Source of the DNA: Hyphomicrobiales bacterium
GTDB lineage: Bacteria > Pseudomonadota > Alphaproteobacteria > Parvibaculales > Parvibaculaceae
Assembly: GCA_016124805.1 (NCBI GenBank)
Contig: WGND01000003.1
Location: 310,001-374,000 of the forward strand
Length of the DNA: 64,000 nucleotides
Direction of reading: 5' to 3'
In this document: positions 1 through 64,000 of the stretch, in pieces
Layout: each line of letters opens with the position of its first letter
How positions within the stretch are numbered: position 1 is the stretch's first letter
The notes under the pieces: generated by a model
What the model was told of the DNA's origin: nothing
The model's database searches: none
What the model saw: only the letters and a program-made list of their open reading frames with translations
Position numbers and translations under genes: made by a program

Positions 1-640
1 GGTCGAAATTGTTGAAGATTTCAGCCATCAGCTCATGGGAGTCGCGTCGATTGGTGCGCGACAGATTGGAGATGAATTCCGACCGAAGCGTCTGTTCGAC
101 CTTGTCGAGAATGTCTTTCTGGACGGCTTCCATGCGGAGCATGCGGCTGACGACTTCCAGAGCGAAGTCCTCCGGCAGGCAGCCAAGCACGCGGGCGGCA
201 TGTTCGGTGCGGATCTTGGAGAGAACCACGGCCACCGTCTGGGGATATTCATTGCGCAGATAGCTGGCGAGAACAGTTTCATTCACATTGCCGAGTTTTT
301 CCCACATGGTGCGGCCGGCAGGACCGCGGATTTCATCCATGACCGAGAGAACACGTTCTTCCGGCATGAATTTCATCAGCAGGCGTTCGGTTGATTCATA
401 GGAACCGACAAGGGCGCCGGTGCCGGAAATTTTCGAAGCAAATTCGACCAGCAGTTTTTCGACTGTCGGGGCCTGAACCGTGCCGAGCGATGACATGATG
501 ACGGTCAGTTCGCGCAGTTCGTCCTCGTCCAGCATGTCCCAGAGCGGGGCTGCATCGTCACCGCCCATCGAAAGCATGAAGATTGCCGCCTTTTGCGGGC
601 CGGTCAGACTTTTGTCGTCGCGTGCTTTAACGGGTGCCAC
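1..640 (-). CDS. fliG: Flagellar motor switch protein FliG (C-terminus off the window)
   Basis: FliG is the rotor protein that couples the MS ring (FliF) to the C ring and carries the torque-generating surface. About 213 N-terminal residues are present out of a usual 330-345; the torque domain lies beyond the left edge. The start is a GTG at 640 ([20 protein letters not shown]), preceded by GAGGA about 8 nt upstream that overlaps the fliF stop region. Recognisable family stretches include [15 protein letters not shown] and the middle-domain ending [22 protein letters not shown]. The gene lies directly downstream of fliF and is probably co-transcribed with it. Confidence 0.93.
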
Positions 641-651
641 GGTTGAATTCC

Positions 652-2307
652 TCACGCGGTTTCATGGAGCCAGCTGCGCAGGATCGAGATCGACTCGTCG
701 GGATGGCTTGCGACGAGTTCACCGATCTTGCGCATGGATGACTGTTTGACCTTGCCGGAGACCTGGGCGATGTCGATGAGGCTTTCATCGCTATCGTCAG
801 GCGAAGGCAGGGCATTCATGTTGTTGGATGATGATTCAAGGGATGCGGTTTCGTCGTCGCGGTCGCGCGGGGCATTGCCGGGCAGGGCGAGTGTGCCGCC
901 TGTGCGGGCCGATGTGGCCAGTCGCGTGAACATGGGACGCAATACAAAGAGCATGGCAACGAGCGCAAGGATGGCAAGCACGGCCATTTCGCCGATGCGA
1001 ATATAGTCAGCCTTGGTCAGGCCCATGAAGCCGGGCATTTCGGCGGGCATATCTGCCATGACCTTGGGAGCAGCGAATTGCAGATTGACGACTTCCACCT
1101 GATCGCCACGGCTTTCGTCATAGCCCATGGCGGAGCGCACCAGCGCTTCCAGCTTTTTGAGTTCTTCTGCTGAGCGCGGTGCGTAAACCGAATTGCCCTG
1201 TGCATCGGTCGTGTAGTTGCCATCGACCAGCACGGCGACGGAAAGGCGCTTTACGCGACCGGCTTCCTGTACTTCCGTCTTGGTGGTGCGCGAAATTTCG
1301 TAGTTTACAGTCTCTTCATTGCGGTTTGAAGCCTGCTGCGAAACATTGCCACTGTCGCCATTGCCCTGATTGGCATTTGGCAGGGCGTTGCCGATGGTAA
1401 CGGCGTTATTTGCCTTGCCATCGGAATTGGTGGAGCTGTCTTCCATGGTCTGTGTCGAGCGGACAACCTGACCATTGGGATCATAGAGATCGGAGGTCTG
1501 GGTGACGCGCGTTGTATCCATCTGTGCGGTCACTTCGACACGTGCCTTGTCCACGCCGACAACGCGGCTGATGATGTCTTCGACATGCGTGCGCAAGCGG
1601 CTTTCATAGGCCAGACGGCGCTCGTCAATGGTGGCGCTCAGCATGGTGTTGGCATCATCGCCCATGCCGCTGGCCAGAAGGGTGCCCCGCTCGTCGACAA
1701 TCGAGACATGCGCCGGTGTGAGGCCTTCAACGGCGGAGGAGACCAGATACTGAATGGCCTTGACCTGCTGGGATGTGAGATTGGCGCGGCTGACCTTAAG
1801 CACGATGGAAGCGGTGGGGTCGCGCTTGTCGCGGGAGAAAAGTTCACGTTCCGGCAGTACCAGATGAACGCGGGCCGCCGAAATGCCATCGATAGAGCGG
1901 ATCGTGCGGGCAAGCTCACCTTCGAGCGCGCGCAAATGATTGATGTTCTGGAGGAAGCTTGTGGTGCCCAGCGCGTCTGAATTGTCGAAAATTTCATAGC
2001 CCACGGTGCCACCGGCGGGCAGACCCTTTTCGGCAAGTGTCATGCGCAGCTTGAGAACCTGGCTCTGGGGCACGTAAATCATCGTGCCGTCGCCCTTGAG
2101 CTCGTAGGTCACTTTCATGGCATCAAGGGCGCCAACCATCTTGGCGGCGTCCTCGGCATTCACGTCCGAGAAGAGAAGTGCCTTGTTTTCGGTGTTGATC
2201 TGCATACCCAGATAGGCAAAGAAACCCAGCAGCAGGGCCCCTACAACGCCAAGCGTTGCCAGCCGAACCACACCCAGAGACTTGATCAAATTCGAGAAAC
2301 CGCCCAC
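652..2307 (-). CDS. fliF: Flagellar MS-ring protein FliF
   Basis: FliF forms the membrane MS ring that seats the rotor and the flagellar export gate. From the GTG at 2307 the product is 551 residues, the normal FliF size. It has an N-terminal membrane helix ([22 protein letters not shown]), the YscJ/FliF ring-building domain with [13 protein letters not shown], a low-complexity Ser/Asn/Gly linker, and a second helix near residue 440 followed by a cytoplasmic tail that binds FliG. The frame stays open upstream to an ATG at 2466, but that would add 53 residues unlike FliF, so GTG is preferred, with GGGGTGG just upstream. A CtrA-like box lies about 165 bp upstream. Confidence 0.95.
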
Positions 2308-2469
2308 GGCCCACCCCAATGTGTTAGCGCTTCGATGCTTGCCCCATCCAGGGCTTACCTCCATGCAACACAGCCGGTGAGAAACAATTTCTTTGCCCTC
2401 TGGAGCCCGGACCTTTTGCCCAATCCGAACCCTTTTCCTTGCCGCTAGGCAAAAATTACCGCCCATAGC

Positions 2470-2485
2470 CTAAACAGATGCTTAA
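2470..2485 (-). promoter_or_regulatory. CtrA-like box upstream of fliF
   Basis: Read on the minus strand the site is TTAA-GCATCTG-TTTAG. The known CtrA box is TTAA-N7-TTAAC, so the first half is perfect and the second matches 3 of 5. CtrA control of the fliF operon is established in Caulobacter; its use here is an inference. Confidence 0.4.
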
Positions 2486-2510
2486 CGCGGATGAAAATTC
2501 TCAAAGGGGG

Positions 2511-2547
2511 AACAAAAGAAAACGCCGACCAGGGAGCCCGGTCGGCG
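2511..2547 (-). terminator. Rho-independent terminator of sciP
   Basis: An 8-bp perfect stem (CGCCGACC / GGTCGGCG, 2523-2530 and 2540-2547) with a 9-nt loop is followed on the minus strand by TTTTCTTTTGTT. It lies 66 bp downstream of the sciP stop and separates sciP from fliF transcription. Confidence 0.85.
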
Positions 2548-2612
2548 CTAGAGAACTGCAAGTACGCAGATACAATGTCTATCTTGCGGCCCCCAAAAGG
2601 GCGGAAAGCAGC

Positions 2613-2888
2613 CTATTGGCGGTATTGCTGAACGCGGGTCGCCCGCAATCCGGCCAGACCATGACGCTCGATGGAGCGCTGCCAGCTGAGAAATTCTTCG
2701 ACAGTGAGGGTGTAACGACGGCAGGCGTCGTCGAGGCTGATAAGGCCCCCTCTCACTGCGGCCACCACTTCGGCCTTGCGCCGGATGACCCAGCGCTTGG
2801 TGTCAGGTGGCGGCAAGTCGGCAACCGTGAGCGGAGTCCCGTCGGGACCGATCACGTAATTCACTTTGGATGTTGGCTGCTCGCTCAT
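2613..2888 (-). CDS. sciP: SciP-type CtrA inhibitory protein (DUF1153)
   Basis: SciP is a small helix-turn-helix-like protein that in Caulobacter binds CtrA and blocks its transcriptional activation during the cell cycle. The 91-residue product has the family core YVIGPDGTPLTVADLPPP, then KRWVIRRKAEVVAAVRGG, and the C-terminal EEFLSWQRSIERHGLAGLRA. The ATG at 2888 follows GGAGAG with good spacing; an ATG 12 codons upstream in the same frame is less likely. It sits between flgD and fliF and has its own terminator. A CtrA-like box lies about 50 bp upstream. The family assignment is firm, while the regulatory role in this organism is inferred. Confidence 0.92.
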   Translation of the reverse strand: MSEQPTSKVNYVIGPDGTPLTVADLPPPDTKRWVIRRKAEVVAAVRGGLISLDDACRRYTLTVEEFLSWQRSIERHGLAGLRATRVQQYRQ

Positions 2889-2938
2889 CGCGACTGACTC
2901 TCCGTGTTCTTCACTGCCGACCATCCTATCGAGACGGC

Positions 2939-2954
2939 TTTAAGAAACGCCTAA
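2939..2954 (-). promoter_or_regulatory. CtrA-like box upstream of sciP
   Basis: The minus strand reads TTAG-GCGTTTC-TTAAA, which matches 7 of 9 positions of the CtrA box TTAA-N7-TTAAC with the correct 7-nt spacing. It lies just upstream of the sciP start, in an AT-rich stretch between flgD and sciP. This is a motif match only. Confidence 0.45.
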
Positions 2955-3014
2955 ATGCCTTGGTAAATTATGAGTAAAATCAATGGCTTAAACGTGCCAT
3001 CGCGGGACGAATCC

Positions 3015-3692
3015 TCAATCTGTGGTTGTGGGTGAGCGAACTGATGTCACCTCGGAATATTTGATCTGGGCGCCATTGATGGTGAGCAGCGGATCGGTGC
3101 TGGTCAGGTCTACGTCGGTGACGATGCCCTTGGTCATGGTGTCGGACTGGACGGATTTGCCGTCTTCGGCCAGCGCTGTCACACGCAAATAATAGGTGCC
3201 GTCCGGCTGCGCGGTGCCGGCGTTATTTTTACCATCCCAAGCAAAGCTGTTGGCGCCTTCGCTGCCTTCGACGGTTTTTGAGTAGACCGTGGCGCCTTCC
3301 TTGTTGATCACTTCCAGTGTGGTCTGTGGTGCATCGACCGCCAGATTGAAGGACCAGTTGGCCGCCCCGTCCTTCAGGGCCGCGCCTGTGCCATAGCCCT
3401 GGACTTCCTTGCCGAGCAGGGAAACGGCACTGTTTGAATTCTGCATCAGGCTCGTGGCAATCAGCGTCTCCAGATTGGAGTTGGACTGAATCTGCTGCTC
3501 CACCGAAGAATACTGGACGAGCTGCTGGGTGAATTCCTCCGACTTCATCGGGCTGGTCGGGTCCTGATGCTGAAGCTGCGTGGTGAGCAGCGACAGGAAC
3601 ATGTCGTAATTGCCTGAGAGGGCCGTTGCGGCTGACTGCGACGAGGCGCCTGTCTGGGCCTGTGCGGCGGCTGTGGCTGATGCGATATCCAT
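3015..3692 (-). CDS. flgD: Flagellar hook assembly (cap) protein FlgD
   Basis: FlgD caps the growing hook and is required for polymerisation of the hook protein FlgE. The 225-residue product starts with a Ser/Ala/Gln-rich export region, then the conserved FlgD N-domain (YDMFLSLLTTQLQHQDPTSPM and EFTQQLVQYSSVEQQ), followed by the FlgD Ig-like/tudor-like region with WDGKNNAGTAQPDGTYYLRV. The usual family length is 220-240. It lies 20 bp downstream of fliK on the same strand, which suggests co-transcription, and both products control hook building. Confidence 0.95.
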   Translation of the reverse strand: MDIASATAAAQAQTGASSQSAATALSGNYDMFLSLLTTQLQHQDPTSPMKSEEFTQQLVQYSSVEQQIQSNSNLETLIATSLMQNSNSAVSLLGKEVQGYGTGAALKDGAANWSFNLAVDAPQTTLEVINKEGATVYSKTVEGSEGANSFAWDGKNNAGTAQPDGTYYLRVTALAEDGKSVQSDTMTKGIVTDVDLTSTDPLLTINGAQIKYSEVTSVRSPTTTD

Positions 3693-3712
3693 GGTCTGTC
3701 CTAACCCGGTTC

Positions 3713-5293
3713 CTAGATACGAATGTCGATACCGCCAGTGGCGGAAAGATTGACGTTGTAAAGTGATGGCTGTGCTGCGGCTGGGTCTGACCCATCCACG
3801 CCCATGTCATTGCCGAAACCGGTCTGGCTATTGGCGGATGCATTCTGGCTGCCATTGCCGCCGGTGCTCTGGTCGCGCAGCGAGAAGTTGAGGCTGTCTG
3901 AATCGGCCTGCAGACCTGCATCATTCAATGCCTGCTGCAGGGCGCGCGCATCACGCTGCAAGAGATCAAGCGTTTCGGGCTTATCGATGGTCAGGTGGGC
4001 GGTGACATGACCGTCCTTGCGGACCTCCATGCGCACATCGACGCGGCCAAGCTCTGCCGGATCGAGACGGATTTCAAAACTGCTAGAGCCGCGCTGGAGA
4101 TTGCGCGACATCTGCAGGGCAATCGCCATGGCGGGTACCTGTGTCGGCTGGCTCTGGCCGGGGAGCGTACCAATGCGAATGGTGGCTGCATTGCTGGTGC
4201 TTGTGGCGCTGGTGCTGAGCAGCTGGCCATTATTTGTGGTCTGGGTATTGTCGCCACCGGCGGCATCCACCGGTGTGAAGGTCTGTGTGGTCGGCGCGGC
4301 GGCACGCGTATTCTGTGCGGCTGTCTGAACCTGTCCGGCCACGGGCTGCGGGGCAGTGGCCTTGGCGGCATCACGTATCTCGGTCTTGGCATCTGCCATG
4401 GCCTTTGCGGTTTCATGCCCGAGCGATTTGATCGGCGCGCCCGAGGCGCTCTCCACATCATCACCTGCGGCACCTGTTGCGGGCGCAGGCGTTGCGTCAT
4501 CGGCCGCTGCCGCAGCTGCAGGCGTTGCTGCTGTCTGGCCCGGCAATTTGTCGCTGGCAGGCGGGGAAGCCTGTTTGTCAGAAGATTTGCTGTCGAGGCT
4601 GATCTTGTCTGTTTTCAGGCTTACGGGTTTTGTTGTCGCAAGTGGTGTCGCCACCGGAATGACCGTGGCAGCGGCTGTGTCATCGCTCTTTGCCGCGGCT
4701 TTCTTGTCTGTCGGCTTGGTGTCGCCGGCGACCTCTTCAATGGCCGCCTTGTTCATATCGGTTTCAACCGTCTGCGGTTGAGCGTCACCTGCTGCCACCT
4801 CAGGCGTCGCGTCATCGGCTTTTGCTTCGGCGGCCTTGCCAGCGTCAGATGCTTTGTCGGCGGCGGCTGTCTTTTTTGCGTCCGTATGATCCGTCTTCGC
4901 AGCCTTTTCATCCGAAACAGATGCTGTGCCTGCGTCGCCTTCAACGGCCTCGTCAGCGGGCGCGCCGGGCGAGGCTACCTGATCGTTGTCCGTGACCTTC
5001 GGATCAGTAGGCTTCTCGCGAGCTGCCTCGTGATTATCTGTCGCCCGGGTCTCGTCGGTCCGCTTGCTCTGGCTGCGCGTGCGATCATCCTGACGCTCAT
5101 TGGCGCGCGCCTCGCTGGAACGATCCTCGCGGCGGCGAGGTTCCGGGGCGGGTTCAGAAGCGGTGCTGCTGTAGAGCAGAGAGGCAAAACCGCTCTCATC
5201 CACGGAGGTGGTTGGCTTGCGCACGGAAGAGGCCAGCAGTGAAAGCGCTTCGCTGGATGTGCTGCGTGCAACGGCTTGGTTCGACGAGGTCAT
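3713..5293 (-). CDS. fliK: Flagellar hook-length control protein FliK
   Basis: FliK is a secreted molecular ruler that switches flagellar export from hook to filament substrates. The 526-residue product has a long, low-complexity Ala/Asp/Lys/Thr-rich middle (about residues 60-400) and a conserved Flg_hook C-terminal domain containing SFEIRLDPAELGRVDVRMEV and HLTIDKPETLDLLQRDARAL. The start at 5293 (MTSSNQAVARSTSSEALSLL) is chosen because the 26 residues upstream in frame look like non-coding extension. It is followed closely by flgD. The middle of this family varies in length, which fits its ruler role. Confidence 0.93.
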   Translation of the reverse strand: MTSSNQAVARSTSSEALSLLASSVRKPTTSVDESGFASLLYSSTASEPAPEPRRREDRSSEARANERQDDRTRSQSKRTDETRATDNHEAAREKPTDPKVTDNDQVASPGAPADEAVEGDAGTASVSDEKAAKTDHTDAKKTAAADKASDAGKAAEAKADDATPEVAAGDAQPQTVETDMNKAAIEEVAGDTKPTDKKAAAKSDDTAAATVIPVATPLATTKPVSLKTDKISLDSKSSDKQASPPASDKLPGQTAATPAAAAAADDATPAPATGAAGDDVESASGAPIKSLGHETAKAMADAKTEIRDAAKATAPQPVAGQVQTAAQNTRAAAPTTQTFTPVDAAGGDNTQTTNNGQLLSTSATSTSNAATIRIGTLPGQSQPTQVPAMAIALQMSRNLQRGSSSFEIRLDPAELGRVDVRMEVRKDGHVTAHLTIDKPETLDLLQRDARALQQALNDAGLQADSDSLNFSLRDQSTGGNGSQNASANSQTGFGNDMGVDGSDPAAAQPSLYNVNLSATGGIDIRI

Positions 5294-5485
5294 GTGTTTT
5301 ACCCGGCTGATACGTGTTACGAGCCATAGGAAGCAAGCCACGGGCCACGCCGTGGTGAATAAATTCTTCAACTACTCCAATGGGTTGGTGGATTTGGCGG
5401 CGACGCCTGGCCGGTTGATCCTGCCGGGGCGGCAGATATTGCCGGGTCACAATGCTTGCGGGGCGACATTTGCTGCCTATATTGC

Positions 5486-5497
5486 GCGATTAATCGC
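5486..5497. promoter_or_regulatory. 12-bp perfect palindrome between fliK and mnmA
   Basis: GCGATTAATCGC is a perfect dyad in the divergent intergenic region, 36 bp upstream of the mnmA start. It could be a repressor site for either gene, but no regulator is assigned. Confidence 0.3.
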
Positions 5498-5532
5498 CCG
5501 CCCTCGCATGGAGGGCGCAGTCAGGACAGAGC

Positions 5533-6753
5533 ATGCGTCCCGCATTTGATGAAGCCACAGGTCTGAACAGTCTGGATCTCCCCGGTCGCCCGGCGGAGAC
5601 ACGCGTCGTTGTTGCCATGTCCGGTGGGGTGGACAGTTCCGTCACCGCTGCCTTGCTCGCCGAGCAGGGCTACGATGTCGTCGGCATCACCATGCAGCTT
5701 TACGATCATGGCGCGGCCGTGAAGCGCAAGGGGGCCTGTTGCGCGGGGCAGGATATTCATGATGCGCGCCGCGTGGCCGAGCAGATCGGCATTCCCCATT
5801 ATGTGCTCGACTATGAAGAGCGCTTTGCCCGCGCGGTGATGGATGATTTTGCCCAGAGCTATGTGGAAGGCGAGACCCCCATTCCCTGCATTCGCTGCAA
5901 TGAGCGGGTGAAGTTCCGCGATCTGCTGGAAACGGCGCGCGATCTGGGCGCTGCGGCCCTTGCCACGGGCCATTATATTGCCAGCCGCCCAGCGGGCGAT
6001 GGGCGGCGGGCGCTGCATCGGCCACGCGATTTTGACCGCGACCAGAGCTATTTCCTCTTCACCACGACGCGCGATCAGCTTGATTTCCTGCGTTTTCCGC
6101 TTGGTGACCTCACAAAGCCGGAAACCCGCGCCATTGCCGAGCGCATGTCGCTGATTGTGGCCGACAAGCCGGACAGCCAGGACATCTGCTTCGTGCCGAC
6201 CGGGCGCTATACCAATATCATCGAGCGGCTGCGCCCCGGCGCCAGCGAGCCCGGCGAGATCGTGCATCTGGATGGCCGCGTCCTGGGCCAGCATCAGGGC
6301 ATCATCCATTACACAATCGGGCAGCGGAAGGGCCTGGGCCTTGGCGCCAGCGAGCCCGATAGCGATCCTCTCTTTGTGGTGAAGCTGGAACCCGCGACCC
6401 GTCGTGTGGTGGTGGGCCCGCGCGGGGCGCTGCTGACGCATCGGCTGGAGCTGCGCGATGTGAACTGGCTCGGCGATGGCGCCTTTGAGGCCCTGCCTGC
6501 CGAAGGCCTGCCCGTGCTGGCGCGTGTTCGCTCCACCCGGCCCCCCGTCACGGCGCGCCTTTTTGCCAGTGATGCCCGTTCAGGCATTGTCGAGCTTGTG
6601 GCGGGTGAGGATGGCGTGTCGCCGGGGCAGGCTTGTGTCTTTTACGATCCGGCCGATGAGGGCAGCCGGGTACTGGGCGGCGGCTGGATTGCGCGCGCGG
6701 CGAGCCAGTGGCAGCAGACCCCGAACGAAAGCCATGCAAGGGCGGCGGGCTGA
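5533..6753 (+). CDS. mnmA: tRNA-specific 2-thiouridylase MnmA
   Basis: MnmA transfers sulfur to U34 of tRNA-Glu, -Gln and -Lys with ATP activation, forming the s2U part of mnm5s2U34. The 406-residue product shows the PP-loop SGGVDSS (30-36), the first catalytic Cys122 in [10 protein letters not shown], and the second catalytic Cys219 in SQDICFVP. Downstream are the usual [16 protein letters not shown] region and the C-terminal beta-barrel. The length is slightly above the 360-380 of many homologues because of a short N-terminal extension. It is divergent from the flagellar block. Confidence 0.96.
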
Positions 6754-6876
6754 GCGGCATTCAGCCTCATTGCCTTTTGTTCATCCGTTAACTTCTTTTT
6801 GCCTCACAATTTTCTTGCAGCAATGGCATGCTGGCCCGCATCATTACAATTTGATGAATTTGGTGGAGTGACTGAT

Positions 6877-7590
6877 TTGACTGGTATCGCCCGCATCGAC
6901 TCGCAGTCGGTCCTTAAAGCCTATGCCCGCTGGGCGCCGGTTTACGACCTTTCCTTCGGGGCCTTTGTCGAGGCAGGACGGGCACGCGCCATCGAGCAGA
7001 TCAACGCCTCCAGCGGCAAGCTGCTGGAAGTGGGCGTGGGCACGGGCGTGGCGCTGCCCAATTATGCCCGTCATCTCTCCATTACCGGCATCGACCTTTC
7101 GCCCGACATGCTGCGCAAGGCGCGCGACAAGGTGCGCGAGAAGCGCCTGCACAATGTGGACGGCCTTTTCGAAATGGATGCTTCCGAGCTGACTTTCGAT
7201 TCGGCGAGCTTCGACACCGTCGTCGCCATGTATGTGATGACCGTGGTGCCCGACCCGGTGGCCGTGATGCGCGAGCTGGAGCGTGTCTGCAAGCCGGGGG
7301 GCGAGGTCATTATCGTCAATCACTTCGCGCAGGATCATGGCGTGCGCGGTTGGGTGGAGCGCTGGATGGCGCCGGCCTCGCGGGCACTGGGCTGGCATCC
7401 CGATTTCCGGGTTGAGACCATCACCGACATCACGACGCTGGAACTGGTTGAATCCATTCCGCTAAAGCCAATGAGCCTTTTCACTATGCTCCGCTTCCGC
7501 AAGGCGATGGAACTGCCCGCGGCGAAAACGGAAGCCTCGGCGCAGGCGGAATCGGCGGCCCCTACCGAAACTCTGGCAGAACCTGCCTGA
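6877..7590 (+). CDS. pmtA: PmtA-like phospholipid N-methyltransferase (class I SAM methyltransferase)
   Basis: The product resembles the Rhodobacter-type PmtA that methylates phosphatidylethanolamine stepwise towards phosphatidylcholine with S-adenosylmethionine. It contains the SAM-binding motif LLEVGVGTG near residues 49-57, GIDLSPDML as motif II, and the family-like N-terminal YARWAPVYDLSFG. A TTG at 6877 with GGTGGAG about 9 nt upstream is the best start (237 residues); an ATG at 6799 or GTG at 6868 in the same frame would add unrelated residues. The C-terminal 20 residues are Ala/Glu-rich. A related ubiquinone-type methyltransferase is the main alternative. Confidence 0.78.
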   Translation: MTGIARIDSQSVLKAYARWAPVYDLSFGAFVEAGRARAIEQINASSGKLLEVGVGTGVALPNYARHLSITGIDLSPDMLRKARDKVREKRLHNVDGLFEMDASELTFDSASFDTVVAMYVMTVVPDPVAVMRELERVCKPGGEVIIVNHFAQDHGVRGWVERWMAPASRALGWHPDFRVETITDITTLELVESIPLKPMSLFTMLRFRKAMELPAAKTEASAQAESAAPTETLAEPA

Positions 7591-7654
7591 TCCTGCTTTT
7601 ATCGGCGGGGAGGGCGGTTTTTGGTCGAATAAGGGGCGGGATTTGCCGCTTTGC

Positions 7655-7683
7655 TTGACAGGGCTTTGCCCGCGCCCTTATAT
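7655..7683 (+). promoter_or_regulatory. Sigma-70-type promoter of tRNA-Met
   Basis: TTGACA at 7655-7660 and TTATAT at 7678-7683 are separated by exactly 17 bp, about 90 bp upstream of the tRNA. This is the best consensus-like promoter in the window. Confidence 0.7.
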
Positions 7684-7772
7684 CCCGCCACGCCATCAGT
7701 CCGGTTGGGCAATCGACCCTGCTTTTGGTGCCCGCGTTGGCCTTGAACGCTTGTGGTTCGGCCCGCATTCGG

Positions 7773-7849
7773 GGCGGAGTAGCTCAGTTGGTTAGAGCAG
7801 CGGAATCATAATCCGCGTGTCGGGGGTTCGAGTCCCTCCTCCGCTACCA
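7773..7849 (+). tRNA. tRNA-Met (anticodon CAT)
   Basis: The 77-nt cloverleaf has acceptor strands GGCGGAG / CTCCGCT, with a G1-U72 wobble also known in alphaproteobacterial elongator tRNA-Met. It has a D-arm with AGCTCAGTTGGTTAGAGC, the anticodon stem GCGGA-ATCATAA-TCCGC, the T-loop GGTTCGAGTCC and an encoded 3' CCA. Lack of the initiator features and the overall sequence favour the elongator tRNA. A tRNA-Ile2 (CAT, modified to lysidine) is the only alternative for this anticodon. Confidence 0.95.
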
Positions 7850-8047
7850 TTCATTTCAACATCTTTGTCGATAAATGGCTTGGAGAAGCTGAGGGGTTCT
7901 GCTTTTCCTCCTTAAGTTGAATTTGGGTCACGCAGTCTTCAAGATCGTGACGTGTTTCCGGCCAGCGATTCCCTATGAGGACAGCTGTCCGAATAAAGGC
8001 TATCAGTCGCACAGAAAATTTGAGATCCCCGGACTTCAGGAAGCGCT

Positions 8048-9094
8048 ATGAAAAAACTGTGGCTGCATATCGGGACTCACAAGACGGGGTCGACATCCCT
8101 TCAAAATTTCTTCTTCAGGAACAGGCAAAAGCTGGCGAAGGCCGGTGTCTATTATCCGGCGGAAGGGAGCTATTTTTATCGCGGTGAACTTTCTCAAAGC
8201 CTGCTCTCCCACAGCCTCCGAAACGCCAAACCCGACTACCTCCCGGCAAATCTCAAGATCGACAGGGCAGCGTGTGAAGGCAATATGCGACGGGATATCG
8301 AAAAATCCGATTGCCCGGCGGTGCTGGTTTCTTCTGAACATTTTTCACATAGCGCGACCTTGGCGCAGGTGGAGAGCATAAAAAAATGTTTTGCGCCTGT
8401 TGTCTCGGACATGCAGGTGATTGTCTATTTGAGACGTCAGGATCACCTCATTGAGTCAGCCTATAACCAGCTTACCACGGCAGGGATCAACACGCTTCCC
8501 TTCAGGACGTGGCTTGATCAATCCCTTAAAGGGGGCATAAAGAACTTTTCTTACGATGACCGGCTGCATCTTTTTGCCGAGGTTTTTGGCAAATCGAACC
8601 TGCATGTGAGAGTTTTTGAAAAATCACAGCTCCATCCCTCGGGGTTGATCCACGACTTCATGAAGCTGATGGGTATTGAGGACCTGTCTGAATTTGAACT
8701 GGTCCCCTCACTAAACAGGTCGATGCCTCCGGAATTTATCGAAACCTTGCGTTGTGCCAGCGCCGCGCATCCTGATGTGCAACTCCGAAAGATTCTGTGC
8801 AAATTGATGAGGGCAAGCCCCATTCGGGGACTGGATCCATCTGACTACACCCTGTTTGATGCGGCGCTCAGGAAACAGGTGCTTGATACGTGCCGTGGGT
8901 CCAATGAGCGCATTGCGAGAGATTTTTTGAACCGCGAAGACGGCGTCCTTTTCCATGAAACCGAAACCCCGGACATTCCGACCTATCCGGGCATTTCGGT
9001 GGAGCGAATGGGCGAAATCTTTTCAAAAATTCTCCTGCAACAGCAGATGGCCAAAGAAAAAATATTGAGAGAAAGACATTTGCCGGTGGCGTGA
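8048..9094 (+). CDS. Sulfotransferase-family protein
   Basis: The 348-residue product begins KLWLHIGTHKTGSTSLQ, which is the 5'-phosphosulfate-binding loop of PAPS-dependent sulfotransferases. A second likely 3'-phosphate-binding segment, MQVIVYLRRQDHLIESAYNQL, follows in the expected middle region. There is no signal peptide or membrane helix, so it probably acts in the cytoplasm on a glycan or lipid precursor. AGGAAG lies 5 nt before the ATG. It lies just after the tRNA and before a membrane acyltransferase, which suggests surface polysaccharide or lipid decoration. The coding sequence looks less GC-rich than its neighbours, a possible sign of transfer. The substrate is unknown. Confidence 0.82.
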   Translation: MKKLWLHIGTHKTGSTSLQNFFFRNRQKLAKAGVYYPAEGSYFYRGELSQSLLSHSLRNAKPDYLPANLKIDRAACEGNMRRDIEKSDCPAVLVSSEHFSHSATLAQVESIKKCFAPVVSDMQVIVYLRRQDHLIESAYNQLTTAGINTLPFRTWLDQSLKGGIKNFSYDDRLHLFAEVFGKSNLHVRVFEKSQLHPSGLIHDFMKLMGIEDLSEFELVPSLNRSMPPEFIETLRCASAAHPDVQLRKILCKLMRASPIRGLDPSDYTLFDAALRKQVLDTCRGSNERIARDFLNREDGVLFHETETPDIPTYPGISVERMGEIFSKILLQQQMAKEKILRERHLPVA

Positions 9095-9199
9095 GCCTTC
9101 CACTGCGTGATGCGTGCAATTTGGTTTGATCTGCCCCTGCCAACATGGCAAAAATCGCATGCAGCTTGAGCTGCTTGACGATATGGCGGGCTGGCCCTG

Positions 9200-10387
9200 A
9201 TGAATTCTGGCAAAGCGAATTATTTTCCGGCTCTTGACGCGATCCGCTTTCTTGCCGCGCTGGGCGTTGCCTATTTTCATCTTTCCTATATGAGCTGGGG
9301 GGCGGAGGTTTCCTCCATTGCCAGGCTCTACGCCAATGCCGCGCGCTATCCCGAAACGGTCTGGCTTGCCTGGGCAGGTGTGAGCACGGTCGAGGTGTTC
9401 TTTCTGATTTCAGGCTTCGTTATCGCCAATTCGATTGCGGGCGCTTCGCCTTTCGACTTCCTCAAGAACCGGTTGCTGAGACTTTATCCCACGGTATGGG
9501 TTTGCGTCTGGGGATCGCTTTTTGCGCTTCTGTTTATCGGCGATGAATCCGTTTCGGATGTTTTTGGCCGCTTCATGCGCACCATCCTGCTGGTGCCGGG
9601 CGGGGGGTATATTGGCGGGGCCTATTGGACGCTGATTGTCGAAATGGCCTTTTACACCGTGGTGCTGATCGGCCTCTGCTTTCGCTCGCATGTGACGCTG
9701 ACGCGGATTGCATGGGGGCTAACGCTCTACAGCGCCTGCTTCGTCATCTATGTGGCCCTGTTCTATCTGCGTGAAGTGCCCTATAGCGGCTTTATCCACT
9801 CGCTCGACAGCAGCGCCGGATGGCCTGCGGCCCTGTTGATGCGCCATGGCTGCCTGTTTGCCGCAGGTATCTGGTTCTGGCATGTCGCTGAGGGCAGGGC
9901 GACACGACTGGATCATGCCGGTCTGGCTCTTGCGCTTGTCCTTGGCAGTGCGCAGGTCTTTCTCCACGGACTCAAGATCCGGACAATTTCAACGATTTCA
10001 CATGAGTGGATTTACAGCCCGCTGATTTTCTGGGTGTTTGCCTGTATTGCCCTTTATGTCTTCACGCAGCCGCGCTGGCGGACGGCCAAGAATGGTGGTC
10101 CGATATCCGGTTTTCTGCGACAGGTTGGTCTGATGACCTATCCTTTCTATCTTTTGCACAATGTGTTGGGTGCAGGGATGCTGCGTGTCCTGATCGAAAT
10201 TGGCGTGGAGCGCTGGACGGCGCTGGCGCTGGTGATTTTCTGGATCATCGGTTTCAGCTGGAGCGTCAGCACCATGTTCGAGCCGCGTGTGCGTGCCGTC
10301 CTCAAGCGTGTGATCGAGGGTGTCGATCGCCGCTTCCTGAGGGATTTGCCGCAGCTTGCCTTTTTCTATCGAAAAGCAGCCGTCTGA
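9200..10387 (+). CDS. Acyltransferase 3 family membrane protein
   Basis: The 395-residue, highly hydrophobic protein has the Acyl_transf_3 (OafA/YrhL, NodX type) signature: N-terminal YFPALDAIRFLAALGVAYFH, then SGFVIANS and LKNRLLRLYPTVWVC, with about ten membrane helices. Such proteins O-acetylate or otherwise acylate lipopolysaccharide, exopolysaccharide or other surface glycans from the inner membrane. It follows the sulfotransferase by 105 bp on the same strand, so the two may decorate the same polymer. The substrate cannot be read from the sequence. Confidence 0.88.
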   Translation: MNSGKANYFPALDAIRFLAALGVAYFHLSYMSWGAEVSSIARLYANAARYPETVWLAWAGVSTVEVFFLISGFVIANSIAGASPFDFLKNRLLRLYPTVWVCVWGSLFALLFIGDESVSDVFGRFMRTILLVPGGGYIGGAYWTLIVEMAFYTVVLIGLCFRSHVTLTRIAWGLTLYSACFVIYVALFYLREVPYSGFIHSLDSSAGWPAALLMRHGCLFAAGIWFWHVAEGRATRLDHAGLALALVLGSAQVFLHGLKIRTISTISHEWIYSPLIFWVFACIALYVFTQPRWRTAKNGGPISGFLRQVGLMTYPFYLLHNVLGAGMLRVLIEIGVERWTALALVIFWIIGFSWSVSTMFEPRVRAVLKRVIEGVDRRFLRDLPQLAFFYRKAAV

Positions 10388-10399
10388 GGCCGCGTCCTT

Positions 10400-11176
10400 T
10401 CAGGGTGCCTTGTTTTCGATGAGGCGGTTGCCGCCATCGACCACCAGCACTTCGCCCGTTATGTAGCTTGCCTGCGGGGAAGCGAGAAAGGCGACGGCGG
10501 CGGCGACTTCGGCTGGATGGCCGGCTCGCTGCATGGGCGTGTATTTGCCGGCCAGGCGTTCTTCATCGGTGCTGGAGGCCGTCTCAATCCATCCCGGGGC
10601 GACGCAATTTGCCGTGATGCCATGTGTTGCTGTCTCCAGTGCCAGGCTTTGCGTCATGCCAACCATGCCCGCCTTGGCCGCACCATAGGCAGCTTCGCCC
10701 GGATTGCTGCCGCTCGTGCCCGTGGTCGATGAGATGTTGATGATGCGGCCATAGCCACGCGCCTTCATGCCAGGCAGGACTGCGCGTGTCATGAGGAAGG
10801 CCGAGGTCAGGTTGCGATTGAGCGAGAGCATCCAGTCTTTAAGGGCCATGCCGTCGATTTCGGCGAAGGGTTCCGGGCTGCCGAGCTGGGCCATGCCGGC
10901 ATTGTTGACCAGAATGTCGATGCGTCCCGCCTTTGCTTCGGCCGCTGTGAAGAGAGACCTTACGTCGCTTTCACTTGTCAGATCGCCGATATGACCGAAG
11001 GCCTCAATATCCCGTTTGCGCAGCTCTTCCACGCGTTCGTGAATGCGATCCGTCGTGGCGCAGATGTGGACGAGGCAGCCTGCTTCGCCAAGCGCCAGCG
11101 CGATGGCAAAGCCGATGCCGTGGGAGCTCCCGGCGCCGGTCACAAGGGCAATCTGGGGCGTGGGCGCAATGATCAT
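10400..11176 (-). CDS. Short-chain dehydrogenase/reductase (FabG-like)
   Basis: This 258-residue NAD(P)-dependent oxidoreductase has the Rossmann motif [13 protein letters not shown] (TGxxxGxG, with two extra residues), LVNNAGMA, the catalytic Ser in ISSTTGTS, and YGAAK with the catalytic Tyr and Lys. The C-terminal [14 protein letters not shown] matches FabG-type SDRs. Its real substrate is unknown; 3-oxoacyl or a generic alcohol/ketone is possible. It is convergent with the acyltransferase gene and divergent from the small secreted protein gene at 11304. Confidence 0.9.
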
Positions 11177-11303
11177 AATGTTCTCTCATTCGGACAGGAG
11201 GAAGTGGCCCCAAATCTGCATTTCACCATTTGTGAAATTGAATCTGGTGCTCAACCTATCGCTTTGCGCCGTTTTGAAACAGCTATGATTGGGGAACTGA
11301 CGG

Positions 11304-11489
11304 ATGACTAAATTTATGACGGGCAAATGGCTGACATTGGGTGGTCTCGCTGCGATTGTCAGCGTTGCCCTGCTTTATGCTTTCCTGACAGCGACGCCGG
11401 CGCTTGCCTGCGATGCGGGCGGTGATGGCGGATCCGGCGGCTGGTATTCTCCCGTCCAGACCATCTGGGACATTCTCTGGCCCTGGTAA
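11304..11489 (+). CDS. Small secreted protein with Gly- and Trp-rich mature part
   Basis: The 61-residue product has a clear Sec signal peptide: GKWLTLGG, then a hydrophobic core to about residue 30, then ATPALA before Cys36. Cleavage after ALA would leave a 26-residue mature peptide starting CDAGGDGG and ending in a Trp-rich, membrane-seeking tail (WYSPVQTIWDILWPW). The ALAC junction lacks a normal lipobox, because Leu is at -2 and Ala at -3. GGGGAA precedes the ATG. The gene 130 bp downstream carries almost the same leader but an unrelated mature part. No function is known; a bacteriocin-like or surface peptide is conceivable. Confidence 0.65.
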   Translation: MTKFMTGKWLTLGGLAAIVSVALLYAFLTATPALACDAGGDGGSGGWYSPVQTIWDILWPW

Positions 11490-11620
11490 GGTGATTGAGC
11501 TCCTTCTCTTGCGGGGGAAGGGGCATCGATCCTGCAAGGCAAGACGCTGAATGGTTCTCGCAGCCGCTGTGCCTATCGGCCTGTGTCAGAACGAAACGAT
11601 TTGGTTACAGGATGAGACAG

Positions 11621-11923
11621 ATGAAGACATATCTGAGCGGCAAGTGGATGACACTGGGTGGCCTTGCGGGTCTCATGGGTGCCGGTCTTCTCTATGCATT
11701 TCTCACGGCGAGCCCGGCTCTGGCCTGCGATATTGGCGATGCGAATTACAACTTCAATTCCAACGCCAATTATAATTACAACTCGAATTACAATTCGAAT
11801 TCCAATGAGAACAGCAATGTGAATTCGAATGAGTATGGTTCGACGAATAATTATGAGAATAATAACAGCGCCACGAACACCTACAGCGTCACCAATACGC
11901 TGCGTGAAACTGTCACAAAATAG
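11621..11923 (+). CDS. Small secreted protein with alternating Asn repeat
   Basis: The 100-residue product shares its leader with the gene upstream (SGKWMTLGGLA, LLYAFLTASPALACD). The leader is followed by an extraordinary mature region in which every even residue from 42 to 70 is Asn (15 X-Asn dipeptides, X mostly Tyr or Ser). After that comes a looser Asn/Thr/Ser stretch ending in TLRETVTK. Cleavage after ALA35 would leave Cys36 as the first residue. The ATG at 11621 is preceded by AGGAT; ATG 11612 is the alternative. The pattern would put all Asn on one face of a beta strand, as in amyloid or beta-solenoid ladders. The function is unknown. Confidence 0.7.
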   Translation: MKTYLSGKWMTLGGLAGLMGAGLLYAFLTASPALACDIGDANYNFNSNANYNYNSNYNSNSNENSNVNSNEYGSTNNYENNNSATNTYSVTNTLRETVTK

Positions 11924-11926
11924 GCG

Positions 11927-13417
11927 TCAGTTTTTCTTGACGATGATGGACATCAATTTCTCGTCGAGTTGAAAAGACTCGGCGAGTTTTCGTTTGAGAA
12001 TTTTTCCACCGGCGTTTCGCGGCAGTTCGTCGAGAATGCTGATGGCTTTGGGGCCGCGCGCGCCGATCTGTTCGCTGCAATATTCAATGAGTGCCATCTC
12101 GCTGACCGGCTTTCTCAACACAACGGCCGCAACGGGCAGATGATGGAATATATGCGCATCAATGGGAAAAGCGGCGGCTGCGACAACGGCAGGATGCCTT
12201 TCCAGCGCGATTTCGATCTCGCGCGGATAGATGTTCATGCCGTTATAGATCATCATGTCGTCTGAGCGCCCCTTGAAGATCAGCACGTTGTCCGGCGTCA
12301 GCAGGCCCGTGTCGCCGGGATAGTACCAGCCATTTTTTAGCGCCTTTGCCGTTGCTTCCTCGTCGCCGTAGTAGCCTGGAAAAATGGTTCCGGTCTTGAT
12401 GCGCACATGGCCAATTTCATTGGGTGGCAGAGGTTTGTCATTGTCATCAACAATTTCCAGCGTGACGCCGGGGCAGGGCGCGCCCACGCAACCGGGATTG
12501 GCATCCTGCATGGCGGGCGGGGCGGCGGTTGTCTCACCATATTCATTTGCGCCATAGACAACTGTCAGGTTGGGACTGATCCGCTCCCGGAAATTCTTTC
12601 GCAACTCCTCGCTCACGGGCGAACCGCCGATGAGGGCCGTTTTCAGATCGGGCAGTCGGACCCCCTGACTGTCTGCGGGGACACCGCCCAACATGATTTC
12701 GGCAAAGAGGGGCACGAGGGAAAGATGATCCACACCCATAAAATCACAGAAGGAGAGGAAGGAGCTTTTCTCGTCATCGCGAAAGGCGCTTGCCGCGCCC
12801 ACCGCAATGCCATTGAGACAGCGTCGATGTGCTGTGTAAAAAGAAATGGGGGAAGGGGAAAACTGACGCTCCCCCGGCAGCAGCGGGCGTGTGGCTTCGT
12901 CACGTGGCTTGATATCGAGATAGGCGGTTGTGTTGACGGGAATGAGTTTGGAATTTCCTGTCGTGCCGGACCCGGCAATCAGCATATAGGGCGCGTCAGG
13001 CGCAACATGCCGCAGAGAGGTGTCGACGGGGTTTCTCATTTCCGCAAAGGTTTTGTAAGTCACTAAATGCGCCGGCACACCCGCTTTCGAAATCTTGTTG
13101 TTGTCGCCAAAAATCATCGTGACGCCGGCTTTTTGAATGCCTTCGCGCAGCGAAAATGTCGTGGTGTTTTTGGAGAAGGCAATCTGGATGGCGCCTATGC
13201 GGATAGCGGCCAGTGATGCTGCCAGATGCGGTATTTCGCGCAGGAACAGAAAGCCGATCACCTGTCCCGGCTTTACGCCGAGTTCGCGCATATGCATGGC
13301 GATCTGCCAGACCGTATGTTCGAGTGATTCAAATGATACAGCGCGCAAGGGTGAGATCGCTGCCAATCCATGGGGCCGCGTCCGGGATGTTTGTGTCAGA
13401 AAATCAGCGATATTCAT
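11927..13417 (-). CDS. AMP-dependent acyl-CoA synthetase/ligase
   Basis: This 496-residue adenylate-forming enzyme activates a carboxylic acid as acyl-AMP and then as the CoA thioester. The P-loop is present as LIAGSGTTGNSKLIP. The A5-type motif is VVYGANEYGE, the A7/A8 motifs are YYPGDTG and FKGRSDDMMIYNGMNIYPREIE, and the C-terminal catalytic Lys lies in GGKILKRKL. The N-terminal domain is slightly shorter than in many fatty-acyl ligases. It is convergent with the Asn-rich protein gene. The substrate, probably a fatty or aromatic acid, cannot be told from sequence alone. Confidence 0.88.
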   Translation of the reverse strand: MNIADFLTQTSRTRPHGLAAISPLRAVSFESLEHTVWQIAMHMRELGVKPGQVIGFLFLREIPHLAASLAAIRIGAIQIAFSKNTTTFSLREGIQKAGVTMIFGDNNKISKAGVPAHLVTYKTFAEMRNPVDTSLRHVAPDAPYMLIAGSGTTGNSKLIPVNTTAYLDIKPRDEATRPLLPGERQFSPSPISFYTAHRRCLNGIAVGAASAFRDDEKSSFLSFCDFMGVDHLSLVPLFAEIMLGGVPADSQGVRLPDLKTALIGGSPVSEELRKNFRERISPNLTVVYGANEYGETTAAPPAMQDANPGCVGAPCPGVTLEIVDDNDKPLPPNEIGHVRIKTGTIFPGYYGDEEATAKALKNGWYYPGDTGLLTPDNVLIFKGRSDDMMIYNGMNIYPREIEIALERHPAVVAAAAFPIDAHIFHHLPVAAVVLRKPVSEMALIEYCSEQIGARGPKAISILDELPRNAGGKILKRKLAESFQLDEKLMSIIVKKN

Positions 13418-13524
13418 GCGGTGACTGCGCCATCTTTGACCGGCCTAGTTCGGGAAACTTCCGCTCATGGTAGTGCGCCTTTCCTCAAATGCCGATTGTT
13501 TTCTCCTGCGAAGGCGGGATTGAT

Positions 13525-14202
13525 CTAGAAGGGGCAGGGGGAGGTGAAATATTGGCGCGCGCCACCTGTTGGATGAAAGAAACTCAGTTCAGCGGCATGG
13601 AGTTGCAGGCGTGATGCTGCGTTTCGTGCAAGCGGATGCGCATAAAAATGGTCGCCGAGTATCGGGTGCCCGAGGCTGAGCATATGCACGCGAAGCTGGT
13701 GGGACCGGCCGGTGCGTGGTGTGAGTCTCAGTCTTGTCGCATCAGCCTCGCGGGCCATGACACGCCATTCGGTTTGGGAGGGGCGCCCCTTCGCGTGATC
13801 AACACATTGGCGGGGCCGGTTTTCAGGGTCGGTTGCGAGAGGCAGGTCGATGAGGCCGTCCTCGCCCTGAACATCTCCCCAGACCCGCGCGATGTAGGTT
13901 TTGTGCACATGGCGCCGTTCAAACTGCAGACCGAGGTGACGATGGCTCTCCGGCGTTCTCGCCATGAGGAGCAGGCCTGATGTGGCGCGGTCCAGCCGAT
14001 GAACGATGCGGGCCTCGGGAAAGCGGGCTTGCACCCGCGCCTCCAGACAGTCGGCGTGTTCGGCGGGCTTGCCTGCCACACAGAGCAGCCCGCTCGGCTT
14101 GTCAAAAACAAGAAAGTCTCGATCTTCGTGAATGAGCGTGAGCCAGGGATCCGTGGGTGGCTCGTAGTGAAATGCTGGCGCTGTCATTTGGCGGCAAATC
14201 AA
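13525..14202 (-). CDS. rluA: RluA-family pseudouridine synthase
   Basis: This enzyme isomerises uridine to pseudouridine in RNA; E. coli RluA modifies 23S U746 and tRNA U32. The 225-residue product has the catalytic motif HRLDRATSGLLL with the active Asp, LLCVAGKP near the N-terminus, and GRSHQLRVHM, all typical of the RluA group without an S4 domain. A TTG at 14202 overlaps the slyX stop (TTGA), which suggests coupling; the first ATG is at 14187. The family is certain; the exact target uridine (RluA rather than a related subgroup) is likely but not proven. Confidence 0.85.
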   Translation of the reverse strand: MICRQMTAPAFHYEPPTDPWLTLIHEDRDFLVFDKPSGLLCVAGKPAEHADCLEARVQARFPEARIVHRLDRATSGLLLMARTPESHRHLGLQFERRHVHKTYIARVWGDVQGEDGLIDLPLATDPENRPRQCVDHAKGRPSQTEWRVMAREADATRLRLTPRTGRSHQLRVHMLSLGHPILGDHFYAHPLARNAASRLQLHAAELSFFHPTGGARQYFTSPCPF

Positions 14203-14417
14203 TAATGCGGTGGCGGTGCGTCCGGCCCCCCGTCGGGCACCGCTTCCTCCACGGCCTGCAGGCGGCCGGTGAATTGTTTCAGCGCCAGAGAGAGGCGGTC
14301 AATTTCACGCCACTGCTTCTCAATGGTTTCGCCCAGGCTTTCGATCTGGTCGTCCTGATGTGCCATGTGGATTTCCAGATTTTCGATCCGGGCAAGGAGT
14401 GATGCGCTGTCGGACAT
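14199..14417 (-). CDS. slyX: SlyX family coiled-coil protein
   Basis: SlyX is a small conserved coiled-coil protein of unclear function. The 72-residue product shows the typical heptads (LLARIENLEIHMAHQDDQIE and LGETIEKQWREIDRLSLALK), followed by the proline-rich family ending DAPPPHY. The ATG at 14417 gives the normal length, though no good Shine-Dalgarno site precedes it; the frame is open 32 codons further up. It overlaps the rluA start by 4 nt, so the two are probably translated together. Confidence 0.88.
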   Translation of the reverse strand: MSDSASLLARIENLEIHMAHQDDQIESLGETIEKQWREIDRLSLALKQFTGRLQAVEEAVPDGGPDAPPPHY

Positions 14418-14558
14418 GCAGGAGACTTTCAATTGATAATTTGTCAGAAAACTTTTGCCTTCTACTGAAAGCACATAGGCATCATAACCAATTTGCCGCA
14501 GCGTTTCTCGCAAGCTTCTTGTGACATGTGACCGGAATTATCTTATCATTCACTCAAA

Positions 14559-14571
14559 TGATAAAATATCA
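14559..14571. promoter_or_regulatory. AT-rich inverted repeat upstream of CYP153 gene
   Basis: TGATA-AAA-TATCA lies 57 bp upstream of the P450 start in a strongly AT-rich patch. It could be part of the promoter or an operator for an alkane-responsive regulator; no regulator gene is adjacent. Confidence 0.3.
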
Positions 14572-14627
14572 TATTTGCGGGGCCTTATGACCCTGCGGCC
14601 GAGATAATAACATGCGGAGGAAACGAC

Positions 14628-15896
14628 ATGAGCGGCGCTGCACGTGACCTGAATACCGAGCCCCTTCACGAGGCTTATTCCATTCCCCTCGACAAGATTG
14701 ATGTCGCTGATCCCGACCTCTTTCGTAGCAATCGGATGATGGGCTATTTCGAACGTCTGCGCCGCGAAGCGCCTGTGCATTATTGCGCGGATAATGAGTT
14801 CGGCCCCTACTGGTCGATTACGAAGTACAAAGACATTATGCATGTCGACACCAATCACCAGATTTTCTCTTCGGACTGGAGTCTCGGCGGCATCACGCTG
14901 CGCAATCCGGATGAAGATTTCCAGTTGCCGATGTTCATTGCCATGGACCAGCCGCAGCATGATGAGCAGCGCAAGGTCGTGAGCCCCATCGTGGCGCCCG
15001 GCAATCTCGCCAAGCTTGAAGGTGTGATCCGCGAACGTGCAGGCAAGATCCTCGACAGCCTGCCCATCGGCGAAGAATTCGACTGGGTTGATCGTGTCTC
15101 GATCGAACTGACCACGCAGATGCTGGCAACATTGTTCGACTTTCCGTGGGAAGATCGCCGCAAGCTGACACGTTGGTCCGACATCGCCACGGCGACCGAG
15201 GAATCCGGCATTATTGAATCAGAAGAAGCCCGCCGCGCGGAGCTTCTTGAATGCGGTGCCTATTTCACCAATCTCTGGAACGAGCGTGTGAATGCCAAGG
15301 AAGTGGGCGGTGACCTCATCTCGATGCTCGCTCATGGTGAATCCACCCGCAACATGCAGCCCATGGAATATCTGGGCAATGTGATCCTGCTGATCGTGGG
15401 CGGCAATGACACCACCCGCAACTCAATCACGGGTGGTCTGCTGTTCCTCAATCAGAACCCCGACCAGTATGACAAGCTGCGCAAGAATCCGGCGCTGGTT
15501 GAAAGCATGGTGCCGGAAATCATCCGTTACCAGACACCGCTTGCCTATATGCGTCGCACGGCTCTCATGGACACGGAAGTGGGCGGCCAGAAGATCAAGA
15601 AGGGCGACAAGCTGGCCATGTGGTATGTGTCAGGCAATCGAGATGAAGACGCGATTGAAAATCCTGATGCTTTCATCATTGATCGTGCCCGTCCGCGCCA
15701 GCATCTCTCCTTCGGCTTCGGCATTCACCGTTGTGTCGGCAATCGTCTTGCTGAAATGCAGCTGCGCATCATCTGGGAAGAAATTCTCAAGCGCTTCGAC
15801 AATGTCGAAGTGGTGGGTGAACCAAAGCGTGTGCATTCGAGCTTTGTGAAAGGCTATGAATCGATGCCGGTCATCATCCGGTCGCGCAAGAACTGA
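14628..15896 (+). CDS. CYP153-type cytochrome P450 (probable alkane/fatty-acid omega-hydroxylase)
   Basis: CYP153 enzymes are soluble bacterial P450s that hydroxylate the terminal carbon of medium-chain alkanes or fatty acids. The 422-residue product has the haem motif FGFGIHRCVGNR with the ligand Cys369, the I-helix GGNDTTRNS, and EIIR as ExxR. CYP153-like stretches include GPYWSITKYKDIM, MFIAMDQPQHDEQRK and HLSFGFGIHRCVGNRLAEMQ. GGAGGAAA precedes the ATG. The gene stands alone with its own terminator. The ferredoxin and ferredoxin reductase that often follow CYP153 genes are absent from this window. The CYP153 assignment is from recognised motifs; the substrate is inferred. Confidence 0.9.
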   Translation: MSGAARDLNTEPLHEAYSIPLDKIDVADPDLFRSNRMMGYFERLRREAPVHYCADNEFGPYWSITKYKDIMHVDTNHQIFSSDWSLGGITLRNPDEDFQLPMFIAMDQPQHDEQRKVVSPIVAPGNLAKLEGVIRERAGKILDSLPIGEEFDWVDRVSIELTTQMLATLFDFPWEDRRKLTRWSDIATATEESGIIESEEARRAELLECGAYFTNLWNERVNAKEVGGDLISMLAHGESTRNMQPMEYLGNVILLIVGGNDTTRNSITGGLLFLNQNPDQYDKLRKNPALVESMVPEIIRYQTPLAYMRRTALMDTEVGGQKIKKGDKLAMWYVSGNRDEDAIENPDAFIIDRARPRQHLSFGFGIHRCVGNRLAEMQLRIIWEEILKRFDNVEVVGEPKRVHSSFVKGYESMPVIIRSRKN

Positions 15897-15916
15897 TCCG
15901 GCGCCATCCCATTCTC

Positions 15917-15946
15917 AAGCGGGCCTCTTCGGGGGCCCGCTTTTTT
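15917..15946 (+). terminator. Rho-independent terminator of the CYP153 gene
   Basis: Stem AAGCGGGCC / GGCCCGCTT with an 8-nt loop is followed by six T. It starts 20 bp after the P450 stop codon and makes the P450 transcript monocistronic. Confidence 0.92.
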
Positions 15947-16037
15947 GTGTGCTGCGCCCATCGACTTCATATGGCGACAGGCTCCGGGCTTGCCGCTATA
16001 AGTGAGGCTGGTGCTGAGATGATCCGGAGAGCATGCG

Positions 16038-16946
16038 ATGCAGTGGCGTGGGCGGCGGCAGAGTTCCAATATTGAAGACAGACGCTCGCAGGGCGGGCCG
16101 ATGGGGGCATCCTCCGGGCGCGGCTTCCGCATTCCGATTGGCGGCGGCGGGCGCGGTAGCGGCTTGAGCTTTCGCACGGTCATTATTCTGGTCGTGCTTT
16201 TCGTGGTGCTCCGTGCGGTCGGGATTGATCCGCTGGCACTGCTCAATGGCGGCGATGCCGGCCTGACAGGGCAGGGGCAGAGCACGGTCAATGATACCGC
16301 CGCCAATGACGAGATGAAGCAGTTCGTGGCGACGGTTCTTGCCGAGACCGAAGATGTCTGGACCAAGATCTTCGTGGCGGATGGCAAGACCTATCCCGAG
16401 CCGACACTCGTTCTTTTCAGTGGCGCGGTGCGCTCGGCCTGCGGCACGGCGCAGTCGGCCATGGGGCCTTTTTATTGCCCGGGCGACCGCAAGGTCTATA
16501 TCGACCTCGATTTCTATGACGAGCTTCGTCGCCGCTTCAAGGCACCTGGCGATTTCGCACAGGCCTATGTGCTGGCCCATGAGGTGGGCCATCATGTGCA
16601 GAACCTGATCGGCGTGCTGCCCCGCTTCAACAAGGCACGCCAGAGCATGAGCCAGACAGAGGCCAATCGCATGTCGGTGCGTGTGGAACTGCAGGCCGAC
16701 TGCTTTGCCGGTGTCTGGGCTTATCACACGCAGCAGAAGGGCCTTCTGGAAGCCGGTGACATTGAAGAAGCACTGAATGCGGCGACCCAGATCGGGGATG
16801 ATGCCATCCAGCAGAGTACGCAGGGCTATGTTGTGCCGGACTCGTTCAATCACGGCTCGTCGGCCCAGCGTCAGCGCTGGTTTTCCAAAGGGCTTCAGTC
16901 TGGTGAAATGGCGGCCTGCGATACGTTCAACGCCGCCTCGCTTTAA
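16038..16946 (+). CDS. YpfJ-type neutral zinc metallopeptidase
   Basis: The 302-residue product has a Gly/Arg-rich N-terminus (GRGFRIPIGGGGRGSGLSF), one membrane helix at about 45-62, and a catalytic domain with HEVGHH (181-186), where His181, His185 and Glu182 form the zinc/active site. A downstream VELQADCFAGVWA supplies the likely third ligand Glu. This matches the YpfJ/zinc_peptidase (DUF442-like, PF04228) family, whose substrates are not well known. It is probably anchored in the inner membrane with the peptidase domain outside. Its end overlaps the convergent NTF2-like gene by 4 nt. Confidence 0.9.
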   Translation: MQWRGRRQSSNIEDRRSQGGPMGASSGRGFRIPIGGGGRGSGLSFRTVIILVVLFVVLRAVGIDPLALLNGGDAGLTGQGQSTVNDTAANDEMKQFVATVLAETEDVWTKIFVADGKTYPEPTLVLFSGAVRSACGTAQSAMGPFYCPGDRKVYIDLDFYDELRRRFKAPGDFAQAYVLAHEVGHHVQNLIGVLPRFNKARQSMSQTEANRMSVRVELQADCFAGVWAYHTQQKGLLEAGDIEEALNAATQIGDDAIQQSTQGYVVPDSFNHGSSAQRQRWFSKGLQSGEMAACDTFNAASL

Positions 16947-17359
16947 GCGGAGCTCTTGGCTGCCGGGTCTTTGCCGGACATGGCGGCCAGCATTTCCATC
17001 ATCTTGGCATGGACCATGTTGATGGCCTTGAGGGGCCTGACCATGACCTTGAACTCGATGATCTCGTCCTTGTCGTTCCAGGTGATCATGTCAATGCCAT
17101 TGACCTTGATGCCGTCCATTTCGGTTTCGAATTCGAGCACGGCATGGGGCGCGTCGATGATTTCCTTGGTGTAGCGGAACTTGCCATTGTTGAAGACCAC
17201 CCCCGCCGCCTCGAGGTAGAGCTTGACCATGGCCCGACCCATCTGGGGCGTATGGACGATGGGGGAGAGGAAGATGGCGTCTTCTGCCAGCAGCGTGTCC
17301 AGGCCCCCCATGTTTTTGGTGTCCATCAGATGGTGCCATTTTTCGATCGCCCGGCTCAT
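16943..17359 (-). CDS. NTF2-like (SnoaL-type) protein
   Basis: This 138-residue protein has the NTF2/SnoaL fold pattern: an N-terminal helix with WHHLMDTKNMGGLDTLLAEDAIFLSP, then alternating strands (AVLEFETEMDGIKVNGIDMITWNDKDEIIEFKVMVRP). Such proteins are either small isomerase/hydrolase enzymes or ligand-binding modules. No clear catalytic pair can be assigned. The ATG follows GGGAGAG. It converges with the zinc peptidase gene and is divergent from cspA. It is not similar enough to the other NTF2-like gene at 31409 to be called a recent duplicate. Confidence 0.75.
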   Translation of the reverse strand: MSRAIEKWHHLMDTKNMGGLDTLLAEDAIFLSPIVHTPQMGRAMVKLYLEAAGVVFNNGKFRYTKEIIDAPHAVLEFETEMDGIKVNGIDMITWNDKDEIIEFKVMVRPLKAINMVHAKMMEMLAAMSGKDPAAKSSA

Positions 17360-17554
17360 AACGCTCTCCCTTTAAATGTTGGTGACACTCTATCTTTTGT
17401 TTTCCGGGGGTGCAGCTACTAGATGGCGTAAGACTGCCAAAAAGAGTGGTATTGACCTGCCTTTTGCGCCGTGATCTTGATTCTAGAGGCAAAATGGCTT
17501 AACTTTATTAGACCAGTTAAAACGGCACTGAAAGTTACTGTCTGTCTCTAGGGG

Positions 17555-17584
17555 CGCAGTTACTCGATGCTCTCGGTAACTGCG
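17555..17584 (+). ncRNA. Hairpin in the cspA leader
   Basis: A perfect 9-bp stem CGCAGTTAC / GTAACTGCG with a 12-nt loop lies 50 bp upstream of the cspA start. Long structured 5' leaders that act as thermosensors are known for cspA genes, so this is a candidate leader element. Confidence 0.4.
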
Positions 17585-17634
17585 TTATTGCCGGTGGCAT
17601 GGCGCCGCGGCTACTAAACTAGGAGACAAGACTT

Positions 17635-17844
17635 ATGGCTACAGGCACCGTGAAGTGGTTCAATTCCACGAAGGGCTATGGTTTCATCCAGCCGGATAGC
17701 GGCGGCAAGGATGTGTTCGTGCATATTTCGGCTGTTGAGAAAGCCGGCCTGCGCGGCCTCGAAGAAAACCAGAAGATCGAATATGAAATCGAGACAGGCC
17801 GTGACGGCAAGTCCTCAGCCGGTTCGCTCCGCGTTACCGACTGA
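17635..17844 (+). CDS. cspA: Cold-shock domain protein (CspA family)
   Basis: CspA-type proteins are single-stranded nucleic acid binders that melt mRNA structure or act as antiterminators. The 69-residue product has both RNA-binding motifs, KGYGFI (RNP1) and DVFVHIS (RNP2), and the normal one-domain length. AGGAGAC precedes the ATG. The leader of over 200 nt back to the NTF2-like gene contains a strong hairpin, and a terminator follows the gene, so it is monocistronic. Cold induction is likely but cannot be read from the sequence. Confidence 0.96.
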   Translation: MATGTVKWFNSTKGYGFIQPDSGGKDVFVHISAVEKAGLRGLEENQKIEYEIETGRDGKSSAGSLRVTD

Positions 17845-17871
17845 TTCAGTCGATCTTTACCGATCTGATTT

Positions 17872-17911
17872 AAGACCTTCCGGGGAAACTTGGAAGGTCT
17901 TTGCTTTTCTT
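17872..17911 (+). terminator. Rho-independent terminator of cspA
   Basis: Perfect 10-bp stem AAGACCTTCC / GGAAGGTCTT (17872-17881 and 17892-17901), 10-nt loop, then TGCTTTTCTT. Confidence 0.85.
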
Positions 17912-18017
17912 GCCATCGACATATTGTTGATCTGGTCGAGGTGTCATACTTCCTTGTGGTACCTCCCCTAAGAAGGGCCATCGGTCCTGGATTGGGCCTT
18001 GGAGACTAGACGCGCCT

Positions 18018-18623
18018 ATGAAACCCAAAAGACGAAGCGGTACATTGCGCGGGCTGGCCAAGGTCGGCACGCGGCGCAAGCCTGATGGCAGCAGTGTTGG
18101 CGATATTCTGACATCACTGGGCGACCGCAGCTTTGGCTGGGGGTTTGTGCTGGGCGGTCTCATCAACATGCTGCCGCTTCCGCCGGGCTCCAATATGGCG
18201 CTGGGACTGCCAGCTGTCTTTGTCGCGGTTCAGATGGCCTGGGGGCGCCAGACGCTGTGGCTGCCGGGCTTCATCCGGGCCCGCAGCATTGCAAGGGCGC
18301 ATTGGCGCGGTGCGGCGCTCACGGCATTGCCCATCGCCCGCCCGCTTTCCCGGATTACCCATGTCCGCATGACATGGATGTTTGAGGGGCGCTCGGAGCG
18401 CCTGCTCGGTCTGCTTTTTGTCCTCACAGCCCTCAACCTCGTCCTGCCCCTTCCCTTAAGTGGCTGGGTGCCGGCCATTGCCATTTTCGTCGTTGGCCTT
18501 GGCCTGGTGGAGCATGACGGGTTGATTGTGCTGCTCGGTTGCGTGATCGGCTTCTTCTCGCTGTTCCTCTCGGCCGCTGTCGCCTCAGCCCTGTTCCTGG
18601 GCTACAACTACATGGTCGAGTGA
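18018..18623 (+). CDS. exoD: ExoD family membrane protein
   Basis: ExoD was described in Sinorhizobium as needed for exopolysaccharide synthesis, alkali tolerance and nodule invasion; its biochemical role is unknown. The 201-residue product has the family signature GWGFVLGGLINMLPLPPGSN, then four to five hydrophobic segments including LLGLLFVLTALNLVLPLP and AIAIFVVGLGLVEHDGLIVL. The N-terminal 30 residues are basic and probably cytoplasmic. It stands between the cspA terminator and a convergent GST gene. Confidence 0.87.
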   Translation: MKPKRRSGTLRGLAKVGTRRKPDGSSVGDILTSLGDRSFGWGFVLGGLINMLPLPPGSNMALGLPAVFVAVQMAWGRQTLWLPGFIRARSIARAHWRGAALTALPIARPLSRITHVRMTWMFEGRSERLLGLLFVLTALNLVLPLPLSGWVPAIAIFVVGLGLVEHDGLIVLLGCVIGFFSLFLSAAVASALFLGYNYMVE

Positions 18624-18636
18624 ACGGGACGTCTGG

Positions 18637-19260
18637 CTAGGCGTAGGCGTATTCGCCGCCCTTTTTGAGCGCCTGCTGATAGGCGGGACGCGCCTGAATA
18701 CCCGCCAGATATTTTGCCATGTTGGGATAGGACTGGATCATGCCGCGACCCTTGGCGATTTCGACGGGAAAGCTCATGGCGAAATCTGCAGCGGTCAGGC
18801 TGTTGCCCACAAAATAGGGCGCCTTTCCCAGTTCGGCTTCCATGTAGTCAAAATGGTTCTTGATTTCGCTGTCGATGCGCGGATGCAGCGGCGCCCCGGC
18901 CTCACCCAGACGACCGACATAAAGCGCCAGAAGCAGCGGCGTCATGGCTGAACCTTCGGCAAAATGCAGCCAATACTGATAACGATAGAAATCCGGCGTG
19001 TCGTCCTTGGGTGCGAATTTGCCCTTGCCGTAATTGCGGGCGAGATAATCCAGAATGGCCGATGACTCCGCAATGATCTGGCCCTTGTCCTCAATCACCG
19101 GCGATTTGCCGAGCGGGTGGATGGCCTTGAGCTCGGGCGGTGCCAGATTGGTGACAGCATCACGCTGGTAGTGGCGGATCTCATAGTCGAGACCCATTTC
19201 CTCAAGCGCCCAGAGAATGCGCTGCGAGCGTGAATTGTTGAGATGATGGACGATGATCAT
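18637..19260 (-). CDS. Glutathione S-transferase family protein
   Basis: This 207-residue protein has the thioredoxin-like N-terminal domain with NNSRSQRILWALEE, where Ser of NxSRS is the likely glutathione-activating residue. HPLGKSPVIED follows with the cis-Pro, then IIAESSAILDYLARNY. An all-helical C-terminal domain contains SLTAADFAMSFPVE. It matches cytoplasmic bacterial GSTs that detoxify electrophiles or serve in catabolism. A 16-bp palindrome lies 84 bp upstream and may be its operator. The substrate is unknown. Confidence 0.92.
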   Translation of the reverse strand: MIIVHHLNNSRSQRILWALEEMGLDYEIRHYQRDAVTNLAPPELKAIHPLGKSPVIEDKGQIIAESSAILDYLARNYGKGKFAPKDDTPDFYRYQYWLHFAEGSAMTPLLLALYVGRLGEAGAPLHPRIDSEIKNHFDYMEAELGKAPYFVGNSLTAADFAMSFPVEIAKGRGMIQSYPNMAKYLAGIQARPAYQQALKKGGEYAYA

Positions 19261-19343
19261 GAGGGTCCCCCTGCCGTCTTTGCGGCCTTGTTGCTGGAAT
19301 CAAATTTGATGCCTGAACCTAGGGGATAATGGCGGCTTTGCCG

Positions 19344-19359
19344 ATCACGCTTGCGTGAT
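19344..19359. promoter_or_regulatory. 16-bp palindrome upstream of the GST gene
   Basis: ATCACGC-TT-GCGTGAT is an inverted repeat with 7-bp arms. The central CGCTTGCG is shared with a similar dyad at 34898-34911, so both may be bound by the same kind of dimeric regulator. Confidence 0.4.
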
Positions 19360-19461
19360 GGAACAACATGCATTTTTCATGTATCGGCCTCATGGACATT
19401 ACAGTTAGCGTGACTTATCATTTTCAAGACTGCAGCGCGGTGAATCGGGGGAGGAACCGGC

Positions 19462-19524
19462 GCAGCAGCCAGGTGAAGACCTGAGGCCCCGGCGGTATGG
19501 CAGAAATGTCATCCGCCGGGCTGC
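19462..19524 (+). ncRNA. Candidate structured RNA upstream of efflux operon
   Basis: The segment can form a three-way junction. The closing stem is GCAGC (19462-19466) with GCTGC (19520-19524). The first arm is CAGGT-GAAG-ACCTG (19470-19483). The second arm is CCCGGCGG / CCGCCGGG, continued after one unpaired T by ATGGCA / TGTCAT and closed by a GAAA tetraloop (19488-19520). The shared G at 19520 can serve only one stem. It does not match any riboswitch or RNA family I can recall. Its distance of 294 bp from the efflux start leaves open whether it is a cis element or a separate small RNA. Confidence 0.45.
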
Positions 19525-19817
19525 CACTTTAGCCTTTCGGCCAGAAAATCAGCCCGCTACATTGAAATTCCGCTCTGAACCCCCATTTCCACTTGGGTTG
19601 CTGGATCCATGCTGCGTTGCAGCAGGGCTACAATTACTCTGAAACTGATCTAAATTTCCTGTCCATAAGGTGACGGGACAAGCAGGCTTTGCTCGTTAGA
19701 CCAAATGACTGCTATATGCCGTGACGATTTCGGGAAACTGCTGTCGTTTCCTCCCCCTTTGAGCGCCGCGACTTTGTTGATCGGATTGCTCTGCCTTGCT
19801 TACTCGGAGAATGATCC

Positions 19818-20978
19818 GTGACAAAACGCATGATCTATATGCTGGCAACCCTGGCGGTGGTCTTTGGCCTCGTTTTCCTTTGGGTGCTCGTGATCAAACC
19901 CTATTTCATCTCGCAATTTCTGGCGGCGCGTGCCGATCAGGCCCAGACGGTCGCCAGTGTGAAGGCTGCAGAAGCCGAGTGGAGCGAGACGGTTCGTCTT
20001 GTCGGCACGCTGAACGCGCTGCGCGGGACGGAACTGGCAGCTGAAGTTTCAGGCGTGGTGACAAACATCCATTTTGAGGCCGGGCAGAACGTCAAGGCCG
20101 GCGACGTGCTGATTGAGCTGCGCGCCGACAGCGATATTGCCAAGCTCAATTCGCTGAAGGCGACACAGGATCTGGCGCAGCGCAATTTCAACCGCAGCGC
20201 CTCCCTGCTGAAAAAGGGCAATGTCAGCCGCTCGACCTATGACAGCCAATATGCCGCGCTCAACAGCGCCAAGGCCAATGTGGCCGAGCAGCAGGCACTG
20301 GTGGACAAGAAGATTATCCGCGCGCCCTTTGATGGCGTGGTCGGCATCAAGCGCGTTGATCTGGGTGCCTTCGTCAATGTGGGGACTGATCTTGTGACCC
20401 TGCAGCAGCTCGACCCTATTCATATCGATCTGGTTCTGCCGCAGCAGAAGCTCAGCGTGATCCATGTGGATGAACCTGTGAGCGTGACGAGTGATGCCTA
20501 TCCCGGCATGACATTCACCGGCAAGGTGACAGGCATTGATCCCAAGGTTGATCCCGACACCCGCAATTTCCGCGTGCAGGCGACGATTGAGAATCCTGAC
20601 CGGAAGCTGGTGCCCGGCATGTTTGCCACGGCTGAAATCACGGTGGGTGAGCCCAAGAAGCTGATCATGCTGCCGCAGACAGCGATCACCTATAATGCCT
20701 ATGGCGAGACGGTTTTTGTGGTGCAAACAGCCAAGCCGAAAGAAGGCGAGACCGAGGTGGCCAAAAATGAAGACGGGACACCGCGCCAGGTTGCTGTCCA
20801 GAAATTCGTCACTGTGGGGCAGACCCGTGGTGATCAGGTTGCCATTCTGAAGGGCATCTCGCCCGGCGATGAAGTTGTCTCGAGCGGCCAGCTCAAGCTC
20901 AAGAACGGCACCCGCATCGTCATCAATAATAGTGTGACTCTCCCCAATGAAGCTGATCCGCAGGTTCAGGACGAATAA
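19818..20978 (+). CDS. RND efflux periplasmic adaptor (HlyD/MFP family)
   Basis: The 386-residue protein links an inner-membrane RND pump to an outer-membrane channel. It has an N-terminal membrane anchor (MIYMLATLAVVFGLVFLWVL), the lipoyl-like halves ELAAEVSGVVTNIHFEAGQN and IRAPFDGVVGIKRVDLGAFV, an alpha-hairpin between them (about 115-170), and the beta-barrel region with GKVTGIDPKVDPDTRNFRVQ. Homologues include MexH/MexC-type adaptors. It starts 13 bp before the pump gene in a two-gene operon. No TolC-type channel gene is nearby, so the channel must come from elsewhere. Confidence 0.93.
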   Translation: MTKRMIYMLATLAVVFGLVFLWVLVIKPYFISQFLAARADQAQTVASVKAAEAEWSETVRLVGTLNALRGTELAAEVSGVVTNIHFEAGQNVKAGDVLIELRADSDIAKLNSLKATQDLAQRNFNRSASLLKKGNVSRSTYDSQYAALNSAKANVAEQQALVDKKIIRAPFDGVVGIKRVDLGAFVNVGTDLVTLQQLDPIHIDLVLPQQKLSVIHVDEPVSVTSDAYPGMTFTGKVTGIDPKVDPDTRNFRVQATIENPDRKLVPGMFATAEITVGEPKKLIMLPQTAITYNAYGETVFVVQTAKPKEGETEVAKNEDGTPRQVAVQKFVTVGQTRGDQVAILKGISPGDEVVSSGQLKLKNGTRIVINNSVTLPNEADPQVQDE

Positions 20979-20991
20979 GGCGCCAGACTAG

Positions 20992-23900
20992 ATGAATTTT
21001 ACAGACATCTTCATTCGCCGGCCTGTCCTTGCGACGGTTGTGAGCCTGCTCATTTTCGTGCTGGGCGTGCGGTCGCTGTTTCTGCTGCCGGTGCTGCAAT
21101 ATCCCCGGACCGAGAATGCCGTGGTGACGGTGAGCACGACCTATTTCGGTGCGAGTGCCGATCTGGTGGCCGGCTTCATCACGACGCCGCTTGAGAATGC
21201 GATCTCGCAGGCCAATGGCATCGATTACATCTCATCGACCAGCGCGGCGGGATCCTCCACCATTCAGGCAACGCTGCGTCTCAATTATGATCCGAACAAG
21301 GCGCTGACTGAAATCATCAGCAAGGTAAATTCGGTCAACAACCAGCTGCCGAGCGATGCGCAGGAGCCGGTCATCAGCATTGCTGTCGGTGAGACCATCG
21401 ACTCCATGTATATCGGCTTCAATTCGGAAGTTCTGTCACGCAACAAGATGACGGATTATCTGATCCGCGTGGTGCAGCCAAAGATTCAGTCCGTTGACGG
21501 CGTGCAGGAAGTCGAAATCCTTGGTGAAAAGCGCTTTGCCATTCGTGCCTGGCTCGATCCGCAAAAGCTTGCGGCCTATGACCTGACGGCGACTGACGTG
21601 AGCCAGGCTATTTCAGCCAACGACTATCTCTCAGCTGTAGGCTCGACACGCGGGCAGATGGTCAAGGTCGATCTGGTCGCCTCGACCAACATGAAGTCGC
21701 TGGCCGAATTCCGTCAGCTCATCATCAAGTCAAAGGACGGGGCCTTTGTCCGCCTCTCCGATGTCGCCAATGTGACGCTGGGCGCGGAAGAATATGATTC
21801 CGCGGCGGGCTTTGACGGCAAGGCTTCGGTGCAGCTCGGCATCAAGGTGGCGCCGGGCGCCAATCTGCTTGATGTGATGCAGCGCGTTCGCGATACCTTC
21901 CCCGAGGTGCAGGCGCAATTGCCTGTCGGGCTGAGTGGCGAGATTGCCTATGACGCGACAGCCTTCGTGAACAGCGCGATCAATGAAGTGGTGCGCACGC
22001 TAGTGGAAGCACTGGTCATCGTTACGCTGGTGGTGTTCGCCTTTCTGGGCTCACCGCGTTCGGTCCTTATTCCCACGATTGCCATTCCGTTGTCGCTGGT
22101 CGGCACTTTCACCGTGATGCTGATGCTTGGCTTCTCGATCAACCTGCTGACCCTGCTGGCGCTGGTGCTCTCGATTGGTCTTGTGGTGGATGACGCGATT
22201 ATTGTTGTGGAAAACATCAACCGACATCTGGAGGAGGGCATGCGGCCCTTTGATGCCTCCATATTGGCGGCGCGCGAATTGACCGGGCCAATTGTTGCTA
22301 TGACCATTGTGCTTGTGGCCGTTTATGTGCCGATTGGTTTTCTTGGTGGTCTGACGGGTGCGCTTTTCACGGAGTTTGCCTTCACGCTTGTTGGCGCCGT
22401 GACCATGTCAGCCATTATCGCGCTGACGCTATCGCCGATGATGAGCGCGCGCGTGCTGCGCGCCAATAACGAGATTGACTCCGAATGGGAACGCAAGCTC
22501 GTTGGCTTTATTGACAAGCGCTTCGAAGAACTGCTGCATGTCTATAAGCGACTGCTGCATGGTGCCTTGAGTTACACGCCTGTCGTGATGGTTTTCGCAG
22601 GTATCATTATTGGCAGTCTTTACTTCCTCTATGGCGCCTCCAAGACCGAGCTTGCGCCGCAGGAAGACCTCGGCATCATGATTTCTTTGGTAACACCGCC
22701 TGCGAATGCGACGGTAGATCAGCGCTTGATCTATCAGCAACAGGTTTGGGAAGTGTATGACAGCCATCCCGAACGCGGCCATGTGTTTCAGTTCACCGCT
22801 CCGGGGCGGACGATTTCGGGCATGGTGTTGACGCCATGGGATGAGCGCAGCAAGACATCAAATACACTTGTGCCTGAAATTCAGCAAGAGGTGGACAAGA
22901 TTTCAGGCGCGCGTATCGCTGTGATTCAGCCGCCCTCGCTGCCCGGGTCGAGTGGTTTCCCTGTTGAGTTCGTCATTCAGACAACCGACTCCTTTGAACA
23001 GCTGAACAAGGTGGCCCAGGATTTTCTTGCCAAAGTTCAAGCGTCCGGCCAGTTCATATTTGTTGATTCAAACCTGAAGTTTGACAAGCCGCAGGCGCGG
23101 ATCGAGATTGATCGCGAGAAGGTTGCGGAGCTTGGGCTGACGATGCGCGATGTCGGCGGCTCGCTGACATCGCTGTTGGGTGGTGGCTATGTCAATTATT
23201 TCAGCCTTGATGGCCGCTCTTATAAAGTGATCCCGCAGGTCAAGCAGGCCGATCGTCTGAACGTGGATCAGCTCAACAATCTCTACATCAAGACAGGCGC
23301 AGGAACTTCCATTCCGCTGTCAACGGTGGCGCATATCACCAAGGAAGTGGTGCCGCAGAATCTGGGTCATTTCCAGCAGCTCAATGCGGCCACAATCTCC
23401 GGCGTGCCGATGCCCGGCCTCACGAGTGGGCAGGTGCTGGCCTATCTTCAGGAGCTGGCCAAGACCGAGTTGCCGCAGGGCTACACCGTCGACTACTCCG
23501 GTCAGTCGCGTCAATATGTGCAGGAATCTTCCGCGCTAGTTGTGACCTTCATGTTTGCCATGGTCATTATTTTCCTCGCGCTGGCGGCCCAGTTTGAAAG
23601 CTTCCGTGACCCTGTCATCATTCTGGTGTCAGTGCCCATGTCGATCTGCGGCGCGTTGATTTTCATCGCACTCGGCCTGGGTGGGGCAAGCCTCAACATC
23701 TATACGCAGGTGGGTCTGGTGACGCTGATCGGCCTGATCAGCAAGCACGGCATTCTGATGGTGGAATTTGCCAATTCGCTGCAGAAGGAAGGCCTGAACA
23801 AGCGCGAAGCTATTGAGGAGGCGGCAGCCATTCGTCTGCGCCCGATCCTGATGACAACGGCTGCCATGGTATTGGCGGTGATTCCCCTCATCCTGGCGTC

Positions 23901-24069
23901 GGGAGCGGGTGCGGCATCGCGCTATAATCTGGGTCTGGTGATTGCGACCGGGCTGTCCATCGGCACAGGCTTTACGCTGTTTGTGGTGCCTGCCGTCTAT
24001 TCGCTGATTGCCGGCGACCATCACAGCAATGCGGACCTGCATCCCGAAGAGGATGAAGCGCTGGTCTAA
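20992..24069 (+). CDS. RND efflux pump inner-membrane transporter
   Basis: This 1025-residue HAE1-type proton-drug antiporter exports small molecules with the adaptor encoded upstream. Twelve membrane helices and two large periplasmic loops are in the expected places. Proton relay residues are visible: Asp400-Asp401 in SIGLVVDDAIIVVENI (helix 4) and Lys918 in LISKHGILMVEFAN (helix 10). The N-terminus FTDIFIRRPVLATVVSLLI is typical, and the closest-looking group is MexI/MdtC-like. The substrate range is unknown. A terminator follows directly. Confidence 0.95.
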   Translation: MNFTDIFIRRPVLATVVSLLIFVLGVRSLFLLPVLQYPRTENAVVTVSTTYFGASADLVAGFITTPLENAISQANGIDYISSTSAAGSSTIQATLRLNYDPNKALTEIISKVNSVNNQLPSDAQEPVISIAVGETIDSMYIGFNSEVLSRNKMTDYLIRVVQPKIQSVDGVQEVEILGEKRFAIRAWLDPQKLAAYDLTATDVSQAISANDYLSAVGSTRGQMVKVDLVASTNMKSLAEFRQLIIKSKDGAFVRLSDVANVTLGAEEYDSAAGFDGKASVQLGIKVAPGANLLDVMQRVRDTFPEVQAQLPVGLSGEIAYDATAFVNSAINEVVRTLVEALVIVTLVVFAFLGSPRSVLIPTIAIPLSLVGTFTVMLMLGFSINLLTLLALVLSIGLVVDDAIIVVENINRHLEEGMRPFDASILAARELTGPIVAMTIVLVAVYVPIGFLGGLTGALFTEFAFTLVGAVTMSAIIALTLSPMMSARVLRANNEIDSEWERKLVGFIDKRFEELLHVYKRLLHGALSYTPVVMVFAGIIIGSLYFLYGASKTELAPQEDLGIMISLVTPPANATVDQRLIYQQQVWEVYDSHPERGHVFQFTAPGRTISGMVLTPWDERSKTSNTLVPEIQQEVDKISGARIAVIQPPSLPGSSGFPVEFVIQTTDSFEQLNKVAQDFLAKVQASGQFIFVDSNLKFDKPQARIEIDREKVAELGLTMRDVGGSLTSLLGGGYVNYFSLDGRSYKVIPQVKQADRLNVDQLNNLYIKTGAGTSIPLSTVAHITKEVVPQNLGHFQQLNAATISGVPMPGLTSGQVLAYLQELAKTELPQGYTVDYSGQSRQYVQESSALVVTFMFAMVIIFLALAAQFESFRDPVIILVSVPMSICGALIFIALGLGGASLNIYTQVGLVTLIGLISKHGILMVEFANSLQKEGLNKREAIEEAAAIRLRPILMTTAAMVLAVIPLILASGAGAASRYNLGLVIATGLSIGTGFTLFVVPAVYSLIAGDHHSNADLHPEEDEALV

Positions 24070-24093
24070 GCGCTCAGGCAACAGCCGAAACGG

Positions 24094-24121
24094 AAAAAGG
24101 CCGGGCAATGCCCGGCCTTTT
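24094..24121 (+). terminator. Rho-independent terminator of the efflux operon
   Basis: A perfect AAAGGCCGGGC / GCCCGGCCTTT stem with a 3-nt loop (AAT) ends in TTTT. The A-rich left arm means it could also work on the opposite strand for the gene at 24154. Confidence 0.9.
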
Positions 24122-24153
24122 CATGTGGTGCTCAGTGCTGGAAGGCGCTGGCC

Positions 24154-24390
24154 TCAGCTTTCGCTGCCCTTGCGGACGAAGGTGACGGCATAGAACATTT
24201 CACCGTCGAAGAGTTCCTTCGGTGCGCCCATGCCTTCGATCATCTGGAATTTGCGCGGTACGATCTGGCCTTCCATGCGGTAGCCCTTCTCGCTCATGTT
24301 GCGACGGTGAAACTCCATCGCGGCGGGCGTGAAGTCCTTGGCAAGCACGGTGATGCGTTCGGGCAGGTCGGTTTTCGTGTCTTCGGCCAT
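24154..24390 (-). CDS. Small conserved-looking hypothetical protein
   Basis: The 78-residue product (MAEDTKTDLPERITVLAKDF at the start) is charged, soluble and has no signal peptide, membrane helix or metal motif. The pattern of helix (TPAAMEFHRRNMSEKGYR) and strands (MEGQIVPRKFQMI, MFYAVTFVRKG) suggests a small alpha/beta fold. I do not recognise the family. It converges with the efflux operon and lies 96 bp downstream of the nicO stop on the same strand, so it may be read from the Ni/Co transporter transcript. Confidence 0.6.
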   Translation of the reverse strand: MAEDTKTDLPERITVLAKDFTPAAMEFHRRNMSEKGYRMEGQIVPRKFQMIEGMGAPKELFDGEMFYAVTFVRKGSES

Positions 24391-24486
24391 TCCAGTTTCT
24401 CTAATTAGATGTGTGACGTTCGGGAGGCGCTGATCTGACTGCGCCTTCGGGCAGTATGGGGTGTGCAGCCCGCCTTGTCGAGTTCC

Positions 24487-25479
24487 CTAGAGGAAAGGAC
24501 GCGTGGGCTCGGTGAATGAGGCGATCAGCAACAGGAGCCCCATGAGCAGGATGAGCGCGCCGCCTGCCAGTCGCAATGCGCGCTCCAGCCGGTTTGCCCA
24601 GATGCCATCACTTTGACCGGCAAGTTTCAGCGCCATGTTTCGGGAAAAGACGGTGAGCAGGGCGAGGCCGGAAACGGTGAGGGCAGTGCCTATGGACATC
24701 GCAAAGGCTGAAACAGCGCCGATGACAAAGGCATTCTGTGCGAGCGCGAAAAGCAGCACCAATATGGCGCCGCTGCAGGGACGCAGGCCGACCGCCAGCA
24801 CCATGCCTGCCATTTCACGCAGGCTGTGGATATTGCGCAGCTCTTCGGGTCCGGGCATATGAGCGTGATCATGATGGCTGTGATCATGGTCGTGATGGGT
24901 GTGGCTGTGATCGTGGGTGTGGCCCCGGACAAGCGCCCGCCAGATAAGCCAGCCTCCCATGAGGCACAGCAGGAGATAGCTTGCCCGCTCGATAAGGGGG
25001 ACGGAATCCAGCGTGGTGCGATGGGCAAGGCCAAGCAGCATGGCGAGGATACCGACAACGAGGATGGCCGTGAGTGCCTGCGCAAATGACGCGAGAAAGG
25101 CGATGAGGATACCACGTTTGAGGTCATCCTCATTGGCCAGCAGATAGGAGCTCACCACGACCTTGCCATGGCCGGGGCCGACAGCATGGAAAATGCCGTA
25201 AAGGAAAGAAATGGTGAGAAGGGCCCAGGCAGCCGTCACGGAGTGATCGAGATTAAAGGCGCGCACCGCTCTGGCCATGTCGCGATAATAGCCCTGCTGC
25301 ATGGACATGGCCCATGCCATGACACCGCTGCGCGGGGCGGCGGCCTCGCTTGTGTTGCCTGCCTGATTGCCGGAGGGAACAGCGAAAGGACTTTCCGCCA
25401 TGGCAGGCCGGGGCGCCATGCAGAAGGCGAACAGCAGGAGGGCGAGGCAGGCCCATGCTCTGGTGAGAGGCAGGTTCAT
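24487..25479 (-). CDS. NicO/RcnA-type nickel/cobalt transporter
   Basis: The 330-residue membrane protein begins with a signal-like segment ending in PAMA. It has the family motif FHAVGPGHGKVVVSSYLL in the first conserved helix, GLRPCSGAILVLLFAL in a later helix, and a cytoplasmic or periplasmic His-rich loop (HTHDHSHTHHDHDHSHHDHAH) that binds Ni2+ or Co2+. NicO proteins either import or export these metals. Pairing with a DUF1007 protein, 4-nt overlap included, is typical of one NicO subgroup. No nickel enzyme or nickel riboswitch is seen nearby, so the direction of transport is open. Confidence 0.88.
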   Translation of the reverse strand: MNLPLTRAWACLALLLFAFCMAPRPAMAESPFAVPSGNQAGNTSEAAAPRSGVMAWAMSMQQGYYRDMARAVRAFNLDHSVTAAWALLTISFLYGIFHAVGPGHGKVVVSSYLLANEDDLKRGILIAFLASFAQALTAILVVGILAMLLGLAHRTTLDSVPLIERASYLLLCLMGGWLIWRALVRGHTHDHSHTHHDHDHSHHDHAHMPGPEELRNIHSLREMAGMVLAVGLRPCSGAILVLLFALAQNAFVIGAVSAFAMSIGTALTVSGLALLTVFSRNMALKLAGQSDGIWANRLERALRLAGGALILLMGLLLLIASFTEPTRPFL

Positions 25480-26135
25480 GGTGTGTCGCAGATGAGCGTG
25501 GTGGTCGAGGCGAAATTCAGCCCGAGCTTAGCACCGCCAACACCTGTGAAAGCGGACTCGGGGAGGCCGGTCCATGTGGTTTCCGGATCGGGAATATCGG
25601 TGCTGGTCTTGCAGCCATCATGAGGCCCGCCGGCCATGGTGATCGGATTGTCCTTCACATAATCAATGGCGATGTAGAAGCTTGGATCATAGATGCGGAA
25701 GCTGAGCGGCGTTTTGGCATCGGGCCTGACGGGCGTTGCGAGCGGCAGAACGAAGTTGAGTGTGAGCAGGCCGGATTTGGCGTCCCATGTCGAGAGGCCG
25801 TCATGGGCGATGCCTGTTTTCACGGGCTTGCCAGCGACAAGGACATCCGTGAAATACTGATAGTCCCTGAGGTTGGTCAGATTGAGGGTGGCGAGCTTTT
25901 CCAGATCGCTTGCGGCATAGCCACCTGACGCATCCTTCTTGAATTCCTCGACCGCAAAAGCCGAATAGAATTCGTCGAATGTCCAATTGATTTTGAGCGC
26001 GGCGAGTTCGCCTGCCTCATTGAATATGAGGTTTGTCTTGAGATCGATCCAGACATGGGGATGGGCATAGGCGGGCGCAGACAAAGTGCCAAGAAGGAGG
26101 CAGGTCACAATCGCGCGGATGAAAAATCTGATCAT
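25476..26135 (-). CDS. DUF1007 periplasmic protein
   Basis: The 219-residue product has a signal peptide (FIRAIVTCLLLGTLSAPAYA) followed at once by HPHVWIDLKTNLIFNEAGEL, the hallmark of DUF1007 proteins, with two early His that may bind metal. A conserved NWTFDEFYSAF follows. It is encoded just upstream of the NicO transporter with a 4-nt ATGA overlap. This partnership is widely seen, so it probably handles nickel or cobalt in the periplasm. The ATG at 26135 gives a proper signal peptide; the upstream ATG at 26174 does not. Confidence 0.87.
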   Translation of the reverse strand: MIRFFIRAIVTCLLLGTLSAPAYAHPHVWIDLKTNLIFNEAGELAALKINWTFDEFYSAFAVEEFKKDASGGYAASDLEKLATLNLTNLRDYQYFTDVLVAGKPVKTGIAHDGLSTWDAKSGLLTLNFVLPLATPVRPDAKTPLSFRIYDPSFYIAIDYVKDNPITMAGGPHDGCKTSTDIPDPETTWTGLPESAFTGVGGAKLGLNFASTTTLICDTP

Positions 26136-26220
26136 GGCCTCTGCTAATCCACTTGCCCCCGTGCGAGGAAGCATAAAGGGCTTCTGCGCACAGGAACAAG
26201 CTGATTAGGGCATGTGGCTG

Positions 26221-27360
26221 TTAAAAGCCGTCCAGGCTTGCATAGCGGTCGCGGTGATAATCGGCACTGCCGAGGGTCACGGCTGCCACGCGGGCGCGCT
26301 TCATGAAGAGGCCGATGTCGAACTGGTCCGTCATGCCCATGCCGCCATGCATCTGCAGGCATTCATTGGTGACGAGACGTGCTGTTTCAGCCAGACGGGC
26401 CTTGGCAAGACTTGCCATAAGCGGCACGTCATTGCGCCGTTCTTCAAGGGCGGTCAGCGCGTCCAGAACAACGGAGCGGCAGATCTCGATTTCGGCAAAC
26501 ATGACTGCCGCGCGATGTTTGAGCGCCTGAAAGGAGCCGATGGGCACACCGAACTGCTTGCGCTCCTTGAGATATTCAACCGTCTTGTCGAAGGCTTCCT
26601 GAACGAGGCCGAGCATTTCGGCGGCAAGGCCAATGCGCCCGATGTCGAGCACCTGATCAAGCACATCCGAGCCGCCATCGACCGAGCCAAGCACCTGAGC
26701 GTTGCCCGCTTCGACATTGTCGAATGTGATAGAGGCGGCATTGCGGCTGTCGACCATATGGCTGCGGGTGATGGTGATTCCCTTGGTCTTGGCGTCCAGC
26801 AGGAAGAGCGTGATGCCGTTGCGATCATTCTCTTTGCCGGATGTGCGGGCGGCGACGATCAGATAGTCGGCGACATGACCATCCAGCACGAAGACCTTCT
26901 CGCCGCTGATGCGGAAATTGCTGCCTTCGGCCTCAGCTTTGGTGGTGATGTGGGTGGGGTTGTGATGCGGGCCTTCCTCAAGCGCCAGGGCAAGCAGGCA
27001 TTCGCCGGCGGCGATGGCGGGGAGATATTCCTGACGCTGGGTGGCATTGCCTGCGAGCTGGATGGCGGAACCGCCCAGCAGAACCGTTGAGACGAGCGGG
27101 GAGGCGGCCAGTGTGCGGCCGGCCTGTTCGAGAACGACACCGAGGCCGATGGGACCGAAATCCGTGCCGCCATATTTCTCCGAGATGAGAATACCGGCAA
27201 AGCCGAGATTGGCCATCTCACGCCAGAGGGCGCGATCAAAGCCTGTTGCATCCTTGCTGTCACGCAGTTTGCGCAGCTGGGCGATGGGCGCCCGTTCCTG
27301 GAAAAACTGCATTGCGGTGTCGCGCAGGAGCTGCTGCTCCTCATTCAATACTAGTGCCAT
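26221..27360 (-). CDS. Acyl-CoA dehydrogenase (subunit probably lacking the catalytic Glu)
   Basis: This FAD-dependent acyl-CoA dehydrogenase-like protein of 379 residues has the N-terminal helical domain with YGGTDFGPIGLGVVLEQAG, the middle beta domain, and the C-terminal helical domain with ERKQFGVPIGSFQALKHRAA and LQMHGGMGMTDQFDIGLFMKR. The usual C-terminal YEGT-like loop with the catalytic Glu is missing. It lies 48 bp downstream of a second dehydrogenase that keeps that loop. Adjacent pairs like this form alpha2beta2 enzymes in mycobacterial sterol degradation, so a heteromer is a fair inference. Confidence 0.88.
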   Translation of the reverse strand: MALVLNEEQQLLRDTAMQFFQERAPIAQLRKLRDSKDATGFDRALWREMANLGFAGILISEKYGGTDFGPIGLGVVLEQAGRTLAASPLVSTVLLGGSAIQLAGNATQRQEYLPAIAAGECLLALALEEGPHHNPTHITTKAEAEGSNFRISGEKVFVLDGHVADYLIVAARTSGKENDRNGITLFLLDAKTKGITITRSHMVDSRNAASITFDNVEAGNAQVLGSVDGGSDVLDQVLDIGRIGLAAEMLGLVQEAFDKTVEYLKERKQFGVPIGSFQALKHRAAVMFAEIEICRSVVLDALTALEERRNDVPLMASLAKARLAETARLVTNECLQMHGGMGMTDQFDIGLFMKRARVAAVTLGSADYHRDRYASLDGF

Positions 27361-27408
27361 GGAGTCCTGGGTCTTCTTTGTTATTGGTTATTGCGAATGG
27401 CGAGGCTG

Positions 27409-28602
27409 TCAGTCGGGCAGGCCGAGAACGCGCTTGGCGACCACGTTGAGCTGCACCTCGGAAGTGCCGCCTTCAATGGAGTTGCCCTTGGAGCGCAACC
27501 ATGACCGGGTGACGTCGAGTTCGTCCTGTTTGAAGCCGTCGCCTTCCCAGCCAAGCGCCTGCGTGCCGAGCACATCGAGAAGGAGCTCATAGCGGCGCTT
27601 GTTCAGCTCCGTGCCGTAATATTTGAAGATGGAAGAGGCAGCCCCCGATCCCTGACCGGCCTTGGCTTCCTGCATGCTGCGGGCAAGCGTGAGGCTGAAG
27701 GCGCGCCCGTCCATTTTCTGCTGGGCGATACGTTCGCGCAGCGCGGGGCTTGCCACGCGGCCTTCGCCGTCGGTGCCATAATAATCCTTGGCGGCTTTTT
27801 CGAGACCCCCGAGGCCGCCCGCGCTGCCGCCGCCAAGCCCCATGCCGGAAATCATGTCGCGCTCATGCTGGAGCAGGCGCTTGGCGATGGTCCAGCCCTT
27901 GTTCAATTCGCCGACGAGATTTTCTTTCGGCACCTTCACATCGGTGAAAAATGTTTCGCAGAAAGGCGAGGCGCCCGAGATCATCGTGATCGGGCGGGCT
28001 TCAACACCTTCGGACGCCATGTCGAAGAGCAGGAAGCTGATGCCGTCATGCTTTTTGCTGGTGTCGGTGCGCACAAGGCAGAAAATCCAGTCGGCCTTGT
28101 CGGCATAGGAGGTCCAGATTTTTTGTCCGTTGACCAGATAATGGTCGCCCTTGTCTTCGCATTTGGTCTGGAGACCGGCGAGATCGGAGCCTGCGCCGGG
28201 CTCGGAATAGCCCTGGCACCAGCGGATTTCGCCGCGCACGATCTTGGGCAGATGTTCGAGCTTCTGTTCTTCATTGGCATATTCGAGAAGGGCGGGCCCA
28301 AGCATCCAGATGCCGAAGCTGGTCAGCGCCGGGCGGGCCTTGATGCGCCCCAGTTCCTGCTGGAGGATGCGGGCTTCGTCCTTGTTGAGGCCGCCGCCGC
28401 CATAAATCATCGGCCAGGTGGGCGCGGTCCAGCCGCGGCTTGCCATGGCATCAAGCCATTTCTTGGAGTCCGGATTGGGCCATTGCGCATTGCGCCCGCC
28501 CCAGGGCGATTCTTCCTCGGGCATCGGCGTGCGCATGGAAGGAGGGCAATTGGCTTCAAGCCATTCGCGTGTTTCCTGGCGGAAAGTTTCGAGCGCGTCC
28601 AT
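27409..28602 (-). CDS. Acyl-CoA dehydrogenase
   Basis: The 397-residue flavoenzyme oxidises an acyl-CoA to the 2-enoyl-CoA. It shows YGGGGLNKDEARILQQEL, WCQGYSEPGAGSDLAGLQT (the FAD/substrate-binding loop), and a C-terminal NSIEGGTSEVQLNVVAKRVL, where the Glu of IEGG is the likely catalytic base. The middle region is long (GGGSAGGLGGLEKAAKDYYG), as in the FadE groups acting on bulky substrates. The ATG at 28602 has GGAG 9 nt upstream; the open frame continues to 28665 without a better start. It is the first gene of a two-gene unit. Confidence 0.92.
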   Translation of the reverse strand: MDALETFRQETREWLEANCPPSMRTPMPEEESPWGGRNAQWPNPDSKKWLDAMASRGWTAPTWPMIYGGGGLNKDEARILQQELGRIKARPALTSFGIWMLGPALLEYANEEQKLEHLPKIVRGEIRWCQGYSEPGAGSDLAGLQTKCEDKGDHYLVNGQKIWTSYADKADWIFCLVRTDTSKKHDGISFLLFDMASEGVEARPITMISGASPFCETFFTDVKVPKENLVGELNKGWTIAKRLLQHERDMISGMGLGGGSAGGLGGLEKAAKDYYGTDGEGRVASPALRERIAQQKMDGRAFSLTLARSMQEAKAGQGSGAASSIFKYYGTELNKRRYELLLDVLGTQALGWEGDGFKQDELDVTRSWLRSKGNSIEGGTSEVQLNVVAKRVLGLPD

Positions 28603-28656
28603 CACGGATCTCCATCTTCTGATTTGTTCTTGTAAGCAAGATAGCAGGCAAGCGCC

Positions 28657-28679
28657 GGGAGGCAACTCGTAAGCCTCCC
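28657..28679. promoter_or_regulatory. Inverted repeat upstream of acyl-CoA dehydrogenase pair
   Basis: GGGAGGC-(9 nt)-GCCTCCC lies between the 2-hydroxyacid dehydrogenase stop and the dehydrogenase start. It has no U-tract, so it may be an operator or a transcript-end hairpin. A shorter CTTG-TAAG-CAAG dyad lies beside it near 28630. Confidence 0.35.
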
Positions 28680-28729
28680 TTACTTTGACAATGACCCGTT
28701 CAAAACTGCATAGGCCGTCTGACCCTATC

Positions 28730-29755
28730 TCATGCGCCGGTCATGACGACCGTTGCAGGCTGTTCGCCGCGGGCAAATGCATCCAGATTGGCCGCCATTG
28801 AGACCCAGCGGCGTTGGTCTGCAGCCTCGGTATGGGCCGAGCAGTGCGGCGTCATGATCAAATTGTCGAGTTCATGAAAGGCGAAGCGCGACGGGCGCGG
28901 ACGGGCCTCCGGTTTCCCGCCGGGCAGGGGACGCCCGGGATAGATGTACCAGGTATCGATGGCCGCACCCGCGATCTGCTTTTGCCTGAGCGCTTCGTAA
29001 AGCGCTTCTTCCTCGATAACGGGGCCGCGCGCCAGATTGATGATGAAGGCGCTTGGCTTCATCTGCGCCAGCGCCTGCGCATTGATGATGCCACGGGTTT
29101 CGTCGTTGAGGTCGCAGGCGAGCAGCAGATAGTCGCTTTCGGCGAGCAGGCGGGGGAGATCATCATTGGTGCCGATCCAGTCAAGCGGGGCAGGCACGGC
29201 CTCGCGCGGACGACGCGCAATGGCAGCGGTCCGCAGGCCGAAGGCGGCGGCCCGGGTGGCGGCTTCTCGGCCGATCTGGCCATAGCCGTAAATGCCGAGC
29301 GTCTTGCCGTGCACTTCCCCATGGGTGTTGCCTGTGCTCGTGCCCTGATAGGCCCAGGAGCCGGCGCGGAAATCCGCATCCATCTTGCGGAAGCCGATTT
29401 CCCATTCAAGCAGGCTGGCGATGGCAAATTCGGCCATCGGAATTTCATGACCGAGCGCATTGCAGACGAGACAGCCCTTGGGCACGCCTTCGGGCCGCAG
29501 CCAGTCATAGCCGGCGAAAGGGATCTGGAAGAGGCCGAGCTTTTCGGCATGAGGGACAAGCTGGAACGCGCCGCCGGAAATGAGCGAATCCGACCCCGGG
29601 ATGACGGCATCGGCATCCTTGATGAGCGCAATGCCCGCCTCAAGACTGTCGCCGGGAAGCCAGTGGCCGATCTGCCAGTCGGTGGTGAGATGGGTATCGA
29701 GCGTGGCGCGGTTGTCGAGGCAGGATTGGCCCAGCAGGGCGAGTTTGAAAGGCAT
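28730..29755 (-). CDS. D-isomer-specific 2-hydroxyacid dehydrogenase
   Basis: This 341-residue NAD(P)-dependent oxidoreductase reduces 2-keto acids or oxidises D-2-hydroxy acids. The nucleotide-binding motif is GKTLGIYGYGQIGREAATRA (GxGxxG). The catalytic Arg and Glu lie in FIINLARGPVIEEEALYEAL, and the catalytic His in LIMTPHCSAHT. Early family stretches such as FAGYDWLRPEGVPKG are present. It follows the SDR gene at 29810 by 54 bp on the same strand. Its substrate is unknown; the lipid context does not settle it. Confidence 0.9.
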   Translation of the reverse strand: MPFKLALLGQSCLDNRATLDTHLTTDWQIGHWLPGDSLEAGIALIKDADAVIPGSDSLISGGAFQLVPHAEKLGLFQIPFAGYDWLRPEGVPKGCLVCNALGHEIPMAEFAIASLLEWEIGFRKMDADFRAGSWAYQGTSTGNTHGEVHGKTLGIYGYGQIGREAATRAAAFGLRTAAIARRPREAVPAPLDWIGTNDDLPRLLAESDYLLLACDLNDETRGIINAQALAQMKPSAFIINLARGPVIEEEALYEALRQKQIAGAAIDTWYIYPGRPLPGGKPEARPRPSRFAFHELDNLIMTPHCSAHTEAADQRRWVSMAANLDAFARGEQPATVVMTGA

Positions 29756-29809
29756 GGGGTGTCCGATCTTCCGGGGTAAGCAACAGGTCAGTTTGTGACC
29801 TTAGCCCTT

Positions 29810-30586
29810 TTACACCTCTTGCATATTCCGCACACTCTTCAGGACATAGGTTTTGGGCAGGAAGCGTGCGACCCACATCATTATCTTGCGCTGTCGCGTG
29901 ACGCCGGCAAAGACATCAAGATCGCCGCCAAGCATCGCTTCGTAACCGATTTTCGCCACGTCGGCAGCCGATGTCGTCTTGTTGAACAATGACGTCTTAT
30001 CCATTCCGGATGTTTGCGCGAATTCGCTGGCTGTTGCGCCAGGGAGAAGCGTCGTGACCGTGACGGCGGTGTCGCTCAGTTCTTCGGCAATGGCGTTGCT
30101 GAAATATTGAACAAAGGCCTTGGAGGCAAAATAGACAGCCTGAAGCGGTCCCGGCACCAGGGCGGCGGTTGAGGCAACATTCAGGATATGGCCGACATTG
30201 CGCGCCACAAAGCCGGGGAGGAACAGGCGCGTCAAAGCCGCAAGGGCGACCATATTGACCTGAATCATTTCGCGGTTCCGGGCCCAGTCCAGCTCGTGAA
30301 ACTTACCGCGAAGCGCAAAGCCCGCATTGTTGACGAGGCAGGCAAGCTCGATCCCTGCGGCACTGACCTGATCGTAAATGCGCTGGGGCGCGGCTTCGTC
30401 ATTAAGGTCTTCAGCGATCACGAGGGTCTGGGCGCCATACCGGGTTTCAAGCTCGTTTTTCAACGCTTCCAGCCGGTCGAGACGCCGGGCGACGAGAACC
30501 AGGTCGCCGCCACGGCTGGCGTGCAGCCTGGCCATTTCCTGCCCGATACCGCTTGAGGCCCCTGTAATCAGCGCAACATTTTCCAT
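29810..30586 (-). CDS. Short-chain dehydrogenase (DltE-like SDR)
   Basis: The 258-residue product has ALITGASSGIGQEMARLHA (NAD(P) binding), LVNNAGFALRGKFHELDW, NVASTAALVPGP with the catalytic Ser, and VYFASKAFVQYFS with the Tyr and Lys of YxxxK. The C-terminal part with FLPKTYVLKSVRNMQEV is basic, as in SDRs linked to lipids. It is divergent from a TetR regulator with a shared intergenic operator, so the regulator probably represses it. The substrate may be a ketone, long-chain alcohol or aldehyde; this is not determined. Confidence 0.9.
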   Translation of the reverse strand: MENVALITGASSGIGQEMARLHASRGGDLVLVARRLDRLEALKNELETRYGAQTLVIAEDLNDEAAPQRIYDQVSAAGIELACLVNNAGFALRGKFHELDWARNREMIQVNMVALAALTRLFLPGFVARNVGHILNVASTAALVPGPLQAVYFASKAFVQYFSNAIAEELSDTAVTVTTLLPGATASEFAQTSGMDKTSLFNKTTSAADVAKIGYEAMLGGDLDVFAGVTRQRKIMMWVARFLPKTYVLKSVRNMQEV

Positions 30587-30624
30587 GATCCTGCTCCTGT
30601 CTGGCGGCTAAAATTGAATTTGAA

Positions 30625-30667
30625 TTCGGTTTTGACACAGAAGAAAATCCATGTCAATAAAACCGAA
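30625..30667. promoter_or_regulatory. Candidate TetR operator between SDR and tetR genes
   Basis: TTCGGTTTTGACA at 30625-30637 is mirrored by TGTCAATAAAACCGAA at 30652-30667, with a 3-nt insertion in the right arm and a 14-nt centre. Placement between divergent genes fits autoregulation by the adjacent TetR protein. Confidence 0.5.
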
Positions 30668-30692
30668 CCGTTATTCAGGTTTGAGGCGCATC

Positions 30693-31349
30693 ATGGTGGA
30701 AAGTCGTTGGATTTCCGATTTTCACTGGCGGCGCGCCGGGCAGCAGACCCGCAGTGAGCGAACGCAATCTGCGCTGATGGATGCCGCCGAGACCCTGATC
30801 ATGGAGAAGGGCACAGAAGCCACCTCGATTGCCGATATTGCCGCGCTTGCCGGCTATTCGGTCGGGTCGGTCTATCATCACTTCAAAGACAAGAAGGCGC
30901 TGTTTCTGGCGCTCTTTCATCGCATGACGGAAGCCTATGAGGTGCTGAATGAGGAGGCGTCAGACCCGGCACTCTGGAAAGATGCCGCCATCAGCGATCT
31001 CTTTCGGGGCTATATCGACATCACGCTGAAGGCGGCCAAGGAAACGGTGGCCGCGAAAGCAGCGGTGTCAGCTGTGGTGGCCGATCATCCTGAACTGGCC
31101 GCGCATTATGCCGAAATTCAGGGGCAGACGCGCAAGAAGTTGCTGAAGCTGGTTCTTGATCGTCGTGACGAGATCGGCTGCGACGACGCCGAGCAGGCGG
31201 CGGCCTTTGCGGTCGACCAGCTTGCGGCCATGCTGCGCGCGCGCGTTGATCCGGGGCAACAGGCAGCATCGATACAGAAGATCGACGATCAGGCCTTTAC
31301 CGAAAATGCCCTTCGGATGATGCGTGCTTTTCTCGACCTGCTCCGCTAA
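30693..31349 (+). CDS. TetR/AcrR family transcriptional regulator
   Basis: The 218-residue repressor has the TetR N-terminal HTH: ERTQSALMDAAETLIMEKGT then SIADIAALAGYSVGSVYHHF and KDKKALFLALF. The C-terminal ligand-binding domain is helical with no recognised ligand signature. The ATG at 30693 has GAGG about 7 nt upstream; an in-frame ATG at 30651 would place the candidate operator inside the gene and is less likely. It is divergent from the SDR gene, which is its likely target. An acyl-CoA or similar lipid could be the inducer. Confidence 0.88.
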   Translation: MVESRWISDFHWRRAGQQTRSERTQSALMDAAETLIMEKGTEATSIADIAALAGYSVGSVYHHFKDKKALFLALFHRMTEAYEVLNEEASDPALWKDAAISDLFRGYIDITLKAAKETVAAKAAVSAVVADHPELAAHYAEIQGQTRKKLLKLVLDRRDEIGCDDAEQAAAFAVDQLAAMLRARVDPGQQAASIQKIDDQAFTENALRMMRAFLDLLR

Positions 31350-31408
31350 AAGGCTGATTCATCGCGATGTAAGCTGTCGCCATATGTGAAATCCGGTCTG
31401 GCAGATTC

Positions 31409-31888
31409 TCAGTCTTCGAGATATCGGGCAACTTCGGGCCGTTGACGAAGCTGGCGCGACCAGCGGCGCAGCACGCCGACAAGGCGAGGTTCTTCGACAC
31501 CGAGTTGCGCCATGGCCACGCCGCCATTGACGCTTTCGCGATAATCCGAGATGAGGCCGTCCCTTAGTTCAAAGCGGCTCATGCCATCAATGACCACCTG
31601 TTTGCCCTCATATTCGGGCAGGGTGGAAACGAATTTCGAGAGTGACCAGGCATAGCCGAGATTGCCGTTGCAGACGGGATCCATCATGCGCCAGTCATAA
31701 TCGCGCGCGTCGCGATGGAAAATATCCTGCATCATATGGGCAATGTCGGCGCGGCCCGTGTGATCGCCATAGATATAGTCGTGATAGACCGCATCGGCTG
31801 TGAAGCAGGCCGCGAAGGCCTCTCCGTCGCCACGTGTGGCAGCGGCGGAGAAGCGTTCGAGCAAGGCGGCAAATTCAGCCTGCGTCAT
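31409..31888 (-). CDS. NTF2-like (SnoaL-type) protein
   Basis: The 159-residue product has the cone-shaped NTF2 fold pattern with an N-terminal helix (QAEFAALLERFSAAATRGDG), AFAACFTADAVYHDYIYGDH with possible polar active residues, and strands ending in VIDGMSRFELRDGLISDYRE. Its start overlaps the stop of the acyl-CoA ligase gene by 1 nt, so it is surely co-transcribed. It may process or bind the ligase product. The exact role is unknown. Confidence 0.8.
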   Translation of the reverse strand: MTQAEFAALLERFSAAATRGDGEAFAACFTADAVYHDYIYGDHTGRADIAHMMQDIFHRDARDYDWRMMDPVCNGNLGYAWSLSKFVSTLPEYEGKQVVIDGMSRFELRDGLISDYRESVNGGVAMAQLGVEEPRLVGVLRRWSRQLRQRPEVARYLED

Positions 31889-33498
31889 CAGGCAATGCCG
31901 AGTTCGGCGCGGGCAAAGCTTGTGATGCCCTTATAGTCGGCCTTGCCATTGGCGGCGCGGAAGGGAACCGTGCCGATGATGATGTGCTTGGGTGTCTTGT
32001 AGCCGGCCAGCTTGTTGCGCACATGCTCGCGCAGGCCTGCCTCGTCAAACTGGGCCCCTTCATTGAGGCGCACGACGCCGGTGACAGCCTGACCCCATTT
32101 TTCATCCGGGATGCCGATGACCAGTGCGTCGGCAATGGCGGGGTGGGTTTTGAGCGCTTCTTCGACTTCCTCGGGATAGACTTTTTCGCCGGCCGTGTTG
32201 ATGCAGTTGCTGCCGCGCCCGAGAAGATTGATCGTGCCGTCGGCTTCGACAAGGCACCAGTCGCCGGGAATGGAATAGCGCTTGCCCTTGATGGTGCGGA
32301 AGGTCTTGGCCGTTTTCTCGGGGTCCTTATAATAGCCGACAGGGATCGGGCCGCCGATGGCGACGATGCCCTGTTTGGGGCTGCCCGGTTCGACGGGCTC
32401 GTCATTTTCGTCAAAGACCTTGGTGACTTCGCTGAGGCCGAATTTGGCGGTCGCGGATTCGCCGTCCTTGGTCATGGTGGAGCTGCCCATGATGATGGCT
32501 TCGGAGGAACCGAAATTATCCGACAAAGTGACATGGGGGATGTGGCGCAGCAGACCGGCTTTGACTTCGCGGCTCCACATGACACCGGATGATGTGATGG
32601 TGAGGAGGCTGGAGAGATCATATTTGCCGGGATTGGCATCCAGCTCGGCCAGCATGGGCTTAGCGAAGGCATCGCCGACAATGGCAGTGCTGTTGACCTT
32701 GTGCTTGGCGATGGTTTCCCAGAGCTCCCTGGGATCAAAATTTGCCTGGGTGAGCGTCACGATGCTGCCACCCGAGAGCATGGTGTTGAGCGAAGAGAGA
32801 AGCCCCGTGCCATGCATCTGCGGACAGGCGGGCAGGGAGCGCATGCGGATCGGGGCTTCGGCAAATGCCTTGATCAGACCTTCCGTGCTGTCCGGCACGG
32901 GACCGAGGCGCGCCATGACGATGCGCGAAATTTCGAGAATGGAGCCCTGTTCCCACATGACGCCTTTGGGCATGCCGGTGGTGCCGCCGGTATAGATGAA
33001 AAGCATGTCCTGCGCGGAGCGGGGCATGTCGAGTGGCTCACCCGCGCCCTTGGTGGCAAGGCTTTCATAGGTGACGGCAAAATCCGCCTTGTCATCATTG
33101 TCTGAGACTTCGACAAAATTGATGACCTTGGGCAGGCGGGATTTGAGCGCTTCGATGGTGTCGCGGAATTCGCTGCCATAGACAACGGTCGTCGCGTCGG
33201 AATTGTCGAAAATATAGTGAACTTCATCGGGCTTGTAGCGGTAGTTCACATTCACATGGGTCAGGCGCGCTTTGAAGCAGGCGGCCAGCATTTCCATATA
33301 TTCGGGGCGGTTGCGCATGTAGAAGGCGACTTTGTCGCCTGTCTTGGCCCCGCCGGCCAGCAGGTTGCGCGCCAGATTATTGGAGCGCTGGCGGGTCTGA
33401 CCCTGCGTAATAATGCGCTCGCCATGGATAAAGGCTGGTTCATCGGCCGGCAGCAAGGGCTGCAGGGCGTCCAGCATGTCGCCGTAATTCCACTCCAT
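31888..33498 (-). CDS. Acyl-CoA synthetase (fatty-acid or related, AMP-forming)
   Basis: This 536-residue adenylate-forming ligase has the P-loop YTGGTTGMPKGVMWEQ, the A4/A5 region SDNFGSSEAI, IPGDWCLVEADGTINLLGRGSNCINTAGEKVYPEEVE and the C-terminal Lys in GKADYKGI. It is of the group seen in actinobacterial and alphaproteobacterial sterol or lipid degradation (FadD3/FadD17-like). The ATG has GGGAGAAA upstream. A 21-bp palindrome lies about 80 bp upstream. It forms a two-gene unit with the NTF2-like gene. The precise acid is unknown. Confidence 0.9.
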   Translation of the reverse strand: MEWNYGDMLDALQPLLPADEPAFIHGERIITQGQTRQRSNNLARNLLAGGAKTGDKVAFYMRNRPEYMEMLAACFKARLTHVNVNYRYKPDEVHYIFDNSDATTVVYGSEFRDTIEALKSRLPKVINFVEVSDNDDKADFAVTYESLATKGAGEPLDMPRSAQDMLFIYTGGTTGMPKGVMWEQGSILEISRIVMARLGPVPDSTEGLIKAFAEAPIRMRSLPACPQMHGTGLLSSLNTMLSGGSIVTLTQANFDPRELWETIAKHKVNSTAIVGDAFAKPMLAELDANPGKYDLSSLLTITSSGVMWSREVKAGLLRHIPHVTLSDNFGSSEAIIMGSSTMTKDGESATAKFGLSEVTKVFDENDEPVEPGSPKQGIVAIGGPIPVGYYKDPEKTAKTFRTIKGKRYSIPGDWCLVEADGTINLLGRGSNCINTAGEKVYPEEVEEALKTHPAIADALVIGIPDEKWGQAVTGVVRLNEGAQFDEAGLREHVRNKLAGYKTPKHIIIGTVPFRAANGKADYKGITSFARAELGIA

Positions 33499-33578
33499 CG
33501 TGTTTCTCCCGATTTTTTATGCTCCCGGCCTGTGACCTGGTGAGCCTATTATTTTGGGAGATGATACAGGGAATCTGC

Positions 33579-33599
33579 GCAAGGTCACGTGACTCTTGC
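33579..33599. promoter_or_regulatory. 21-bp palindrome upstream of acyl-CoA synthetase
   Basis: The arms GCAAG and CTTGC flank a perfect GTCACGTGAC core, with one extra T on the right. The site is 81 bp upstream of the ligase start and just past the diiron-gene terminator, a typical operator position. Confidence 0.45.
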
Positions 33600-33605
33600 G
33601 GCCAT

Positions 33606-33634
33606 GAAAAAGGCGGCTCCCGTGAGAGCCGCCT
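33606..33634 (-). terminator. Rho-independent terminator of the diiron gene
   Basis: On the minus strand an 8-bp stem GGCGGCTC / GAGCCGCC is followed by five T. It lies 25 bp after the diiron protein stop codon. Confidence 0.85.
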
Positions 33635-33658
33635 GTCATCATCTTGTTTTTGCGAGGC

Positions 33659-34792
33659 TTATTCAGCCGCAGACATCTTGTCGAGCGAGTAGGACCCGCC
33701 GCTCTGGCCGTTGAGCTTCATCAGATATTTGATGCCTTCCTCGGCAATGTCGTCGCCAACCATGCGGTCGCTTTCGGCATAGAGCTCCTTCATGTCGATG
33801 AAGGCAGCATAGTTCGGCGCGGTGCGCTGGGTGATGATGCCGGCCTTGAGGAGGGTCTTGATCAGGACGCGGAAGATATTTGTCGTTTCCTGCATTTCCT
33901 CGCGGATATTGGCATCGGTGAGCGCCTCCATGAAGGCACCCTGCACCCATTCCCATTCCAGACCCACAGCGGCATAGATGTGCTTCTTCTGCTCGGGGCT
34001 GCCGAGATTGTAGAGAAGAATTTCAAACACATGCCAGGCCCAGTCTTCGATCTGGTCGCGCTCGGCGGGATTGATTTTGGGGATCGTGCGATCCGCCCAG
34101 ATCTTACCGAACTTATGATGGAAGGCTTCGTCCGTCATGGTGAACTGCATGAGCTGCACCATCAGCGGGTCGCGGCCATATTTATAGAAGGTGGCAAAGG
34201 CGCCCATGGCGAGACCTTCGACAAGCATCTGCATGCCGACGATTTTTTTCCAGACGAGTGGCGACAGAACGAGCTCGGTCAGAATGTCGCCAAGCGCCGG
34301 CCCGACGCGGACGGGCTTGCCCCATCGGGCCTTGATGTAGTTGGAGAAACCGGCGACGTGGCGGGCTTCTTCGCGGGTCTGATTGGCGGCATATTCCTGT
34401 GCGCCGGGATCCTTCAGGATGTGGCAGAGGCTCGCGGACAGGGCCAGCGCGCCGGCTTCCCCATGCAGGATGGAAGAGAGCGACCACTGCACGTCCAGAT
34501 TGACGAGCTTGATCTTCTGCGCTTCATCGAGCTTGTCACCGACGGCTGTCTTGAGGTCGGTGTTCATGTCGGGATCGATGAGATATTCGCGCTCCATGTC
34601 GAAAGGAGTCGTGAAGTCGATATATTTCTTGTCGTTGGGATCCCAGAAATGATCATGGGTGGCGGAGATGATCTTGTCGAAAGCGGTGGAGCGCTGGCCA
34701 TAGCGGTCCACTTCCATCATGGCCGCAAAGTCATCGGGTGCGACGGCTTCATAGGCGGTGTCGACGGTGATATTTTTCGTGATCTCGGTCAT
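33659..34792 (-). CDS. Ferritin-like diiron protein (R2-like carboxylate-bridged fold)
   Basis: The 377-residue product shows a complete diiron ligand set: Glu112 (HGEAG), Glu142-x-x-His145 (EEARH), Glu192 (VEGLAMG) and Glu222-x-x-His225 (DEAFHH). Each pair repeats after exactly 80 residues, as expected for two helix pairs of a four-helix bundle. This resembles ribonucleotide reductase R2, R2-like oxidases and diiron N-oxygenases. No R1 partner, ferredoxin or reductase gene is adjacent. The neighbours are an acyl-CoA ligase and a divergent hydrolase, so a lipid oxygenase or desaturase role is possible but unproven. It has its own terminator. Confidence 0.85.
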   Translation of the reverse strand: MTEITKNITVDTAYEAVAPDDFAAMMEVDRYGQRSTAFDKIISATHDHFWDPNDKKYIDFTTPFDMEREYLIDPDMNTDLKTAVGDKLDEAQKIKLVNLDVQWSLSSILHGEAGALALSASLCHILKDPGAQEYAANQTREEARHVAGFSNYIKARWGKPVRVGPALGDILTELVLSPLVWKKIVGMQMLVEGLAMGAFATFYKYGRDPLMVQLMQFTMTDEAFHHKFGKIWADRTIPKINPAERDQIEDWAWHVFEILLYNLGSPEQKKHIYAAVGLEWEWVQGAFMEALTDANIREEMQETTNIFRVLIKTLLKAGIITQRTAPNYAAFIDMKELYAESDRMVGDDIAEEGIKYLMKLNGQSGGSYSLDKMSAAE

Positions 34793-34897
34793 ATTTCCTC
34801 CTTAAGCTGCGACGCATAGGTTTGTTAATCTGCTGCGCGGCGACATTCCCCTCGGCAAAAAGACTAAACCAATTGAATTTTGAGCCCAAAAAAATAG

Positions 34898-34911
34898 TGA
34901 CGCTTGCGTCA
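34898..34911. promoter_or_regulatory. Perfect dyad between diiron and hydrolase genes
   Basis: TGACGC-TT-GCGTCA is a 6-bp-arm inverted repeat in the divergent intergenic region, 55 bp before the hydrolase and 106 bp before the diiron gene. Its CGCTTGCG core equals that of the dyad at 19344-19359. Confidence 0.45.
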
Positions 34912-34965
34912 TGTTTTTCTGACAAAATGTCGACGTGAAACAAGAACAATGAGGTCGGTGGGAAA

Positions 34966-35781
34966 ATGACTCAGAAATTCGTTGAAACGCCCCATGGCAC
35001 AATCAGCTATCTCGACACGGGCGGCGCAGGGCCAGTGGTGGTGTTCATTCACGGCAATTCGGCGTGCAAGGAGTATTTCGGCAAGCAGTTCGCCAGCCCT
35101 CTTGCGGCGCAATATCGGCTGATCGCACTTGATCTGCCCGGCCATGGCGCCAGCGCGAATGCAAGCGATCCCGACAAGTCCTATTCGATCCACGGCTTTG
35201 CCGATGCGACGATGGCTTTTCTGGATGCCATTGGCGTGACGAAGGCGACACTGGTGGGCTGGTCGCTGGGAGGACATGCGGTGCTGGAAATGATGGCGCG
35301 CTGGCCAGGCACGACGGCGGCCTGGATCACGGGGACGCCGCCTGCCGGCGGGGCCGATATGGAGCAGGCCTTTCTGCCAAGCGAGAATATGGGGCTGACC
35401 TTCAAGGATGAATTCACGGCTGAGGACGCGCGTGTCCAGTCGCAAGGCGGGTTGGGCGCGGGCGAAAAGCTCGAGGACTGGATGCTGGCGTCCGCCAAAC
35501 GGGCCGATGGCCGCTTCCGGCCGATGATGCTTCAGTCCGCGATTGAGGGGCGTGATCTGGACGGGCGCAAGATTGCCGAGGAGTCGCCGCTTCCGCTTGC
35601 CGTGGTGACCGGGGCGGAGGAGATTTTCGTCAATAACGCGTTTCTGGAAACGGTGAAGTATCGCAATTTGTGGGACGGCAAGGTGCATGTGTTGCCGGGC
35701 GCGGGGCATATGCCCTTCTGGCAGATGCCGGATGTTGTCAATCCGATGTTGGGGCGGTTTCTGGCCGAGGTTACCGCCTAG
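34966..35781 (+). CDS. Alpha/beta-fold hydrolase
   Basis: The 271-residue enzyme has the oxyanion-hole motif VVVFIHGNSACK, the nucleophile elbow VGWSLGGHA with Ser100, and a C-terminal GAGHMPFWQMPD with the catalytic His. It has no signal peptide and so is cytoplasmic. Substrates could be esters, lactones or thioesters. It is divergent from the diiron protein gene and shares a palindromic intergenic region with it, so the two may be induced together. Its end overlaps the convergent receiver gene by 4 nt. Confidence 0.9.
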   Translation: MTQKFVETPHGTISYLDTGGAGPVVVFIHGNSACKEYFGKQFASPLAAQYRLIALDLPGHGASANASDPDKSYSIHGFADATMAFLDAIGVTKATLVGWSLGGHAVLEMMARWPGTTAAWITGTPPAGGADMEQAFLPSENMGLTFKDEFTAEDARVQSQGGLGAGEKLEDWMLASAKRADGRFRPMMLQSAIEGRDLDGRKIAEESPLPLAVVTGAEEIFVNNAFLETVKYRNLWDGKVHVLPGAGHMPFWQMPDVVNPMLGRFLAEVTA

Positions 35782-36272
35782 AAAGGCCAGTCGGCATGGC
35801 GCACCTGCAGATTGCGCGTGGGCGAGGGGCCGCGATAGGTCGGCGTTTCGACAATATGCAGTGGCTTGGAGAGGGCGCGCAGGATGGCCTGATAAAGCAG
35901 GTCGGCAGATAGCGGCTTGGCGAGATAGTCGGTGACACCCTGATCGCGGGCGTGATCAACAATCGCGCGGGTCAGATGGCCTGAAATCATGAGAATGGGA
36001 ATGTCACAATTGCCTTGCGTGCTGGCGCGCACAAGGCGTGTCATTTCATAGCCATCCATGGGATACATGGCACCGTCGGTGATGATGATGTCGGGTTTTT
36101 CGGCATTGAAAATCTCGAGGCCGCGCTGACCGTCGCGGGCTTCCAGAATGCAGCCGACGCGCATGGAATGCAGCAGCGCGATGACAAGGCGGCGCATTTC
36201 GCTGCTGTCCTCGACCACGAGAATACGCAACTTCGTGAAAATGTCACTCGCACTGGCTGCCGGGGAGGTCAT
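35778..36272 (-). CDS. Single-domain response regulator (receiver) with short tail
   Basis: The 164-residue product is a CheY-like receiver: acidic pocket Glu21-Asp22, phosphoacceptor Asp66 in IIITDGAMYP, the switch region ILMISGHL and the conserved Lys in YLAKPL. There is no output domain, only a tail starting with VETPTYRGP. The same tail motif ends the receiver at 36805, which points to duplication. It overlaps the Hpt gene by 4 nt, so receiver, Hpt and receiver form an operon and probably a phosphorelay. The input kinase is not in the window. Confidence 0.9.
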   Translation of the reverse strand: MTSPAASASDIFTKLRILVVEDSSEMRRLVIALLHSMRVGCILEARDGQRGLEIFNAEKPDIIITDGAMYPMDGYEMTRLVRASTQGNCDIPILMISGHLTRAIVDHARDQGVTDYLAKPLSADLLYQAILRALSKPLHIVETPTYRGPSPTRNLQVRHADWPF

Positions 36273-36799
36273 CCCGCAATCCGCCTCTCGCGAATGGTCG
36301 TCTTGATGAGACGTTCGAGGGCCCGCAATGTTTCCAGTGCGATGATGTCATTGTTTTCGCGGCCGGACAGGGTGTCCTGCATGGCTTCTATATGGAAACG
36401 CAGGATTGTCCCGTCGAGACGCTCGCTGCTGACCGTGCCTTCGATATAGGTGCAAAGCGAATTGGCAAAGCGGCTGATCATCGGGTGACCGAAGGTGCCT
36501 GCCAGACCGCGCATGTCGTGGGCGATGTCATAGAGCCGGTCGCAGGCGGACTGGCTGCCGGCGGCAATGTCGTCCAACAGGCGGAAGAGACCATCGATCT
36601 GGCGCAGCAATGTCTCGCCATATTTGCCCTCAAGACCACGAATGGTCTGCTGCATATTGTCGAGCATGCGCGGGTCGAGGCGCATGGGACCGGCATGATC
36701 GGGCCCCAGCTTGCGTTCCGCGATGGAGGGCACGCGGATGAAACGCACATCAACGGCATTGGCTTCGTTTTCGGGGTTCACTGTTTTCATGATGCCCAC
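36269..36799 (-). CDS. Histidine phosphotransfer (Hpt) domain protein
   Basis: The 176-residue protein has a disordered N-terminus of about 40 residues, then a helical Hpt domain with the phospho-accepting His94 in LYDIAHDMRGLAGTFG, an exact family-type motif. It would shuttle phosphate between the two receivers encoded on each side (5-bp gap upstream, 4-nt overlap downstream). A start at the second Met (36790) is also possible. The partner kinase and the final output are unknown. Confidence 0.9.
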   Translation of the reverse strand: MGIMKTVNPENEANAVDVRFIRVPSIAERKLGPDHAGPMRLDPRMLDNMQQTIRGLEGKYGETLLRQIDGLFRLLDDIAAGSQSACDRLYDIAHDMRGLAGTFGHPMISRFANSLCTYIEGTVSSERLDGTILRFHIEAMQDTLSGRENNDIIALETLRALERLIKTTIRERRIAG

Positions 36800-36804
36800 C
36801 CCCC

Positions 36805-37311
36805 TCAGATCAAGGTGACCGGTGCGCGGCGCTCCGGGCCCGTGAAGGGGCGTGCGCTGCGGCGTCTGTCCGGACCGCGGAATGTCGGTGTTTCGATGAA
36901 CTGGCGCGGCCGGTCAATCGCTGCGATCAGCCGCTGGTAGAGACTCCGGGGACTGACGGGTTTTGAAAGAAATTCGCTGATGCCGATGTCGCGGGCGCGC
37001 TCAATGGAGGCGAGATCGGTGTGGCCGGAAATCATGATGATGGGAACGGTTGCCAGTGTGCCGCGATCAATGAGGCGCAGCTTTTCGGCAAATGTGAAAC
37101 CGTCGACAGGCTTCATGGCGGCATCGGTGATGACCAGTTCAGGCTCATGTGTCTCAAAGGCCTTGAGCGCCGCGTCGCCATCTGTCGCGACGTGAATTGT
37201 GCCCACGCCGAGCGCATGCAGCAGACCTGTCAGCAATTGCCGCATATAGGCGCTGTCGTCCGCAACGAGCACGCTGAGTGATTTAAATACTGCGCTAGTC
37301 ATACCCACCAA
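36805..37311 (-). CDS. Single-domain response regulator (receiver) with GPDRRR tail
   Basis: The 168-residue receiver has Asp18-Asp19, phosphoacceptor Asp63 in LVITDAAMKPVDG, IIMISGHTD and the conserved Lys in FLSKPV. A basic tail carries ETPTFRGPDRRRSARPF and a second GPERR motif. The first 3 residues before MTSAVFK may not be translated. It is the first gene of the receiver-Hpt-receiver operon. The sister receiver at 35778 shares the ETPT-aromatic-RGP tail. Some alphaproteobacterial motility and stress regulators carry a similar RGPDRRR tail. Confidence 0.9.
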   Translation of the reverse strand: MVGMTSAVFKSLSVLVADDSAYMRQLLTGLLHALGVGTIHVATDGDAALKAFETHEPELVITDAAMKPVDGFTFAEKLRLIDRGTLATVPIIMISGHTDLASIERARDIGISEFLSKPVSPRSLYQRLIAAIDRPRQFIETPTFRGPDRRRSARPFTGPERRAPVTLI

Positions 37312-37467
37312 ACCTCTTCAGTCATCGTTGGGCATGGTGTCCAACCAGGCCCCGGTATCCCCTTGAAGGGGCGTACCGCAGGAAAGGCTAAGGGAAAGGT
37401 CTTAAGAAAATGGAAGCCGGAAGTCGAAAATCTGATGATAAAGTCCGCGAATGCGGGGTTTTTCCCA

Positions 37468-38379
37468 CTATTCCGGCATTTCTTCTGTCACTTCTTTTGT
37501 CTTGTTCAGTGCCGGGTCGGTGTCCGTTTCGTCCGGTGTGGCGCTTTGTGATTCGGCCTTCTGGGCGATGCGTTCATTGATGGCCCGCAGTTTGGTCTCG
37601 ACTTCGTCGATACCGATATCGATGAGGCTTTTCTGGCTGTCGGTCTTTGCGGGCTTGGCGGGTGCTGCCTCTTTGGCGGCGGCTTCGGGATCGACGTGGT
37701 CGGCCCCGGTTGGCAGATAGGAGGCCATGGAGCGGTTGCCTGCAACGACCTGCAGGCGGGCCAGCCGATCGGCGATCAGGGCGGCATGGTCGGCATAATG
37801 TTCGCTGACCTGCAGGATGCGATCACGGGCTTTTTCGATCTCGGCGGCGATCTGTTCAATCTCTTCATCATCGGCCAGCGCGTTGCGTGGCGGCGAGAGA
37901 GCGAGGCCTTCGGGCGCCGTGGTCAGATTGACGATGGGCAGGGCGACAACGGCACGGCCTTCGCCATCCAGCGCGGTGGAGAAGCTGGCATGACGTCCGT
38001 CGATCAGGCGGCCGCAGATCAGGTTGATGCGGTTATGGGAGGCGGTGCCTGCAATGGCGTCGATTTCGCTGCGCAAATCGTCATAGCGACCCGCGAGAAG
38101 GGCGCGGCGTCCGAGATCCTCGTGACGGGCGGCATCTGCCAGCAGGTCGGCGCATTCGCGCAGGCGCTCGGCAAGGGCGTCGATGGCAAGGACGGCGGTT
38201 TCGATGGTGCTGAGGGCCGTGGCGATGGTCTGGCCGAGTTCGGCGGCGGAGAGCGACCCACGCAGGCCTGTGCTGCCACGCATGACGCGGGCCAGCGCTT
38301 CGCGCGAAACCGGCGGCGTTTCATCGGCCTGTTCCGGCTTGCCTTGTCGCAAGGATTTCAATCGAGAGAGTATGCCCAT
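37468..38379 (-). CDS. Flagellin-core-like protein of unknown function
   Basis: The 303-residue protein is not a normal flagellin, but residues 52-125 read like the flagellin D1 region: STIETAVLAIDALAERLREC, then RYDDLRSEIDAIAGTASHNR and INLICG. Residues 170-210 (EEIEQIAAEIEKARDRILQV) recall the C-terminal flagellin helix. The N-terminus (MGILSRLKSLRQGKPEQADE) is basic and unlike the flagellin export end, and an Ala/Lys/Pro-rich linker plus an acidic tail follow. It lies beside the receiver-Hpt operon on the same strand with a 156-bp gap. The role is unknown. Confidence 0.7.
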   Translation of the reverse strand: MGILSRLKSLRQGKPEQADETPPVSREALARVMRGSTGLRGSLSAAELGQTIATALSTIETAVLAIDALAERLRECADLLADAARHEDLGRRALLAGRYDDLRSEIDAIAGTASHNRINLICGRLIDGRHASFSTALDGEGRAVVALPIVNLTTAPEGLALSPPRNALADDEEIEQIAAEIEKARDRILQVSEHYADHAALIADRLARLQVVAGNRSMASYLPTGADHVDPEAAAKEAAPAKPAKTDSQKSLIDIGIDEVETKLRAINERIAQKAESQSATPDETDTDPALNKTKEVTEEMPE

Positions 38380-38507
38380 ATTGTCTTCTCATTCACGGCG
38401 ATGCCCATCGCACAGGCAAAAGCATAGGGCTGGAGTGTTGACGACAGCTAAACGCGTCTCTCCGGTTTGACAGCAATTGCGAGAAAACCAAGGCGAGACT
38501 GACGTTT

Positions 38508-38984
38508 ATGCAGCATATCCCGCGGCCCATATGGATCATTCTGCGGTTTCTGATCCGGCTTTACTGGCGCCTGGCCCGGCCCTTGACGGTGGGCGTGCGC
38601 GGTTTTGTGCGCAATGCCGCCGGTGAGGTGCTGTTGGTGCGACACAGCTATATGCCGGGCTGGTATTTGCCGGGGGGCGGGGTGAGCCGGGGCGAGACCA
38701 TGCAGGCCGCACTCGCCCGCGAACTGGATGAGGAGGCGGGTGTCCTGCTGCGGGGCCCTGCGCGTCTTTTCGGTCTTTACGCCAATTTCCGCGAATTCAA
38801 GTCAGACCATGTGGCGATGTTTGTGATCGAGGCAGGCAGCTATGACAGCGAACCGCGCCGCAGTGCCGAGATTGCCGAATATGGCTTCTATCCGACTGAT
38901 GCGCTGCCGGAAGACACAAGCCCCTCAACGAAGCGCCGCATCGCCGAGGTGCTGGCGGGTCGTGCGCCCGACGAGCTCTGGTAG
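38508..38984 (+). CDS. NUDIX hydrolase
   Basis: The 158-residue enzyme carries a complete NUDIX box beginning GGGVSRGETMQAALARELDE and continuing EAGV. It hydrolyses a nucleoside diphosphate linked to another group; which one is unknown. An N-terminal hydrophobic helix (IPRPIWIILRFLIRLYWRL) could tether it to the membrane, which is unusual for small NUDIX enzymes. It is divergent from the flagellin-like gene and convergent with the amidase, with 1 bp between stops. Confidence 0.88.
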   Translation: MQHIPRPIWIILRFLIRLYWRLARPLTVGVRGFVRNAAGEVLLVRHSYMPGWYLPGGGVSRGETMQAALARELDEEAGVLLRGPARLFGLYANFREFKSDHVAMFVIEAGSYDSEPRRSAEIAEYGFYPTDALPEDTSPSTKRRIAEVLAGRAPDELW

Positions 38985-38985
38985 G

Positions 38986-40413
38986 TTAGAGCTTCGGGTA
39001 GCGTCCGATCCAGGGCAGGGCCTCCTCAAGCTGACCGGCCAGACGATAGAGCGTGGCCTCATCGCCAAAGCGGCCCGTGAACATCATGCCGAGCGGCAGG
39101 CCGTCGCTGCTCATATGCAGCGGCATGGACATGGAAGGCTGACCCGTCATGTTGAACATGCCGATGGCAGGCAGATATTCGCTCATCCGGTTGAAATAGG
39201 TGCCGACATCATCGGTCATCATATCGAGCCAGCCGAGCTTGATGGGCGGCGTGGCAAGCGTCGGGCCGAGCAGGACGTCGTATTTCTGCATGAAATCGCC
39301 GAAGCGGCGACCAAGCTGATGGATGAAATGCGTGCCCGCGACGTAATCGGGGCCGGTGATTGTTTTGCCGCTTTCCGAGACAAGCCAGGTGATGTGCTCA
39401 AGATCTTCGGGCGTGGCCTCGCGTCCGAGTTCCAGCTCGCGTTCGCGCACGGCCGCACGCGTGTTGCTGGCGATAAGGGCTGCCTGCGCGCGTGACATTT
39501 CTGTGGGATCGGTTTTCAGCGCGGCTTCTTCCACCTTGTGGCCGAGTTCCTCACAGAGTTTGGCCGTGGCTTCGACCGTCTTGACGACTTCGGGATGGCA
39601 GAGGCTGCCATCGGGACGCTTGGTGGTGAAGGCAATGCGCAGCGAGGTCGGCCTGGCGGCGAGTTCCTCCAGATAGGGTCTGGCCTGATGGGGTGCAGCA
39701 TAGGGATCGCCGATCGCAGCACCCGCTGTTGCATCCAGCATGGCAGCGCTGTCGCGCACCGTGCGCGACACAACATGGCTGATCGACATGCCGGCCCAGC
39801 CTTCACCGCGATCAGGCCCGGCAGGGGTGCGCCCTCGTGTGGGTTTCATGCCGAAGAGGCCGCAAGCAGCCGACGGCACACGGATGGAGCCGCCGCCATC
39901 GCTGGCATTGGCAACGGGGATGATGCCGGCGGCAACAGCTGCCGCCGCGCCCCCTGACGAACCGCCCGTTGAATGTTCAAGGTTCCACGGATTGCGGCTG
40001 GGGCCATGCAGCACCGGCTCGGTGGTGACGGTGAGGCCGAATTCGGGTGAATTTGTTTTGCCGAAAATGACAAGGCCCGCCTCAAGATAGCGGTCGGTCA
40101 GGGTGTTGTTGTGGTCAAATTTCTGCGTGGCAAAGAATTTCGAGCCTGAGGTGGTGATCGTTCCCTTCAAGGCCATGTTGAGGTCCTTGATCAGGAAGGG
40201 GACGCCACGATAGGGCCCGTCGGGCAGACCCTTTTCGATCTGCGCGCGCGCCTCGTCATAATGTTTCAGGACCACGGCATTGATTTTGGGATTGACGGCT
40301 TCGGTCCGCTCGATGGCGGTGTCGAGCAATTCGGTCGGTGTGACATCGCCGGATTTCACGAGGGCGGCAAGGCCCAGTCCGTCATATTTGTCGTAATCGG
40401 TGAATTTGCTCAT
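38986..40413 (-). CDS. Amidase (amidase signature family)
   Basis: The 475-residue hydrolase has the full Ser-cisSer-Lys triad: Lys76 in GVPFLIKDL, Ser153 in HSTGGSSGGAAA and Ser177 in DGGGSIRVPSA. It resembles bacterial broad-range amidases and 6-aminohexanoate-cyclic-dimer or indoleacetamide hydrolases rather than GatA. No gatB or gatC is nearby, and the C-terminal region differs from GatA. The ATG at 40413 begins MSKFTDYDKYDGLGLAALV; the upstream open frame is not protein-like. It lies downstream of pirin with a terminator between them. Confidence 0.9.
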   Translation of the reverse strand: MSKFTDYDKYDGLGLAALVKSGDVTPTELLDTAIERTEAVNPKINAVVLKHYDEARAQIEKGLPDGPYRGVPFLIKDLNMALKGTITTSGSKFFATQKFDHNNTLTDRYLEAGLVIFGKTNSPEFGLTVTTEPVLHGPSRNPWNLEHSTGGSSGGAAAAVAAGIIPVANASDGGGSIRVPSAACGLFGMKPTRGRTPAGPDRGEGWAGMSISHVVSRTVRDSAAMLDATAGAAIGDPYAAPHQARPYLEELAARPTSLRIAFTTKRPDGSLCHPEVVKTVEATAKLCEELGHKVEEAALKTDPTEMSRAQAALIASNTRAAVRERELELGREATPEDLEHITWLVSESGKTITGPDYVAGTHFIHQLGRRFGDFMQKYDVLLGPTLATPPIKLGWLDMMTDDVGTYFNRMSEYLPAIGMFNMTGQPSMSMPLHMSSDGLPLGMMFTGRFGDEATLYRLAGQLEEALPWIGRYPKL

Positions 40414-40479
40414 GGCCGGTCCTTTTCTTTGCCTGACTCGTATTTTGATGCGCGATGCTAGCGCGGGAGCGGGTGAGGA

Positions 40480-40522
40480 CAAAGAAAAGACGCACCGACA
40501 GGGTTCAGGCTGTCGATGCGTC
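40480..40522 (-). terminator. Rho-independent terminator of pirin
   Basis: On the minus strand GACGCA-x-CGACAG / CTGTCG-x-TGCGTC forms a 13-bp stem with one mismatch, followed by TTTTCTTTG. It starts 22 bp after the pirin stop. Confidence 0.85.
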
Positions 40523-40543
40523 CATTTTCGGTCTTGTCGTGGC

Positions 40544-41254
40544 TTACTGCTCTGGCGGCAGGTCCACCAGGATGATCTCGGCCTCTTGGGATGCCGTGAT
40601 CTCGAGCTTGTCGACGTCGCGGATGGCGGCACCTGAGCGCTCGCTGACCTCAATGCCATTCACCGTGACGCTGCCCTTTGCGGGGACGAGATAGGCAAGG
40701 CGCCCACCGGACAGGTCATGCGTGACGGTGACACCGGCCTCCAGCGTGGCTCCGAGGACGGCGGCGTCCTGGGCGATCCAGAGTGTTTCGGCGGTGGCGT
40801 CCTTGCGACCGCTGGCAAGCGGCACAAGCTGGTTCTTGCGGCTGTCACGCGGGAAACTTGCCGTCTCCCAGCGCGGCGTCACGCCTGTGCGATCGGGCTG
40901 GATCCAGATCTGGAAAATCCGCGTGTCGGCGTCTTCCAGATTCCATTCCTCGTGCAGGATGCCGCGACCGGCGGACATCACCTGTACGTCGCCGGCGACC
41001 GTACGACCTTCATTGTTGAGGTGGTCGCGATGGGTGATTGCCCCTTCACGGACATAGGTGATGATTTCCATGTCGCGATGGCCGTGGCGGTCAAAGCCGG
41101 TGCCCGCCTTGATCTGGTCGTCGTTCCAGACCAGCAGCTTGCCCCAGCCCATGCGCTTGGGATCAACATAATTGGCAAAGGAAAAGTGATGCTTTGCGTT
41201 CAGCCAGCCGTGATCGGCTGCGCCGAGGCTTTCAAATGTACGAACGTCGATCAT
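40544..41254 (-). CDS. Pirin family protein
   Basis: The 236-residue bicupin has the pirin metal site: FDRHGHRDMEIITYVREGAI with two His and Glu, THRDHLNNEG and the GRGILHEEWN segment. E. coli YhhW of this family degrades quercetin, but physiological roles are mostly unknown. The ATG at 41254 with GGAAT upstream is preferred over the Met 5 codons earlier. It lies downstream of wrbA on the same strand, separated by a large GC-rich inverted repeat, so it may be co-regulated with wrbA under oxidative or electrophile stress. Confidence 0.92.
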   Translation of the reverse strand: MIDVRTFESLGAADHGWLNAKHHFSFANYVDPKRMGWGKLLVWNDDQIKAGTGFDRHGHRDMEIITYVREGAITHRDHLNNEGRTVAGDVQVMSAGRGILHEEWNLEDADTRIFQIWIQPDRTGVTPRWETASFPRDSRKNQLVPLASGRKDATAETLWIAQDAAVLGATLEAGVTVTHDLSGGRLAYLVPAKGSVTVNGIEVSERSGAAIRDVDKLEITASQEAEIILVDLPPEQ

Positions 41255-41275
41255 TTTTATTCCTTTCATCGAAGG

Positions 41276-41319
41276 GCCGACCCGCCGCTGTCGGGGGAGG
41301 GGGACGCTGGCGGGTCGGC
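41276..41319. repeat. 11-bp perfect inverted repeat between wrbA and pirin
   Basis: GCCGACCCGCC (41276-41286) and GGCGGGTCGGC (41309-41319) flank a 22-nt G-rich loop. The hairpin has no U-tract on the minus strand, but lies just before the pirin ribosome-binding region, so it could stabilise the message or attenuate read-through. Confidence 0.5.
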
Positions 41320-41387
41320 TTGAAGCGTGGACCTACGGGGGGCAGTGGTCGTCACGCTTCGCTGATTTGATTCAAAGCCGCTGACCG

Positions 41388-42005
41388 TCAGTCGGCTTTC
41401 AGTTTCTTGGCGATCCTGGCAACACGGGCACCCTGGAAATGGGCCATGGCCAGTTCATTGTCATTCGGGTTGCGGTTTTCCCCGTCCGGACCGGTGGCAA
41501 TGGTGCCAGCGCCATAGGGCGAGGAACCATGGGCGACCGAGAGATCGCGCAGATGTTCTGACTCGTAAGACAGACCGGCGATCAGCATGCCGTGATGGAG
41601 CAGCGTGTTGTGGAACGATGTGATTGTCGTTTCACGGCCACCACCTGTACCGGTGGAAACAAAGACGCTGCCGACTTTGCCGCTGAGAGCGCCTTTGGCC
41701 CAAAGACCACCTGTCTGGTCGAGGAAGGTGCGCATCTGGCCTGTCATGTTGCCAAAGCGCGTGGGTGTGCCAAAGAGTATGGCGTCATAATCACCCAGCT
41801 CATTGGGATCGGCGACATCGGCTGGCTGGTCGAGTTTCATGCCGGCCTGTTTTCGGGCTTCTTCCGACATGGTTTCAGGCACTTTTTTGAGGGTGACCTC
41901 AATGCCATCGACGCTGCCTGCGCCCTCGGCGACGGCTTTTGCCATGGTTTCGATATGGCCATAGGCGCTGTGATAGAGAACCAGAATCTTTGTCTTGTCA
42001 GCCAT
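41388..42005 (-). CDS. wrbA: NAD(P)H:quinone oxidoreductase WrbA
   Basis: WrbA is an FMN-dependent, flavodoxin-like enzyme that reduces quinones by two electrons and protects against redox cycling. The 205-residue product has the FMN loop [15 protein letters not shown], then [20 protein letters not shown] and [20 protein letters not shown], all characteristic. The ATG at 42005 ([13 protein letters not shown]) is preferred over the 33-codon upstream extension. It is divergent from a LysR regulator, with an AACAATC/GATTGTT operator-like dyad between them, so induction by LysR is likely. Confidence 0.95.
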
Positions 42006-42092
42006 GTCACTCTCTCCTTGTGTGGTGGGCGCTGCTTTGTCGGGCGCTTCCCCGTGTTTCGATGGGGAATATTTAATTGATCTCAGGGGGAT

Positions 42093-42122
42093 AACAATCC
42101 ACACTTTCAGGAACAGATTGTT
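42093..42122. promoter_or_regulatory. Candidate LysR operator
   Basis: AACAATC (42093-42099) and GATTGTT (42116-42122) form a dyad with a 16-nt spacer between the divergent wrbA and LysR genes. Arms with T-N-A ends and this span fit LysR-type sites. Confidence 0.5.
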
Positions 42123-42148
42123 GCCTATATGAGATAAAGGGTCAGCAC

Positions 42149-43114
42149 ATGTTGGGCGATCTCAATGCCTATCTGGTCTTTGCCAAGGTAGTGGAGACGA
42201 GCAGCTTTACGGCGGCGGCCGAGGCCCTGAAGCTGTCGAAATCCATGGTCAGCCGCCAGATTTCGGGTCTGGAGGATGCGCTGGGGGTTCGCCTGCTCAA
42301 TCGCACGACGCGCAGCCTGAGCGTGACGGAGGTCGGGGCGGTTGTTTACCAGCACGCCCAGCGCATTGTGAACGCGGCTGAGGAGGTCGAGCAGGACGTG
42401 ACCTGCATCGAGGGCGCGGTGCGGGGGCAGCTGCGGGTGAACGGCCCGATGAGCTTTGGCATTGTGCAGCTCGGCCCGGTGCTGCCGGAATTCTTTATCC
42501 GATATCCCGATCTGACACTTGATCTCGTGCTCAACGACCGCCGGGTTGATCTGATTGATGAAGGCTTTGATGTGTCGCTGCGCATCTCGTCGCTGGATGA
42601 TTCAAGCCTGATTGCCCGCCAGCTTGCGCCGGTGCGCGTGCGGGTGGTTGCCTCGCCCGGCTTTTTCAAGGCCCATGGCATGCCGACCCATCCACGGGAT
42701 CTGACGAAGATGAATGCTTTGCTCTATTCGCTGCAACCGCGCGCCGAGCAGGTCAGCCTGACCAGTGACAAGGGCGAGAAGGTGACGGTTGACGTGTCTG
42801 GCCCCGTCCTTTCCAACAATAGTGATGCGCTGATGCCGAGCCTGCTGGCGGGCCTCGGCTTTGCCCTCATTCCGGATTTCCTTTGCCATGACTATCTGCG
42901 CAACGGGCAGCTGGTCGAGGCGCTGACGGACTGGCATGCGCCGACCCTCAAGCTTCATGCGATGTATCCCCAGGGTCGGCATCTCTCAATCAAGGTGCGC
43001 GCTTTCGTGGATTTCATGGCGGAGAAATTCGGGGCCGATACAGCGCCCTGGGTCAGGCCGCTGGACGCCCCTGTTTCCGGCCCCGGCGTCACGGGAAGGA
43101 CAAAAAAGTCATGA
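42149..43114 (+). CDS. LysR family transcriptional regulator
   Basis: The 321-residue regulator has the LysR winged [41 protein letters not shown] and [14 protein letters not shown], then a periplasmic-binding-like effector domain. It is the AaeR/YhjC/QseD-like subgroup in which divergent targets are often quinone or NAD(P)H oxidoreductases. It is divergent from wrbA and probably controls wrbA and pirin in response to quinones or other electrophiles. The C-terminal 20 residues are low complexity. Confidence 0.92.
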
Positions 43115-43342
43115 GATGCGGAAATGCTTTACCTGTGGCTGTTGAACATGCTATCGGCCTTTCTTCCGCAAGCGGACGGAACAGGACCATGATGCATTTT
43201 GAGGCACAGCGACGAGAACGACGAGAGGCAAGCATTGCTGCTTGCGCCTTTGCCCGTCGTGCTGCCTTTCATCTGACATCGGCCTGAGTGCTGAGGGGGT
43301 CAGGCAAGACGACCCGACCCTATCGCACTGAAAGAAAATTCC

Positions 43343-43846
43343 ATGTTCACTATCGAAAACGAGCGGCCGGAACACGGCCCCGCCATTGAAGCCCTTCTTG
43401 ACCTGTCATTTGGTCCCGGGCGCTATGCCAAGGCCGCCCAGCGGCTGCGTGAGGGCAATGTGGCGGTGCCGGAACTCAGCTATGTTGCCTTTACCGGCGA
43501 GGGCGACGAGCGTCGCATGGTGGGCGCGCTGAGCTTCTGGCCGATCCTGATTGGCGGCCGGCCGGGGCTGATGCTGGGGCCGCTGGCTGTGGAGCCGGCG
43601 CTGCGCGGCAAGGGCTGTGGCATCAAGATGATGGAGAAGGGCCTCGCCGACGCCAAGGCCATGGGCTATCGGCTGGTCATTCTGGTGGGCGATGCACCCT
43701 ATTATGCGCGTGTCGGCTTTGGTCCCGTACCGCCGGGCCGCCTGACCATGCCGGGTCCTGTGGACCCGACACGGCTGCTCTTTCGCGAACTTGATATTGG
43801 TGCCTTTATCGGTGTCGAGGGCGCGATCACCAAGCCGCGGACCTGA
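43343..43846 (+). CDS. GNAT family N-acetyltransferase
   Basis: The 167-residue product has the GNAT acetyl-CoA-binding motif LAVEPALRGKGCGIKMMEKG (Q/R-x-x-G-x-G/A with GKG), preceded by strand GRPGLMLGPLAV and followed by ILVGDAPYYARVGFGP. This is the YhbS-like type. The 228-bp region before it after the LysR gene has no gene, only a hairpin near 43218-43240. It converges with znuA. The acetyl acceptor is unknown. Confidence 0.9.
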   Translation: MFTIENERPEHGPAIEALLDLSFGPGRYAKAAQRLREGNVAVPELSYVAFTGEGDERRMVGALSFWPILIGGRPGLMLGPLAVEPALRGKGCGIKMMEKGLADAKAMGYRLVILVGDAPYYARVGFGPVPPGRLTMPGPVDPTRLLFRELDIGAFIGVEGAITKPRT

Positions 43847-43854
43847 TGCGTTTA

Positions 43855-44748
43855 TCAGTTCTGGCCCATGGCTTTGACGAGCTTGGGAACATTGTTGCGA
43901 AACATGTCGAGATAGGTCGGCGCGGGGCCGTCGGGTTTGGAGAGGGCATCTGAATAGAGTTCAGCGGCTTCCCCTTCGGGCAAATGCGCGCCGGTCTCTT
44001 TCGAAATGGTCTGCATCATGCGCGGGTCGGTCATGTTCTCGATAAAGAGGGCGCGGATCTTCTTTGCCCGGATTTCATCGATGAGACGGGCGAGGTCGCG
44101 CGCGCCGGGTTCGGCATCGGTGCTGATGCCTTCAGGTGCCAGAAAGGTGACGCCATAAGCTTCGCCGAAATAGCCAAAGGCATCATGAGTGGTGATCACC
44201 TTGCGCTTGTCGCGCGGCAGGGCGTTGATTTCCGTGCGGACCCAGCTGTCGAGGGCGTCGATCCTGGCCAGATAGCCGGCGGCATTGGCCTCATATGTCG
44301 CCCTGTTTTTCGGATCGGCTTTCACAAGCGCATCGCGGATATTGCGGACATAGATTTTGCCATTGGCAAGGTTCTGCCAGGCATGTGGGTCCAGCACATC
44401 CTGCCCGTCTTCATTCATCTGGCGTGGCTGGATGCCAAAGCTTGTGTTGACGAAGACGGCCTTGGTGCCCGAGGCGGCCGCGAGACGCTGGAACCAGCTT
44501 TCGAAATTGAGGCCATTGAGGAAGACGAGATCGGCCTCTGCCAATTTTTTGGCATCGATCGGGCTTGGCTCGAAATCATGGGCGTCGCCGTCAGGACCGA
44601 CAAGTGTGGTGAGGATGACGCTGTCACCGGCCACTTCGTGAACCATGTTGCCAAGGATGCTGAAGCTCGCCACAACATTAAGCGGTTTGGCCATGACGGG
44701 ATGTGCTAACGCCATCGCAAAGAGAATCGAGAGAAGGATTTTTTTCAT
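43855..44748 (-). CDS. znuA: Zinc ABC transporter substrate-binding protein (ZnuA/TroA-like)
   Basis: The 297-residue periplasmic protein captures Zn2+ (or Mn2+) for the ZnuBC transporter. A signal peptide ends at MALAHPVMA. Metal ligands are visible: His57 in DAHDFEPSP, His122 in DPHAWQN and His188 in THDAFGYF, with an acidic fourth ligand near 263-268. The third ligand as His, not Glu, favours zinc over manganese. The His-rich loop typical of many ZnuA proteins is missing. It is the last gene of the Zur-box operon, 16 bp after znuB. Confidence 0.92.
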   Translation of the reverse strand: MKKILLSILFAMALAHPVMAKPLNVVASFSILGNMVHEVAGDSVILTTLVGPDGDAHDFEPSPIDAKKLAEADLVFLNGLNFESWFQRLAAASGTKAVFVNTSFGIQPRQMNEDGQDVLDPHAWQNLANGKIYVRNIRDALVKADPKNRATYEANAAGYLARIDALDSWVRTEINALPRDKRKVITTHDAFGYFGEAYGVTFLAPEGISTDAEPGARDLARLIDEIRAKKIRALFIENMTDPRMMQTISKETGAHLPEGEAAELYSDALSKPDGPAPTYLDMFRNNVPKLVKAMGQN

Positions 44749-44764
44749 GGGGGGAGCCTTTTGT

Positions 44765-45634
44765 TCAGTCGTGGTAGTGGGCCGATGGGAAGTAGCGCGT
44801 GCGCAGGCTTTCCTGTGTGCCCAGTGCGATGGAGATCAGATAGAAGATGCCTGCTGTCAGAATGATCGCCGGGCCTGACGGCAGGTTGAAGTGATAGGAG
44901 AGCAGCAGGCCGGTCAGCCCCGCGATGAAGGCAAGGGCTGTGGAGAGCAGGGCCAGTGACCAGACATCGCGCGCCCAGAAGCGGGCGGCGGCAGCGGGCA
45001 GCATCATCAGGCCGACGGCCATCAGCGTGCCGAGCGCCTGAAAACCGGCGACGAGATTGACGACCACCAGCACGAGAAAGGCGATGTGGTAGAGCGATCC
45101 GCCCCGCGCCGTTGTGCGCAGGAATGCCGGATCGAAACTCTCGGCAATTAGGGGACGATAAATCAGTGCCAGCGCGACAAGTGTCACCGTGGTGATGGAG
45201 GCAACTAGCAGCAGTGCATTGGCATCGACTGACAGGATGGTGCCGAAGAGCACATGGAGCAGGTCGACATTGGAGCCGCGCGTGGAAACGATGAGCACGC
45301 CGGCTGCAAGCGAGATGAGATAGAAGCCCGCCAGGCTTGCATCTTCGCGGAGCGCCGTGGTGCGGCTGATGAGACCGGCGAGCAGCGCCACGGTGAGGCC
45401 AACGACAAGCCCGCCAAGGCTCATGGCCCAGAGAGACAGGCCTGCGACGAGAAAGCCGAGCGCCGCGCCCGGCAGGATGGCATGGGACATGGCGTCGCCC
45501 ATGAGGCTCATGCGCCGCAGCACGAGCAGGGTGCCGATGGGCCCGCCGCCGAGCGACAGGGCAAAACAGGCGATCAGCGCGCGGCGCATGAAGCCGTAAT
45601 CCACGAAAGGCGAAATCAGCGCATCGTAAATCAT
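44765..45634 (-). CDS. znuB: Zinc ABC transporter permease ZnuB
   Basis: The 289-residue inner-membrane permease of the ABC-3 (metal) family has eight to nine hydrophobic helices. Family marks are VLRRMSLMGDAMSHAILPGA near the N-terminus, LHVLFGTILSVD and QALGTLMAVGLMMLPAAAAR. It forms the channel energised by ZnuC. Start and stop overlap: its ATG shares 4 nt with the znuC stop. A His-containing ending (PSAHYHD) may help metal sensing. Confidence 0.93.
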   Translation of the reverse strand: MIYDALISPFVDYGFMRRALIACFALSLGGGPIGTLLVLRRMSLMGDAMSHAILPGAALGFLVAGLSLWAMSLGGLVVGLTVALLAGLISRTTALREDASLAGFYLISLAAGVLIVSTRGSNVDLLHVLFGTILSVDANALLLVASITTVTLVALALIYRPLIAESFDPAFLRTTARGGSLYHIAFLVLVVVNLVAGFQALGTLMAVGLMMLPAAAARFWARDVWSLALLSTALAFIAGLTGLLLSYHFNLPSGPAIILTAGIFYLISIALGTQESLRTRYFPSAHYHD

Positions 45635-46389
45635 GCCGGATGCCCCTCGTCATGGCTGTGGTGATGAAGCTCGTGCCAGCTGTTGGAGAGGTAACGGGCG
45701 CGCTGGAGATTTTCCGCGCTCAAGACCTCGGCTGTCGGGCCCCAGGCGACGGGTTCGCGCGCCAGCAGCAAGGATTGGGGAAAGGCATCGCGCACAGCGG
45801 CCACATCATGCAGGACAGCGGCGACTGTGCGGCCTTCGCTGTGCCATTGGTGGATGAGGGCCATGAGATCGGCGGTGGTCCGCTCATCGATGGCGGCAAA
45901 GGGCTCATCAAGCAGGATGACGGGGGCGTTCTGCACAAGCAGGCGGGCAAAGAGGACGCGTTGCAACTGACCGGCGGAGAGGGCGCCAATGGGGCGCTCG
46001 CCATGCCGGGCAAGACCAACGGCGTCGAGCGCTGCGTCGACACGGGCATGGCGTGCCCTGTTCATGCCGCCAAAGACACCGATCTCATGCCAGAGACCCA
46101 TGGTGACGACATCGCGCACATGGATGGGAAAATCACGTTCGATCTCGGCGGTCTGGGCGAGATAGGCAATGCGATGCTGGCGTAGACCGGCGCAGATGAC
46201 CTTCCCTTCGCTCACCGGGACGAGGCCGACAATGGCTTTCAGCAGCGTGCTTTTGCCCGCGCCATTGGGCCCGACAATGGCCGTGAGGCTGCCAGGCTCA
46301 AAACGACCCGTCAGATGATGCAGCGCAGGCTCGCGCTGATAGGCGATGGTGAGATCGTCGATCTCAATGGCAGGGACGGGACCGATCAT
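45631..46389 (-). CDS. znuC: Zinc ABC transporter ATP-binding protein ZnuC
   Basis: The 252-residue ATPase has Walker A GPNGAGKST, the signature LSAGQLQRVLFARLL (with the A variant of LSGGQ), Walker B VILLDEPFAAID and the switch His in VLHDVAAV. It powers zinc import through ZnuB. The C-terminus is His-rich (WHELHHHSHDEGHPA), which may bind zinc and restrain activity. Its ATG at 46389 overlaps the stop of a small membrane protein gene by 4 nt and follows the Zur box at 46532. Confidence 0.92.
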   Translation of the reverse strand: MIGPVPAIEIDDLTIAYQREPALHHLTGRFEPGSLTAIVGPNGAGKSTLLKAIVGLVPVSEGKVICAGLRQHRIAYLAQTAEIERDFPIHVRDVVTMGLWHEIGVFGGMNRARHARVDAALDAVGLARHGERPIGALSAGQLQRVLFARLLVQNAPVILLDEPFAAIDERTTADLMALIHQWHSEGRTVAAVLHDVAAVRDAFPQSLLLAREPVAWGPTAEVLSAENLQRARYLSNSWHELHHHSHDEGHPA

Positions 46390-46520
46390 GCCAGCGCCCA
46401 CCAGACAAGGAGCCAGAGAAAGCCGATGGCTACACCGGTGACGCCAAGACGTTGAAAGGCGCTGGCGGCAAGGGCGCTGTGGCGGCGCGGCTGGCTTATC
46501 GGTTCAGGCGGGGTGCTCAA
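46386..46520 (-). CDS. Small single-helix membrane protein heading the zinc operon
   Basis: The 44-residue product from a TTG at 46520 reads MSTPPEPISQPRRHSALAAS and then a hydrophobic helix (VTGVAIGFLWLLVWWALA). Its stop overlaps the znuC start (ATGA), and it directly follows the Zur box, so it would be the first product of the zinc operon. No ATG is available in frame before the operator. The ribosome site CGGATA is weak. It may be a small regulator or accessory subunit of the ZnuABC transporter; the role is unknown. Confidence 0.55.
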   Translation of the reverse strand: MSTPPEPISQPRRHSALAASAFQRLGVTGVAIGFLWLLVWWALA

Positions 46521-46531
46521 GGCGGATATCC

Positions 46532-46554
46532 GAAATGTAATAATATAACATCTC
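46532..46554. promoter_or_regulatory. Zur box of the zinc uptake operon
   Basis: The 23-bp near-palindrome has arms GAAATGTAATA and TATAACATCTC around one central base. This matches the known Zur consensus arms GAAATGTTATA and TATAACATTTC with three changes. It lies 12 bp upstream of the first operon gene, where Zn-bound Zur would block transcription. Confidence 0.85.
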
Positions 46555-46623
46555 AAGCCTAGGCCAGGCCTGTCCGGCTGACAAGTCTCTTCTTTTGATC
46601 TTTGTCGAACTGGATGGCCGCGC

Positions 46624-48696
46624 TTACTGGCCTTCGCGACGCCAGGCCATGGCCAGTGCGCCGAGAATGAGGGCAAGGGCGATCAGGCCGGAGACGAGCG
46701 GCAGCTGATGGACCGAGCGCACCAGATATTGCTCATTGCGATTGAGGCCCATCCAGTTGCTGCCCGCCGCATCATGGCCGGGACGCAGGGACCGGATGGC
46801 GGGAATATCAGTGCCGCCATCGCCGGCCCAATAGATACCGCCGCCCGTTGCCTTGGCGACGGGGGCGAGGCGCTCATCTGTGGCGCGGACATCGGCATAT
46901 TCGCGCGGGTTGAGCGGTCCGGCGGCGGCCACCGCCGTCATGTCGCCCTGCGTGATCCGGTAGAGGCCCAGTTCGCGCGCGGGCGTGGCGGCTTCAAAGC
47001 GGCCCGGCGTGACTTCGCTCAGCTTGAGCGTTTCCGTTTTGCCGGAAGGGAAGGTAACGGTGGCGTCGGCTGCGGCGGGTGCCATGGTGCGTCGGCGCAG
47101 GGTGAGTGAATTGTTGCTCGCGACAGCCGAAAGATTTTCTTCCTCGAGATCGGGTTCCTTCATCAGCCAATGGGCCAGACGGCGCAGCAATTCGGCTTGC
47201 GGTCCGCCGCCTTCATAGCCGCGTGACCAGAGCCAGACCTGATCAGAGAGAAGCTGGGCGACGCGGCCCTTGCCGACATGATCCAGCACCATGAGCGGAT
47301 GTTTGGCCGGGTCTTCCAGCAGGACTTCGCCGTGATTGATGGTGGTGTCGATGGTGCGGAACCAGCGTCCCCAGGCAGGTGGCGTGCTGTCGCTGCCGGG
47401 CAGGTCGGCCGTGACCGGATGGCGTTTGCCCGCATCTGTCATTTCGGCGCGATAGCCGCCCACGGATATTTCGCCAGTGGGCTGGGCAGGCAGCACGCTG
47501 GAAAGCGGCGTGCGATAGATGGAATAGGGGCTGGCAAATGTCGGCCCGGCGGCGGCAAGCAACGCCCCGCCATTTTCCACATAGTCGGCAATATTGGCGA
47601 AATAGGCGAGCGGCAGCACGGCGCGCTGTTTGTAGCGGTCGAAAATGATCAGATCGAATTGATCGAGCTTGTCGACAAAGAGCTCGCGCACCGGAAAGGC
47701 AATGAGCGAGAGTTCATCAAGCGGGGCGCTGTCGAATTTCTCCGGCGGTCGCAAAATCGTGAAATGGACGAGGTCAACGGAGGGGTCGGCGTTCAGCAGA
47801 TTGCGCCATGTCCGTTCGCCCGGATGCGGGGCACCCGACACCAGCAGCACACGCAGGCGGTCGCGAATGCCATTGGCGATCACAACGGCGCGATTGTTGA
47901 GCAGGGTGAGTTCGTCCGGTCCCTTGTCGAGGTCGATCTCGATGACATTCGGCCCGCCATGGGTCAGCGTCAGCGGGATGGTTTCGACCTTGCCCACTTC
48001 CGCGTCCGTGCGCGAGACCTGCTGCCCGTCAATGGAGACGGTAACCGTTGCGCGTTCGCCGCTCACCTGGCTGGTGGCGGTTTCGTCAACGCGGAAGGAA
48101 AGCGTCAGCGGCTCATCGACAATGCCGAAGCTTGGTGCTTCGGTGATGGTCAGGCGGCGGTCCTTTTCGTTCTTGCGTCCAATGATGAGCGAGTGGATCG
48201 GGGCCTTGAAACCGACGGCAGCGGGGTTGGCGGGCACGTCATGGACTTCACCATCGGTGATGAGGATGGCGCCAGCCACGCGCTCGCGCGGCACATCGGC
48301 GAGAATTTCATCCAGCGCGCCGAAAAGAGCGGTGCCTTCTTCATTGGCGGCATCGCCCTGAACGGTGGTGACGCGCACATCAAGACCCTTGATCTCTTTG
48401 AGATGCTTTTCAAGCGTGGCAAGCGCGGCGTCCGTCTCGGCATTGCGATTGCCAATCTGCTGGCTGAGGCTCTTGTCGACAATGAGGGCGACGACGTCAG
48501 AGAGGGGTTCGCGTTCTTCGGTGCGGATTGTCGGATTGATGAGGGCGAGCAGGATGAGGACCAGTGCAGCGGTACGCCATATGGTGCCGCGGGCCCGACG
48601 CCAGGCGGAAAACAATGTGAGCGCCGCCCCGAGCAATGCCATGAGGCTGATCAGCAGAACCGGCAGGGCGGGTTCAAATGTGATGTCCCAGCTCAT
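46624..48696 (-). CDS. Membrane protein with VWA-like and glutamine-amidotransferase-like domains
   Basis: The 690-residue product has two N-terminal membrane helices (PVLLISLMALLGAALTLFSA, TAALVLILLALINP), a von Willebrand-like region (DVVALIVDKSLSQQIGNRNA) with a degenerate MIDAS, a class I glutamine-amidotransferase-like fold (IADYVENGGALLAAAGPTF), and a final helix before AWRREGQ. It ends the MoxR/DUF58/DUF4159 operon, 3 bp after the gene before it. Such clusters are linked to envelope stress in alphaproteobacteria, but the biochemical role is unknown. Confidence 0.85.
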   Translation of the reverse strand: MSWDITFEPALPVLLISLMALLGAALTLFSAWRRARGTIWRTAALVLILLALINPTIRTEEREPLSDVVALIVDKSLSQQIGNRNAETDAALATLEKHLKEIKGLDVRVTTVQGDAANEEGTALFGALDEILADVPRERVAGAILITDGEVHDVPANPAAVGFKAPIHSLIIGRKNEKDRRLTITEAPSFGIVDEPLTLSFRVDETATSQVSGERATVTVSIDGQQVSRTDAEVGKVETIPLTLTHGGPNVIEIDLDKGPDELTLLNNRAVVIANGIRDRLRVLLVSGAPHPGERTWRNLLNADPSVDLVHFTILRPPEKFDSAPLDELSLIAFPVRELFVDKLDQFDLIIFDRYKQRAVLPLAYFANIADYVENGGALLAAAGPTFASPYSIYRTPLSSVLPAQPTGEISVGGYRAEMTDAGKRHPVTADLPGSDSTPPAWGRWFRTIDTTINHGEVLLEDPAKHPLMVLDHVGKGRVAQLLSDQVWLWSRGYEGGGPQAELLRRLAHWLMKEPDLEEENLSAVASNNSLTLRRRTMAPAAADATVTFPSGKTETLKLSEVTPGRFEAATPARELGLYRITQGDMTAVAAAGPLNPREYADVRATDERLAPVAKATGGGIYWAGDGGTDIPAIRSLRPGHDAAGSNWMGLNRNEQYLVRSVHQLPLVSGLIALALILGALAMAWRREGQ

Positions 48697-48699
48697 GGC

Positions 48700-51543
48700 C
48701 TATTGCCCCAACCGTTCGAGGAGGGCCGGCACATGAACCTGATCGGATTTGTAATTGCCGGTGAGTGCGTACATGACGATGTTGACGCCGACACGCATGG
48801 CCATTTCACGCTGCATTTCACCGCCCGGCACGCAGGGGAACATGGCGCGACCTGAATTGTCGCGCGCCCAGGCGGCGGCATAATCATTGGAGCCGATAAT
48901 CAGGGGCGAGACGCCGTCGCGTGAAATTGCGCCCTGGCTGTTGCCATTGACCTCGATCCAGAGCGGGCCACCCTGCCAGCGTCCGGGAAAATCCGACAAC
49001 AGATAATAGCTGCGCGTGATGACGTGAGTCTTGCCAACCTGCTGCAGGGCGGGAATGTCCATCCGTTCGAGCAGGCGCCGCAAGGTTTCGGTGCCGGGCC
49101 CTGTCTGCCCCGGTGTGGTGGTGTCCTGATCGCGTGTGTCGAAAAAGATCGTGCCGCCATTGCGCAGATAAGTGTCGATGCGCAGATAGGTTTCGGGCGA
49201 AAGCGGCGGCTGGGCCGGGGTCATGGGCCAATAAAGCAGCGGGAAAAAGGCCAGTTCGTCGCGGGTAATGTCCACGCCCATGGGGGCAGCCGGTTCAAAG
49301 GCTGTTCGCGATGTCAGTATCCTGCTCAAGCCTGCAAGGCCGGCCTCGCTGATATTGTCGACATCGCTGTCGCCTGTCAGCACATAGGCAAGATGTGTTT
49401 CCAGCGAGGCCTTGAGAGCGAAATCATCAGCGCTTTCGTCGGCACGTACCTGCGGCGCCCAGACAAGGCCCGCCAGTATGGCGACGAGAAGCACCGGCAT
49501 GAAGCGCGAGGCAAAGCGGCGGCGGTGGATTTTTTCCGCCTGAAAATGGCCCGTGATCCAGAGCGCGGCGACACCATCAATGAGGATCAGCAGCGTGGCG
49601 ATGAGCAGCGCCAGAGGGCGCAGGCGGATTTCGTGCGTAACTGCATAGATGGCGCGGCTTGTGACGCCGGGCAATGCGCCCATGCGGGTGAGGGCGGTCT
49701 TTTCATTGGTCGTGTTGAGGGCGCGGGGATTATCGACGGGTCCATAGAAGCCCGCCGGATGGCGCGGGCCGGGTTTTGTGGCGGCAAAGGCATTGGTTGC
49801 GATGGGGGTCACTGTTGCCGGGGTTGAGACCAGATGACCGAAGCCATCGAGAATCTTGACGGGTGGCAGCGTGTTACGCGCCGCGTTTCGCCCGGGCATA
49901 TTTTCCGGCGCATTCATCTCCGTGCCGGTGGCCGAGACTTCGCCTTGTGCGAGCTCTGCGATGCGGCGCAGCATCTCTACATAGAGACCCGAGAGCGGCA
50001 GGTTTGACCATTCGCTATTGGCGGTGACATGGAAGAGCACGACGCGCCCCTTGCCTTGCGTGGCCTCTGTCACGAGAGGCGTGCCATCCTGCAGGCGTGC
50101 CCAGACATGTGCCTGCAGATTCGCCGAGGGTTCAGCGAGCACCTGTCGCGAGACAGTGACGTCATCGGGAATGTCGAGACCATAGAAGGGGCTGTCGGGA
50201 TCGAAGGGGGCGAGATGCTGCGGGCTTGTCCATGAGAGTGCGCCGCCAAGTTCGCGGCCACCTGCGCGCAGGCGGACGGGCAGCAGCGGGTCATCGGGCA
50301 GGGGCGTGGCACCGGCAACATGGGTCCCGGCAAAGCGGATGAGAAGCCCGCCGCGCCTGACCCAGCTTGTGAGCAGGTCACGGTCCGAGGGCGTCAGTGT
50401 GCCGATATCGGCCAGCACGAGCACGGCGAGCGGGTGGGCGAGCAGCGCCTTGATGTCGCTGACATCTTGTGCCGACGGAACATCGCGGATTTCGGCAAAG
50501 GGGCTCAGGGCCCGTTCGAGATAGAAGCTGTTGGACAGCAGCGGCTGGGCTTCCTCAAAGCTGGTATTGGCGATGATGCCAAGGCTGCGGCGCTGCCAGC
50601 TTTCATCAATGAGATTGAGCGCGCCGGCAGAGGTTTCCCCGGCGATGGTGATGCGCGTGATCCTGTTGCGCAGTTCAAGCGGCAAGGCAAGTTCGGTCTG
50701 TATGATGGTTTCATCGGGCTTCAGTGCGAAAGCGGCTTCAGAGAGCATGGCGCCGTCGGCGGCCAAGGCGCGGACATTGCCGTTGCGTGTGATGGCGGAG
50801 GGAGCTGCCGTGATGCGGGCGATGAAGCTGTCGCCTTTGGTGGCAGGCGGCAGAAGGGCGAGCGGCAGGTTGGGCAAATCCGGTTCCAGCACGGAGAGGC
50901 CACCAATGCCTGACAGGGCTGCGAGCCCCTTGGCAAAATCGGATGCGGTTCTGTCATCCAGTCCGTCGCTCAGCCAGACGGTCTGGACATTGGCATTTTG
51001 AAGCGCGGGGTCGGTCTGAAGGCGCTTGAGAAGCGCGATGCGGTCGGGCAGCCAGGAGCGCGGCGTGAGGCTTGTGGCGCGGGTTGCCGCATCATCGGCG
51101 GCTTCGAGAACCAGTTCGGGGGCGACGGCTTCCGGGGCGGTGGCTGCCAGCATGACCGGACGGTTGTTGCGCCGGGCTTCGGCCAGCAAACCGTCAAGGG
51201 CGGCACTGCGCTCGCGCCAATGGGCCGCCGAGGTCCAGCCATTATCCAGAATGATGAGCAGGGGGCCGGTGCCGGCAATGCCGGGCGCCGGGTTCCACAA
51301 GGGGCGCGCCAGACCCAGAATGACAAAAGTTGCCAGCAGCATGCGCAGGATCAGCACCCAGAGCGGTGTGTGGGCCGGTGTTTCTTCTTCATGGCTGATT
51401 TCGGCGAGCAGGCGGATGGCGGGAAAGCGCACAAGCTTCGGTCGTGGCGGGCTGATGCGCACCAGCCACCAGATGCCGGGCAGGGCCAGCAGGCCGAGCA
51501 GCATCCATGGACTGGCAAAGGCAAGGGCGCCCAGATGGAGCAT
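48700..51543 (-). CDS. BatA/DUF4159 domain membrane protein
   Basis: The 947-residue product starts with a BatA-type membrane segment (ASPWMLLGLLALPGIWWLVR), a second helix (LILRMLLATFVILGLARPLW), then a VWA-like region with LLIILDNGWTSAAHWRERSA. A third helix near residue 650 (LALLIATLLILIDGVAALWI) leads to another helix and a C-terminal DUF4159 domain of about 220 residues (FFPLLYWPMTPAQPPLSPET onwards, with GGTIFFDTRDQDTT). It sits between the DUF58 gene (5 bp) and the GATase-like gene (3 bp). Its function is unknown; an envelope-maintenance role is inferred. Confidence 0.88.
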   Translation of the reverse strand: MLHLGALAFASPWMLLGLLALPGIWWLVRISPPRPKLVRFPAIRLLAEISHEEETPAHTPLWVLILRMLLATFVILGLARPLWNPAPGIAGTGPLLIILDNGWTSAAHWRERSAALDGLLAEARRNNRPVMLAATAPEAVAPELVLEAADDAATRATSLTPRSWLPDRIALLKRLQTDPALQNANVQTVWLSDGLDDRTASDFAKGLAALSGIGGLSVLEPDLPNLPLALLPPATKGDSFIARITAAPSAITRNGNVRALAADGAMLSEAAFALKPDETIIQTELALPLELRNRITRITIAGETSAGALNLIDESWQRRSLGIIANTSFEEAQPLLSNSFYLERALSPFAEIRDVPSAQDVSDIKALLAHPLAVLVLADIGTLTPSDRDLLTSWVRRGGLLIRFAGTHVAGATPLPDDPLLPVRLRAGGRELGGALSWTSPQHLAPFDPDSPFYGLDIPDDVTVSRQVLAEPSANLQAHVWARLQDGTPLVTEATQGKGRVVLFHVTANSEWSNLPLSGLYVEMLRRIAELAQGEVSATGTEMNAPENMPGRNAARNTLPPVKILDGFGHLVSTPATVTPIATNAFAATKPGPRHPAGFYGPVDNPRALNTTNEKTALTRMGALPGVTSRAIYAVTHEIRLRPLALLIATLLILIDGVAALWITGHFQAEKIHRRRFASRFMPVLLVAILAGLVWAPQVRADESADDFALKASLETHLAYVLTGDSDVDNISEAGLAGLSRILTSRTAFEPAAPMGVDITRDELAFFPLLYWPMTPAQPPLSPETYLRIDTYLRNGGTIFFDTRDQDTTTPGQTGPGTETLRRLLERMDIPALQQVGKTHVITRSYYLLSDFPGRWQGGPLWIEVNGNSQGAISRDGVSPLIIGSNDYAAAWARDNSGRAMFPCVPGGEMQREMAMRVGVNIVMYALTGNYKSDQVHVPALLERLGQ

Positions 51544-51548
51544 GGTCG

Positions 51549-52496
51549 TCAGCTCCCCGGCCTGGTGGTCTTGAAATTATCCATGCCGTTGGCCAGTGTG
51601 CCGTAAAGGGCGAGCAGGGCCGTTTGCGGGCTGCGGTCCGTGCGATGGGTGGCGAAGGTGAAGTTCACGCGCTGCACGACATCAAGAATGCGGTTGCGAT
51701 GTTCTTCGAGCTTGGCGTGATAGGCGCTGCGCAGTTTTTCGGCGCGCCCGATCATAAGCTTCATCGGCTCCTCGATGCCTTCAAATTCCGTGCGCCCGGA
51801 AAAAGGCAAATCCTCTTCTGCCGGGTCCAGCACCTGCACCAGATGCACGCGCACGCCCTTGGCCGCATAGGCCTTGAGGCGCGTGATGATGTCTTCGGCA
51901 GGTGAAAGAAAATCGCTGATGAGTACCACTTGCGCATAGCGTGGCAGATAGCGCTGCGGCGGCAAGCTGAGCGTGGCCGCCTCGTCGGGGGTTTCTTCTG
52001 CATCGAGCAAGGCATGGGCCATGCGTCGCTGGGCGGCGCGCCCTGTGCCCGGCGTCGCATTGGACACAAGCGGGGCAACGCTTTCCCCGCCCTGCACAAG
52101 CAGCGATGTCAGGGCCAGCGCCAGAATGGTGGCGCGGTCTTTCTTGGTGCAGTTGGCAAATTCGGAAACATAATCCATCGATGCTGAGCCATCGCGCCAG
52201 ATCCAGATGCTTTCAGCAGCTTCGACTTCTGTTTCACGTACAAAGAGATGGGCCGAGCGGGCCGAATGGCGCCAGTCAACGGAGGCTGCCGTGTCGCCTT
52301 CGCGAAAACGGCGGAACTGCCAGAAGCTTTCCCCGATGCCGGTGCGGCGGCGGCCATGCACGCCCTGTGCGACGGTGCTGGCGATGCGCTCGGCCTGTGT
52401 GACAAGCGGGGGCATTGCTTCTGCAAGTGACTCTGCCTGTTCGCGCAGACCCATGCCAGCCGGGGCCGCTGTCAGGGAAAAGGGAAGCCGCATCAC
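51549..52496 (-). CDS. DUF58 domain protein
   Basis: The 315-residue protein has the DUF58 signature: GRRRTGIGESFWQFRRFREG then DTAASVDWRHSARSAHLFVR, followed by a VWA-like domain with WRDGSASMDYVSEF and VVLISDFLSPAEDI. DUF58 proteins occur almost always next to MoxR AAA ATPases, as here (9 bp downstream). MoxR probably remodels a partner by way of the VWA domain. The N-terminal DUF58 position and length are typical. No signal peptide is present. Confidence 0.92.
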   Translation of the reverse strand: MMRLPFSLTAAPAGMGLREQAESLAEAMPPLVTQAERIASTVAQGVHGRRRTGIGESFWQFRRFREGDTAASVDWRHSARSAHLFVRETEVEAAESIWIWRDGSASMDYVSEFANCTKKDRATILALALTSLLVQGGESVAPLVSNATPGTGRAAQRRMAHALLDAEETPDEAATLSLPPQRYLPRYAQVVLISDFLSPAEDIITRLKAYAAKGVRVHLVQVLDPAEEDLPFSGRTEFEGIEEPMKLMIGRAEKLRSAYHAKLEEHRNRILDVVQRVNFTFATHRTDRSPQTALLALYGTLANGMDNFKTTRPGS

Positions 52497-52505
52497 ATGT
52501 TCCGA

Positions 52506-53504
<999 letters not shown>

Positions 53505-53691
53505 TGACCTACATATAGGGTGTAAGGCGGCTTTTCATATTCTGAAAAAGCACCACCTTAGCCACATTTCCCAATTCCGGGGATTTGACGATCCGGTTTG
53601 ATACAAGACCACATTGGCCGGGTTTATCTTGACGACATTATGGCCTGATTGGCCGATCTTTGCAGTAAATGAACGACAGGAGCCAAACACA

Positions 53692-54330
53692 ATGGTGGCA
53701 TCAAAGGGCCAGGCAACGCCAAGCAAGGAGGCCAGATCGGCCCCGGGCGGGCTCAGGGGCCTTGCCGCTGCGGAAGCCGAAGGCGTGAAGGCACGGGGTC
53801 TCCCCCCTGTTGAAAAGTGGAATCCGGACTTCTGCGGCGATCTGGACATGCGAATCGCCCGTGACGGCACATGGTTCTATATGGGCACGCCCATTGGCCG
53901 GGAACGGCTGGTGCGGCTTTTCTCCACGATTCTGCGTCATGACGCGGATGGCAAATATTATCTCGTGACGCCTGTCGAGAAGGTCGGGATCACGGTTGAT
54001 GATGCGCCCTTTCTTGCCGTTGTGATGCGGGTGGAAGGCGAGGGCCGCGAACAGCTGCTGCATTTCACCACCAATGTCGGTGATGAGACGATGGCGGGGG
54101 CCGATCACCCGATGCGTTTCGTGATGGATGCGGAAACGGGCGAGCCTGCGCCATATGTGCATGTGCGGGCGCGGCTGGAAGCGCTGATCAACCGGGCGGT
54201 CTTCTATGACCTTGTCGAAATCGGCACGGAAGAAATGCATGAAGGGGCCAAGTGGTTTGGCGTCTGGTCGGGCGGCATGTTTTTCCCCTTCATGAAGGCC
54301 GATGAGATGAAGGCGAAGGCGGAAAGCTGA
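53692..54330 (+). CDS. DUF1285 domain protein
   Basis: The 212-residue protein has the DUF1285 core: WNPDFCGDLDMRIARDGTWF, YMGTPIGRERLVRLFSTIL and YYLVTPVEKVGITVDDAPF, a two-lobed fold of unknown function found across proteobacteria. The ATG at 53692 is preceded by AGGAG. Its stop overlaps the start of the NUDIX gene by 1 nt. In alphaproteobacteria this trio (DUF1285, CoA-type NUDIX, CCA-adding enzyme) regularly sits opposite the MoxR operon. Confidence 0.9.
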   Translation: MVASKGQATPSKEARSAPGGLRGLAAAEAEGVKARGLPPVEKWNPDFCGDLDMRIARDGTWFYMGTPIGRERLVRLFSTILRHDADGKYYLVTPVEKVGITVDDAPFLAVVMRVEGEGREQLLHFTTNVGDETMAGADHPMRFVMDAETGEPAPYVHVRARLEALINRAVFYDLVEIGTEEMHEGAKWFGVWSGGMFFPFMKADEMKAKAES

Positions 54331-54983
54331 TGGAAGCCTATCGCGAACGGATTTTCTCGCGCATCGACGAGGCGCCACCGCCGCTGACCGTGCTGATGGG
54401 CGAGAAGGTGCCGCATGGCGACCACCAGCTGAACCCGGTCTCGGACAGTGATGGCTGGCTGGAACCTGAGGACCGCCCCAGTTTGCGTGCCGCAGCCGTG
54501 CTGGTGCCGATCATTGAGCATGCGCATGGGCCGTCCATATTGCTGACCCGGCGGGCAGACCATCTGGGCCAGCATTCCGGGCAGGTGGCGTTTCCCGGCG
54601 GCAAGGTCGACCCCGGCGAAAGCGTGGGCGAGGCAGCCTTGCGCGAGGCGGAGGAAGAGGTCGGTCTCGACAGGTCCTATGTGCAGCTTGCAGGCTATCT
54701 TGACCCCTATGAAACGGGCACCGGCTTTCGCATTGTGCCGGTCATCGGCTTTGTGCAGCCCGGTTTCACACTGACATTATCAGTCGATGAGGTGGCGGAA
54801 GCTTTTGAGGTGCCGCTCTCTTTCCTCATGAACCCCGACAATCATGAGCGACATTCCGTCATGTGGAAGGGGCGCCGTCGGGAGTATTACGCTATGCCCT
54901 ATGATGGCCATTATATCTGGGGGGCCACGGCGGGCATGCTGAAGAATATGTATGACCGGATTTTTGCACCCGAAAACGCATAA
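54330..54983 (+). CDS. CoA pyrophosphatase-like NUDIX hydrolase
   Basis: The 217-residue product has the UPF0035 mark LLTRRADHLGQHSGQVAFPG in front of the NUDIX box GGKVDPGESVGEAALREAEE with EVGL, and TGFRIVPVIGFV afterwards. This is the pattern of NudL/YeaB and human NUDT7/8 enzymes that split coenzyme A to phosphopantetheine and 3',5'-ADP. It lies between DUF1285 (1-nt overlap) and the CCA-adding enzyme (20 bp). The substrate is inferred from the family. Confidence 0.92.
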   Translation: MEAYRERIFSRIDEAPPPLTVLMGEKVPHGDHQLNPVSDSDGWLEPEDRPSLRAAAVLVPIIEHAHGPSILLTRRADHLGQHSGQVAFPGGKVDPGESVGEAALREAEEEVGLDRSYVQLAGYLDPYETGTGFRIVPVIGFVQPGFTLTLSVDEVAEAFEVPLSFLMNPDNHERHSVMWKGRRREYYAMPYDGHYIWGATAGMLKNMYDRIFAPENA

Positions 54984-55003
54984 GAAGAAAAGCAGGCAAA
55001 GCG

Positions 55004-56254
55004 ATGAGTGGCACCAAGGAACTGGCAAAAGCAATCTGGCTCAATGAACCCGATACACGTGCTGTCATGGACGCGCTGACGGGGGCAGGCGATGTCGCCC
55101 GCTTCGTGGGCGGCTGCGTGCGTAACACGCTGATGGGCGAAGAGGTGCGCGATATCGACATTGCGACAGTGCTGAAGCCCGAGCGCGCAATGGAACGCCT
55201 GGCTTCCAATGGCATCAAGGCGGTGCCGACCGGCATTGACCATGGCACGATCACGGCGGTGATGCCCTCACGCCATTTCGAGATCACGACCTTGCGCGTG
55301 GATGTGGCCAGCGATGGCCGCCATGCCGATGTGGCTTTCACGGAAGACTGGCTGGAAGATGCCAAACGGCGCGACTTCACCATCAATGCGCTTTATGCCG
55401 ATGCCGACGGCACGCTTTATGACCCGCTGAATGGTCGCGCGGATATTACTGCTCATGTGGTGCGCTTCATTGGCGATGCCGGGCAGCGCATTGAGGAAGA
55501 CTATCTGCGCATTTTGCGGTTTTTCCGCTTCCATGCCTGGTATGGCAAGGGCGAGCCGGATGATGCCTCGCTGCGCGCCTGCGCCGCAGGTCGCGAAGGC
55601 CTTAAGCAGCTTTCCGCCGAGCGCGTGCGCGAGGAACTCTTTGCGCTGTTGAAGGCTGATGCCGCCCCTGCCGTGCTGCGCCACATGGCGGCGTCCGGCA
55701 TTCTCCCGATCGTACTGCCCGAAGCCTCCAAGCTCGACAGGCTGGAGCGACTGGCCGCGATTGAAGCCAATCAGCTTTTCACCGAAGGCGACCCGGTCTT
55801 GCGTCTCGGGGCGATGGTCGATCTCGATGCCGCCGAGGCAACGCTTATGGCGGACCGCTTGCGCCTCTCGGGCAAGGATCGCGACCGGCTTGTCGCCATG
55901 CTGACCGACAAGACCAAGATCGTCTGTTATCTCTCCATGCGCGAAGTGCGCCGGGCGCTCTACAAGATGGGCCTGCAGCTTTTCAAGGATCGCACGCTGC
56001 TCGGCTGGGCAAGTGACGAGTTGGAACGCAATGCTTTTCAGTGGCGTGCGATGCTCGCCATGGCCGATAGCTGGGACCGCCCCGAGTTGCCACTGACCGG
56101 CGAGATGGTGAAGGCGGCAGGTGTGCCCGAAGGCCCTGAAATCGGCCGCGTGATCCGCGAGGTCGAGGAATGGTGGATTGATGCCGATTTCATTGAAGAT
56201 GAGTTCTCGATCATCGAGCGGCTGAAGGCGGTCGTGCAGGCGACTGTGTATTAG
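55004..56254 (+). CDS. cca: CCA tRNA nucleotidyltransferase
   Basis: This enzyme adds or repairs the CCA end of tRNA without a template. The 416-residue class II polymerase-beta-like protein has FVGGCVRNTLMGEEVRDIDI with the catalytic Asp50 and Asp52, then EITTLRVDVASDGRHADVAF, RRDFTINALYAD (the RRD nucleotide-choosing motif) and EEDYLRILRFFRFHAWYG. The length fits the bacterial-type enzyme without an HD domain. It ends the DUF1285-NUDIX-cca operon. The gene may serve repair mainly, since the tRNA-Met here already encodes CCA. Confidence 0.95.
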   Translation: MSGTKELAKAIWLNEPDTRAVMDALTGAGDVARFVGGCVRNTLMGEEVRDIDIATVLKPERAMERLASNGIKAVPTGIDHGTITAVMPSRHFEITTLRVDVASDGRHADVAFTEDWLEDAKRRDFTINALYADADGTLYDPLNGRADITAHVVRFIGDAGQRIEEDYLRILRFFRFHAWYGKGEPDDASLRACAAGREGLKQLSAERVREELFALLKADAAPAVLRHMAASGILPIVLPEASKLDRLERLAAIEANQLFTEGDPVLRLGAMVDLDAAEATLMADRLRLSGKDRDRLVAMLTDKTKIVCYLSMREVRRALYKMGLQLFKDRTLLGWASDELERNAFQWRAMLAMADSWDRPELPLTGEMVKAAGVPEGPEIGRVIREVEEWWIDADFIEDEFSIIERLKAVVQATVY

Positions 56255-56338
56255 TCGCAAAGTCCCGCGACATTCTGCCATAGCGCTGCGGCATCCGGGC
56301 ACGTTGGTTTTGGCATAAGGGCTCCATAGCTTTGGTCT

Positions 56339-57688
56339 ATGGAAAACGATCTCATCGAACGCTATGACCTACGCGTGCCGCGTTACACATCCTATCCTAC
56401 TGCGCCCCATTTCGGGCCGTCGGTCGACGGGGCTGTTTATGCCAAATGGCTGGGCGAGCTGAAACCGGAGACCGAGGTTTCGCTCTATCTCCACATCGCC
56501 TATTGCGCGCAGATGTGCTGGTTCTGTGGCTGCCACACCAAGGCCACGAAGCGCTACGCGCCGGTGCAACGCTATATGAAAGCGCTGCATGCCGAAATTG
56601 ATCTGATTGCCGGTCGTCTGCCTGCGCGCATGAAGCTGCGCCATGTGCATCTGGGCGGCGGCAGCCCCACAGTGCTCAAGCCGAAAGACCTGCGGCATCT
56701 CTTTGCGCATCTGCGCGAGCGGTTTGATGTTCTGCCGGATGCCGAAATTTCCATTGAGCTCGACCCGCGCACCACCACGCTCGACTATGTAAAAGCGATG
56801 GCCGATGTCGGCGTGACGCGCGCCTCTGTCGGTGTACAGGATTTTGATCCACTGGTGCAGAATACGATCAATCGCATCCAGTCCGCACCGCTCACCGCCC
56901 GCGTGATCGGCTGGCTGCGCGGCTATGGCATTGACGCCATCAATATGGATCTCTGCTACGGCCTGCCGTATCAGACCGTGTCGAGCCTGCTTGAGACGAT
57001 TGATCTCGCGCTTGCCATGGCGCCCTCGCGCATCGCGCTTTTCGGTTATGCCCATGTGCCCTGGATGAAGCGGCATATGCGTCTGATCCCGCTGGACAGC
57101 CTGCCCGACATGCGCGAACGCTGGGCGCAACATGAAGCCGCCGAACGTCATCTGAAGCAGGGGGGTTATGTGGCTGTCGGGCTTGATCATTTCGCACGGC
57201 CCGATGATGCGCTGGCGCAGGCTGCGCAGTCTGGTGATCTGCATCGCAATTTTCAGGGCTATACAACCGATGATGCGCCGGTCTTGATCGGGCTGGGGGC
57301 TTCTGCCATCGGGTCCCTGCCGCAGGGCTATGTCGCCAATGAAGTGGCGATTGAGCGCTATATCAGCGATGTCGATGAGGGCGTGTTGCCGATCAAACGC
57401 GGCGTGGCGGTGACGCAGGATGACTGTCTGCGCCGCGCCATCATTGAGCAGCTCATGTGCCGGATGGAAGTTGATCTTGATGAAGTTGCGGCGCGATTTG
57501 GCAGCAGCGGGGAGAGCTTTGCGCGGGAGCTTTCAGCGCTCTCTGCGCTGGAGGCCGATCACATCGTGCGTCGTGACGGGCACCGCCTTGTCATGACGGA
57601 TGAGGGCAAACCGCTGGTACGCGCCGTCTGCGCCGTTTTTGACAGCTATCTTTCGTCCGGTGCGGGGCGCCATTCCGCGGCTGTGTGA
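56339..57688 (+). CDS. hemN: Oxygen-independent coproporphyrinogen III oxidase HemN
   Basis: This radical SAM enzyme converts coproporphyrinogen III to protoporphyrinogen IX without oxygen. The 449-residue product has the iron-sulfur triad Cys56-x3-Cys60-x2-Cys63 with a following Cys65 (YCAQMCWFCGC), a true HemN mark. Other marks are YTSYPTAPHFGP, HLGGGSPTVL, GVQDFDPLVQNTINRIQ and LCYGLPYQT. The organism also carries the aerobic enzyme hemF convergently downstream, so haem synthesis is covered in both oxygen states. No convincing FNR box was found upstream. Confidence 0.96.
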   Translation: MENDLIERYDLRVPRYTSYPTAPHFGPSVDGAVYAKWLGELKPETEVSLYLHIAYCAQMCWFCGCHTKATKRYAPVQRYMKALHAEIDLIAGRLPARMKLRHVHLGGGSPTVLKPKDLRHLFAHLRERFDVLPDAEISIELDPRTTTLDYVKAMADVGVTRASVGVQDFDPLVQNTINRIQSAPLTARVIGWLRGYGIDAINMDLCYGLPYQTVSSLLETIDLALAMAPSRIALFGYAHVPWMKRHMRLIPLDSLPDMRERWAQHEAAERHLKQGGYVAVGLDHFARPDDALAQAAQSGDLHRNFQGYTTDDAPVLIGLGASAIGSLPQGYVANEVAIERYISDVDEGVLPIKRGVAVTQDDCLRRAIIEQLMCRMEVDLDEVAARFGSSGESFARELSALSALEADHIVRRDGHRLVMTDEGKPLVRAVCAVFDSYLSSGAGRHSAAV

Positions 57689-57734
57689 AGCCCATTCAGT
57701 TCGTCATGGTCCGGCTCGTCCGGCCAAGTCGTGG

Positions 57735-57757
57735 ATGCCCCGCATGAAGCGGGGCAT
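57735..57757. terminator. Hairpin between convergent hemN and hemF
   Basis: ATGCCCCGC / GCGGGGCAT is a perfect 9-bp stem with a 5-nt loop. There is no U-tract on either strand, so it is a weak or factor-aided bidirectional terminator. Confidence 0.5.
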
Positions 57758-57779
57758 GGCGTATTGATGGTGTCGCGCC

Positions 57780-58667
57780 TTATGGCCACTTCACTTCCGG
57801 TGGCATGGAGGACAGGATCGAGGCGACATTGCCGCCGGTCTTGAGGCCGAAGGTTGTGCCGCGATCATAGAGCAGGTTGAACTCGACATAGCGGCCGCGA
57901 CGGATGAGTTGTTCCTCGCGTTCCTCTGGTGTCCAGGCTTCGTTCATGTGGCGGCGCACGAGCCTGGGATAAACATCGAGAAAGGCGCGGCCCACGTCCT
58001 GCGTGAAGGCGAAATCCCGGTCCCAGTCGCCGCTATTGTGGTGATCGTAAAAAATGCCGCCGGTGCCGCGTGGCTCGTTGCGATGGGGCAGGAAGAAATA
58101 TTCGTCGCACCATTTTTTGAAGCGCGGATAATAATCGGCATCATGCGCGTCGCAGGCGGATTTCATCGCGGCGTGAAATTCAACCGTATCGGGATGATCG
58201 TCGCGGCGCTGCACATCCAGCACCGGGGTCAGGTCGCCACCACCGCCAAACCAGGTCTTGGTTGTCACGACATGGCGTGTGTTCATATGCACGGCGGGCA
58301 CGCGGGGGTTCTGCATATGGGCGATGAGTGAAATGCCGCTGGCCCAGAAGCGCGGGTCCTCCTCGGCCCCCTGCATCTGCTTGCGGAATTCTTCCGAAAA
58401 TTCGCCATGCACGGTCGAGATATGGACGCCGACCTTTTCAAAGACGCGCCCCTTCATGACCGACATTTCACCGCCGCCGAGATCTTCGCTGCCATCGCCG
58501 CGCTTCCAGGGGGTGCGTTCGAAGCGGCCCGCCGGGCGTTCGGCATAGGGGCCGGTGAGTTCGTCCTCGATCTTTTCAAACTCGGTGCAGATGAGATCGC
58601 GCAGCGCGCGGAACCAGGCGGTGGCCTGCTGCTTGTGGGCTTCGATCTGGTCGCTCATGTCGCTCAT
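57780..58667 (-). CDS. hemF: Oxygen-dependent coproporphyrinogen III oxidase HemF
   Basis: HemF uses O2 to decarboxylate coproporphyrinogen III to protoporphyrinogen IX. The 295-residue product has the family core: [56 protein letters not shown], and [20 protein letters not shown] near the C-terminus. Length and motifs are normal. GGAGAG lies upstream of the ATG; a second Met three codons later is also possible. It is downstream of trmL on the same strand (26 bp) and convergent with hemN. Confidence 0.96.
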
Positions 58668-58693
58668 GGGGGCTCTCCTGCTTCTTTTGTGCC

Positions 58694-59167
58694 CTACATA
58701 CCCGTCTGTGGGGCAGGCGGAAAGCCATCCGTCTGCCGCAGGGCCTCGCCCAGCACCATGGCCGCGGCAATCGCCACATTGAGGGAGCGGGCAGGGGGCT
58801 GCATGGGGATGGTCACGGCGGCGTCCACGGCCTGATGGACCGCCTCAGGCACGCCGGCGCTTTCACGCCCGAGAATCAGCGTGTCCCCGGCCTCAAAGGC
58901 AAAATCACAATAAGGACGGGCGGATTTGGTGGTCAGCAGCACGAGGCGACCGGTCTGGCTGCGGGTGGCATGGAAATCGGCCCATGAATTATGCCGGGTC
59001 ACCCGGGCCAGCGGGCCATAATCAAGGCCTGCGCGTTTCAGCCGCGTATCCGACCAGATGAAGCCGCAAGGCTCGATAATATCCACAGATACGCCAAGAC
59101 ATGCCCCCAGGCGGATCAATGTGCCTGTGTTTTGGGGGATGTCAGGTTCGAATAGGGCGAGGTGCAT
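58694..59167 (-). CDS. trmL: tRNA (cytidine/uridine-34-2'-O)-methyltransferase TrmL
   Basis: TrmL methylates the ribose of the wobble nucleotide in tRNA-Leu isoacceptors, using SAM. The 157-residue SPOUT enzyme shows [20 protein letters not shown], the conserved [12 protein letters not shown] and [20 protein letters not shown] that make the trefoil knot. The ATG at 59167 gives the standard short form; the open frame extends 19 codons upstream. It is followed by hemF, and both may share a transcript. Confidence 0.93.
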
Positions 59168-59428
59168 GGGCAGACCATAGACGGAACGACGCATGGGACG
59201 AGATGACATGCGACCATGCGTCATCCTGCCACAGCCTCAGCGGGGCTGGACAATGTTGCGATTGGATGCCACAAAACTGGCGCATGGGGGCGCGAAAGCG
59301 AAGGATTCGTGGGTCTTTCGTTCTCCCGATCAGTTTTGAGCTATTCTGCCTGACATTCCCGTCCGGGAAGCGCGTCTTTCTTCAGGACGACAGGGCAGAA
59401 CTGGCCAGTTCAACGAGGAGACTTGACC

Positions 59429-59968
59429 GTGGCAGATATCCACGCGGAAGAGCCAACACGGCGCGATTTCCTTTATGTGGCAAGCGGATCCTTCGTCGCG
59501 GTTGGCGCGGCGTTTGCTGTCTGGCCGCTTATTGACCAGATGAACCCCGACGCTTCGGTCCTGGCGCTTGCCTCGATTGAAGTCGATATCTCGTCGGTTC
59601 CCGTGGGTCAGGAAATCACCGTCAAATGGCGCGGCAAACCGGTATTCATCCGTCATCGTTCGGAAGAAGAAATCGCGGCGGCTGAGGCGGTCGATGTGTC
59701 GACGCTGAGAGATCCGCAGACCGATGATGCGCGCCTGGTGGACAATCCGGAAGGCAAGCTGGCCAAAGACTGGCTCGTGGTGATCGGCATCTGCACCCAT
59801 CTGGGTTGCGTGCCGCTTGCCTACAAGGGTGAGTATGACGGCTATTTCTGCCCGTGCCATGGTTCGGTCTATGACACGTCCGGCCGCATTCGCAAGGGTC
59901 CAGCACCGCTCAATCTCGAGGTGCCGCCCTATAAATTTGTTTCAGACACAAAAGTCCAGATCGGCTGA
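59429..59968 (+). CDS. petA: Ubiquinol-cytochrome c reductase Rieske iron-sulfur subunit
   Basis: PetA carries the 2Fe-2S cluster that takes the first electron from ubiquinol in the bc1 complex. The 179-residue product has a twin-arginine segment ([20 protein letters not shown]), one membrane anchor, and the cluster motifs CTHLGC (122-127) and CPCH (141-144). The start is a GTG at 59429 with GAGGAG 8 nt upstream; the TTG two codons earlier is too close to that site. It is followed by petB with an 11-bp gap. Confidence 0.96.
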
Positions 59969-59979
59969 GGGGGCGTTCC

Positions 59980-61248
59980 ATGAGCGGTGAGAGCACCTAT
60001 AATCCAGGCAACGGTTTTACGCGCTGGCTTGACGCGCGTCTGCCCGTCATGCGTCTGGTCCATGATTCCTTCGTCGATTATCCGACGCCCAAGAATCTGA
60101 ATTACTGGTGGACCTTTGGCGGCATTCTTTCGCTTTGCCTCGGCATCCAGATCATTACCGGCATCATTCTCGCGATGCATTATGTGCCCAGCACCGATCT
60201 GGCTTTTGCCAGTGTCGAGCACATCATGCGCGACGTGAATTTTGGCTGGCTCATTCGTTATACCCACGCCAATGGCGCGTCGATGTTCTTCATCGCCGTC
60301 TATATCCACATGTTCCGCGGCCTTTACTACGGTTCCTACAAGGCGCCGCGCGAAGTGCTCTGGATTCTCGGCGTGCTGATCTATCTTCTCATGATGGCAA
60401 CGGCCTTCTTCGGCTATGTGCTGCCATGGGGCCAGATGAGCTTCTGGGGTGCGACGGTGATCACCAACCTCTTTGGTGCCATTCCGGTGGTGGGCGAGTC
60501 AGTCCGCACTTGGCTCTGGGGTGGTTTCTCCGTTGGCGATCCGACGCTGAACCGCTTCTTCTCGCTGCATTACCTCTTCCCCTTCCTGATTGCCGGTGTC
60601 GTCGTGCTGCACGTCTGGGCACTGCATGTCACGGGGCAGAACAATCCATCCGGTGTCGAGGTCAAGGACCCCAAGAAGGACACAGTGCCCTTCACGCCAT
60701 ACGCGACCATCAAGGATGGTTTCGGCATGTCGGTCTTCCTGATCCTCTTTGCCTATTTCGTGTTCTTCAATCCCAACGGCCTTGGCGAGCCTGACAACTA
60801 CATTCTTGCCAACCCGCTCAAAACACCGCCGCATATCGTGCCGGAATGGTATCTGCTGCCCTTCTACGCGATCCTGCGTGCCGTGCCCGACAAGCTGGGT
60901 GGCGTGCTTGCCATGTTTGGCGCGATTGCCGTTCTTTTCGTGCTGCCCTGGCTCGATACATCAAAGGTCCGTTCGGCGCGTTTCCGTCCGCTTTACCGCC
61001 AGTTCTTCTGGATTCATGTTGTGGTTTGCATCGTGCTCGGCTGGTGCGGTGCACAGTCACCCGACAAGATCCTGATCCATGTGGGTGAGGGCGGCTTTGA
61101 CGTGACTGATCTGTCCCGCATTCTGGCCATTTACTACTTCCTGCATTTCCTTGTGATTTTCCCCGTTCTGGGTCTGAAAGAAAAAACCAAGGCGCTGCCG
61201 GACAGCATCGCGGATTCGGTGCTTGGTAAATCTGCGGCCAAAGCGTGA
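59980..61248 (+). CDS. petB: Cytochrome b of the bc1 complex
   Basis: The 422-residue integral protein binds haems bL and bH and forms the quinol oxidation and quinone reduction sites. Visible marks are [60 protein letters not shown] with His, and FLGY-like [15 protein letters not shown]. The PEW loop reads [14 protein letters not shown]. Eight helices fit the normal length. It lies between petA and petC; its stop falls inside the spacer before petC. Confidence 0.97.
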
Positions 61249-61265
61249 GAGGGGGAGACAGTCAT

Positions 61266-62078
61266 ATGAGCAAGATTGGAAAAATCAGGATGCGCTCCCT
61301 GCTTGTGCTGCCCGTCATCGCGGCAGCGGCTCTTGGTGCCATGACGCTCACCGCCTCGTCGGTGAAGGCGTCGGGCGGCGAAGCCCATATCGAAGAGATG
61401 GACTGGTCGTTCAATGGCCCGTTCGGCACCTTTGACCGTGACCAGCTGCGTCGTGGCTACAAGGTCTATAAGGAAGTCTGCTCTGCCTGCCATTCGATGG
61501 AATATATGCATTTCCGCAATCTGGCCGAAAAGGGCGGACCGGAATTCACCGAAGGCCAGGTCAAGACGATTGCTTCGGAATATACGGTGGAAGATGGCCC
61601 CGATCAGGCTGGTGACAGCTTCGAGCGTCCGGGCGAGGGCAAGGATCGCTTCCCGTCGCCCTATCCCAATGAGGAAGCAGCTGCGGCCTCGCTGGGTGCT
61701 GCGCCACCCGATCTCTCGGTCATTGCCAAGGCACGTGAAGGCGGTCCGGATTATATCCATGCCCTTCTGATCGGCTATGAAGAAGCGCCGGAAGGCGTGA
61801 GCGTCCCCGCCGGTGGTTATTACAACCCGGTCTTTACAGCAGGCAGCGGCGTCATCGCCATGCCCCCGCCACTCGTTGAGGGGCAGGTGGACTATGAAGA
61901 CGGCACGCCCAACACGGTTGAGCAGATGTCCGAAGACGTCTCGGCCTTCCTGATGTGGACAGCCGAACCCAAGATGGAACAGCGCAAGCGCCTCGGTTTC
62001 CAGGTCCTGCTCTATCTCATCGCGCTCTCGGGTCTGCTCTACTTTGCCAAGCGCAAGGTCTGGTCAGACGTTCACTGA
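61266..62078 (+). CDS. petC: Cytochrome c1 of the bc1 complex
   Basis: PetC passes electrons from the Rieske protein to soluble cytochrome c. The 270-residue product has a signal peptide (VLPVIAAAALGAMTLTASSVKA), the covalent haem motif CSACH (Cys72, Cys75, His76), the likely axial Met in GVIAMPPPL, and a C-terminal anchor (FQVLLYLIALSGLLYFAKRK). The ATG at 61266 follows GGGGGAGA; an upstream in-frame Met would overlap petB. A strong terminator ends the petABC operon. Confidence 0.96.
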   Translation: MSKIGKIRMRSLLVLPVIAAAALGAMTLTASSVKASGGEAHIEEMDWSFNGPFGTFDRDQLRRGYKVYKEVCSACHSMEYMHFRNLAEKGGPEFTEGQVKTIASEYTVEDGPDQAGDSFERPGEGKDRFPSPYPNEEAAAASLGAAPPDLSVIAKAREGGPDYIHALLIGYEEAPEGVSVPAGGYYNPVFTAGSGVIAMPPPLVEGQVDYEDGTPNTVEQMSEDVSAFLMWTAEPKMEQRKRLGFQVLLYLIALSGLLYFAKRKVWSDVH

Positions 62079-62100
62079 TCTGACATAAAAAACATCAAGG

Positions 62101-62129
62101 AAAAGGGTCTCTTCGGAGGCCCTTTTTTT
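62101..62129 (+). terminator. Rho-independent terminator of petABC
   Basis: Stem AAAGGGTCTC / GAGGCCCTTT (one T-G pair) closed by a UUCG tetraloop, then seven T. It lies 22 bp downstream of petC. Confidence 0.92.
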
Positions 62130-62198
62130 GTTGTTTGGCCGCAAACTTTGTTAGTGTCCGCCAAATTCGGCAGGCGGATAGATGCAGTGGAGGCCATG

Positions 62199-63089
62199 AT
62201 GGCAAAGACCATATTGGGTGTGATTGGTGGCAGCGGGGTCTATGAGTTCCCGGGGCTGAAGAATGAGCGCTGGGAAGCGGTTTCCACGCCCTGGGGCGCA
62301 CCATCCGACGATCTGCATTTCGGTACGCTGCCGACCTCGCGTGGTGACGTGGACATGGTGTTCCTGCCGCGCCATGGCCGTGGCCATACGCAGTCGCCAA
62401 GCAGCATCAATTACCGCGCCAATATCGATGCGCTCAAGCGCGTCGGCGTGACAGACATCATTTCCGTTTCGGCGGTTGGCTCGCTGCGTGAGGAATTGCC
62501 GCCGGGCACCTTCGTGATTGTCGACCAGTTTATCGACCGCACATTCGCGCGCGAAAAATCATTCTTCGGGCCGGGCTGCGTTGCCCATGTTTCGATGGCG
62601 CAACCGGTCTGCTCGCGGCTCGGCGACCACATGGAAGCGGCCTGCCGCCATAACAAAATTCCGTTCAAGCGCGGCGGCACCTATATGGTCATGGAGGGCC
62701 CGCAATTTTCAACGCTGGCTGAGTCCAATCTTTATCGGTCCTGGGGCTGCTGCGTGATCGGCATGACCAACATGCCCGAAGCCAAGCTCGCGCGCGAAGC
62801 CGAGATCTGCTACGCGACGGCGGCTATGGTGACGGATTTCGACTGCTGGCATCCCCATCATGATGCCGTCGATGTCTCGACTGTCGTGCGCATTCTTGGC
62901 GACAATGCCGAGAAGTCGCGCGTCATGCTGCGCTCGGTTGTGGAAAGTTTCGGTCCTGAGCGCACGCCGTCACCGCAGGGCATTGAACATGTGCTCGATA
63001 CCGCATTGATTACGGCGACGGAAAAACGTGACCCGGCTGTTTTGAAAAAACTCGATGCGGTCGCAGGCCGTGTATTGGGCAAAGTCTGA
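62199..63089 (+). CDS. mtnP: S-methyl-5'-thioadenosine phosphorylase
   Basis: MtnP cleaves methylthioadenosine with phosphate to adenine and 5-methylthioribose-1-phosphate, the first step of methionine salvage. The 296-residue product has GVIGGSGVYEFPGLKNERWE, LPRHGRGHTQSPSSINYRAN, VSAVGSLREELPPGTFVIVD, and GPQFSTLAESNLYRSWGC with MTNMPEAKLAREAEICYATA. The ATG at 62199 follows GGAGG; the ATG directly before it is too close. It is followed by apt and mtnA, which use both of its products. Confidence 0.94.
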   Translation: MAKTILGVIGGSGVYEFPGLKNERWEAVSTPWGAPSDDLHFGTLPTSRGDVDMVFLPRHGRGHTQSPSSINYRANIDALKRVGVTDIISVSAVGSLREELPPGTFVIVDQFIDRTFAREKSFFGPGCVAHVSMAQPVCSRLGDHMEAACRHNKIPFKRGGTYMVMEGPQFSTLAESNLYRSWGCCVIGMTNMPEAKLAREAEICYATAAMVTDFDCWHPHHDAVDVSTVVRILGDNAEKSRVMLRSVVESFGPERTPSPQGIEHVLDTALITATEKRDPAVLKKLDAVAGRVLGKV

Positions 63090-63100
63090 GGACGACAAAA

Positions 63101-63628
63101 ATGGATATCAAAGAATTCATCCGCACCATTCCGGATTATCCCAAGCCCGGCATCATGTTTCGCGACATCACGACGCTGCTCGGCAGCGACAAGGGGTTTC
63201 GCGCCGCGATTGACGGTCTGGTGGCGCTGCATGAAGGTGCGCATTTCAACGCGGTGGCAGGGATTGAGGCACGCGGCTTCATTCTGGGCGGCGCGGTTGC
63301 CCATCAGCTTGGCCTCGGTTTTGTGCCGGTGCGCAAAAAGGGCAAGCTGCCCCATGAAGTGATTTCGGAAGAATATGCCCTAGAATATGGCACTGACTGC
63401 GTGGAAATCCACAAGGATGCCGTTCATGCCGGTGACAGGATTTTGCTGATTGACGATCTGATTGCGACGGGCGGCACGGCGGCAGCGGCCGTCAAACTCA
63501 TTGGCCGGGCCGGTGCCAATGTCACCGGCGCGAGTTTTGTGATTGAATTGCCTGAACTCGGTGGCCGTCAGGTGCTTGAGGCCATGGATATCGAGGTGCT
63601 GTCACTCTGTTCCTATGACGGACATTAG
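63101..63628 (+). CDS. apt: Adenine phosphoribosyltransferase
   Basis: Apt makes AMP from adenine and PRPP. The 175-residue enzyme has FRDITTLLGSDKGFRAAIDG, AGIEARGFILGGAVAHQLG, VPVRKKGKLPHEVISEEYAL and the PRPP-binding loop ILLIDDLIATGGTAAAAVKL. It lies 11 bp after mtnP and 11 bp before mtnA. This order ties adenine released by MtnP directly to AMP recovery. Confidence 0.96.
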   Translation: MDIKEFIRTIPDYPKPGIMFRDITTLLGSDKGFRAAIDGLVALHEGAHFNAVAGIEARGFILGGAVAHQLGLGFVPVRKKGKLPHEVISEEYALEYGTDCVEIHKDAVHAGDRILLIDDLIATGGTAAAAVKLIGRAGANVTGASFVIELPELGGRQVLEAMDIEVLSLCSYDGH

Positions 63629-63639
63629 GGGGCGCAGGT

Positions 63640-64000
63640 TTGAAAATCGACGGTGTTCATTACCGCACGATCTGGCTTTCCAAGGATGGCTGGTCGGTCG
63701 AGATCATCGACCAGACAAAGCTGCCGCATCACTTTGTCATTATCGGGTTGCGCTCTGCCGATGAGGCAGCGCGCGCGATCAAGGACATGCTGGTGCGGGG
63801 TGCGCCGCTGATCGGCGCCACGGCGGCCTATGGGCTCTGCATGGCGCTGCGCGATGACCCGTCTGATGTCTGTCTTGATGCCACCTATGCGATGCTCGCC
63901 AAGACACGGCCCACAGCGATCAATCTGAAATGGGCGCTTGATGCCATGGTGGCGGCGGTTCGCCCTCTGCCACTGGCCGAGCGCGTGAAAGCGGCCTATG
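63640..64000 (+). CDS. mtnA: Methylthioribose-1-phosphate isomerase (C-terminus off the window)
   Basis: MtnA converts 5-methylthioribose-1-phosphate to the ribulose form in methionine salvage. About 120 of roughly 360 residues are present. A TTG start at 63640 gives MKIDGVHYRTIWLSKDGWSV, followed by the family block KDMLVRGAPLIGATAAYGLC and RPTAINLKWALDAM. GGGGG lies upstream at good spacing. It continues the mtnP-apt-mtnA operon beyond the right edge. Confidence 0.92.
   Translation, partial: MKIDGVHYRTIWLSKDGWSVEIIDQTKLPHHFVIIGLRSADEAARAIKDMLVRGAPLIGATAAYGLCMALRDDPSDVCLDATYAMLAKTRPTAINLKWALDAMVAAVRPLPLAERVKAAY

Follow-up and report, generated by a model that had tools for sequence, protein, structure and literature searches.

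A pair of adjacent tiny genes, here called A and B, raises the question of why two predicted secreted proteins should begin alike and continue differently. They lie in the window, by which we mean the whole 64,000-nucleotide stretch of DNA that was analysed. The initial annotation had noted two neighbouring reading frames with a gapless common leader ending ALA|C in both, as we also find, and had proposed either a dedicated export or processing route that uses the leader, or a tandem duplication with replacement of the C-terminal part.

The gene pair, its family and its origin

Genes A and B stand isolated, with about 130 bases between the stop of A and the start of B. On one side is a divergent gene at 10400-11176 (-), which from its sequence we take to be SDR-like, and on the other a gene at 11927-13417 (-), which we likewise take to be AMP-ligase-like. 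We place the start of B at the ATG at 11621, with the ATG at 11612 as a possible alternative; the start at 11495 in the list of open reading frames is a mechanical extension only and was discarded. Neither product matched a family in Pfam, in NCBIfam (E<=0.01) or in PHROGs. Between 8048 and 11176 of the window, three genes that we presume to be sulfotransferase-like, acyltransferase-like and SDR-like separate the tRNA-Met region from A and B, and these are absent from this place in several relatives.

Features of the A/B locus, in window coordinates
Feature	Position	Strand	Description
Sigma54-type box of A	11205..11219	+	TGGCCCCAAATCTGC; weaker; as far from the Cys codon as is usual in the family
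Second element of A	11265..11281	+	TGCGCCGTTTTGAAACA
Gene A	11304..11489	+	61 aa: signal peptide and 26-aa mature part CDAGGDGGSGGWYSPVQTIWDILWPW
Leader of A	11304..11408	+	35 codons, ends ALA|C
Sigma54-type box of B	11520..11538	+	-24/-12 type, GGGGCATCGATCCTGCAAG
Second element of B	11582..11598	+	conserved, imperfect dyad, TGTGTCAGAACGAAACG
Gene B	11621..11923	+	100 aa: signal peptide and 65-aa Asn-alternating mature part
Leader of B	11621..11725	+	35 codons, ends ALA|C
Mature B	11726..11920	+	Cys, Asn-x-Asn-x tract, divergent C-terminal motif; SVTNTLRETVTK

Among 61 genomes searched, relatives of B turned up in 24 of the 27 Parvibaculum genomes (g1), the three others being 57-83% complete. 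In each member a signal peptide is followed by an AxA|Cys junction and an Asn-x-Asn-x tract; most then close with a short C-terminal motif, commonly like SVTIRxSVSG, which is lacking in G015 and G019. Mature parts range from 37 to 75 residues (the 75 belonging to L080, for which the Cys was wrongly assigned) and have a single Cys after AxA, invariant in 22 aligned rows; the placing of Asn at i,i+2 exceeds 500 of 500 shuffles in all 24 proteins. The G015 gene (L063:9681-9956) stops early, before the usual C-terminal motif. The family sits mostly between a block that we take to comprise mnmA, a methyltransferase and tRNA-Met, and a presumed pseudouridine-synthase gene; given this largely constant site, it appears to be vertically inherited rather than mobile. 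When the B profile was searched across the class, matches were found in 8 of 387 genomes, and those outside the family were confined to G210 and G313, in longer proteins aligned on the Asn-tract part of the profile. Among the papers listed on Parvibaculum in connection with CsgG, curli, holdfast, HfaB or asparagine-rich proteins, none dealt with the family or described an HfaB system in Parvibaculum. The B family is an undescribed Parvibaculum family.

The gap-free alignment of the two leaders has 23 identities in 36 residues through the Cys, a likeness equalled in none of 20,000 shuffles and also seen as a profile match (E = 5.9e-13). The mature parts have only C-D-x-G in common, and 102 of 2,000 shuffles score equally. 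The initial description of them as unrelated thus stands for A against B and fails for the family, since the mature start of A, CDAGGDGGSGGWYS, matches that of the B-family protein of Parvibaculum G004, CDAGGGGGGAWNS (0 of 2,000 shuffles), as well as that of G019 (5 of 2,000), all three beginning Cys-Gly-Trp. Upstream, a GG-N10-GC box lies at -207 in A and -205 in B, counted from about the Cys codon, and is followed 59-60 bases downstream by the second element in both. The shared leader and these two elements at matching places make the tandem duplication foreseen by the initial annotation well supported: A is an old tandem copy of B with its own diverged promoter. The genus-wide B would be the source from which A took its leader and promoter region, and A would have retained the Cys-Gly-Trp start but be without the Asn tract, whether by loss or from the beginning. 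Synonymous change between the two leaders approaches saturation (pS 0.72) at a dN of 0.22, which argues that the duplication is old and that the leader of A is under purifying selection, and hence that A is a genuine gene. At similar dS, the orthologous leaders of L076/L086 have a dN of 0.26, so that neither extra constraint nor recent exchange need be invoked. A was found in the window's own genome only, 1 of the 27 of Parvibaculum; absence of one partner elsewhere had been named at the outset as evidence against a special role for the leader. The tail of A resembles g3 peptides such as SWSWDWYWSY (4 to 25 of 2,000 shuffles, with biased composition), a likeness only suggestive of homology.

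A shared promoter-type box and the HfaB-type channel

The initial annotation had advised looking for further genes with this leader. A profile of 22 family rows, A included, matched a protein, LONG, in many other Parvibaculum genomes over the leader and Asn tract (best E 1.7e-13), and also short leader peptides in all seven g3 genomes and one of two g5 genomes; the five that were read (four g3, one g5) are all Cys-Gly-Trp peptides. A further small leader peptide, CTPGGGKVGSLLDLVGKLLGR, is encoded in G001 (L068:9348-10981) about 0.5 kb from a gene that we take to be csgH-like and a divergent curlin pair, a placement that may be chance. LONG is Asn-rich, about 270-380 aa long, with a leader related to those of A and B. 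It is itself undescribed (L139-L155, L159-L178) and has a conserved Cys-containing C-terminal domain ending GGVGY; LONG of G014 had no Pfam match, and an AlphaFold model of the C-terminal part was poor (mean pLDDT 49).

Within the order, LONG is present in 35 of 40 genomes, the window's included, and a CsgG-family gene in 36. In 31 of the 35 the two share a contig within about 10 kb, and the remaining four (the window's genome, G008, G021 and G026) have them on separate contigs. The conserved neighbourhood comprises Peptidase_C93, PilZ, a PAS_5 gene (weakly MopJ-like, below cut-off) and the CsgG-family gene, whose product passes the NCBIfam HfaB cut-off of 300 in G014 (393 bits), in the window's genome (366 bits) and likewise in G028. 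LONG relatives were matched in five families outside that of Parvibaculum, with an HfaB-type gene nearby in 7 of 11 loci fetched; the stretch fetched held no HfaB at four f5 loci. LONG and CsgG were not found in G015 (91% complete), although its B-family gene is present. Two g4 genomes have HfaB and LONG with no small protein found.

The same type of box precedes several of these genes. Our strict pattern, GGCAY-N6-TGC, was defined after the B and LONG boxes had been seen; its independent tests are those on hfaB, PAS_5, curlin and neighbour genes, with search windows of unequal length. Against a background of 95 occurrences in 1,106,042 strand-bases (0.011 per 130 nt), it lies upstream of all 24 B-family genes, of 17/20 LONG genes (L161 among these, at an unusual position; L159, L160 and L162 have a TTTCGC variant), of hfaB in 11 of 14 loci, and of 10/18 PAS_5 genes. 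It precedes none of 22 curlin genes, and few control neighbours (PilZ 1/17, Peptidase_C93 1/19, GMC 0/19, DsbA-like 1/19, TetR 0/15). In other families, a good box is found upstream of an HfaA-like gene adjoining hfaB and of a PAS_5 gene. The box of A fails the strict pattern, matches a relaxed one, and is nearer to the flagellin boxes TGGCCCG-N4-TTGC. From the motif, GG-N10-GC with conserved flanks at a fixed place, we take the boxes to be putative sigma54 (RpoN) promoters, from which A and B would be transcribed. A gene for RpoN, rpoN, was found in 37 of 40 genomes. The second element has a dyad axis, with 66.7% of cells paired against at most 38.1% when slid. A reading of it as an RNA hairpin gains no support from covariation, which does not exceed shuffles (117/500). 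In Parvibaculum flagellin genes (L089-L118), GGCA-N5-TGCC dyads lie upstream of the sigma54-type box and are possible activator sites.

On balance, we think that A and B may well be small Sec-exported surface proteins of an HfaB/sigma54 adhesion regulon, acting like HfaA. Sec would export them, signal peptidase I would cleave them at AxA|Cys, and they would then leave through, or assemble at, the cell's single HfaB/CsgG-type outer-membrane channel, where LONG, encoded beside hfaB, would join them. They would work as small surface-anchor or amyloid-like adhesion proteins, like HfaA of Caulobacter; more speculatively, the alternation would have the Asn residues all facing the same way in a beta strand, with the lone N-terminal Cys as a possible cross-link between subunits. 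Since A and B lie near neither hfaB nor LONG (contig C7, with hfaB on C8), their connection to hfaB is drawn from leader, promoter type and co-occurrence.

That same distance would suit an alternative in which a small periplasmic or secreted protein with no tie to HfaB was simply duplicated in tandem, its box reflecting co-expression with motility or nitrogen genes, as would the sigma54-type box at 11 of 12 aligned flagellin loci and the relatives of fliF, flgD and fliK found 5-10 kb upstream in many genomes. We consider this unlikely, though worth keeping in mind, because LONG, which adjoins hfaB, has the same box family and leader, because hfaB itself carries the box, in the window's genome too, and because CsgG, LONG and the small proteins were all not found in g2. 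The flagellar regulon as a home for B was set aside: the second element of B was not seen at flagellin genes, and the B box fits hfaB and LONG better.

The invariant cysteine and the leader

In every member the residue right after the cleavage motif is a Cys, which could be taken for the lipidated residue of a lipoprotein. The residue at -3 is Ala and that at -4 usually Pro, a pattern more in keeping with a signal peptidase I site than with a lipobox, and we regard lipidation as quite improbable.

The initial annotation treated the conserved leader as a special feature. In three divergent pairs of B orthologues (L070/L081, L087/L088 and L076/L086) the leader in fact changes faster than the mature part, with identities of 16/34 (leader) against 40/45 (mature), 24/35 against 38/40, and 24/39 against 42/51; the exception is L063/L064 (40/54 against 23/35, as protein identity). 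The very close pairs L071/L073, L074/L079, L074/L077 and L075/L082 carry little information on leader rate, and L072/L080 was left out, a wrong Cys having been assigned in L080. The leader shared by A and B is an ordinary signal peptide. A dedicated route with recognition of the leader itself would account for related leaders on B, A, LONG, the G001 peptide and the short g3 and g5 peptides, yet with the leader the faster part in three of four divergent pairs and no recurrent maturation gene adjoining the B-family gene, such a route is very improbable indeed. What survives of the proposed export route comes from elsewhere, from the promoter type shared with the HfaB/CsgG-type channel gene and from the related leader of LONG. 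Judged by its leader the locus is ordinary; its greater interest is that it directs attention to tiny, Asn-rich secreted proteins, an undescribed set associated with HfaB.

Comparison with RiPPs, curli and HfaA

Polytheonamide-type RiPPs have an alternating Asn pattern resembling that of B; A and B differ in that their leader is of Sec type and their genes have no recurrent maturation-enzyme neighbours.

Curli (CsgA/B/G; PMC3521004, PMC6957492) offer a parallel in their CsgG-family channel and small Asn-rich, Gly-rich substrates. The differences are that A, B and LONG contain no curlin repeat (PF07012), of which there was no match anywhere in the window's genome, that no CsgF was found in 40 genomes, and that Parvibaculum curlin genes lack the box. 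True curlin genes occur in 16 of the 40 genomes, all Parvibaculum (16/27), mostly as divergent pairs (L226-L240); without the box they form a separate set, which may or may not use the same channel.

A further comparison is with HfaA, HfaB and HfaD of Caulobacter crescentus, where PMC6707917 names HfaA and HfaD as partners of HfaB, the presumed exporter of surface anchor proteins. Common to both are a channel assigned to the HfaB family by NCBIfam and small secreted partner proteins, and hfaA of other alphaproteobacteria also has this box upstream. They differ in that A and B match no HfaA model and are encoded elsewhere on the chromosome rather than beside hfaB, and in that LONG matches no model. 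HfaA-like proteins elsewhere do pass the NCBIfam HfaA model (73 and 61.5 bits, cut-off 50). Of the family's 20 LONG loci, two (both in g4) have such a gene, as do five loci outside the family; none was seen in the 18 non-g4 LONG loci. Searches turned up the small Cys proteins in g1, g3 and g5 and not in g4 or g2, a complementary pattern that, with g4 represented by two genomes and HfaA looked for at LONG loci, suggests replacement, A and B possibly standing in for HfaA. The fuller version is tentative and, to our minds, doubtful: in Parvibaculum and close relatives, HfaA would have been replaced by tiny HfaB-secreted proteins that assemble with LONG into a sigma54-controlled holdfast anchor, one of them an amyloid with an Asn ladder and a lone Cys as its N-terminal cap, the other a Gly/Trp-rich peptide. 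The box, leader and Asn pattern shared across the hfaB-linked set point to further, very simple HfaB substrates, and A, B and LONG would provide a compact model for substrate choice by a CsgG-type channel and for the assembly of Asn-alternating peptides.

Follow-up and report, generated by a model that had tools for sequence, protein, structure and literature searches.

Within the window (the whole 64,000-nucleotide stretch of DNA analysed), a gene for a small secreted-type protein with asparagine at every second residue of a long segment probably encodes, as far as can be judged from sequence, a novel kind of fibre subunit for surface attachment. Our preferred reading, which we hold with a probability of roughly 0.55, is that the protein would act as a subunit or accessory of an amyloid-like surface-anchoring assembly exported by HfaB. 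HfaB is familiar from the holdfast anchor of Caulobacter, where this CsgG-type exporter has two clients, HfaA and HfaD, the former being amyloid-like. The small protein is tied to hfaB by its promoter site and by its ladder and signal peptide, and it is this link that goes beyond the initial annotation of the region.

The 100-residue product, read from the plus strand as MKTYLSGKWMTLGGLAGLMGAGLLYAFLTASPALA followed by CDIGDANYNFNSNANYNYNSNYNSNSNENSNVNSNEYGSTNNYENNNSATNTYSVTNTLRETVTK, consists of a signal peptide, a cysteine, a short linker, the ladder and a 30-residue tail (Table 1). The initial annotation had described a protein with an ordinary signal peptide and with asparagine at each even residue from 42 to 70, and both parts of the description stood up: the 15 rungs are exact in the translation, with Tyr, Phe, Ser, Ala, Glu and Val between them, and a Sec-type signal peptide is present and conserved in the orthologues. 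When residues 37–100, of which 34% are asparagine, were shuffled, the longest alternating run was 12, and the other open stretches of at least 40 codons in the six frames of the window hold at most 4 rungs each. The codon use of the ladder is mixed, with AAT and AAC for Asn and TCC, TCG and AGC for Ser, and the ladder is therefore not a simple DNA repeat; Tandem Repeats Finder reports a period of 6 with 64% matches only. A longer reading frame with a TTG start at 11495 was dropped, the orthologues starting near 11612–11621.

Table 1. Features at the small Asn-ladder locus (positions of the window)
Feature	Coordinates	Strand	Basis
Sigma-54-type site of the duplicate, TGGCCCCAAATCTGCA, 9/12	11205..11220	+	site scoring
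Tandem duplicate with the same signal peptide and no ladder, 61 aa	11304..11489	+	collinear alignment, signal-peptide list
Sigma-54-type site GGGCATCGATCCTGCA, 8/12, 100 bp before the start codon	11521..11536	+	site scoring
Small Asn-ladder protein gene, 100 aa	11621..11923	+	orthologues in 24/27 genus genomes
Sec-type signal peptide with SPALA end, then invariant Cys (residue 36)	11621..11725	+	sequence, alignment of 20 orthologues, signal-peptide list
Asn ladder, residues 42–70, 15 rungs	11744..11830	+	shuffling, 0/200,000 reach 15
Tail; its end TLRETVTK is the counterpart of the family end (T/S)(V/L)xIRxSVSG	11831..11920	+	ortholog alignment

Orthologues were sought in 61 genomes, 27 of them from the same genus, Parvibaculum, with the genome of the window included; 24 of the 27 have one, and the three that do not are 57–83% complete. 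Outside the genus, the search of the 61 genomes gave no convincing match (best E 0.056). The orthologues have in common a signal peptide ending in A-X-A-C, and frequently a start such as GGNYNFNENWNFN and an end such as STSVTIRxSVSG; their aromatic residues are grouped at a conserved spot, the start of the ladder. Although the length of the Asn-rich stretches differs, 23 of the 24 have 10–20 consecutive rungs, the exception being L031 with 6. The initial annotation had reasoned that homologues drifting in composition and losing the alternation would speak against the ladder: within the genus the alternation is kept, whereas the large relatives found outside it (below) do drift. In ten pairwise comparisons, which are partly non-independent, the Asn codons show 40 synonymous and 11 nonsynonymous changes, and the other codons of the mature part 64 and 34. 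Because Asn codons have few synonymous sites and yet change mostly synonymously, we infer strong purifying selection on asparagine; together with the codon mixture, this rules out plain DNA slippage as the source of the pattern.

The duplicate lying just upstream has a promoter-side region and a signal peptide collinear with those of the ladder gene, and GGDGGSGGWYSPVQTIWDILWPW in the place of the ladder; it retains the promoter region and the signal peptide and ends in GGWYSPVQTIWDILWPW. In several genomes, the site of the small gene is flanked by mnmA/methyltransferase genes and rluA/slyX-type genes. Among the neighbours compared across genomes, none is a consistent partner, and the candidates for an operon (mnmA-like, methyltransferase, rluA-like and slyX/GIY-YIG neighbours) were set aside as they look like housekeeping synteny. 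The small gene is also unlinked to hfaB, and its connection with that gene comes by way of a second, larger protein and the promoters.

A pattern search of the same genome brought up another Asn-ladder protein, 376 aa long and encoded on contig C16 (L039 731-1861), composed of a signal peptide, a linker rich in Cys, Gly and Pro, an Asn ladder (including NTNVNWNKNYNQNNNHNENNNTNNNT) and a C-terminal domain some 150 aa long. Aligned across 13 sequences, this domain shows 22 invariant columns; nothing in Pfam, NCBIfam or PDB matches it significantly. The gene for the large protein lies near hfaB in all 13 of the other Parvibaculum neighbourhoods fetched, at a distance of a few kilobases and in convergent orientation wherever the order was read; in the genome of the window, hfaB is at the start of contig C8 and the large gene at the start of C16, an order that matches the other genomes. 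Three further genera of the family (g3, g4 and g5) have a relative of the large gene within about 10 kb of hfaB, and in a fourth, represented by one complete and one 68% complete genome, there is neither hfaB nor such a relative. The large relatives are proteins of 280–400 aa whose ladder is weaker in g4 and g5 and is not built on Asn in every family; among the more distant relatives of the domain, some have alternating asparagines (NININKNININKNI; NLNVNVNVNANANAN) and others have none. With a profile made from the signal peptides of the small family, 12 Parvibaculum large proteins outrank all 1,321 control N termini, but the controls are mostly not signal peptides and such profiles partly score generic features, and the ranking is no more than suggestive of relatedness between the two. 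As the ladder and the type of promoter are common to both, the small protein would most simply be read as a short paralogue of the N-terminal half of the large one. The sequences ahead of the invariant cysteine in the small family (A-L-A-C, A-Y-A-C, A-H-A-C or A-A-A-C, by eye) differ from the canonical lipobox [LVI][ASTVI][GAS]C, and we therefore do not assume a lipid anchor; the cysteine may form a disulfide with the large protein's Cys-rich linker.

The small genes, the large genes and hfaB are preceded by similar sites. Upstream of the small genes there is a GG-N10-GC site with sigma-54-type flanks at −80 to −119, upstream of the large genes a sigma-54-type site at −70 to −94, and upstream of hfaB a conserved one about 150–240 bp before the codon of the lipobox cysteine. 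A score of at least 9 of 12 is reached by 23 of 24 small genes and 20 of 20 large genes, and one of at least 10 by 21 of 22 hfaB genes of the same family, compared with 8.8% (9) and 2.9% (10) of random 250-bp pieces from the same loci; the re-anchored hfaB scan covered 350 bp, and within a genus the genomes are not independent of each other. The site of the window gene scores lowest among the small genes, its spacing being equal to that of the stronger ortholog sites. Sampled by pattern only, the genome of the window has 42 matches vs 16 for the reversed control, among them hfaB, a PAS_5 gene next to the large ladder gene and a flgF-like gene. To judge from these putative promoter sites, the small genes may be co-regulated with hfaB. 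The PAS_5-type gene (L039 2244-2969, contig C16) points away from the large ladder gene and has its own site at C16:2125-2140, and a PilZ-like gene, recognised by eye, lies near it at L039 4941-5627. The flgF-like flagellar gene, also recognised by eye (L115), has its site at C10:54355-54370, which suggests that flagellar and HfaB-related genes may use a common sigma factor.

The identity of HfaB itself rests on the NCBIfam equivalog NF037935, which scores 365 bits in the genome of the window and 393 bits in another genome, G014, at a cut-off of 300; the former also has a PF03783 match for the CsgG-family pore. G014, a single contig of 3.9 Mb, contains the small and the large ladder gene as well as hfaB. 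The HfaA model (NF037934) found nothing in the small protein or in its genome, and the HfaD model (NF037936) nothing in that genome and no match among the large ladder proteins; the Caulobacter controls of both models were positive. Among 387 alphaproteobacterial genomes sampled evenly, HfaB exceeds the cut-off in 21, and the C-terminal domain of the large protein occurs in 18, all of them among those 21. The hypergeometric P for the co-occurrence is 3e-28 by genome, 9e-14 by genus and 1e-8 by family, the last assuming about 140 families. Within one family, the linkage of the large gene and hfaB could be inherited synteny. In family f5, the domain gene and hfaB are on different contigs, and linkage alone does not explain why they occur together. 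In genome G275 of family f57, about 3 kb separate a domain protein from a canonical, model-confirmed hfaABD operon (L185 2489-3376 and 6510-9137). Standing beside the full operon, it would be an additional partner and not a renamed HfaA or HfaD, possibly a fourth component of the anchor. These results point to further proteins that accompany HfaB in several families of Alphaproteobacteria, also in a genome in which the models of the known clients find no match, and to a common type of promoter that ties the HfaB-associated ladder proteins together.

Assembly of the Asn ladder is plausible, and one could picture it as follows. Sec would take the unfolded small protein into the periplasm, and HfaB, as an outer-membrane pore of the CsgG family, would hand it on to the surface. 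There, the N-X-N-X segment would build cross-beta strands with hydrogen-bonded asparagines on one face and Tyr, Phe and Ser on the other. The role of nucleator or anchor may fall to the large protein, which has the Cys-rich linker and the additional domain, and that of filler or fibre subunit to the short one, a division of labour modelled on HfaA and HfaD or CsgA and CsgB in their own systems. More tentatively, and with somewhat less than even confidence, we suggest that the two-residue N-X repeat may represent a new class of functional amyloid, with an Asn ladder exported by HfaB and a separate ladder-plus-domain nucleator or anchor, as a module that occurs in several alphaproteobacterial families and would be the main HfaB client where HfaA and HfaD are missing. 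Should the ladders assemble, hardly any natural amyloid repeat would be simpler than this one, whose period is two, and what Asn ladders do in functional amyloids could be tested directly.

Among known systems, the closest comparison is with HfaABD of Caulobacter: by the equivalog model, an HfaB orthologue is found here too, together with a small, putatively secreted, low-complexity partner, and surface anchoring is a likely common role. In contrast to Caulobacter, the ladder proteins are neither HfaA nor HfaD by the respective models, the ladder genes and hfaB do not form one operon, and there is the extra family with the C-terminal domain. Like the curli subunits CsgA and CsgB, which are exported via CsgG, the small protein has a Sec signal peptide and a regularly patterned, Asn-containing mature part, and its genome has a gene for a CsgG-family pore, but its period is two residues and not that of the longer curlin repeat. 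The minimal form of the latter is X6QXGX2NX10 (PMC3521004). The initial annotation was right that the curlin repeat is not followed: PF07012 is found neither in the small protein nor in its whole genome, while the E. coli control was positive. We would accordingly file the Asn-ladder proteins as putative surface proteins exported in the CsgG/HfaB manner rather than under curlin, HfaA or HfaD, since the models that define those three were tried and do not match. That the small protein was so far undescribed also held, as it matches no family in Pfam, NCBIfam or PDB, and literature searches on Parvibaculum with amyloid or holdfast and on bacterial Asn ladders or Asn-rich repeats turned up no description of the small family.

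The most serious alternative, which we consider unlikely but worth weighing, takes the small protein for a disordered component of the periplasm or the cell surface, a spacer or matrix protein which has the hfaB type of promoter but is neither exported by HfaB nor amyloid. The sequence has no relatives of solved structure in PDB, and the AlphaFold2 monomers, with a mean pLDDT of 45.7 for the window protein and 48.9 for an ortholog, contain the signal helix only and no ladder strands, as disorder would have it, although the predictions were made from six-row alignments and that of a monomer is uninformative for a self-assembling peptide. The lack of linkage to hfaB points the same way, as do the sigma-54-type sites before other genes such as the flgF-like one, which we count against the HfaB explanation. 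The low score of the window gene's own site and the fading of the ladder in g4 and g5 also weigh against that explanation. The disordered reading, for its part, is opposed by the exact alternation of two residues, which purifying selection preserves and a disordered spacer would not need, and by the grouping of aromatic residues at a conserved position where the ladder starts.

A surface protein binding ice, mineral or polysaccharide, in which a beta-solenoid or strand offers a flat Asn face to an ordered ligand, would make use of the regular single-face geometry that the segment should have as a strand. We consider this distinctly improbable: no solenoid is seen in the predicted monomer, the ladder is not Thr-rich, and the link to hfaB indicates attachment. 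The duplicate, the hfaB-linked large protein, the common promoter sites and the co-occurrence with HfaB, four features absent from the initial annotation, together favour surface attachment over ice or mineral binding; the HfaB-exported assembly is compatible with binding of a holdfast-like polysaccharide. A functionless low-complexity expansion, in favour of which the variable length of the Asn-rich stretches in the orthologues speaks, is disfavoured and very improbable, given that the Asn codons change mostly synonymously, that every ortholog has the ladder and that the promoter site and the ends are conserved. Precursors of polytheonamide (proteusins) have alternating asparagines in their core, and the similarity is a lead only; a modified peptide of that type, with alternating D and L residues, N-methyl-Asn and a beta-helix, is hardly credible for a protein with a Sec-type signal peptide, no nitrile-hydratase-like leader and no Pfam match, whose conserved neighbourhood has no consistent modifying or maturation genes and whose larger relatives hold the ladder within proteins of 280–400 aa.

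As a minor observation, the interval that separates hfaB from the large ladder gene in G014 contains three similar genes in a row (L064 7201-8767), one of them a DUF2147 gene by Pfam.

Follow-up and report, generated by a model that had tools for sequence, protein, structure and literature searches.

The small RNA GsrN of Caulobacter exposes a C-rich loop in its 5' hairpin, which pairs with the G-rich leader of katG, an interaction that has been genetically proven (PMC5869019). The element analyzed here, which lies upstream of an RND efflux operon, is similar to GsrN in being a putative alphaproteobacterial small RNA whose 5' hairpin loop shows a short G/C-tract match to an mRNA leader. In contrast to GsrN, the polarity is reversed, with a G-rich loop and a C-rich leader, and the element is known from sequence inference alone and has no Rfam match. 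If our interpretation is true, it would represent the mirror image of GsrN, in which the sRNA loop is C-rich and the mRNA is G-rich. A second system for comparison is UpsM of Rhodobacter sphaeroides, which ends at a Rho-independent terminator and is itself conserved in its family (PMC5089854). UpsM and the putative RNA of our element both derive from the long 5' leader of an operon and possibly act in trans, but neither a Rho-independent terminator nor a homologue was found for the element. In Sinorhizobium, an antisense RNA (as-smeR) and the leader peptide peTrpL act on the repressor mRNA of smeABR (PMC7298713). There, as proposed for our case, a multidrug efflux operon of an alphaproteobacterium is controlled by RNA at the post-transcriptional level; the difference is that for the element we propose an independent hairpin RNA whose loop is complementary to the leaders of the pumps. 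The literature searched contained no description of the element, which does not prove that none exists.

Genomic context and predicted fold of the element

The window, i.e. the whole stretch of DNA analyzed, comprises 64,000 nucleotides from a Hyphomicrobiales bacterium. In agreement with the original prediction, a 557-bp gap (19261-19817) between a divergent GST gene and an RND operon (RND1) is devoid of credible genes. Inside the gap there is a G+C-rich island (about 0.6, versus 0.46-0.54 across most of the flanking gap). The following features are relevant here:

18637-19260, minus strand: divergent GST gene, left border of the gap
19393-19421, plus strand: sigma-70-like promoter TGGACA-17-TATCAT (10/12, consensus match only)
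19430-19468, plus strand: H1, predicted 5' hairpin with the 14-nt G-rich loop GAAUCGGGGGAGGA
19447-19456, plus strand: proposed pairing seed GGGGGAGGAA in the H1 loop, exact reverse complement of 19748-19757
19470-19483, plus strand: H2, predicted hairpin CAGGU-GAAG-ACCUG
19485-19525, plus strand: H3, long GAAA-capped hairpin with 14 pairs, one bulge and basal GGC/GCC
19713-19718, plus strand: TATATG, possible -10 box of a promoter belonging to the pump itself, scoring under the cut-off used in the promoter scan
19748-19757, plus strand: proposed target UUCCUCCCCC (= TTCCTCCCCC) in the RND1 leader, 60 nt ahead of the start codon
19818-20978, plus strand: RND1 membrane-fusion protein, the pump adaptor P0001 (386 aa, GTG start; HlyD_D23 2.7e-31, HlyD_3 1.1e-23)
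20992-24069, plus strand: RND transporter (1025 aa; ACR_tran 3.7e-266)

The element is overlapped by an ORF of 38 aa (19368-19484); it gave no match in Pfam and was discarded.

When the plus strand is folded together with its natural 5' flank, three consecutive hairpins (H1, H2 and H3) are predicted between 19430 and 19525. H2 and H3 had been recognized in the original prediction, and both arms described there are found in the sequence: CAGGU-GAAG-ACCUG, and the 14-bp, GAAA-closed arm interrupted by one base, which consists of 8 + 6 pairs including one G.U (CCCGGCGG-U-AUGGCA / UGUCAU-CCGCCGGG). H1 had been overlooked, and the multi-branched topology suggested earlier is not the favoured fold. 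The sequences of the supposed closing stem GCAGC/GCUGC do exist at 19462-19466 and 19520-19524, but they pair only in an RNA truncated at 19462, because GCAGC is used by H1 once the 5' flank is included.

The claim of unusual stability proved correct. None of 200 shuffles matched the 63-nt fold (19462-19524; -36.8 kcal/mol, z -5.4), and none of 200 dinucleotide shuffles matched the 110-nt fold (-56.3 kcal/mol, z -4.6). H3 alone reached z -4.9 (0/200 shuffles as good) and H1, taken as a 37-nt hairpin, z -3.0 (2/200 equally good). In a fold scan of the whole window (1598 segments of 80 nt, in 80-nt steps on both strands, with 16 shuffles each), the plus-strand segment at 19441 ranked first for stability relative to shuffles and its minus-strand counterpart 77th; segments displaced from 19441 by 10-20 nt ranked 2nd to 12th, and a segment starting at 19431, which cuts H3, ranked 782nd. 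The runners-up of the scan were two minus-strand segments, at 41281 (z about -4.5) and at 24081 (z about -4.1). The latter spans a perfect 13-bp inverted repeat (AAAAGGCCGGGCA-t-TGCCCGGCCTTTT, 24095-24121) directly 3' of the RND transporter gene, which looks like the terminator of the RND operon.

Compared by strand, the 110-nt segment showed z -3.25 on the plus versus -1.38 on the minus strand, and both this bias and the G.U pair of H3 are consistent with a plus-strand RNA. A single sigma-70-like site was found in the promoter scan, where 0.4 were expected from shuffles; it ends at 19421, 8 nt ahead of H1, and transcription would be expected to start at about 19428. It is very improbable that the minus strand is the functional one, giving rise to an RNA ahead of the GST gene whose C-rich H1 loop (UUCCUCCCCC) would be a decoy or a relative of the pump leaders: H1 is a good hairpin on this strand too (z -2.5) and carries the pump-leader 10-mer there, but the fold is weaker and no promoter-like site was found on that strand. 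According to these models, a folded plus-strand RNA is likely to exist at the element. The earlier claim of a structured RNA ahead of the RND operon is thus supported by fold statistics, strand bias, the promoter-like site and the absence of an Rfam match.

At gathering score, a tRNA was the sole match to the covariance models of Rfam 15 across the entire window, and a scan of the gap at relaxed thresholds (E up to 10) yielded nothing credible. A DNA search of 41 related genomes, including its own, revealed no homologue of the element; the sole non-self match, 32 nt in genome G039 (locus L002), concerns another part of the gap and is no RNA homologue. A second copy was not found in its own genome, and the single-copy element is not an ordinary dispersed repeat. 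A covariance model (R1), made from the one element sequence entered twice, recovered no homologue besides the element itself from 27 genus, 40 order and 385 class genomes. Outside the element, no match scored above 24 bits (E 0.012), and the foreign matches inspected were mostly inside ORFs or chance-like, none of them combining three hairpins with a G-rich loop. Homologues near related genes, the hallmark of a conserved structured RNA or riboswitch, were not seen in the genus, order and class sample, and as no homologue was found, there are no covarying pairs that would demonstrate the selection for structure suggested initially. Plasmid and phage collections contained no match to the element, a viral scan gave no match for the pump protein, and the gap was not recognizable at the inspected loci around orthologues of the GST gene. 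Orthologues of the pump adaptor occur in only six other members of the genus (sampled as the genomes of 27 species) and are only 45-54% identical, so that close relatives are lacking; the adaptor's nearest named protein relative stems from a Micropepsaceae MAG (46%). The element is outside known RNA families and is a new candidate for a base-pairing small RNA or a leader RNA.

Complementarity between the H1 loop and two pump leaders

The 10-mer complementary to the H1 loop occurs at 8 sites in the 3,211,644 bp of the genome when both strands are counted, compared with 2 sites for a control in which the pattern was reversed. These 8 sites are the element itself, the RND1 leader, the leader of a second RND operon (RND2), four positions inside ORFs and one complement of a Shine-Dalgarno sequence. 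Besides RND1, the only C-rich copy located in a leader lies 58 nt before the RND2 membrane-fusion gene P0002 (HlyD_D23, CusB_dom_1), and as the adaptor family has 12 matches in this genome, a second hit in an RND leader is unlikely to have arisen by chance. The two leaders share a 13-mer (TTCCTCCCCCTTT, reaching 19760) that has exactly two copies in the genome and whose conserved TTT is unpaired with the H1 loop. The loop is complementary over 10 nt to two RND mRNA leaders, a feature expected of a GsrN-like small RNA.

In 2000 dinucleotide shuffles, 10-nt complementarity was reached 42 times for the RND1 region, 31 times for the RND2 leader and 3 times for both. G-runs and C-runs match easily, as the single-target frequencies of 1.5-2% show, and the complementarity was noticed post hoc. 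With target folding counted, the RND1 and RND2 sites bind the loop better than 1481/1481 random 110-nt segments of the window; for RND2, this top rank is partly by construction, since that site came from the exact 10-mer search. The H1 loop is weakly paired within itself, and 3-6 kcal/mol are needed to open it; with this cost included, the net energy of the pairing comes to about -11 to -13 kcal/mol. If hybrid energy is the sole measure, RND1 is equalled or surpassed by two further sites in the window (the element's own complement excluded). A role of the G-rich loop as Shine-Dalgarno sequence was dismissed, there being no start codon at a usable distance. Taken as a prediction from sequence, pairing of the H1 loop with the leader sites is suggestive, and the complementarity to two RND leaders lends indirect support to the initial idea that an RNA might control a drug pump.

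A more trivial explanation would be that the element is a stable, non-regulatory inverted-repeat region or remnant whose loop matches the leaders through coincidence of a G-run with C-runs. We regard this as possible though rather doubtful. The element is known from a single genome, similar hybrid energies are found at several other window sites, and single-target complementarity is reached by the above fraction of shuffles, all of which would agree with coincidence. However, coincidence does not account for the fact that the best fold of the window shows a plus-strand bias and a suitably placed promoter-like site, that the G.U pair is tolerated only by an RNA of the plus strand, and that both targets, which are both RND leaders, were matched together in so few shuffles.

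The main mechanistic rival assumes the same pairing within a single molecule. The element would then be the 5' end of a single RND1 mRNA leader of about 390 nt, and its G-rich loop, by pairing in cis with a C-rich site that follows 300 nt later, would fold the leader into a long-range switch in place of a free small RNA. Indeed, no intrinsic (Rho-independent) terminator was detected at 19485-19540, where H3 is followed by CACUUUAGCCUUU and no U-run; lacking a U-run, H3 is not a canonical terminator, and this stretch contains no terminator-like site from which a leader-derived sRNA could arise by intrinsic termination, as for UpsM. In addition, element and pump are encoded on the same strand without an intervening gene, and the predicted fold of 19428-19817 contains the 10-bp long-range helix (z -3.6, 0/100 shuffles). 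Nevertheless, such a cis-acting leader is unlikely, considering that a promoter-like TATAT, with counterparts in the orthologues, precedes the pump start by about 100 nt (the TAT column of the box at 19713-19718 is kept in 7/7 orthologous upstream regions in the alignment), that a long leader element of this kind is absent from orthologous pumps, and that the presence of the site in RND2 would be left unexplained.

C-rich leaders of related RND pumps

C-rich tracts (C5+ or CCTCCC) were present upstream of 7/7 RND1-type genes versus 3/23 other membrane-fusion genes fetched, with starts inferred from protein match and some upstream ends approximate. Runs of at least five C were seen, at a distance of about 170 nt at most, in six of the seven RND1-type upstream regions, and the remaining one carries CCCCTCCC; among the other 23 genes, one has a C run of at least five and two have CCTCCC. 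The background frequency of such tracts was 27/492 and 72/1278 in 100-nt windows. The RND1-type upstream regions L004-L009 combine C-rich tracts with a TATAT-like box about 90-105 nt ahead of the start, and the remaining upstream DNA differs. In L005 and L006, a G+C-rich hairpin (GCCGCC...GGCGGC) followed by a T-run is located on the minus strand some 400-600 nt ahead of the pump gene; it adjoins a short possible leader ORF and resembles an attenuator for a divergent gene.

Among RND2-type pumps (14 matches), C5+ runs were found in 10 of the 13 upstream regions examined. In six close RND2 orthologues, the C-rich stretch forms a hairpin loop inside a predicted three-way junction:

L122, 1375-1437: three-way-junction leader of a P0002 orthologue
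L123, 2686-2754: three-way-junction leader of a P0002 orthologue
L125, 1392-1459: three-way-junction leader of a P0002 orthologue
L126, 261-328: three-way-junction leader of a P0002 orthologue
L127, 2686-2754: three-way-junction leader of a P0002 orthologue, left arm largely lost
L131, 689-755: three-way-junction leader of a P0002 orthologue
L121, 1394-1471: the genome's own RND2 leader copy, predicted to adopt a similar three-way shape, CCUCCCCCUUU occupying the right-hand loop

One example of the C-rich loop is GCGCA-CCUCCCCCCUCCUC-UGCGC, and the predicted junction follows a palindrome, ATGTAATGTATATTACATTACA. In the alignment of the six orthologous leaders, 90.9% of cells are paired and double-sided changes are absent, and the fold of the genome's own RND2 leader does not surpass shuffled sequences (z -1.07). 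A covariance model (R2) built from these six close relatives recognized neither the leader in the window nor the own RND2 leader, and gave one match in 385 class genomes. Since R2 misses the own RND2 leader and double-sided changes are lacking, their kinship is judged from predicted folds alone. The three-way-junction leader has no Rfam match, and as modelled it is a candidate new leader RNA.

The 13-mer TTCCTCCCCCTTT might instead be a DNA operator for a regulator common to both RND operons, its reverse copy in the H1 loop being a further operator and RNA pairing playing no part. Such an operator would be in line with the identity of the two leaders extending beyond the part that pairs with the loop, and with a palindrome upstream of RND2, which we take to be of the TetR type. 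Yet the copy in the element comprises the 10-mer core only, and the location of the C-rich stretch of RND2 relatives in a conserved hairpin loop favours RNA; a DNA operator is therefore quite improbable. Among the relatives with C-rich leaders, no G-rich partner RNA was found. Judged by sequence comparison, the C-rich leader site appears to be common to these pumps, and the RNA proposed for the window is the only putative G-rich partner seen.

A possible role in efflux pump regulation

The explanation we tentatively put forward, with the chances still somewhat against it, is that the element encodes a lineage-specific small RNA of about 100 nt whose H1 pairs with the C-rich leader sites of RND1 and RND2. 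The three-hairpin RNA would be transcribed from the plus strand, from its own promoter and starting at about 19428, and its H1 loop (GGGGGAGGAA) would form 10 bp with UUCCUCCCCC in the leader of the adjacent RND1 mRNA and, in trans, pair with the identical leader site of RND2. We infer from these predictions that the element is transcribed, that its transcript is separate, and that pairing takes place in the cell and affects the pumps. Masking of the C-rich site by the RNA would alter pump expression. A C-rich upstream tract could serve Rho or a protein, and masking might relieve a negative leader element, e.g. loading of Rho on the C-rich tract, leading to up-regulation; the sign of the effect is a guess to which we lean only weakly. 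Around the RND1 start, the mRNA is predicted to be structured, with an opening cost of 9 kcal/mol. Regulation of RND pumps by loop pairing is plausible, with the chances likewise somewhat against it. The most specific version of this model, in which a lineage-specific RNA coordinates two RND pumps by a kissing interaction between its G-rich loop and C-rich leader loops, thereby building on a pre-existing C-rich element that is conserved in both pump families of the genus and presented by the second family in a loop of the three-way-junction leader, is rather unlikely to hold in full. If it were true, a single RNA would link the expression of two separate RND pumps via a common C-rich leader site, and C-rich leaders would represent a conserved point, amenable to testing, at which these Alphaproteobacteria control efflux.
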